A stretch of DNA of 33,785 bases from Chloroflexota bacterium (GTDB taxonomy: Bacteria > Chloroflexota > Dehalococcoidia > GIF9 > UBA5629), in contig VGOO01000005.1 in the NCBI GenBank assembly GCA_016875925.1, forward strand, positions 1 to 33,785, read 5' to 3'. The notes under the pieces are model-generated. The model was not told the origin of the DNA. It saw only the letters and a list, made by a program, of their open reading frames with translations, and made no database searches. Numbering within the stretch: the stretch's first letter is position 1; each line of letters opens with the position of its first letter. Positions 1 through 33,785 of the stretch are shown in pieces. Both the position numbers and the translations under genes were made by a program.

Positions 1-1759
1 ACAGCCCTTTCTTTAGGGCTTGAGCTGCGGCAATCTTGAAGGCCATTTCTGAGGAGTCTACGGGATGAGAGCTGCCATCATACAATGTTACTTTCACGTC
101 AACCACAGGGTATCCCGCTAGCACGCCTTCGAGTCTAGCTTCGTTCACACCTTTTTCCACGGCTGGGATATAGTTCCTTGGTACAGCACCGCCTACCACT
201 CTCTCATCGAACTCAAACCCGGAACCTCTAGGTAATGGCTCTAGTTCTAAGAAAACGTGCCCATACTGCCCGTGGCCACCTGTTTGTTTCTTGTGTTTGT
301 ACTCCGCTTCCACTGGCACAGCAATTGTCTCCTTGTAAGGCACCTTTGGTGTACCAAGGATAACTTCCACCCCGAACTTATGCACTAGTCTATCTGCAGC
401 TACATCGAGATGAGTCCCACCCATGCCTTTTAACAGCATCTCGCCAAGGTCCGGGTCGCGTTCTATTCTGAGTGTTGGGTCCTCCTCGCAAATCTTGGGC
501 AATGCCGTGCTCATCTTGTCTAGGTCGGCCCTGGACTTAGGGTAAATAGCCCTGCTCAGAACCGACTCCGGGAATCCGATAGGGGCAAGCTTAAATTGGC
601 GCTCGCGCAGGCTAAGGGTGTCACCAGTGGACGTTGACGTGAGCTTGGCAACAGCTCCGATGTCACCGGCAGCCATTTCCGAGACAGGTTCTTGTGTCTT
701 GCCCCGCAAAACAAAAAGCTGGCCAATTCGTTCAGCAGCATTCTTGTTGGTATTCCACGCTTGAGAATTGCTGGAAATCGTTCCTGAATATACTCTAAAG
801 CAGCTAAGCCTGCCGGCGCGGGGGTCAGTGCTTGTCTTAAATACCAGTGCACATAGCGGTGACTCTGGGGCCGGCTCTACAGTTTCTTCTGCTCCAGTAG
901 CGGCGTTGATGACTTTCACCGGGCCTTTATCTTGAGGCGAAGGCAAGTAACTGCAAATCGCCTCCATTAGGGGCGTAATAGCAGTGTTGGTAATGGCGCA
1001 GCCAACAAGTACAGGTACAACTTTACCAAGCAGAGTGGCTTGTCTCAGGCTACGGTATATTTCGTCATCGCTAATCGCTTCGCCTTCCAGATATCTGGAA
1101 AGAAGCTCATCGTCAACCTCGACTACTGCTTCAACAAGTTTTTCGCGATACGAATCTACATCGCCCATGAGAGCGGATGGCACCTCGATTTCCTTGTTAG
1201 TAGTGCCGCCGTATCCTTTTTTGCTTACCAAATCCACCACGCCTTTGAAATCCTTTTGGGAGCCTATGGGTAATTGAATTGGCAAGCACTTTGACCCTAG
1301 CTTCGCCTGAATGTCCTTGAGTACCGTAAGGAAATTGGCGTTTTCACGATCCATCTTGTTAACAAAGATGATACGGGGCACTTCGGCCTCATCTGCATAT
1401 TCCCAAATCTGTTCGGTGCCAACTTCTATGCCTGATGCGGCACAGACCACTACTACTGCGCTTTCGGTGACGCTAAGCCCTGCCTTGACCTCGCCCACGA
1501 AATCGGGATATCCAGGCGTGTCAATTAAATTTATCTTCGTGTCTTTCCATTGGTATGGAAGCAAGGATAGATTAATGCTGATATATCGCTTTATCTCGTC
1601 GGCATCATAATCTGAGGTTGTGGTTCCATCCGCGGTCTTACCTAGCCTTGTGATTGCTCCCGAATTGAATAATATTGCTTCAGCTAGTGATGTTTTTCCG
1701 GCACCTGAATGTGATAGCAAGACGACATTGCGTATTTTGTCAGATTTGAAATGGTGCAC
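1..1759 (-). CDS. Translation elongation factor G-like GTPase (EF-G paralog), 3' end truncated by the window edge
   Basis: Reverse-strand translation from a GTG at 1757-1759 reads MHHFKSDKIRNVVLLSHSGAGKTSLAEAILF...INLIDTPGYPDF...FVNKMDREN...TGGHGQYGHV...YPVVDVKVTLYDGSSHPVDSSEMAFKIAAAQALKKGL. Contains G1, G3 (DTPG), G4 (NKMD) and EF-G domain IV motifs. Not in the ORF track because no stop lies inside the window. Confidence 0.93.
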   Translation of the reverse strand, partial: MHHFKSDKIRNVVLLSHSGAGKTSLAEAILFNSGAITRLGKTADGTTTSDYDADEIKRYISINLSLLPYQWKDTKINLIDTPGYPDFVGEVKAGLSVTESAVVVVCAASGIEVGTEQIWEYADEAEVPRIIFVNKMDRENANFLTVLKDIQAKLGSKCLPIQLPIGSQKDFKGVVDLVSKKGYGGTTNKEIEVPSALMGDVDSYREKLVEAVVEVDDELLSRYLEGEAISDDEIYRSLRQATLLGKVVPVLVGCAITNTAITPLMEAICSYLPSPQDKGPVKVINAATGAEETVEPAPESPLCALVFKTSTDPRAGRLSCFRVYSGTISSNSQAWNTNKNAAERIGQLFVLRGKTQEPVSEMAAGDIGAVAKLTSTSTGDTLSLRERQFKLAPIGFPESVLSRAIYPKSRADLDKMSTALPKICEEDPTLRIERDPDLGEMLLKGMGGTHLDVAADRLVHKFGVEVILGTPKVPYKETIAVPVEAEYKHKKQTGGHGQYGHVFLELEPLPRGSGFEFDERVVGGAVPRNYIPAVEKGVNEARLEGVLAGYPVVDVKVTLYDGSSHPVDSSEMAFKIAAAQALKKGL

Positions 1760-1940
1760 TTGTTATACCCCTGTATTGGTTGTAGTCTTCCTGAGAGAGG
1801 AAGCAAACGGCATTGTAGCAATGTGAAGTTCCGAACGTCAAGTTCAGCGAAATTCTCCTCCAGGCCAATGTTTGCCAAATCAGGACGATGCGAGGCTGTA
1901 GAAGACTTGACTTATCTAGCCCAAGGCCTATCATTAAGAA

Positions 1941-3272
1941 GTGACAAATGCAGCTATGAGCGAATCATTGAGGGAAGATGCGCTTAAGATAATAAACCAG
2001 GCTATTCGTGCGGTTTATCCCGAGGACGCTGTTAAGAAAGCCCTGAGCGCAATTTTCGCCACAGATACTGGCAAAAGTGGCTCGCAAGGATTCGTTGAAG
2101 GCAGCTCGCAGGGATTTGTTTCTGGAAAAAAAATTTTTGTCCTCGCTATCGGCAAAGCAGCATGGCGAATGGCCAAAGCAGCCAATGAGGGCCTTAAGGG
2201 ACAAATTTGCGGGGGGCTGGTAATAACAAAGTACGGCTATTCAATGGGCGTGATAGATGGTTTTGAGGTCTGGGAGGCTGGCCACCCTATACCAGATGAG
2301 AATAGCATCAAGGCCACTGAGCGAGCATTGGAAATGGTGGAAGATCTTAGGGAAAAGGATAACTATCTGCTTCTTCTGGTGTCAGGTGGGGGTTCGTCGC
2401 TTTTTGAATTACCTACTGTGGGGGTTAGCCTGAGCGACATTGTTGATGTAACCAATCAACTTCTTAAATCTGGTGCGTCTATTCAGGAGATAAACGCGGT
2501 GCGTAAGCACATGTCTAAGGTTAAAGGTGGGCGATTTGCCCAAATTGCAACGCCACTCCGGGTTTTCAGCTTGGTGTTATCTGATGTCCTGGGGGATAAA
2601 CTGGATACCATTGCCTCTGGCCCCGCTTATCCAGATTGCACAACCTCGGAGGATGCAATCAGGGTTATGAAAAAATATAGCATTAGCTCGCCTCCTGGGG
2701 TATTGGATGCATTAAAACTGGAGACGCCAAAGTCGTTGGATAATGTCGAGACAAGGATAATTGGCAGCCTTTCTGTCGCCTGTGCATCAGCCAAGCAAGC
2801 TGCGGAGGAGTTGGGCTACAACGCAAGTATACTCACTACGGTGTTAGATTGCCAGGCACGCGAGGCGGGTGCATTCCTGAGCGCTGTTGCCTGTGAGGTT
2901 GTACTAAGGAACCAGCCTATTAGAAAACCATGTGTCATAATTGCAGGTGGAGAGACTGTTGTCGAGGTACGAGGTGATGGCTTGGGTGGTAGGAATCAGG
3001 AATTAGCGTTGTCTGCTGCTCGCGGTATAGCAGGGCTGAAAAATGTTGTGATTGCCTCTGTGGCTACTGATGGTACGGATGGTCCTACCGATGCTGCCGG
3101 TGGGATGATTGACGGGAGTACGACGGCACGCTTGGAGGAGCACGGGATTGCTGCAGAGGAAGTGTTGCTCAATAATGATTCCTATCATGCCCTAAAAGCA
3201 GTTGGCGACCTGATAGTTACCGGGCCAACAGGGACAAATGTCAACGACTTGATGTTGGTGTTGTGTAAGTAG
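1941..3272 (+). CDS. Glycerate 2-kinase (GckA/MOFRL family)
   Basis: 443-aa ORF with VLAIGKAAWRMAKAA, LLLVSGGGSSLFELP, GGETVVEVRGDGLGGRNQELALSAA and ATDGTDGPTDAAGG, all typical of the family. The exact start (1941 or a nearby ATG at 1956) is uncertain. Confidence 0.92.
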   Translation: MTNAAMSESLREDALKIINQAIRAVYPEDAVKKALSAIFATDTGKSGSQGFVEGSSQGFVSGKKIFVLAIGKAAWRMAKAANEGLKGQICGGLVITKYGYSMGVIDGFEVWEAGHPIPDENSIKATERALEMVEDLREKDNYLLLLVSGGGSSLFELPTVGVSLSDIVDVTNQLLKSGASIQEINAVRKHMSKVKGGRFAQIATPLRVFSLVLSDVLGDKLDTIASGPAYPDCTTSEDAIRVMKKYSISSPPGVLDALKLETPKSLDNVETRIIGSLSVACASAKQAAEELGYNASILTTVLDCQAREAGAFLSAVACEVVLRNQPIRKPCVIIAGGETVVEVRGDGLGGRNQELALSAARGIAGLKNVVIASVATDGTDGPTDAAGGMIDGSTTARLEEHGIAAEEVLLNNDSYHALKAVGDLIVTGPTGTNVNDLMLVLCK

Positions 3273-3421
3273 GCGATGGCGAAAGTAAGCCTATTTTGCG
3301 ATTAGTGTTTTCTACAATCTTGACAGGGAACGGGGTTGTGATTAACATGACCTTATTCTGAATGCGATACCAGGGGCTGAGAAGCGGGCCACTCGGATTT
3401 TGAAACCAAAAGGAGACAGAT

Positions 3422-4762
3422 ATGTGTGATACCCTCGTAGCTTTAGGAAATTCCACACATGACGGTTCGGTAATTTTTGGGAAGAACAGCGATAGGCCAC
3501 CAAATGAAGCGCAGGTGATTCGGCGGTTTCCTAGAACAAAACATCATAAAGGTTCCATGGTGAAATGCACCTATATCGAGATCCCACAGGCATCGGAGAC
3601 CTTTGAGGTTCTTTTGTCGTGTCCCTTTTGGATGTGGGGGGCAGAGATGGGTGTTAATGAGCATGGCGTAGCCATCGGCAATGAGGCTGTATGGTCTAAA
3701 GAAAGTTACGCAGACAGTGGGTTACTTGGCATGGACTTGCTTAGACTGGGTCTGGAACGTGGCGCTACTGCCAAAGAAGCGCTCGGAGCGATAACAGAAC
3801 TGTTAACGGAATATGGTCAGGGTGGAGATTGTTTTTTTGGCACACCTATGAAATATCACAATTCTTATATTATTGCTGACGCTAACGAGGCCTGGGTTCT
3901 GGAAACTGCTGATAAATACTGGGTGGCAGAGTATGTCAAAGATATCCGCTCAATTTCAAACGGATATACCATAGGCAAGCACTGGGATATGGCTTCACCA
4001 AATTTGGTCAATCACGCTGTGGAGAAAGGGTGGTGTCAATCCGAGCAAGACTTCGATTTTGCCCAGTGCTATGGCGATGCTGGAATGAGGGAGATCGTGC
4101 ATTGTGTTGAACGCGCTAATCGCAGCACTAGACTTATGATGGATAACCGGGGTAAGGTAACAGTGCGCAGCATGATGGATTACCTCAAGGACCATGATGG
4201 CTACAGTATGCTTGAGTGGAATCCGGACAAACAGCTAAACACCATCTGCATGCATGCAGGCCCTGAGGTTATCAGCCAATCGACAGCGAGCTACGTGGGG
4301 CACTTATCAAAAAAGTTTCTTACACACTGGTTTACTGGAGGTTCAAGCCCTTGTATTAGCGTTTACGTTCCGTTCTACGTGGGTTTTGAAATTCCCGCCT
4401 TGTTCTCTCGAGGCAAAGAGAAATTTGGAACGGCTTCGCATTGGTGGATTCATGAGAGACTGGTTCGGAGTGTGCAACAAGACTATCCATCGCGAGCCGG
4501 CTTTTTGGCAAGCGAAATTAAGAAACTGCAGTCTGATTTTCTAGCGGAAGCCGAGCAAGTAGCTAACAGAGTGGATGGCCTCTCTGCTGCGGCCAAGGCC
4601 CGATTGCTGCAGGGCTTTACCAACAGGTGCGCTAAGACTATGACCGCAAAAAACAGCGAGTGGCTGAAAGCGTTGGGAAAAACGAAGCTCGATTCGCATA
4701 CTAAGAGCAACTATCTGGATTTTTTGAACAGCATAAACAAGTCGGCGGGAATAACGTTCTGA
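3422..4762 (+). CDS. Peptidase C69 / secernin-like Ntn hydrolase
   Basis: N-terminus MCDTLVALGNSTHDGSVIFGKNSDRPPNEAQ matches the secernin/C69 pattern, with Cys2 as candidate N-terminal nucleophile. SD-like aggaga upstream. Confidence 0.85.
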   Translation: MCDTLVALGNSTHDGSVIFGKNSDRPPNEAQVIRRFPRTKHHKGSMVKCTYIEIPQASETFEVLLSCPFWMWGAEMGVNEHGVAIGNEAVWSKESYADSGLLGMDLLRLGLERGATAKEALGAITELLTEYGQGGDCFFGTPMKYHNSYIIADANEAWVLETADKYWVAEYVKDIRSISNGYTIGKHWDMASPNLVNHAVEKGWCQSEQDFDFAQCYGDAGMREIVHCVERANRSTRLMMDNRGKVTVRSMMDYLKDHDGYSMLEWNPDKQLNTICMHAGPEVISQSTASYVGHLSKKFLTHWFTGGSSPCISVYVPFYVGFEIPALFSRGKEKFGTASHWWIHERLVRSVQQDYPSRAGFLASEIKKLQSDFLAEAEQVANRVDGLSAAAKARLLQGFTNRCAKTMTAKNSEWLKALGKTKLDSHTKSNYLDFLNSINKSAGITF

Positions 4763-4801
4763 GGTTGCGAGTGGCATTAGCACCAAGGGAAATGCAGTGA
4801 T

Positions 4802-5932
4802 ATGTTAGCTGAAGGTATTAACATCGGTAAGGCGTTTGGTATCCCTTTGAGGATACATTACTCTTGGTTTATTGTTTTTGTCCTGGTTACCTGGTCGTTG
4901 GCTATTGGCTATTTTCCTCAAGCCTATCTCCACTGGAATCTGGCTACATCGATTCTCGCTGGCGTCATAACCAGTTTGTTGTTCTTTGCCTCTGTCCTGG
5001 TACATGAGCTTATGCACAGTCTAATTGCACGCTCTGCTGGTATTCCTATCGTGTCGATAACTCTGTTTATCTTTGGTGGTGTGTCTCAAATGGGCGAGGA
5101 GCCGCGGCAGCCACAAGTTGAGTTTCGTATGGCTTTTGCCGGGCCGCTAGCCAGTCTGGTGCTGGGGGGCATATTCCTAGCAGGTTGGATTTGGCTACGC
5201 TCCATCCCACAATTCGAATTCGCAGCGGCCATCTGCCGTTGGCTTGGGCCAATCAATATATTTTTGGCTGCTTTCAACCTTATCCCGGGTTTTCCGTTGG
5301 ATGGTGGGCGTGTGCTAAGGTCGCTTTTGTGGTGGCGCAGTGGAAATCTCAATAGTGCTACTAAGATAGCATCCAACGCAGGACGTGGTATTGGCTATCT
5401 TCTTATCCTCGGAGGCGTTTTCATAGTCTTTCGAGGTGACCTTATTAGCGGATTGTGGCTTGCCTTCATCGGTTGGTTTTTGGAGAACGCTGCTGCCAAC
5501 AGCTATCGTCAATTGGCGCTTCAAGACATGCTTAGAGGACACAGGGTCAGCGAGCTTATGACGCATGATTGTCCTGTTGTGTCGCCGGATATGGTAGTTA
5601 TGCAACTAGTTAACGAGCAGATACTGACTTCTGGCCGGCGTTGCTTCCCTGTGGTACGGAATGACCGTGTTCTTGGATTGGTGACTTTGCATGACATAAA
5701 GGCAGTACCTCGCGAACGCTGGGATGTTAAGACAGTCGGTGAGGTTATGACTCCTTTCAGCAATCTTAAGTCGGTTGGGCCGGATGAAGACCTTACCACG
5801 GCCTTGAAGATGTTGACCGAGCAAAATATCAATCAACTCCCCGTGGTCAAAAATGGCAAAATCGTGGGGATGATCGCACGTGATAACTTGCTTTCATTTA
5901 TTAGCGTGCGGGGTGAGTTGGGTGCCAAGTAA
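4802..5932 (+). CDS. Site-2 protease family (M50) membrane metalloprotease with C-terminal tandem CBS domains
   Basis: HELMHSLIA zinc motif, NLIPGFPLDGGRVLRSLLW second motif, several hydrophobic segments, then two CBS-like units (VSELMTHDCPVV..., VGEVMTPFSNLKSV...). Confidence 0.92.
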   Translation: MLAEGINIGKAFGIPLRIHYSWFIVFVLVTWSLAIGYFPQAYLHWNLATSILAGVITSLLFFASVLVHELMHSLIARSAGIPIVSITLFIFGGVSQMGEEPRQPQVEFRMAFAGPLASLVLGGIFLAGWIWLRSIPQFEFAAAICRWLGPINIFLAAFNLIPGFPLDGGRVLRSLLWWRSGNLNSATKIASNAGRGIGYLLILGGVFIVFRGDLISGLWLAFIGWFLENAAANSYRQLALQDMLRGHRVSELMTHDCPVVSPDMVVMQLVNEQILTSGRRCFPVVRNDRVLGLVTLHDIKAVPRERWDVKTVGEVMTPFSNLKSVGPDEDLTTALKMLTEQNINQLPVVKNGKIVGMIARDNLLSFISVRGELGAK

Positions 5933-6329
5933 TCGTAATCCAAATTATTGCGCTCGGTTGCAGTCTGCCCTGCATTTTGTTATCTCTCAGTTTGCGTTCC
6001 GGCAGAAGCGACCTTCTGATTTGACACTTATTGTGTTCGGATGTAGTATTAGCACGGTGATTTTTCTCGAAGGTTTTTACTGCTGATTTCGGCAGCAGGA
6101 TTTTGAAGCTTAACTGGCGTGATACAGTCAAGAAATATACCCTGAGGCTAAGGCGATTGGGCTTGCTTTGAAGCCTATTTGTTCTTCGGCTGATGGTGCA
6201 GCGGCTGCTTCAGCATAGTAATGACCTTGTAAGCTGTAGAGCATAGTGAAGCAGGTTGGAGAGTATGCCACGCGTCCACTTGGTCTCGTAGTTTGACGTG
6301 TGTAAAACTTTAAGATAAGGAGTGCGCTA

Positions 6330-7424
6330 ATGATTTCGTTTAGTCCTACCGAAGAGCAACAGATGATTGTAAACATGGTAAGGCAGTTTGCTGAGGATGA
6401 AATGAGGAAGGTGTACCGGGAGTGCGATGAAAGCGGGGAGATACCGGACCGTATCGTCAGTACCGCGTGGAATTTAGGTCTTGTATCCACTAGTATTCCC
6501 GAAGTGTATGGGGGGGGAGGTGGTGAGCGTTCAAGCATCACAGGCTGTCTCATTGCCGAGGAACTGGCTTGGGGTGACCTATCAATTGCCATGCATGTCC
6601 TGTGTCCTGGGCTGCTGGCTCTGCCTGTTTTAGAAATGGGCACTGCCGAGCAAAAGAAAAAATATTTACCGGGCTTCTGTGGCGTCAAATATATGCCAGC
6701 TAGTGCCGCCCTCATTGAACCTCGCTTCAATTTTGATCCCTGCGCTCTCTCTGCTGCAGCAAAGCTTGATAAAGAGGGGTATGTGCTGAACGGACAGAAA
6801 TGCTATGTGCCGCTGGCAGCGGAGGCGGAAGCATTGATTGTCTATGCTAATGAGAAAGGTACCGGTCAAGCTTTTATAGTGGAAAATGGTACCCCCGGAC
6901 TGGTGGTCGGCGAGCGAGAGAAAAACATGGGAATAAAGGGCTTGGCTACGTACGAGCTTACCTTGAAGGATTGCCGAGTGCCCAGAGAAAACCGCTTAGG
7001 TGGCGCCAACGGTTGTGATTTCAGCAGGTTACTCAACTGCTCACGCGTGGCTTTGTCTGCGATGGCAACGGGGGTTGCCAGAGCTGCCTTCATGTATTCC
7101 AGGGACTATGCCAAAGAGCGCGTTGCTTTTGGTGAGCCTATTGCCGCAAGGCAAGCGATTGCATTTATGTTGGCTGAAATGGCTATTGAGATCGACTCGA
7201 CACGTCTGATGGCATGGGAGGCTGCTTGGAGGTTGGACAAGAAGGATGAAGCGACTAAAGAAGCTTCGTTGGTCAAGATGTATGCTGATGATATGGTGCT
7301 GATGGTTACTGACAGAGCTGTGCAAATACTGGGCGGGCATGGTTACATACGGGAACATCCGGTAGAGCTATGGCTTAGAAACGGGCGTGGGTTTGTCACA
7401 TTCGACGGAATGGCTATTGTATAA
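6330..7424 (+). CDS. Acyl-CoA dehydrogenase family protein, divergent subunit (short C-terminus)
   Basis: ACAD fold motifs: ERVAFGEPIAARQAIAFMLAEMAIEIDSTRLM and QILGGHGYIREHPVE. Ends FVTFDGMAIV. SD gataaggag upstream. Confidence 0.9.
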   Translation: MISFSPTEEQQMIVNMVRQFAEDEMRKVYRECDESGEIPDRIVSTAWNLGLVSTSIPEVYGGGGGERSSITGCLIAEELAWGDLSIAMHVLCPGLLALPVLEMGTAEQKKKYLPGFCGVKYMPASAALIEPRFNFDPCALSAAAKLDKEGYVLNGQKCYVPLAAEAEALIVYANEKGTGQAFIVENGTPGLVVGEREKNMGIKGLATYELTLKDCRVPRENRLGGANGCDFSRLLNCSRVALSAMATGVARAAFMYSRDYAKERVAFGEPIAARQAIAFMLAEMAIEIDSTRLMAWEAAWRLDKKDEATKEASLVKMYADDMVLMVTDRAVQILGGHGYIREHPVELWLRNGRGFVTFDGMAIV

Positions 7425-7436
7425 AAGGAGACTAAA

Positions 7437-8633
7437 ATGATCGATTTTGAACCTACACAAGAGCAGAAGGATGCTATAAAGCGAGCTCATCAAATCGCTG
7501 AGGAGATGTTCCGCCCCATAAGCCGTTACTACGATGAAAAGGAACACGAAAGCCCCAAGGAGTTGATTGATACCTTATGGTCCAGAAGGCAGGACGGAAC
7601 GCTCTTTGGGGGTCTGGATTTAACCGCTGCACTCACGGTGGAAGAAGTCTGCTGGGGAGACGCAGGTTTCTACTTGGTTGCACCTGGTCCATGCCTTGGT
7701 GGTGCTGCTGTGTTTGCCGCTGGCACCAAGGAGCAAATGGAGCGCTTTCTGAAACGTTTTAACGAAGGCGGGCCGAAATGGGGTGCCATGGCCATGACGG
7801 AGGCCGGTTGTGGCTCAGATACTTCTGCCATTTCTACCACGGCTGTTAGAGATGGTGACGAATGGGTTATTAACGGTGAAAAGATATTCGTCACCTGGGG
7901 GAAAAGAGGACTGGGGGAGTCTGATGGCTTTGTGGTGGTCTGGGCCAGCATAGACAAGTCGGCAGGGCGTGCTGGAATGAAGTCCTTTGTGGTAGAGGCG
8001 GGAACGCCTGGTGTTCGAGTGGAGAAGCTGGAGAAAAAGCTAGGAATTAAAGTCAGCGATACCGCTACTCTCGTTTTTGATAATTGTCGTGTACCATTTG
8101 ACAATATACTTGGCAGTCCAGAGGTTAAGAAGGCAGCCGAAGGGAAAGCCGCTGGCTTCAAAGGAGCCATGGCTACCTTCGATGTTACCAGGCCTATTGT
8201 AGGTGCTATGGCTTTAGGGGTTGCTCGTGCCGCTCTTGATTTTGTCAAAGATGTCCTGCGCGAAGAGGGTATAGAGATACGCTATGGCTCTCCGCGTAAG
8301 AACTTGACCACGGTTGAGAGAGACGTGATGGAGATGGAGGCCAACTATAAGGCAGCCAAAATGCTGATACTCAGGTCACTGTGGATGATGGGGCAATTGC
8401 AGCCGAATAACCTTGAGTCCTCGATGGCAAAGGCCAAAGCCGGGCTAGCTGCCACCAAAATCACGCAGAAAGCGATAGAGATTATGGGGCCACTTGGTTA
8501 CTCCAGGAAGTATCTGCTGGAAAAGTGGATGCGCGACGCCAAAATCAACGATATCTTTGAGGGCACCGGGCAGATCAATATGCTCATCGTGGCTCGGAGG
8601 ATACTTAATTACTCCAGAGATGAGCTAAAGTAG
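7437..8633 (+). CDS. Acyl-CoA dehydrogenase family protein
   Basis: AMTEAGCGSDTSAI, GEKIFVTWG, VFDNCRVPFDNILG, and C-terminal IFEGTGQINMLIVARRIL with the EG(T/S) Glu. SD aaaggag 12 bp after the previous gene. Confidence 0.93.
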   Translation: MIDFEPTQEQKDAIKRAHQIAEEMFRPISRYYDEKEHESPKELIDTLWSRRQDGTLFGGLDLTAALTVEEVCWGDAGFYLVAPGPCLGGAAVFAAGTKEQMERFLKRFNEGGPKWGAMAMTEAGCGSDTSAISTTAVRDGDEWVINGEKIFVTWGKRGLGESDGFVVVWASIDKSAGRAGMKSFVVEAGTPGVRVEKLEKKLGIKVSDTATLVFDNCRVPFDNILGSPEVKKAAEGKAAGFKGAMATFDVTRPIVGAMALGVARAALDFVKDVLREEGIEIRYGSPRKNLTTVERDVMEMEANYKAAKMLILRSLWMMGQLQPNNLESSMAKAKAGLAATKITQKAIEIMGPLGYSRKYLLEKWMRDAKINDIFEGTGQINMLIVARRILNYSRDELK

Positions 8634-8692
8634 GATTTTCTGGCTGCTCTTAAGTGGCAGTAGTAACTATTCTAGCCGGTATGCCTGGCATG

Positions 8693-9802
8693 CTAGATGC
8701 CAGGTGAAAATATTGACTTTAGGGCGTCTCCTAATTCTCTTAGAAGGTAGGAGAGCTCACCTACAGTGAAAGCGCAGTGGGCATATCCCCAATAGCTTTC
8801 GTTGCCGGCGCCATCGACTGCCTTTACACGCCAGTAATAAGTACCAGGCTCAATCTTTGCGGTGTAGCTGGTTTCTAGCAGCCCCGCACGCTGTGCTCCA
8901 CCACCGAACTGGTCGAAGTTGACATTTTGCGATATTTCTAGAGTATAGGTGACACCGCTAGAATCGGTGACGCTGTTCCAACCAAAGGTTACCTCTTTGG
9001 CTCCCCATAGTCCAAAGCTGTGTCCCATGGGCGCAATTGGCATTGGCTCGCGTGGTGGATGGCGGTCCTCTACTGGGACAAGAGTGTACCCTGCTTCAGA
9101 ACTGGTCTTGGTTTCCGAGCTTGGCGTAGAAGGTGTTTCTTGAGATGGTGCAGGTTTGACTGCAGGCAAGATTTGGATTGTTGCTATCCCGGACTTAGCG
9201 TATACCATCGGGATGTCTACAAAAAGTTTGTATTCGCCAGGCGGTGCAGTTGGAACTGTAAAACGTGTCTCAAAGCTTCCAGCCTCATTGGTGTTTACAC
9301 GGGTGCCAGTAGCATCGCCGGCGAGGAGGAGCGTCCCACTATCGTTCGATGGGAATCCTGTGCCATTGACGATTAGTACAGTGCCAGGCTGGGCAGATGT
9401 TGGCTGAACTTTAAGGCTGGGCTCAACGTTAAATTGAAAGTTGACAGGGTCGACGCCTGCCACTGGTGCAAACTGAACATAATGGACGCCGTACCTAGCT
9501 TCAGGGACAGCGAACGTAGCCACTACGGTATAGCCACCTTTGGGTACGTTGCCTTTTGTAAGGACAACAGTCCTGTTTTCGTCGAAAGTAACTGTGGGGC
9601 TCCAGCGGATCCTGTAGTCTCCCTCTAGCGAAAAGTTGGAACTGATAATGCTGAGAGTTACCCTTGTGCCGACTCTTCCTGAATTAGGCGTCAAACTGAC
9701 GCCGCAATCACCACCTCCTCAGCTCGCACCTTCTGCTACTGGTGGTAGGGCTACCAGACCCAGCACAAAAGCCAGGGTTAGGAGGCATATTAACTTGGGC
9801 AT
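8693..9802 (-). pseudogene. Secreted TIG/IPT plus FnIII-like beta-sandwich protein, interrupted by an in-frame TGA at 9719-9721 (nonsense mutation, sequencing error or recoding)
   Basis: The track ORF 8693..9694 starts at an internal TTG. The same frame extends upstream to an ATG at 9800-9802 encoding MPKLICLLTLAFVLGLVALPPVAEGAS-(TGA)-GGGDCGVSLTPNSGRVGTRVTL. Body has TIG-like repeats (LKVQPTSAQPGTVLIVNGTGFP) and an FnIII-like end (YYWRVKAVDGAGNESYW). Confidence 0.8.
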
Positions 9803-9852
9803 ATACCTTATCGTATCTACAGCACATATTATAATACCCTTGTCAAGATAGC

Positions 9853-9882
9853 TTGACTAGCGAATTAGGGCGCTGCTAAAAT
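9853..9882 (+). promoter_or_regulatory. Candidate sigma70-type promoter for tRNA-Val
   Basis: TTGACT (9853-9858), 18-nt spacer, TAAAAT (9877-9882), ending 11 nt before the tRNA 5' end. Confidence 0.6.
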
Positions 9883-9893
9883 GCGGTCTGCGT

Positions 9894-9969
9894 GGGCGGT
9901 TAGCTCAGTGGTTAGAGCGCTGCGTTGACATCGCAGAGGTCACTGGTTCAAGTCCAGTACTGCCCACCA
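9894..9969 (+). tRNA. tRNA-Val (anticodon GAC), CCA encoded
   Basis: Cloverleaf readable by eye: acceptor GGGCGGT/ACTGCCC; D arm GCTCAGTGGTTAGAGC; anticodon arm CTGCG-TTGACAT-CGCAG; T arm ACTGG-TTCAAGT-CCAGT; 3' ACCA. Confidence 0.96.
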
Positions 9970-10172
9970 TTCCTATGGATCGGCGACCGCCGAATCTTAT
10001 ACACCATCGATGACAGCGATGGTGCAGTCACTATCATTGCAGTTGCTACAAGTGTTTGCGATATGGAATATCGCAGTGTCATTTGAGGTAAGCATTAGCT
10101 GTTTGTGGATTTGTGCCAAAGTAGGTTGAGCAGAGAATTGGAATCTGTGTGGCAGGTTGAACTCTACCATCC

Positions 10173-10372
10173 TTAAGGAGCTAGCCAGTTTTCGGCAGTG
10201 ATGCCTGGGACTCTGCGGAAGTGATGGATATTCCCGGTAATCACCGTTAGATTCCGGGCTAGAGCGATGGCGGAGATAGGATATCTGCATCTCCAATGAG
10301 TATCCCCTGGCGCTCCAAATCAGCCCTCATTTTGCCATATTTAATGACGGCCTCAGTGTCAAAAGGGATAGA
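10173..10372 (-). pseudogene. VapC-like PIN-domain toxin remnant (C-terminal part, frameshifted)
   Basis: Reverse strand reads IPFDTEAVIKYGKMRADLERQGILIGDADILS, then after an approximately 1-nt frame change AIALARNLTVITGNIHHFRRVPGITAENWLAP*. This matches the C-terminal half of VapC PIN proteins. A stop lies just upstream and no N-terminal LDTN motif was found. Confidence 0.75.
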
Positions 10373-10431
10373 TCATATTAAAGCTCGTGGCAGTGGTGTT
10401 TTGATGTTCCTGCAATGTTTATGCTTTACGA

Positions 10432-10461
10432 TTGACAAATAACATCTTAAGGAAATAAACT
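10432..10461 (+). promoter_or_regulatory. Candidate sigma70-type promoter for the thrS operon
   Basis: TTGACA (10432-10437), 18-nt spacer, TAAACT (10456-10461). Confidence 0.5.
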
Positions 10462-10518
10462 AAGGGGCGTTCGCTGGTGAAGGTTCGTTCTCTTAGTGTC
10501 GGAATAGGTCTGAGATGG

Positions 10519-10550
10519 CCCTCGCTCTAAGTAGCGTGGGGTTTTTGTTT
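10519..10550 (+). terminator. Terminator-like hairpin in the thrS leader (candidate attenuator)
   Basis: CCC-T-CGCT (10519-10526), loop CTAAGT, AGCG-T-GGG (10533-10540), then G and TTTTTGTTT (10542-10550). Lies about 20 nt upstream of the thrS ATG. Confidence 0.55.
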
Positions 10551-10569
10551 GATGTAGAAGAGGAATAGC

Positions 10570-12312
10570 ATGTCTGTTGCAGAACAAGAGGCAAGGCAGG
10601 AGAAGATGCGGCATTCTGCCGCACACATAATGGCCGAAGCAGTACAATCGCTGTTTCCCGAAGCCAAGTTCGGAATCGGGCCAGCGATAGAGGATGGCTT
10701 CTACTATGATTTTGAGTTGCCCAGAGCGCTAGTCCCCGACGACCTGCCCAGGATAGAAGCTAGAATGAAGGAGATTGTAGCTTCCGGCCTTCCTTTTGTC
10801 AGGGAAGAACTGGACAAGCCGAAGGCGCTTAAGCTGTTTTCCTCCCAGCCTTACAAAGCAGAGCTAATCCAGGAACTTGCCGACGACAAAGTGAGCATAT
10901 ATCGGCAGGGTTCTTTCGTTGATTTGTGTCGTGGGCCTCACGTGGATTCAACCGACGAGGTGAAGGCATTCAAACTGACCAGTATCGCAGGCGCTTACTG
11001 GCGTGGCGACGAGAAACGGCCAATGCTGCAAAGAGTCTATGGCGTTGCCTTTGATACCGAAACCGAGTTAGAGAGCTATCTGGCGCGTCTGGAGGAGGCA
11101 GTCAAGCGAGACCATCGAAAGCTGGGCAAGGAGCTTGACCTTTTTAGCCTTCATGAGGAGGCTGGGCCGGGTCTAGTGCACTGGCATCCCAAGGGCGGAA
11201 CTGTGCGCCAACTAATTGAGGACTTCTGGCGAGAGGAACACAGGAAGCGTGGCTATGACATCGTGTTCACACCGCACATCTCCAAGGTGGACCTGTGGAA
11301 AGCTAGTGGCCATTGGGATTTCTACCGTGACAGCATGTACTCACCGATGCAGATTGACGAAGTGGAATATGTGGTGAAACCGATGAATTGCATCGGGCAT
11401 ATACTGATGTATAAGACTCAATTGCGCAGCTACCGTAATTTGCCAATGCGCTTTGCTGAACTGGGCACGGTTTATCGCTATGAGAGGTCGGGGGTGTTGC
11501 ATGGTCTAGCAAGGGTCAGGGGTTTTACTCAGGATGATGCTCATATTTTCTGTCGGCCTGACCAGATTGTGTATGAGGTAACGCAGGCCGTTAAGCTGTC
11601 GCGCTTCATGCTCAGAACCTTCGGCTTTGACGAGTACCAGATTATGCTGTCGACGCGGCCCGAGAAATATGCAGGTACGTTGGAGGTATGGGAGATGGCG
11701 ACGGTAGCGCTGCGCAAGGTGCTTGAAGACCTCCATGTAGACTACGAAATCGACCCGGGGGAGGGCGTCTTCTATGGACCTAAGATAGATGTGAAGCTCA
11801 AGGATGCGCTTGGACGGTTATGGCAGGGGCCTACGATCCAGGTTGATTTCAATCTGCCTCAAAGATTTGATGTGAATTATATTGGTGATGATGGAGCAGA
11901 GCATCAGGTGGTAATGGTGCACCGGACGGTGCTGGGAAGTATGGAGCGATTTATGGCGTGCCTGGTGGAACACTATGCTGGCGCTTTCCCCGTGTGGTTG
12001 TCTCCGGTTCAGGTGGTGGTAATCCCTATCGCTGACCGGCACCTGGACTATGTGAATCAAGTGGCAAATCAACTGCGGGAAAGTGGGATGCGGGTACAGG
12101 TTGATGAACGCTCAGAGAGGATGAATTTGAAGATAAGAGAGGCGCAACTGAACAAGATTCCGTATATGCTGGTTATTGGTGATAAGGAGATGAGTTCGTC
12201 TTCGGTTTCCCTCAGGTTGAGAAATGGCGAAGATATGGGAGCCTTATCGGTTGCCGAGTTCATCAGCAGGGCAAAATCGGTAATTGAAACCAAAGCTACG
12301 GACAAGCTTTGA
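10570..12312 (+). CDS. thrS: Threonyl-tRNA synthetase (without N-terminal TGS domain)
   Basis: Begins in the editing domain (MRHSAAHIMAEAVQSLFP). Class II motifs include KPMNCIGHILMYK, FRYERSGVLHGLARVRGFTQDDAHIF and HRTVLGSMERFMACLVEHYAGAFPVWLSPVQ. Confidence 0.97.
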   Translation: MSVAEQEARQEKMRHSAAHIMAEAVQSLFPEAKFGIGPAIEDGFYYDFELPRALVPDDLPRIEARMKEIVASGLPFVREELDKPKALKLFSSQPYKAELIQELADDKVSIYRQGSFVDLCRGPHVDSTDEVKAFKLTSIAGAYWRGDEKRPMLQRVYGVAFDTETELESYLARLEEAVKRDHRKLGKELDLFSLHEEAGPGLVHWHPKGGTVRQLIEDFWREEHRKRGYDIVFTPHISKVDLWKASGHWDFYRDSMYSPMQIDEVEYVVKPMNCIGHILMYKTQLRSYRNLPMRFAELGTVYRYERSGVLHGLARVRGFTQDDAHIFCRPDQIVYEVTQAVKLSRFMLRTFGFDEYQIMLSTRPEKYAGTLEVWEMATVALRKVLEDLHVDYEIDPGEGVFYGPKIDVKLKDALGRLWQGPTIQVDFNLPQRFDVNYIGDDGAEHQVVMVHRTVLGSMERFMACLVEHYAGAFPVWLSPVQVVVIPIADRHLDYVNQVANQLRESGMRVQVDERSERMNLKIREAQLNKIPYMLVIGDKEMSSSSVSLRLRNGEDMGALSVAEFISRAKSVIETKATDKL

Positions 12313-12376
12313 TTTATTCGTGCTAATATGATATAGTTGCGGCCGACTGCCTGTAGCATGGAGGTAGAAGAAAAAC

Positions 12377-12949
12377 ATAACTAAAGAGCTACGTGTAAAC
12401 CGAGAGATCCGGGTTAGGCAAGTAAGGCTCATCGGCGAAGCAGGGGAGCAGTTGGGTGTGATTCCGACAGAGATAGCGCTTCAGATTGCCGATGAGAAGA
12501 ATCTTGACTTGGTGGAAGTCTCTCCGACAGCGACTCCGCCTGTCTGCCGGTTACTAGACTATGGTAAGTTTAGATACGAGCAGACAAAGAAGGAGCGAAG
12601 AGCGAAAAAAGGCCAGAAAACTGGTCTGCTCAAAGAAATCAGAATTAGACCTCGCGTAAAGGAGCATGACCTCGAGACCAAGATCAAAATTGCCAGGAAG
12701 TTACTGGAGGAGGGTGGCAAGGTAAGGGTTTTCGTAGTTTTTCGGGGTCGTGAAGTGACCCATCCAGAACTCGGCATAAGAGCTTTGAGGAAAGTAGCGG
12801 AAGATTTAAAAGACGTAGCGAGTTTTGATGGCTCTGCCTCTGCAGAAAGTCTGTCCCTGGTAGAAGGCCGGGTTATGAATATGGTGCTCACTCCTATTTC
12901 GGCAAAACAGGCTCAGGCCAAGGAGCTAAAGGTTAAGGAAGAAGTATAA
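12377..12949 (+). CDS. infC: Translation initiation factor IF-3, probable ATA start
   Basis: In-frame extension of the track ORF: (ATA)TKELRVNREIRVRQVRLIGEAGEQLGVIPTEIALQIADEKNLDLVEVSPTATPPVCRLLDYGKFRYEQ. GGAGG at 12360-12364. In-frame TAG at 12365-12367 and no ATG/GTG/TTG before 12452. Confidence 0.9.
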   Translation: MTKELRVNREIRVRQVRLIGEAGEQLGVIPTEIALQIADEKNLDLVEVSPTATPPVCRLLDYGKFRYEQTKKERRAKKGQKTGLLKEIRIRPRVKEHDLETKIKIARKLLEEGGKVRVFVVFRGREVTHPELGIRALRKVAEDLKDVASFDGSASAESLSLVEGRVMNMVLTPISAKQAQAKELKVKEEV

Positions 12950-13153
12950 ATGCCAAAACTAAAAACTCATAAAGGCGCTAAGAGCCGTTTTCATATTACA
13001 GGGAGCGGCAAAATTATGCGAGTCAAGGGCGGCAAGAGCCATCTGCGGCGGAAGAAGCCAGCCAGGACTCGGGGGCTTTTTGACGAGACGATCGAAGTCC
13101 AGCGGCCAGACAGGCCAAGGCTCCGGAAGTTGATGCCCTACGGCTTAAAGTAA
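12950..13153 (+). CDS. rpmI: 50S ribosomal protein L35
   Basis: [36 protein letters not shown]; position in infC-rpmI-rplT. Confidence 0.97.
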
Positions 13154-13168
13154 TCCAGGAGGAATGAA

Positions 13169-13528
13169 TTGCCACGAGCTAAAGGCGGCGTACTTACACG
13201 CCGACGACATAAGAAAGTTCTAAAGCTGACCAAGGGGCATAGAGCCACCAGGCACAAGCTTTACAGGCGCGCACATGAGTCGATGTTGCATGCCTTGCAC
13301 TATGCCTATTGTCATCGCCGTGAGCGCAAAGGCGACATGAGGCGGTTATGGATAACGCGCATAAACGCTGCCGCCAGAGCTGGCGGACTTTCCTACAATC
13401 AATTTATTGACGGTCTATCGAAGGCTAACATCGAGATAAACCGCAAGGAACTGGCGGAGATGGCAGTCAACGACCCGACCAGTTTTTCCAAACTGCTGTC
13501 GCTAGCCCAGGATAAAGTAAAGAACTAG
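13169..13528 (+). CDS. rplT: 50S ribosomal protein L20 (TTG start)
   Basis: [42 protein letters not shown]...; AGGAGG SD upstream. Confidence 0.97.
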
Positions 13529-13547
13529 TTCCCTCAGAATCGCGATA

Positions 13548-14588
13548 ATGGTGCTGAATCAGCTTGAAGAGCTTGCCTCGAAAGCTTCTGAGGATCTGGG
13601 CAAAATCAATGACTCCAAAGATCTCGAGGCCTGGCGAGTTCGTTTTCTCGGCAGAAAGAGCAGCCTCACTCAAATTCTACGTTTGCTGGCAAGTCTGCCA
13701 CTGGAAGAGAGGCGCGCTGTTGGCGCACGAGCCAACGAAATTAAGCTTACTCTGGAAACTCGTCTTGAAGAAAAGAAACGAGAACTTGAAGTTGGCTCTG
13801 TCGTTTCTGTAGGGCTGAAAAGCCTTGATGTTACCCTGCCGGGCAAGCCGCTCAATATTGGCCGCATGCACCTAACTACCCAGATACTTGAGGAGATTTG
13901 CGATATTCTAGGCGGGATGGGGTTTCAGGTTGCTGAGGGGCCGGATGTGGAGTGGGACTACTACAATTTTGAAGCTCTCAATATGCCTACCGACCATCCC
14001 GCTCGCGACATGTTTGCCACTTTGTGGATAGATTATGAAAAAGAAGGCGACATTCGCCCAATGCTGCTAAGGACCCATACTTCCCCAGTGCAGATTAGAG
14101 TGATGGAGAAGTCGAAACCGCCAATAAGGATAATTGCACCAGGGCGTGTGTATCGATATGAAGCTACCGATGCAACGCACGAGTGGATGTTTCACCAAGT
14201 CGAGGGATTGGCTGTGGACAAGAATATAACCATGGCTGATTTGAAGGGAACTCTGTTTGAGTTCGCCCGATGCCTCTTCGGCAAAGACAGGAAGTGCCGC
14301 TTTCGCTGTGATTATTTCCCCTTTGTGGAGCCGGGAGTAGAGGTGGCGATAGATTGTTTTGAATGTGGTGGTACCGGCTGCCGACTTTGTGGTAACAGCG
14401 GTTGGATAGAGATTCTGGGGGCAGGCATGGTGCATCCTGAAGTTCTACGACGCGTGAACATAGACCCGGATGTCTATTCCGGGTTTGCTTTTGGCATAGG
14501 TGTGGAGCGAATTCCCTTGTTGCGCTACGGGATAGATGATATTCGCCTTTTTTACGCCAACGACCTCAGATTTTTGAGTCAGTTCTGA
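13548..14588 (+). CDS. pheS: Phenylalanyl-tRNA synthetase alpha subunit
   Basis: [29 protein letters not shown]-type [46 protein letters not shown]. Confidence 0.97.
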
Positions 14589-14617
14589 ATCTGACTGGTT
14601 TGTTTTGGAGCTTGTAG

Positions 14618-17023
14618 ATGAAGGTTTCGCTTAAATGGCTTAGCGACTATGTAGATGTCCCCCTCCCTCTGGAGAAAGTGGCTGAGAGGCTGACTCTGGC
14701 TGGGTTAGAGGTTGGAAGCATTGAGTTTGTTGGCGAGAATTGGGAGCATGTGTTTGTTGCCGAGGTTGTAGAAGTCAACCCTCATCCCAATGCCGACCGT
14801 TTGCGGCTGGTGGCTGTTGATTTGGGAAACCAGCGAACGACGGTGGTATGTGGGGCACCTAATGTTGCAGCCGGTCAAAAAGTAGCTTTTGCCAGGTCTG
14901 GTGCTCGTCTCATTGATGGACATAGCGGTAAGGTCGTGGAATTGAAACCTGCGAAGATAAGAGGTGTTGTCTCTGATGGTATGGTATGCTCTGAGAGTGA
15001 GCTGGGGATTTCGGATAGTCACGAAGGAATTATGGTTTTGCCTCCAGATGCCCCTGTGGGCAAGGCTTTGGCCGAATATCTTGGCGACACCATTTTGGAT
15101 TTAGATGTAACTCCAAACCGTCCAGATTGCCTGTCTGTGATTGGCATTGCCAGGGAGGTGGCGGCTCTTGTTGGGAATAAACTTCGCCTTCCCGAAGTTC
15201 GTTATCAGGAAGCTGGAGAGCCTATAGGTTCCAGGGTCTCGATTGCGGTCGTTGAGCCGGCACTATGTCCCCGGTATTGTGCCAGCTTGATTACGGGCGT
15301 GAAGGTTGGTTCTTCTCCACAATGGATGCAGCAACGCCTGCTAAATAGTGGCATGCGTCCGATAAATAACATCGTGGATGTCACCAACTATGTGATGCTG
15401 GAGTATGGACAGCCTTTACATGCCTTCGATTACAGCCGTCTCCGCGGTCGTAAAATCGTCGTACGCAGGGCAAATAATGGCGAGGTTATCATTTCGTTGG
15501 ATGGGGTAGAGCGAATGCTGAGTCCGGAGATTCTGGTTATCGCCGATGGCGAACGGCCTGTGGCTGTTGCTGGTATCATGGGCGGTCTGGATACAGAGGT
15601 GACTGCCGAGACCACCGATGTTCTCATCGAGTCGGCTAACTTCAACCAGGGTACTATCCATCGTGGCAGCCTCAGCCTGAAGCTGGGCAGCGAGGCTTCG
15701 CTACGTTTTGAAAAAGGACTGAGCCGGGAACTGCCGATAGTGGCGCTGAGGCGTGCTACCCAATTGATGGCGGAATTGGCTGGCGGTTGTGTGGCCAAGG
15801 GCATTGCTGATGCCTATCCAGGCAAACAGAAGGAAAAGCCTGTCTCCTTTGCTGTATCTGAAGTGGAGCGGCTTTTGGGTGTGAATGTAGGGGTTGACGA
15901 AGTTGTAAAGGCGTTGGAATCGCTGGGGTTTGATTGTGGGCGCACTGAAACCCCATCACGTTTTAATATTGGTGTCCCCTGGTGGCGAACTGATGTGACT
16001 TGTGCTGCTGACCTGGTGGAAGAGGTAGCCCGCATTGTGGGCTACGATAATATACCGACTACCATGCTGAGCGCAGCCGTTCCCGAGCGTGGTCCAAACC
16101 TAGTGCTGGATTTAAGGCGAATGCTGCGAAACGTCTTGGTGAGCTGTGGCTTTCAGGAGGTGCTTACCTATTCATTGACAAACCAGGAGATGCTGCGCAA
16201 ACTCACACTGAAGCGTAATCTTTCAGAGCCGAGTCTGGTTCGTGTGGCTAATCCAATGAGCAATGATTATGAGTATCTTCGCTCCAGTTTGCGGGCTAAT
16301 GTGCTGTCTACTCTAGCTCGCAATCAGAGGTATCAGGAAGGGGGAATAAGAATTTTTGAAGTCGGGAAGGTTTTTTCGCCCAGGGCAGATGAGCTACCTT
16401 ACGAGAAAGAGATGCTTTGCGGTGTGCTCAGTGGCTTGGACCGCGGGCTATTCTGGCAAGGAAAGGCGGAGGCCATTGATTTCTTTACAGCCAAGGGCGT
16501 AGTAGAGGCTATTCTGTTAAGGCTACGGGTGGCTGCTGACTTTCAGACAGGTGATGATGAGAGCCTGCGTCCCGGGATAGCTGCCGATATATATGCTGGC
16601 AGGGAAAAATTGGGTGTTGTTGGCGAACTGCATCCCAGGATTTGCCAGAATTTCGACCTTTCTGATACTGCTTTTCTGTTCGAGATTGATGTGGATAAAT
16701 TGCTTTCCCTGACGGGGAAGCCCATGAAGTACAAATCTGCCCCACGCTATCCGAGCACTACCAGAGACATTGCCTTGTTAGTGGACGAACCGATGACGTA
16801 CCAGCAGATATATTCGGCTATAGAGGGTTTTTCTCTGGTCAGCCAGGTGATGCCTGTAGACCTTTATACTGGAGAACAGGTGCCGTCTGGCAAGAAATCC
16901 ATAGCTGTCAGGATTGTGTACCAGTCGTCCACCCATACGCTGACAGATGAGGAAGTGGACAAAGTCCAACAGCAAATACTTGACAGGTTGGCACACAACT
17001 TAGGAGCCTCTCTAAGGGCATAG
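14618..17023 (+). CDS. pheT: Phenylalanyl-tRNA synthetase beta subunit
   Basis: MKVSLKWLSDYVDVPLPLEKVAERLTLAGLEV; tRNA-binding domain VVEVNPHPNADRLRL; B3/B4, B5 and anticodon-binding (FDX-ACB) regions. Confidence 0.97.
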   Translation: MKVSLKWLSDYVDVPLPLEKVAERLTLAGLEVGSIEFVGENWEHVFVAEVVEVNPHPNADRLRLVAVDLGNQRTTVVCGAPNVAAGQKVAFARSGARLIDGHSGKVVELKPAKIRGVVSDGMVCSESELGISDSHEGIMVLPPDAPVGKALAEYLGDTILDLDVTPNRPDCLSVIGIAREVAALVGNKLRLPEVRYQEAGEPIGSRVSIAVVEPALCPRYCASLITGVKVGSSPQWMQQRLLNSGMRPINNIVDVTNYVMLEYGQPLHAFDYSRLRGRKIVVRRANNGEVIISLDGVERMLSPEILVIADGERPVAVAGIMGGLDTEVTAETTDVLIESANFNQGTIHRGSLSLKLGSEASLRFEKGLSRELPIVALRRATQLMAELAGGCVAKGIADAYPGKQKEKPVSFAVSEVERLLGVNVGVDEVVKALESLGFDCGRTETPSRFNIGVPWWRTDVTCAADLVEEVARIVGYDNIPTTMLSAAVPERGPNLVLDLRRMLRNVLVSCGFQEVLTYSLTNQEMLRKLTLKRNLSEPSLVRVANPMSNDYEYLRSSLRANVLSTLARNQRYQEGGIRIFEVGKVFSPRADELPYEKEMLCGVLSGLDRGLFWQGKAEAIDFFTAKGVVEAILLRLRVAADFQTGDDESLRPGIAADIYAGREKLGVVGELHPRICQNFDLSDTAFLFEIDVDKLLSLTGKPMKYKSAPRYPSTTRDIALLVDEPMTYQQIYSAIEGFSLVSQVMPVDLYTGEQVPSGKKSIAVRIVYQSSTHTLTDEEVDKVQQQILDRLAHNLGASLRA

Positions 17024-17078
17024 TTTTCTTTGTGGTTTTTTGCGATTTGCCACGGCATATGACTTGAGGTGATAACGC

Positions 17079-18482
17079 GTGTCTAGTCCACATTTCCTGG
17101 ATATTTTCTTTTATCCAACGAGCGTGGCTGTTGTGGGTGCTTCCAGGAATCCGGAGAGCATTAATTACAGGCTGGTTGATAATCTGGTCAAGCTCGGATT
17201 CAAGGGCAAAATTTTTCCAGTCAATCCTAATACTGATGAGATTGTAGGGCTGAAGGCTTATGCAAGCCTTAGAGATATTGAGGCAGAAGTTGATTTGGTT
17301 GTTTCTGCTGTCCCTGCCCGCATGACTCTGGATGTTATGAAAGAATGCGTGGATAAGGGTGGGAAGGGCGTTGTAGTTGTCGCAGGTGGATTCTCGGATG
17401 CTGGCGAGCTAGGCAGAAGGGAACAGTTCGAGATGGGGCAGCTGCTGAAGGGCAATGGCATCAGGGCTGTGGGACCTAATGCGCTTAGTCCTATAAACTC
17501 TGCGAATAACTTGGTGATAAGTTTCATGCCCACTCGGAAGATAATTGCTGGAGGCGTCTCTCTTGTCTTCCAATCTGGCTTCTACGACCCCAGGCTGAAC
17601 TGGATTTTTTGTGATTTCCATCTTGGTGTCAACAAGCTCCTTGACTTGGGCAACAAGATGGACATAAACGAGGTGGATGCTCTGGAATATTTGGCTACTG
17701 ATGACAGCACGAAGGCGATAGCAATTCATATTGAGACTGTGAAGGGGGATGGAAAGCAGTTTATCCAGATTTTGAAGGATTCTACACGGCTTAAACCTGT
17801 GGTGGTTCTTAAATCGGGACGAACTGATGCTGGAGCTAAAGCTGCTGCTTCTCATACTGGTTCTATAGCTAGAGAGAGCGATATTGTGTTCGACGCTTTG
17901 CTGAAGCAATGTGGAGCCATTCGGGCGCATACCGTGGAGGAATTCTTTGATTTTGCCAAAGCTATTGGTTTTCTGGCTCCGCCTAAAGGTAACAAAATGG
18001 TAATAGCCTCTTTGTCTGGTGGAGAGGGTGTCTTAGCCGTTGATGCTGGTCAGCAGCACGGCTTTTCAATGGCTAAGCCCGGCAGCGATGCTCGTGCCAA
18101 GATGAAGGCCATTTTCCCGCCATGGGAAATACCTTTGAACCCATTTGACCTGGGGGTGTGTTCCTAATTTCACGGATGGGAGGGGGTATACCCCACCTTT
18201 TTTGAATCTATGAGTCAAGATACAGGTGTGGATTGCATTGTGATTGGCTTACCTCCTTTTGGGCTTGTGTCCAAGCCGGAAGATGCTTGCAAGCCTTTCC
18301 TTCTGAGCAAAGACGCGGGTATCCCAGTAGCAGTATGGAGGCCTGCACCGCACGAGTCTCTTGATGCCTTTATTGAAGCGCTGGAGGCAAATGGTGTTCC
18401 TGTTTATCCGTCTGCGGAGAGAGCCATTAAGGCGTTGTCCGTGGTCTACAGGTATTACAGCTGGCGACGTGCTGCTGGTTAG
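17079..18482 (+). pseudogene. ADP-forming acyl-CoA synthetase alpha-type (CoA-binding/succinyl-CoA ligase-like) protein interrupted by an in-frame TAA at 18165-18167
   Basis: ORFs 17079..18167 and 18210..18482 share a frame: ...IPLNPFDLGVCS*FHGWEGVYPTFFESMSQDTGVDCIVIGLPPFG.... CoA-binding N-terminus SVAVVGASRNPESI; phosphohistidine region AAASHTGSIA. Confidence 0.85.
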
Positions 18483-18523
18483 CGTTGCTGCCTTTTGATT
18501 TGGAGGCTGTGTTAGCCGTGGAA

Positions 18524-20230
18524 TCAACGCGGTGGTTGGTTCAGCAGGTCTTTTATTCTGGAAGTTGTTTTACCTACTGGTAAAAGCTGTGCCTGCTTTT
18601 GGTTACGCCATTTCACCTCTATGCTTTGATGTTGGAGAGTGCGAGGGCTGACGGTCAAACGCAGAGGGATACCCAGGAGGTCGGCATCGTTGAATTTAAC
18701 CCCTGGAGATTCCGCACGGTCATCGAAAAGCACCTCAAGGTTCTCTTGGATAAGGTCGTTGTACACTTTCTCTGCGGTATCGTTCACTTCGGCATTATCT
18801 GTTTGCAGTGAACAAAGGTAGATGTGATAGGGGGCGATAGACAGTGGCCAGATTATGCCCTTTTCGTCGTGGTTTTGCTCCACAGCGGCAGCCAGGAGTC
18901 TGCCTAAACCGATGCCGTAGCAGCCCATGATGATGGGGCGTGCAGTCCCATTTTGGTCCAGGAAGTTGGCGCCTAATTTTTCGCTGAGGAAGGTGCCAAG
19001 CTTGAATACATGGCCTACCTCGATGCCGTGTTGGGAGACTAGCTTTGCCTGGCACCTGGGACAGCTATCGCCAGGGTGAACAATGGCGATATCAGCCATC
19101 AGGTCAACCTGAAAGTCTCGAGGATAATTCATATTTTTGAGATGAGTATCTGGCTTGTTAGCTCCAGCGACGAAGTTAGTCCCCATAGTTATCGAGTCAT
19201 CTGCGATGACTTTGATTTCTTTTATGCCTATCGGCGATGCCGAGCCAGCCACTAGTCCGGCTGCTTTGACTTCTATATCTGTGGCTAAGCGCAGGTCGAT
19301 AGCTCTTAGAAGGTTCTTAAGTTTTACCTCATTAATGTCCAAATCTCCTCTTATGGCGGCAAATACCACCTGGCCATCTGCATAATAAAACACTGCTTTG
19401 AGTGTTTGGCTGGCGGGAATACCGACGTATTTGGCTACCTCTTCAATGGTCTTAATATTCGGGGTTGCTATCTCCTCGAGAGGTAGTGGCGTTGTGGATT
19501 CTGCTTTTGGCTTGGTCATTTGGGCCTTTTCCACATTGGCAGCATACCCACATTTTGGACAGCGGATTATTTCGTCCTCGCCGGTTTCGGCAACCAGCAT
19601 AAATTCGTGTGATTCTTTGCCGCCTATGGCACCGCTATCTGCCTCCACGACTACTGATGGCAATCCGCACCTGTTATAAACATTGGTATATGCTTGCAGC
19701 ATATCCTGATATGTTTGGTCCAGGCTGGCCTCATCAGCGTGAAAACTATACAGGTCTTTCATGAAGAACTCACGGACGCGCAGTAAACCTCCACGCGAGC
19801 GTGGCTCGTCGCGGAACTTGTTTTGTATTTGATAGAGTAGTAGTGGCAGGTCACGGTAGCTTTGCACGAAGCGACGGACGAGGTCGGTAATAACCTCCTC
19901 ATGCGTGGGGCCCAAGACCAGCACGTGTTCCTTGCGGTCTGTAACGGTGAACAATGTCTTGCCGAAGGAGGGGTATCTTTCTGATTGTTCCCAAAGTTCG
20001 AATGGCTGAAGGGTAGGCATCATCAATTCCTGTCCACCAGCCTTGTCCATTTCTTCCCTGATAATTTGCTCGATCTTCTTGAGGATGCGCCATCCCAGAG
20101 GCAAGTAGGAATATACCCCGGCAGCTACTTGTTGTACCATGCCTGCTCTGAGTAGTAACTGGTGGCTTATGCTATCAGCTTCTGACGGTTTCTCTTTCAG
20201 TGTCTTTCCGAAAAGCCTAGAAAAACGCAT
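18524..20230 (-). CDS. proS: Prolyl-tRNA synthetase (with internal editing insertion)
   Basis: MRFSRLFGKTLKEKPSEADSISHQLLLRAGMVQQVAAGVYSYLPLGWRILKKIEQIIREEMDKAGGQELMMP; ECKFRDEPR-type QNKFRDEPRSRGGLLRVREFFMKDLYSFH; GCYGIGLGRLLAAAVEQNHD. Confidence 0.97.
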   Translation of the reverse strand: MRFSRLFGKTLKEKPSEADSISHQLLLRAGMVQQVAAGVYSYLPLGWRILKKIEQIIREEMDKAGGQELMMPTLQPFELWEQSERYPSFGKTLFTVTDRKEHVLVLGPTHEEVITDLVRRFVQSYRDLPLLLYQIQNKFRDEPRSRGGLLRVREFFMKDLYSFHADEASLDQTYQDMLQAYTNVYNRCGLPSVVVEADSGAIGGKESHEFMLVAETGEDEIIRCPKCGYAANVEKAQMTKPKAESTTPLPLEEIATPNIKTIEEVAKYVGIPASQTLKAVFYYADGQVVFAAIRGDLDINEVKLKNLLRAIDLRLATDIEVKAAGLVAGSASPIGIKEIKVIADDSITMGTNFVAGANKPDTHLKNMNYPRDFQVDLMADIAIVHPGDSCPRCQAKLVSQHGIEVGHVFKLGTFLSEKLGANFLDQNGTARPIIMGCYGIGLGRLLAAAVEQNHDEKGIIWPLSIAPYHIYLCSLQTDNAEVNDTAEKVYNDLIQENLEVLFDDRAESPGVKFNDADLLGIPLRLTVSPRTLQHQSIEVKWRNQKQAQLLPVGKTTSRIKDLLNQPPR

Positions 20231-20277
20231 GTTCCTAACCTCTATTATCTATTATGTTCTATCTGGTAACTCTGTTG

Positions 20278-21327
20278 CTAAAGGCGTTCTATTTCAGCCA
20301 TTAAGGCTGACAGGAAGTTATCTTCGCCTGTTACCGTACCCACAACATTGCCTTTTCTAAAGAGGGCAGCTTTGCTTTTGCTGCAGGCAATGCCCACGTC
20401 GGCATCCTTAGCCTCGCCTGGGCCGTTGACTACACAGCCCATAACTGCAACTTTTATTGTCCTTTGAATACCTTTCATCTCTCGTTCTACGGATTCGGCC
20501 AGGCCAATGATGTCTATTTCTGAGCGACCACATCCTGGGCAACTTACCAGAATAGGGCCATGTTGGCGAATGTTCAGGCATTTTAGAATCTCGAAGGCTG
20601 CATCTATCTCTTCATTGGGATTAGCACTAAGGGAAACACGTATGGTGTCGCCTATTCCCTCGTATAGGAGTATGCCAATGCCTATAGCGCTGCGGACTAT
20701 GCCAGTTCTGGGAAGGCCGGCCTCGGTTATGCCGAGGTGCATGGGGTAAGGGATTTTTGAGGCCATTGACCTATAAGCCTGGATGGTAGCAGGTACATCG
20801 AAAGCCTTAAGTGAGATTTTTATCAAATTGAAGTCTAGACTTTCTAACAGCTTGATTTGTTCAAGCGCTGCATCTACCATGTGGTCAGCCACGGAATTGT
20901 ATTTTTTCTGAGCGAGTGGTAGGCTGCCGGCATTTATTCCGATGCGTATTGGCACCTGTCTCTCCTTGGCGGCTTTGACTACTTGAGCAATTTGCTTCTG
21001 GTTGCGTATGTTGCCAGGATTTAAGCGTAGCCCGTCAGTTCCAGATTTGAGTGCTGCTATGGCGAGGCGGTAATCAAAATGGATGTCGGCTATGATCGGG
21101 ATGGGGCTCTCTTTTTTTATGGCAGCAAGGGCGCTTGCAGCTTCTGCGTCTGGGATGGCTATTCTGATAATCTCGCAACCGCAGTTAGCCAACTCCTTGA
21201 TTTGTGTAGTTGTGGCATGTATGTCTCTCGTGTCAGTCTTGGTCATAGACTGGACCACGATGGGGGCATTACCACCTACTGTGACGCTCCCGATTCTAAT
21301 GGGTTTTGAATAACGGCGAACTATCAA
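20278..21327 (-). CDS. ispG: (E)-4-hydroxy-3-methylbut-2-enyl-diphosphate synthase (TTG start at 21325-21327 preferred over the track start)
   Basis: IVRRYSKPIRIGSVTVGGNAPIVVQSMTKTDTRD; CPGCGRSEID and NGPGEAKDADVGIA motifs. The TTG overlaps the rseP stop. Confidence 0.95.
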   Translation of the reverse strand: MIVRRYSKPIRIGSVTVGGNAPIVVQSMTKTDTRDIHATTTQIKELANCGCEIIRIAIPDAEAASALAAIKKESPIPIIADIHFDYRLAIAALKSGTDGLRLNPGNIRNQKQIAQVVKAAKERQVPIRIGINAGSLPLAQKKYNSVADHMVDAALEQIKLLESLDFNLIKISLKAFDVPATIQAYRSMASKIPYPMHLGITEAGLPRTGIVRSAIGIGILLYEGIGDTIRVSLSANPNEEIDAAFEILKCLNIRQHGPILVSCPGCGRSEIDIIGLAESVEREMKGIQRTIKVAVMGCVVNGPGEAKDADVGIACSKSKAALFRKGNVVGTVTGEDNFLSALMAEIERL

Positions 21328-22394
21328 GGTACCAAGTTTTCCCCCTGAATGATGCGCATTATGTCGAAATAGCTTATAGCCACAATCAGGAGAATCAACG
21401 TGATTAAGCCAATCAGGTGCACGAGACCCTCTTTCTTTGGTGATATCCTTTTTCCGTGTCTGATCCATTCTATGAATAGGAAAACGAGTCTGCCTCCGTC
21501 TAGTCCGGGGAAGGGGAATAGGTTGATTACCGCCAAATTTATGCTGATGAGAGCAGCGAATGCCAATAGCGGACTGATACCACCTTTTGCTACTTCTCCG
21601 GTGATAGTAGCAATCCCTACTGGCCCAGTCAATTGAGGAGCCGTCTGTCTGACGAACCAGCTTGTCACTTCATTCCGGAAGAGAACAAGGATCTCCCAGC
21701 AATGGCGTATGCCCAGCGGGAGTGCTTCCCAAGCTGGATAGGACTCCCTGATTTTGGTGCTTTCCATCCCAGTGATGGCGATGCCAATAGCTCCTTGGCC
21801 TGCTGGTGGATTCCATCGTGGTTTTACTGCTATTACTTTTAAGCTCTGGTCTTGTTTTTGGATTAATATATTTACTTCTGAGCCGAGATTTAGATGGATG
21901 AGATAGCTGACGTCGGCTCGGTTGATAACCTTGCGGTTGTTTATCTTGAGAACAGTATCTCCCGGCTCGATCCCTGCAATTTGCGCCGGTGAGCCGGTGG
22001 CTACGTCTTTTATTAGTACTTTTTCTTGCATAATATCGTGAGGGATCAGATAGCTCATGGTGAGCAGGAATATCGGCAGGATGATGTTCATGAGAGAACC
22101 TGCGGTAAGGACGAGGAATCTCACGGGAATGCTTTTGCTGGCCAAGCTGCCTGGTGTCGAGGGGTCTTCTTCACCCACAAGCTTGGTGAAGCCACCTAAA
22201 GGAATTGCATTAAGAGAATACACGGTCTCACCCCTCTTGAAGCTGAAGAGTTTTGGGGGGAAACCGATGCCAAATTCTTCCACCTTCACACGGGCCATCT
22301 TAGCTGTTATAAAGTGACCGAACTCGTGCGCAAACACGAGCGCCAGCAGTATGCCTAGGAAACTTACTATGGATATAATTGCTGTTATCAACAT
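21324..22394 (-). CDS. rseP: RseP-type site-2 zinc metalloprotease with PDZ domain
   Basis: MLITAIISIVSFLGILLALVFAHEFGHFITAKMARVKVEEFGIGFPPKLF; PDZ VLIKDVATGSPAQIAGIEPGDTVLKINN; NLFPFPGLDGGRLVF. Start set at the internal ATG (22392-22394). Confidence 0.93.
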   Translation of the reverse strand: MLITAIISIVSFLGILLALVFAHEFGHFITAKMARVKVEEFGIGFPPKLFSFKRGETVYSLNAIPLGGFTKLVGEEDPSTPGSLASKSIPVRFLVLTAGSLMNIILPIFLLTMSYLIPHDIMQEKVLIKDVATGSPAQIAGIEPGDTVLKINNRKVINRADVSYLIHLNLGSEVNILIQKQDQSLKVIAVKPRWNPPAGQGAIGIAITGMESTKIRESYPAWEALPLGIRHCWEILVLFRNEVTSWFVRQTAPQLTGPVGIATITGEVAKGGISPLLAFAALISINLAVINLFPFPGLDGGRLVFLFIEWIRHGKRISPKKEGLVHLIGLITLILLIVAISYFDIMRIIQGENLVP

Positions 22395-23515
22395 GTGATG
22401 TTCCTTTTGGCTATATCTTTCGCGGTTTGTCTTGCCCAAGCGTCGGCTGCTAGTATTTCCTCCAAAGATGGATTGGCAACAGGATGGTGCAGGGCAATGG
22501 TCTGGGCAATTACTTCAGCAATGTCTGTAAACCTTGCTTTTCCTGCGAGGAAGAGATGTACGGCAACCTCGTCAGCGGCTGATAGTACAGCAGGGTAGGT
22601 GCCACCATCTTTACCGGCTTGCAGTGCTAGTTTCAGACAGGGGAATTGGCCTGGGTCAGCAGGCTCGAAGGTGAGGGCTTTTACTTTAGTTAGGTCAAGG
22701 TGTGGCAGGTGTGGGTTTGGCAGTCGCTCAGGATAGGACAAGGCATATTGGATTGGCAGCCGCATGTCAGGGAGGCTCAGTTGGGCCTTGGTTGAACCAT
22801 CGGTAAATTCTACAAAAGAGTGGACAATGCTCTGCCTGTGGATTATGATTTCTATGTGGTCAAATGGAATTGAGAAAAGCCAGTGCGCTTCTATGGCCTC
22901 AAGTCCTTTGTTCATAAGTGTTGCTGAATCTATGGTTACCTTCTTTCCCATCTTCCACGTGGGGTGACTCAGTGCTTCTTCTGGAATTACTTTTGTTAGT
23001 TGCTCTGGTGGTTGGCCATAGAAAGGTCCGCCTGAGGCAGTGAGTATTATCCTGGCAGGTTGCGATTGTTCACCGTGTAGGCATTGCCAAATGGCACTGT
23101 GTTCGCTATCTATGGGCAGAATTTGAGCTCCATATTGTTTAGCTTCAGAGGTAATAATTTCCCCTGCTAATACTAGCACCTCTTTGTTGGCTAGAGCAAT
23201 TCGTTTACCTGCCCTGATGGCTGCCAGTGTTGGCTTTAGTCCCGCTTTGCCCGATGTAGCTATTACAACCAGGTCGATATCAGGATGTGCGGCGATTTCC
23301 TCCATAGATATTGATTCTGCTGGGCTGTGGGTGTCAAGGGCTTTGGCGGAATAAACCATTTTTGGTTGGAACTGTGCTACCTGCTTGGCCAAGAGGTCGG
23401 AATTGTCTCCACCTGCCACTGCAGCTATTCTGAATCTGTCAGGGAACGCACCTATAACGTCAAGCGTCTGCTGACCTATGGAGCCTGTGGAGCCCAGTAT
23501 GGCTATTCTTTTCAT
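22388..23515 (-). CDS. dxr: 1-deoxy-D-xylulose 5-phosphate reductoisomerase
   Basis: MKRIAILGSTGSIGQQTLDVI; ALANKEVLVLAGE; ILPIDSEHSAIWQCL; TASGGPF; MNKGLEAIEAHWLF. Confidence 0.97.
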   Translation of the reverse strand: MKRIAILGSTGSIGQQTLDVIGAFPDRFRIAAVAGGDNSDLLAKQVAQFQPKMVYSAKALDTHSPAESISMEEIAAHPDIDLVVIATSGKAGLKPTLAAIRAGKRIALANKEVLVLAGEIITSEAKQYGAQILPIDSEHSAIWQCLHGEQSQPARIILTASGGPFYGQPPEQLTKVIPEEALSHPTWKMGKKVTIDSATLMNKGLEAIEAHWLFSIPFDHIEIIIHRQSIVHSFVEFTDGSTKAQLSLPDMRLPIQYALSYPERLPNPHLPHLDLTKVKALTFEPADPGQFPCLKLALQAGKDGGTYPAVLSAADEVAVHLFLAGKARFTDIAEVIAQTIALHHPVANPSLEEILAADAWARQTAKDIAKRNITC

Positions 23516-24318
23516 GTTGTCGCCAGAAGTTGGTTGAGAAGTATGTGATAATAGATGATAATGCCTGTGAATATCATGCTATCTGCACGGTCGAGGATAC
23601 CGCCATGTCCCGGCAGTATTTTGCTGGCATCTTTGGTTCCGATGTTGCGTTTGAGCAATGACCCGACTAAGTCTCCAAGCTGTGCTACTATGCTTAATAT
23701 GATACTTAGCAGGATTATTTGCCAGAGGCTACTCGGTATACCGAATAGGATGCCAAGAAACCATGCAGCGATGACAGAGCCTGCGAGACCGCCTATTGCA
23801 CCCTCCCATGTTTTCGCTGGGCTTATTGCTGGAGCTAAAGTGTGCTTGCCCCATGTTTTGCCAACGATGTAGGCGGCAGTATCATTGGCAAAGGTAACAA
23901 GCATGCCCCAGAAAACCCATTCCCTGCCGAATTCCAGACCTCTGATATGTATCCAGTAGCTCAGCATCCAACCGATGTAGAAGACACCCGCTAATGTCCA
24001 TGCCCAACTGTTGAAGGCTTGTTCGCGGGGTGACCGGAATATCAACCAAATCAGGGAGATGGCTATGCCGAGGGTGATTATGGAGGGGATTGCTAATTCA
24101 TATGTGCAGTGGGAACAAATTAGGATAAGCACTATCCAGACCAGGCCGAAATAGATAAGGGGTCGCGTATTTATGTTTGATGCCATTCGGTAGAATTCGA
24201 AGCCTCCGAGTACGGCGACGGCAATCATGAAAAGGGTGAACCACAATCCGCCGAACCATATTGCTGCTATGATGATGGGTAGGCCAACGGCAGCAGTGAA
24301 AAGCCTTTGCCTGAGCAT
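23512..24318 (-). CDS. cdsA: Phosphatidate cytidylyltransferase
   Basis: Polytopic membrane protein with SPAKTWEGAIGGLAGS and GDLVGSLLKRNIGTKDASKILPGHGGILDRADSMIF signature. Confidence 0.95.
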   Translation of the reverse strand: MLRQRLFTAAVGLPIIIAAIWFGGLWFTLFMIAVAVLGGFEFYRMASNINTRPLIYFGLVWIVLILICSHCTYELAIPSIITLGIAISLIWLIFRSPREQAFNSWAWTLAGVFYIGWMLSYWIHIRGLEFGREWVFWGMLVTFANDTAAYIVGKTWGKHTLAPAISPAKTWEGAIGGLAGSVIAAWFLGILFGIPSSLWQIILLSIILSIVAQLGDLVGSLLKRNIGTKDASKILPGHGGILDRADSMIFTGIIIYYHILLNQLLATT

Positions 24319-24467
24319 GCTTATTCCTCAGGCTCCGCGTATGGAGCATTGAGTATTAAAATCGGATGAATTGTGTTGTGGCAAGGTCTCTTGCATTTAG
24401 GAGTGTCAATGCGTTGGATGCGGTTAATTGTACTTGTCTTGGACAGGTAATGATGTTGGAGGAGTTA

Positions 24468-26277
<1,810 letters not shown>

Positions 26278-26319
26278 AGCCTGACCTCCTTATTGACCAG
26301 GGCAGAGCCAAATGCTTGC

Positions 26320-27105
26320 TTAGGATGCTTCATCAGGTGCGAATGTATGCGATTCCATGAGATCGGCAGTCTTGCTTTCGGCGGAAGAGAGCTGTGCCAT
26401 TCCTGATTCTCCAGCCTCTCTGAGCATTTTGCCCTCTAAGACGGCATCAGCTATCTTGCCGCACATCAACTTGATTGCCTTGATAGCGTCATCGTTGGCT
26501 GCAATGACATAGTCAATGCCGTTGGGATTACAATTTGTGTCGACGATGGCGATTACAGGTATGCCTACCTTCTTGGCTTCTGCAAGGGCTATTTTTTCTT
26601 TAGTTGGGTCAATGAGGAATAAGGCCCCGGGCAGAGTGGTCATTTCTTTGAAACCACCCAAAAGTCTGTTAAGTCGTGCTATTCCCTTTTCGACCTTCAA
26701 CCTCTCTTTTTTAGGCAGGTAGTCAAGTTCGCCTCGCGAATTCTTGTCTTCGAGACGAACCAGATAGTCTATTCTGGATTGGATAGTGGCGAAATTAGTG
26801 AGCATTCCTCCCAGCCATCTCTGATTGACATAATACATACCACAGCGTTTGGCTTCCTCTTCGATTACTTCCTGGGCTTGCTTCTTGGTACCTACGAAGA
26901 GGAATGCCTCGCCCCTGGAGACTAGCTCTTTCACAAAGTTGCAGGCCTTCTCCACTTGGGTCACTGTCTGTTCCAAGTCTATGATATGTATACCATTGCG
27001 CTGAGTGAAGATATAATTCTTCATCCGGGGGTGCCAGTGTCCAGTGAGGTGGCCAAAATGAGCTCCAGCCTCTAGGAGCTGTTTAACTGAGATAGGTTCT
27101 GACAA
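26320..27105 (-). CDS. rpsB: 30S ribosomal protein S2 (TTG start preferred over the track start at 27153)
   Basis: [53 protein letters not shown] (minus strand; 27113-27118) lies about 7 nt before TTG 27103-27105. Confidence 0.95.
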
Positions 27106-27153
27106 GTTCAAACCTCCTGATTCTAAACGCCTCACACTGCGAAAGTCGCACAT

Positions 27154-27179
27154 CAGTATAGCATAGTGAAGCTATACTG
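27154..27179. repeat. Perfect 9-bp inverted repeat in the rpsB/xer divergent intergenic region
   Basis: CAGTATAGC (27154-27162), 8-nt spacer, GCTATACTG (27171-27179). Confidence 0.8.
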
Positions 27180-27244
27180 GCAATTTGTTGTATGTATTAT
27201 AATATCATTATCGACGTTATGCTAAAATATGCGGGGCATTTGGG

Positions 27245-28105
27245 ATGGAAGAACAAATCCAGTCTTTTCTCACCTATCTGATGAATGAGAAAAGATACTC
27301 CGCAAACACTTTGGCATCGTATAGTAGCGACCTACGGCAGCTCTGTGCGTATGCAGCGTCACAGAGCAAAGCTAGAGGCGATACTGCTTCTGTCGGAGCC
27401 GAGCTTAATACTGAGACCCTAGCAGGATATATGCGCAACCTTAGAGAGCGAAGGTACACCCTATCTACAGTAGCACGTAAGGTGGCTGCAGCCAAATCAT
27501 TTCTCAGGTTCCTGGCAGAGACGGGCAAGTTAAGCAATGACTTGAGTTCGCAATTGGCTTCACCACATGTTAACAAATCGGCGCCTAGGCCATTATCTAT
27601 CTCAGAGGTGCGCCGTCTGCTGGCAGAACCGGGCAAGGCCAATGCATTCGAGAGTAAAAGAGACAAAGCTATGCTAGAACTGCTCTATGCTACTGGTCTC
27701 AGGGCCAGCGAGATGGTTGGATTGAATGTGAAGGATGTCGATGTGCGAAGTAGTAAAGTACTCTGTTTCAATCGCAACGCTAAGGCGCGCGTTATCCCTC
27801 TTGAGCAGCGTATTGTTCAGTTATTAAGAGAATACATTGCTGGGGCTCGCCCCCAATTGGTAAAAAGTGAGGAAGAGGATGCCTTATTCGTCAATCACAG
27901 AGGCGAACGGTTAACGCGTCAGGGTTTCTGGAAGATCATTCAGGGTTATGCTGACAAGATTGGACTCAAGAATGCTGTCACGCCACGTACACTGCGCCAC
28001 AGTTTTGCGGTACACAGGCTAAAAGGCGGTACAGATTTACAGTCTGTACAGCAATTGCTGGGGCATGCGCACATCTCAACTACACGTGTTTATAAGCAGG
28101 CATAA
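27245..28105 (+). CDS. Tyrosine recombinase of the XerC/XerD family
   Basis: SAM-like N-terminus plus catalytic motifs LLYATGLRASEMVGL, TLRHSFAVHRLKGG, LLGHAHISTTRVY. Confidence 0.92.
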   Translation: MEEQIQSFLTYLMNEKRYSANTLASYSSDLRQLCAYAASQSKARGDTASVGAELNTETLAGYMRNLRERRYTLSTVARKVAAAKSFLRFLAETGKLSNDLSSQLASPHVNKSAPRPLSISEVRRLLAEPGKANAFESKRDKAMLELLYATGLRASEMVGLNVKDVDVRSSKVLCFNRNAKARVIPLEQRIVQLLREYIAGARPQLVKSEEEDALFVNHRGERLTRQGFWKIIQGYADKIGLKNAVTPRTLRHSFAVHRLKGGTDLQSVQQLLGHAHISTTRVYKQA

Positions 28106-28153
28106 ATACGGTTCTGAATAATGGGTATTCTAACTGTAGGCTGGAGTTAAGAA

Positions 28154-28411
28154 ATGTCAAAGAAATCCAAGCGAGCCAGAGCTAGACAAAGGCACCTTGA
28201 TCGACGGTTGCCACCGAGTACCGGTTTGACAACGGCGCATACTTCTACAACTACCATGCAGGACTCTAAAGCATTGACATCATCTGAGGAATCACCATAC
28301 GTTGCATTATCTTCTCGATACCGGTATGTATTACCCGAGCTAAGGATCATTGGAATCATCAGTGGCGTTCTATTTTTCATCCTGATCATATTGTCTTTCG
28401 TCTTGAGATAA
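28154..28411 (+). CDS. Small protein with basic N-terminus and a single C-terminal transmembrane helix
   Basis: MSKKSKRARARQRHLDRR... and C-terminal IIGIISGVLFFILIILSFVLR; independent reading frame between xer and pcm. Confidence 0.65.
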   Translation: MSKKSKRARARQRHLDRRLPPSTGLTTAHTSTTTMQDSKALTSSEESPYVALSSRYRYVLPELRIIGIISGVLFFILIILSFVLR

Positions 28412-28432
28412 AATCTCATAGGTGACACGTGC

Positions 28433-29068
28433 GTGGGTTTGGAGTTGACTCGAGCCAGGCTGCTGGAGTACCTGAGCCGCGAAATAAGCGACAAGCGTGT
28501 CCTTCAAGCGATGGCTCGTGTGCCGCGTGAGCTTTTCGTGCTCCCTGATTATTACCACTCTGCCTACGAAGACATCCCGTTAAGCATTGGCTTTGGCCAG
28601 ACTATTTCGCAGCCGTTTATTGTTGCCCTGATGACTCAGGCTCTAAAGATTAGAGGCAATGAGAAGGTTTTAGAGGTAGGCACCGGGAGTGGCTATCAAA
28701 CTGCAATACTGGCAGAACTGGCTAGGTGGGTGGTAAGTGTGGAGCGCATTCCTCAATTAGCAGAGTCAGCTAGGGCAGTTCTGGAGAAATTGGGCTACAA
28801 TAATGTAGAAATTCACCTGGCAGGGACAACCTTGGGATGGCCGAGTGAAGCTCCCTACAACGCTATACTGGTTACTGCTGCCAGTCCTCGTGTCCCCGAT
28901 AGCTTGTTGAGGCAACTAGCTATTGGTGGCAGGCTGGTTGTGCCAGTAGGGTCGCGATGGGAGCAAGAGCTTTACCGAGTTACGAAGAGAAAAGGCGGAA
29001 ATTCCGTTGACAGATTAGGCGGTTGCCGCTTCGTACCCTTGATTGGTGACGAGGCATGGGAAGAGTGA
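28433..29068 (+). CDS. pcm: Protein-L-isoaspartate O-methyltransferase (GTG start)
   Basis: MARVPRELFVLPDYYHSAYEDIPLSIGFGQTISQPFIVALMTQAL; VLEVGTGSGYQTAILAELA; GGRLVVPVG. Confidence 0.96.
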   Translation: MGLELTRARLLEYLSREISDKRVLQAMARVPRELFVLPDYYHSAYEDIPLSIGFGQTISQPFIVALMTQALKIRGNEKVLEVGTGSGYQTAILAELARWVVSVERIPQLAESARAVLEKLGYNNVEIHLAGTTLGWPSEAPYNAILVTAASPRVPDSLLRQLAIGGRLVVPVGSRWEQELYRVTKRKGGNSVDRLGGCRFVPLIGDEAWEE

Positions 29069-29077
29069 ATCTGAATT

Positions 29078-29335
29078 CTAGGTTAACTCGTAATTGACTA
29101 AACAACCTTCTTTGGCATCGATTTCTATTTTGAACAAATACTTGTTCGCGGTCTTATCTATGATGAATCTGTCGAATACGCCGTGAGACTGCGTGTTCAT
29201 CTCTCCATGCAATTCGTATACCTGGGCGTTGTTCCTGGTAATCAGGCGGTTGTCTAGAAAGCGAATCTTGGAGTTGAAGTACTTATCTTGCAGGAAAGCT
29301 TGTGCGACATTCAGTGCTTCGTCCTCAGTTAACAT
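29078..29335 (-). CDS. Hypothetical protein
   Basis: 90-aa ORF (29078..29350); likely start at the internal ATG (MLTEDEALNVAQAFLQDKYF...). No family recognised. Confidence 0.55.
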   Translation of the reverse strand: MLTEDEALNVAQAFLQDKYFNSKIRFLDNRLITRNNAQVYELHGEMNTQSHGVFDRFIIDKTANKYLFKIEIDAKEGCLVNYELT

Positions 29336-29444
29336 AGTGTTTCCCCTCAATAAGTGATTTTTGTCTTCCGCCAGAGATTCGGACTCATTGTTTTTTAGAA
29401 ACTTCCCAATCGTTGGCCAAACTTAGTTGTTGGCGAAGTAGTCA

Positions 29445-30122
29445 TTATTTACTGTGTGATGCTGTGATATAAGCACTCTCTATAGGTACACCTGTTTTTG
29501 GTACCAAGGCGCCCACCGGGCAGATTGCCACGCAGGCAAGGCATGAGTTGCACCCTGCTTCTGCCAATGGGATATCAGATATGGTAGTGACGATAGTGCT
29601 GATACCCCTAAAGGCGAAATCAAGAATTCCAGTGCCTTGCTCGTGGCATATCCAAACGCATTTCCCGCATAGGACGCATTTGTTTCGATCATATATGATT
29701 AAGGGATGGCTGGAGTCTATGGGCAATCGCTGGGGAATCTTCTTGAGCCTTTTGGGTTTCAACTTAAGGCCGAGGCGGCTGGCGATACGCTGCAATTCGC
29801 AGTTTTTGTTCTTGGCACAGTTTTTGCAGTCGAGATGGTGGTGGCTCATGAGCAATTCAAATGCAGTGCTCCGCAATCTCTGCACCTTTGGGGTGTTTAG
29901 ACGTACCCTCATGCCATCTTTGGCTATTTCTGTGCAGGAAGTAGCTGGGCTTGGTCTGCCATCGATTTCGACGAAGCATAAGCGGCAAGATGCAAGCTGT
30001 GGATTCACATCTCGTATGGCACATAAGTTTGGAATATAAAAGCCGTTATCAAGGGTTGTCCACAGTAGATTGCTACCAGCCTTTGCCTTCACCTCAGCGC
30101 CATCGATAGTCAGGTTGATCAT
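29445..30122 (-). CDS. NuoG/HoxU-like iron-sulfur protein (2Fe-2S, His-Cys3 4Fe-4S, two 4Fe-4S ferredoxin motifs)
   Basis: YIPNLCAIRDVNPQLASCRLCFVEIDG (2Fe-2S); HHHLDCKNCAKNKNCELQ (HxxxCxxC-type); CVLCGKCVWICHE and CNSCLACVAICPVGAL. Confidence 0.9.
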   Translation of the reverse strand: MINLTIDGAEVKAKAGSNLLWTTLDNGFYIPNLCAIRDVNPQLASCRLCFVEIDGRPSPATSCTEIAKDGMRVRLNTPKVQRLRSTAFELLMSHHHLDCKNCAKNKNCELQRIASRLGLKLKPKRLKKIPQRLPIDSSHPLIIYDRNKCVLCGKCVWICHEQGTGILDFAFRGISTIVTTISDIPLAEAGCNSCLACVAICPVGALVPKTGVPIESAYITASHSK

Positions 30123-30173
30123 GCTTGCATTTCGCAGTTGTGGGAATATGCGGGGTTGTTTCCTACATTCATC

Positions 30174-30821
30174 TCAGCTTATGCCTTTTTTATAAGATAT
30201 GTCTATGATTTCAATCGCTTGCCTGTAATCGGCGTTTGAAGTCATGGCTATCAGGGTGTTAATTATCATTTCCTGGTTGGTGGCATTGAGCTTACGAGGG
30301 ACGCTGTTTACATAAACGCTGATGCGTTTATTCCCAGACTTTATAAGATTGCTTTCGACAAAGTCGGTTAAGCTTTCGATGTCATCGATTTGGAATTGCC
30401 TGACACTGCTTTGTAGAGGCTCATCGGTAACTACAGCTACAAGATTTTTGAGACCACACAAAGGTGCTCCTATCTGCTTGCGGTGAACCTCTATCTTAGG
30501 TGCATCGCATTGCTTGAAACCCTCAGCGATCACGATGTCATAGTCCTCATTAAAGAGACGTGTTATCTCTTCAAGGGGAGGGTCGTATGTTGTGGGCTTG
30601 ACTAACACTATACCGTCTGGGGAACTGGTGGCGGTAGCTTCGCTTCCTGCTTGGATATGCCGCCAGCTGTCCTTGCCTGGCTTGTCGGCGAATTCCCTAT
30701 GTGTAGTATGCTTCACGGTTGCCACTCTGTAACCTCTTGACTTCAGCGCTGAAACTAGCTTTTCTATGAGAGTGGTCTTGCCTGATTTTGACTTTCCTAC
30801 TATTGATAGTGTTAGTGGCAT
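30174..30821 (-). CDS. mobB: Molybdopterin-guanine dinucleotide biosynthesis protein MobB
   Basis: MPLTLSIVGKSKSGKTTLIEKLVSALKSRGYRVATVKHTTH; DYDIVIAEGFKQCDAPKIEVHR. Confidence 0.93.
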   Translation of the reverse strand: MPLTLSIVGKSKSGKTTLIEKLVSALKSRGYRVATVKHTTHREFADKPGKDSWRHIQAGSEATATSSPDGIVLVKPTTYDPPLEEITRLFNEDYDIVIAEGFKQCDAPKIEVHRKQIGAPLCGLKNLVAVVTDEPLQSSVRQFQIDDIESLTDFVESNLIKSGNKRISVYVNSVPRKLNATNQEMIINTLIAMTSNADYRQAIEIIDISYKKGIS

Positions 30822-30998
30822 TTTTCTGTTGATCTGTTAGTGTCTTACTGTGCTGGGAATCTGAAGGCAGGATTGTCGTATTTTGAATTTCAATAGTTTA
30901 CAGTATTCGGCTAGGTGATTCAAAATAGCTTGATATCTTGCAAGTTCGGAACACTGTAATGGTTTTGTGGGCTTATACCTTTATTAAAGACTATAGGC

Positions 30999-31028
30999 TT
31001 GAATGTGGAATTATACACACACTATAAT
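30999..31028 (+). promoter_or_regulatory. Candidate sigma70-type promoter for the response regulator/histidine kinase pair
   Basis: TTGAAT (30999-31004), 18-nt spacer, TATAAT (31023-31028), 28 nt before ATG 31057. Confidence 0.6.
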
Positions 31029-31056
31029 CAGGCTTGAGTAAAGTTTCGGGGGTGAA

Positions 31057-31722
31057 ATGAAAAAAACAGCAATCTTGTTAGCCGAAGACCATATAGTTGT
31101 TCGTGAGGGCACTAAGAAGTTGTTGGAATCACAAGCGGATTTTGAGATAGTTGGCGAAGCCAACAACGGCGAGGAGGCTGTGGAACTGACTAAAAAACTT
31201 CGTCCTGATGTGGTAGTGATGGATATAGCTATGCCTAAGTTGAGCGGGATCGAAGCAACAAAGCAAATCAAAGCGCTGTATCCAAGCACGGCTATCTTAG
31301 TGCTCACAGGTTATGACTATGATGAGTATGTCTTTGCTCTGATAGAAGCAGGGGCTGCTGGATATCTGCTGAAGGAAGCTAGTGGTGATGAGCTAATAAA
31401 TGCCATCAGGCTGGTGGTTGCGGGTGAGCCGGTGCTGCATCCAAGGATTATCCGTAAGATACTGAATAGGCTTAGAGCTCCTGTCGAAGAAACTCCGGAA
31501 ACGACTACGTTGGAACCCCTAACAGGGCGTGAGATGGAGGTGTTAGAGCTTGCATCCAGGGGTATGAGCAACGCTGAAATTGCGGATACACTCTGTCTCA
31601 GCGTGCGTACCGTTCAAGCACATCTGAGGAGTATCTTTAATAAATTGGGTGTTGGTTCACGTTCAGAGGCTATAGTCTATGCTTTGAAGAAGGGATGGCT
31701 CAGTTTGGACCAATTGCCTTAG
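31057..31722 (+). CDS. NarL/FixJ-family response regulator
   Basis: Receiver domain LLAEDHIVVREGTKKLLE, DVVVMDIAMPKLSG, plus LuxR-type HTH LTGREMEVLELASRGMSNAEIADTLCLSVRTVQAHLRSIFNKLGV. Confidence 0.96.
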   Translation: MKKTAILLAEDHIVVREGTKKLLESQADFEIVGEANNGEEAVELTKKLRPDVVVMDIAMPKLSGIEATKQIKALYPSTAILVLTGYDYDEYVFALIEAGAAGYLLKEASGDELINAIRLVVAGEPVLHPRIIRKILNRLRAPVEETPETTTLEPLTGREMEVLELASRGMSNAEIADTLCLSVRTVQAHLRSIFNKLGVGSRSEAIVYALKKGWLSLDQLP

Positions 31723-31762
31723 ACGTGAAAGCACTTTTTACTCTGAGACATATTGAAAAAGC

Positions 31763-33778
31763 ATGAGGTATGGAACTTCAGATACCAGGGGGGAGGGTAA
31801 GAGGCTGGTTTGGCGCAACTATCATTTTTGGTTGGTTATCTTGCTTTTTTTGATCGGCGTGGCAGTGGAATACGCAGACGTTTCTGGCTTGCTTCCCAAA
31901 ATGTCAGTTGACTCTTCATTAGGCAAAAGCTTGTACACTGCTGGACGCTTGTTGTTCCTTCTGACTATTCTGTATGCTACATTCATTTTTAGATTAAATG
32001 GTGGACTGATAGCTTTATTTTTCGCTTTGCTTGCCATGCTGCCTCAAGCTATCCTTTTTGATCAAAATAGGTTTAGTGCAGTTTTGGAAGTGACGCTTGT
32101 TGCCTTAATTGGTTCAGTCGTGTGTGCTTGGTCAGGTGTGAGAGAGCACGAAAGGCTACGATACCGCCTGCTTGCCGCAAACCTGGCAGCTACACAGGAG
32201 AAACTGAAGGATAACGTGATGGAAGCTAGCCTTAATGCTAGGAGGCTGGCCACTATCAATTCCATCTCTACGGCGCTTAGCCGATCACTCGACCCCAAAA
32301 AGATTTTGGATACCGCTGTAGGATTGCTGGTGGGAATTATGGAGATAGATATGATACTTGTTTATTCCTGCTATGAGAAAGCTGGAAGGCTTGTACTTAT
32401 GGTCTATGATGGCATTTCTGAGGAAGCGGCACAGAAGCTTGATGGCATCAGCATTGGAGAGGGTTTTAATGGACACGTAGCTGAAACCGGTGAGGCAATG
32501 ATAGTGGATTTTGCTTCCGAGGATGCACAATCAGCTCCCGATGCTATAAAAGGCATGGGTATAGTGTCTCAGGTTATCGTGCCTATGAAATCCAAGGGGC
32601 GTGTCATCGGTACTATTTGTGTAGGGATGCGCACTCCTCGTCAATTTCTGTCAGAAGAAGTCGACTTGCTGAGTACAATAGCAGGACAAATAGCATCAGC
32701 TCTGGAAAACGCATACCTCTATGATGAAGCACGGAGGATAGCTGACAAGCTTTACAAATCGGAAAGGGATTACAGAAGCTTGTTTGAAAATGCGCACGAC
32801 GCTATATGGTTTCACAATTTTGATGGAATTATGCTGGCTGCGAATACGGCAACACAAAAATTGACTGGCTATGATGTTGAGTTTTTGATTGGTATGAATG
32901 TGTCACATTTCCTTTCTAATGACAAGTTACAGCTAGCCAGGAAGGTACGCCAGAAGTTGTTAGCCAGTGAGGTAATTGAGCAACCATACGAACAGGAGTT
33001 GATGCGCAAAGACGGAACTGTAGCCACTGTAATGCTGACCTCGAGTCTAATAACCTTCGATGGCCAGCCTGTGGGGTTCCAGCATATTGCTCGCGATATT
33101 ACCGACGAGATGAGAATGCAGGATAACCTGCGATTTTATTTGCAGCAGATTACGCAGGCTCAAGAGGAAGAGCGGAAACGGATTGCACGCGAATTACATG
33201 ATGATACTGCCCAGTCATTGTTCGCTATTTCGCGGCAGATAGATAACTTTATGCGTTCTGACAGCGCATTGGATAGGCAGCAACTATCTTTTTTGCAAGA
33301 GATGCGCCATCGCATTTGCGATGCGTTGCAGGACGTGAAGCGTTTCAGCCAGGACTTGCGTCCACCAATCATAGACGATTTAGGGCTGCTTCCAGCAATT
33401 CAGTGGCTGCTCAAGCAAATTCAAGATGAGCATGGTGTGAAGAGCAAGCTGACTGTGTTAGGTCAGGAACGACGTTTTACGCCAGAAGTGGAATTGATAC
33501 TTTTCAGAATTACCCAGGAAGCTCTGAGTAATGCTTACAGGCATGCCCGTGCATCCAAAGTGGATGTAATCTTCGAGTTCAGTGAGTCCTCTATTTGTAT
33601 TGTGGTTAGTGACAATGGGAGGGGTTTTAAAGTTCCGGATAATTTTGGTGACTTATCGCGGAGCGGTAAGCTCGGCTTGTTAGGTATGCAAGAGCGCGTA
33701 TCGCTGCTGAACGGGAATATCGATGTCAAATCTGAACCCAAGAAAGGAACAATCGTGACCGTTAGGGCTTCCGTATAG
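31763..33778 (+). CDS. Membrane sensor histidine kinase: transmembrane helices, GAF, PAS, HisKA_3 and HATPase
   Basis: Hydrophobic N-terminus; GAF-like region (LVGIMEIDMILVYSCYEKAGRLV); PAS (DYRSLFENAHDAIWFHNFDGIMLAAN); RIARELHDDTAQSLFAISRQID; VSDNGRGFKVP and GLLGMQERV. Confidence 0.95.
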   Translation: MRYGTSDTRGEGKRLVWRNYHFWLVILLFLIGVAVEYADVSGLLPKMSVDSSLGKSLYTAGRLLFLLTILYATFIFRLNGGLIALFFALLAMLPQAILFDQNRFSAVLEVTLVALIGSVVCAWSGVREHERLRYRLLAANLAATQEKLKDNVMEASLNARRLATINSISTALSRSLDPKKILDTAVGLLVGIMEIDMILVYSCYEKAGRLVLMVYDGISEEAAQKLDGISIGEGFNGHVAETGEAMIVDFASEDAQSAPDAIKGMGIVSQVIVPMKSKGRVIGTICVGMRTPRQFLSEEVDLLSTIAGQIASALENAYLYDEARRIADKLYKSERDYRSLFENAHDAIWFHNFDGIMLAANTATQKLTGYDVEFLIGMNVSHFLSNDKLQLARKVRQKLLASEVIEQPYEQELMRKDGTVATVMLTSSLITFDGQPVGFQHIARDITDEMRMQDNLRFYLQQITQAQEEERKRIARELHDDTAQSLFAISRQIDNFMRSDSALDRQQLSFLQEMRHRICDALQDVKRFSQDLRPPIIDDLGLLPAIQWLLKQIQDEHGVKSKLTVLGQERRFTPEVELILFRITQEALSNAYRHARASKVDVIFEFSESSICIVVSDNGRGFKVPDNFGDLSRSGKLGLLGMQERVSLLNGNIDVKSEPKKGTIVTVRASV

Positions 33779-33785
33779 TGCCATT

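Follow-up and report, generated by a model that had tools for sequence, protein, structure and literature searches.

The two consecutive acyl-CoA dehydrogenase genes of the window (the whole stretch of 33,785 nucleotides analysed, contig C5 of a 1.68 Mb Dehalococcoidia metagenome assembly) very probably encode one obligate heteromeric FAD-dependent acyl-CoA dehydrogenase of the FadE24-FadE23 branch, split independently of the ChsE/IpdE pairs. The partition of site residues between the two proteins, named A and B, their universal co-occurrence, the conserved gene order and a confident paired model together give good support to the obligate heteromer that had been put forward in a preliminary description of this DNA, and A and B are almost certainly functional only in combination.

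Results and Discussion

Organization of the Gene Pair

Both open reading frames were found at positions 6330 to 8633, where tandem acyl-CoA dehydrogenases had been described, and the motifs quoted at that time for A and B were present in the sequence. Each gene starts with ATG, and the two are separated by 12 nt and lie in the same frame. According to Pfam, A and B are full three-domain acyl-CoA dehydrogenases, with an identity to each other of only about 29%. The closest solved structures of both are the medium-chain type enzymes 1ukw and 4p13; caffeyl-CoA reductase CarC was another close match, for A. The features of the pair are the following:

6317..6322, + strand: AAGGAG, ribosome-binding site of A (sequence)
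6330..7424, + strand: subunit A (FadE24-like, non-catalytic beta type), 364 aa (Pfam PF02771/PF02770/PF00441)
6708..6740, + strand: in A, ALIEPRFNFDP where the flavin motif xMTExGxGSD is expected (alignment)
7119..7154, + strand: in A, RVAFGEPIAARQ, with the partner-side FAD (ADP) contacts R281/F284/Q292 intact (residue mapping and 134 pairs)
7323..7343, + strand: in A, QILGGHG, with the partner-side FAD contacts Q349/G353 intact (residue mapping and 134 pairs)
7401..7421, + strand: in A, the end FDGMAIV, aligned to Y-E-G-T-S-Q-I of MCAD, terminal helix missing (alignment)
7425..7430, + strand: AAGGAG, ribosome-binding site of B, right after the TAA of A (sequence)
7437..8633, + strand: subunit B (FadE23-like, catalytic alpha type), 398 aa (Pfam, three domains)
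7794..7820, + strand: in B, MTEAGCGSD, flavin/acyl-CoA motif (residue mapping)
8274..8309, + strand: in B, EIRYGSPRKNLT, degenerate RxxFG...Q region (residue mapping and 134 pairs)
8478..8501, + strand: in B, EIMGPLGY, degenerate QILGGxG region (residue mapping and 134 pairs)
8556..8576, + strand: in B, FEGTGQI with the catalytic Glu E375 (E376 equivalent), T378 and Q380 (residue mapping and 134 pairs)

In the N-domain of B (about 7570-7635) and of its homologues a variable insertion, in many cases charged, takes the place of the IPExYGG loop, for example GSPEKKEKKEEGDQPKEKKPRETN in locus L073, with a possible effect on substrate access. The protein encoded at 8693-9694 on the minus strand, which adjoins the pair and is convergent with B, contains TIG/IPT-like and PGS-type Ig-like domains.

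Partition of the Site Residues

Site residues were mapped in MCAD numbering onto the 4p13 sequence, for the window pair and then for 134 distinct pairs; the roles of the mapped positions in the flavin/FAD/acyl-CoA site are those which we take from established MCAD structures. B keeps the own-chain site residues T136, S142, T168, D253, T255, R256, E376, T378, Q380 and R388, and is devoid of the FAD residues lent by the neighbouring chain (R281, F284, Q292, Q349 and G353). A is the mirror image of B in the residues kept and lost, except for R256, which is mostly kept by A; it lacks T136, S142, T168, T378, Q380 and the entire terminal helix. Among the 134 distinct pairs, T136, S142 and T168 were present in all the B proteins (134/134 each) and in 2, 4 and 1 of the A proteins, respectively. 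Conversely, R281, F284, Q292, Q349 and G353 were found in 134, 133, 134, 133 and 134 of the A proteins, and in 3, 1, 0, 4 and 0 of the B proteins. E376/T378 were present in 130 of the 134 B proteins, the other four having gaps, and the residues were complementary in all of the close orthologue pairs (19/19).

These results confirmed the complementary motif loss previously claimed for A and B, in a stronger form than had been stated. The poor RxxFG-x-Q region reported for B was also borne out, and was accompanied by a second loss, QILGG to EIMGP. The absence of the tail Glu from A was sustained in part: A of the window does end in FDGMAIV, but the defect is broader, and a Glu at position 376 is still present in 52 of the 134 A proteins, so that the loss of Glu alone is no family-wide marker and the defining loss is that of the whole flavin site. 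MCAD (1ukw, 4p13), the top sequence and structure match, has the same fold, and all its site residues are found on A or on B; it is, however, a homotetramer in which every chain carries the two half-sites. Neither A nor B carries both half-sites in the manner of homotetrameric MCAD and SCAD, the catalytic and FAD half-sites being split across the two subunits.

The FAD of acyl-CoA dehydrogenases sits at the dimer interface (PMC11153573). The enzyme formed by A and B would most likely be an A2B2 assembly of two heterodimers, each A-B pair having a single functional FAD site. In this site B would bind the flavin ring and acyl-CoA and bear the catalytic Glu, and the ADP end of the cofactor would be held by residues of A reaching across the dimer interface. 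The corresponding mirror-image pseudo-site would be dead, since the active-site half has been lost from A and the partner half from B.

The short C-terminus of A is not an artefact, since its end is shared by the orthologues. The 29 A orthologues of the family and order stop at the same residue, with the exception of L013, which runs 9 residues further, and in nearly all the homologues A ends level with MCAD residue 381, without the terminal helix; some divergent A types have an earlier end or a different, longer tail. A frameshift, an assembly error or a truncation as the cause was ruled out by this common end. Complementary pairs of two other deep subtypes were observed (L173-L176 and L180; L127-L130 and L183-L186). 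In one of them A ends in ...MRDAAAME, ahead of the Glu position, and in the other, found in Actinomycetota, A has a different tail (...SPELVGDVMVARSVF).

Co-occurrence of the Two Subunits

The genome of the window and 60 relatives were searched for A at a threshold of E<1e-89; A was found in 29 genomes, in every one of them with B directly after it. In a species-representative collection (80 loci, ranging from Dehalococcoidia to Herpetosiphon, Binatia, Deltaproteobacteria, Myxococcota, Acidobacteria and Actinomycetota), each A with enough downstream DNA had B next to it. Among 400 Chloroflexota genomes, 44 contained A and 51 contained B; B was adjacent in 44/44 of the former, and A or a divergent A was adjacent in 51/51 of the latter. 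The sole A lacking a B match in this set had its B cut by the contig end, and a divergent A was located beside B in each of the eight genomes matching B only. The order of partner-type A (FadE24) followed by catalytic-type B (FadE23) was the same in the window and in all the pairs inspected. A chance pairing of A and B was ruled out by the universal adjacency.

The preliminary description had named common occurrence of orthologues without their partner as an argument against a heteromer. Such orthologues were looked for, and the only unpaired copy was a second B in one genome (G012), which has an intact A-B pair too. This second B (L182, G012:C16) is preceded at 3785-3870 by just the terminal codons of a gene for A (...TTFTGMAIV followed by the stop codon), and is a partial duplication or deletion leaving an orphan catalytic subunit. 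An extra B beside a mere remnant of A, together with the full active-site half, Glu included, that B retains, might be taken to mean that B functions by itself as an ordinary homotetramer, with A as a relative that is inactive or has a regulatory role. This arrangement is very improbable, both for the intact pair in that same genome and for the loss of R281, F284, Q292, Q349 and G353 from B in nearly all of the 134 pairs, exactly where A is conserved; in a B-B dimer the contacts to the ADP side of FAD would be missing.

For the A-B heteromer, a paired alignment was made from 17 natural in-frame A-stop-B read-through stretches. The AlphaFold2 model of the read-through chain of the window (767 residues) had a pLDDT of 85.4 and a pTM of 0.88, and the Foldseek top match was the medium-chain dehydrogenase 1ukw. 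The pTM implies a confident predicted placement of A against B; as homodimeric dehydrogenases are included in the AlphaFold2 training data and nearly any two would dock in this way, the model is consistent with a heteromer and supportive of it, and is not independent proof.

Relationship to FadE24-FadE23 and to the Steroid-Type Pairs

In the phylogenetic trees all the A proteins were monophyletic (support 99.7/100), as were all the B proteins (98.7/100), both within the MCAD-side clade. A and B together with a small group of complete homomers formed a clade (98.7/100) next to MCAD (96.7/93), and under LG+C20 PMSF the support for the A, B and MCAD-side clades was 99-100. The core A proteins and the e24 set formed a joint clade (99.9/100), and so did the core B proteins and the e23 set (99.9/100).

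In the actinobacterial pairs L162, L166, L167 and L169, B starts with MAINLE(L/M)PRKL; A of L167 has 460 aa and starts with MTNT, and in L166 and L167 an inositol-phosphatase gene is located directly upstream of the pair. These N-termini and lengths are presumably those of mycobacterial FadE24 (A) and FadE23 (B). Taken together with the inositol-phosphatase synteny, they led us to read the actinobacterial pairs as FadE24 and FadE23, and on this basis A and B would be orthologous to mycobacterial FadE24-FadE23 (Rv3139-Rv3140). The order in M. tuberculosis is impC-pflA-fadE24-fadE23-fadB4 (PMC2834668). The mycobacterial and the Dehalococcoidia pairs are alike in gene order, residue partition and the joint A and B clades. 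They differ in the N-terminal extension of about 100 aa of the mycobacterial-type A (L167), in their neighbours, with the inositol phosphatase upstream in the former, and in the score of B against the Dehalococcoidia B profile, only about 400 bits for the four actinobacterial pairs versus about 800 for close orthologues. A-B is a real and conserved Dehalococcoidia member of the FadE24-FadE23 kind. FadE23-FadE24 has been called a complex, with Wipperman 2013 and Voskuil 2013 cited for it (PMC11980559), and the idea of a heteromer is consequently less new than the preliminary description implied.

A similar subunit logic is found in ChsE4-ChsE5, ChsE1-ChsE2 and IpdE1-IpdE2 (alpha2beta2), in which alpha has the flavin ring, the Glu and the substrate site and beta accommodates the ADP moiety of FAD (PMC11153573, PMC8399759), the division of labour being that of B and A, respectively. 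Pairs of the ChsE/IpdE type do occur in the same genome. That A-B itself belongs to this family of steroid side-chain/ring dehydrogenases is nevertheless hardly conceivable. Neither 4x28 (ChsE4-ChsE5) nor 6wy8 (IpdE1-IpdE2) was among the best 60 solved-structure matches of A or B, whereas a steroid-type protein of the same genome matched ChsE/IpdE structures first. The ChsE/IpdE-type subunits, among them the chains 4x28_A and 6wy8_B as well as the tandem pairs of the same genome, formed clades separate from A and B, neither of which fell inside the ChsE/IpdE alpha and beta clades. In AU tests under LG+C20, with constraint trees searched under a simpler model, which gives the unconstrained tree some advantage, the grouping of A with Chs-beta (p=0.0004), that of B with Chs-alpha (p=0.002), the two ancestral-subunit groupings together (p=4e-8) and all four subunits as one clade (p=3e-5) were rejected. 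Under LG+I+G4 the grouping of B with Chs-alpha was borderline (p=0.059), above the 5% rejection level. Membership in ChsE/IpdE was ruled out by the solved-structure ranking and the AU tests.

The comparison with FadE26/FadE27 (ChsE4-ChsE5) made in the preliminary description holds for the mechanism of split half-sites and fails for the family, the phylogeny against the ChsE pairs, a check proposed there, having placed A and B on a distinct branch with the joint clades rejected. The rejection of a common origin with ChsE/IpdE indicates that the split arose at least twice. The FadE24-FadE23 branch would have arisen by the split of a medium-chain-type homomer, in an event separate from that of the steroid pairs.

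Proposed Function

The neighbours of the pair in the window (glycerate kinase, C69 peptidase, M50-CBS protease, the TIG protein and thrS) gave no clue to the substrate, and in most of the close Dehalococcoidia the neighbours are likewise unrelated to beta-oxidation; the substrate was therefore deduced from distant operons. A TetR-A-B-(other)-fadB-thiolase run was found in the Chloroflexota loci L085, L098, L102 and L103, and partly in L066, L067 and L106, and A-B-thiolase in two Dehalococcoidia loci (L050 and L052). No etfAB was identified among the neighbour genes scanned. The location of the pair between TetR and fadB-thiolase in several lineages suggests ordinary beta-oxidation, and A-B would probably catalyse the initial step in the beta-oxidation of fatty acyl-CoA, passing the electrons to ETF.

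For the mycobacterial proteins, an activity of the FadE23-FadE24 complex other than acyl-CoA dehydrogenation has been reported (PMC11980559), and a role of FadE23/24 in mycolic-acid recycling has been proposed (PMC4334782). The doubt thus cast on plain dehydrogenation, the description of related Chloroflexota as anaerobes (PMC5736913), the match of A to CarC, and acryloyl-CoA reductase AcrC as the best NCBIfam match of A and B, far below the cut-off, would all fit a complex that is dehydrogenase-like in form and acts as an enoyl-CoA reductase or in other flavin chemistry. Such an activity is unlikely, given the conservation of the catalytic Glu and the acyl-CoA residues of B, and the fadB and thiolase genes that adjoin the pair in several lineages.

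Retaining the role as a dehydrogenase, we lean slightly towards a reading in which the split acyl-CoA dehydrogenase evolved at least twice and FadE24-FadE23 is a widespread heteromer serving the ordinary beta-oxidation of fatty acids (in Chloroflexota, Binatia, Deltaproteobacteria, Myxococcota, Acidobacteria and Actinomycetota), and no steroid specialist. The heteromeric architecture is usually tied to steroid side chains; a second, independent branch, often in fatty-acid oxidation operons, is indicated here, and an independent second origin of the split would be a modest evolutionary surprise. A and B are also a clean case of complementary degeneration following gene duplication, readable from the 134 pairs. 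The annotation of A and B as two distinct 'acyl-CoA dehydrogenases' leads to an overcount of enzymes and to mispredicted single-gene functions in many environmental genomes.

In the Binatia loci L074-L079 a glycerophosphodiester phosphodiesterase gene is consistently located directly downstream of B (for example L074, 10399-11112), a possible link to lipid turnover. In addition, several ChsE/IpdE-type tandem pairs were observed in the genome of the window (G000, contigs C14, C52, C45 and C72; L132-L134 and L136). The best matches of the alpha-like protein of C52 were Tcur3483 IpdE1 and ChsE4, and the presence of these pairs suggests a steroid-like or polycyclic acyl-CoA metabolism in this Dehalococcoidia MAG.
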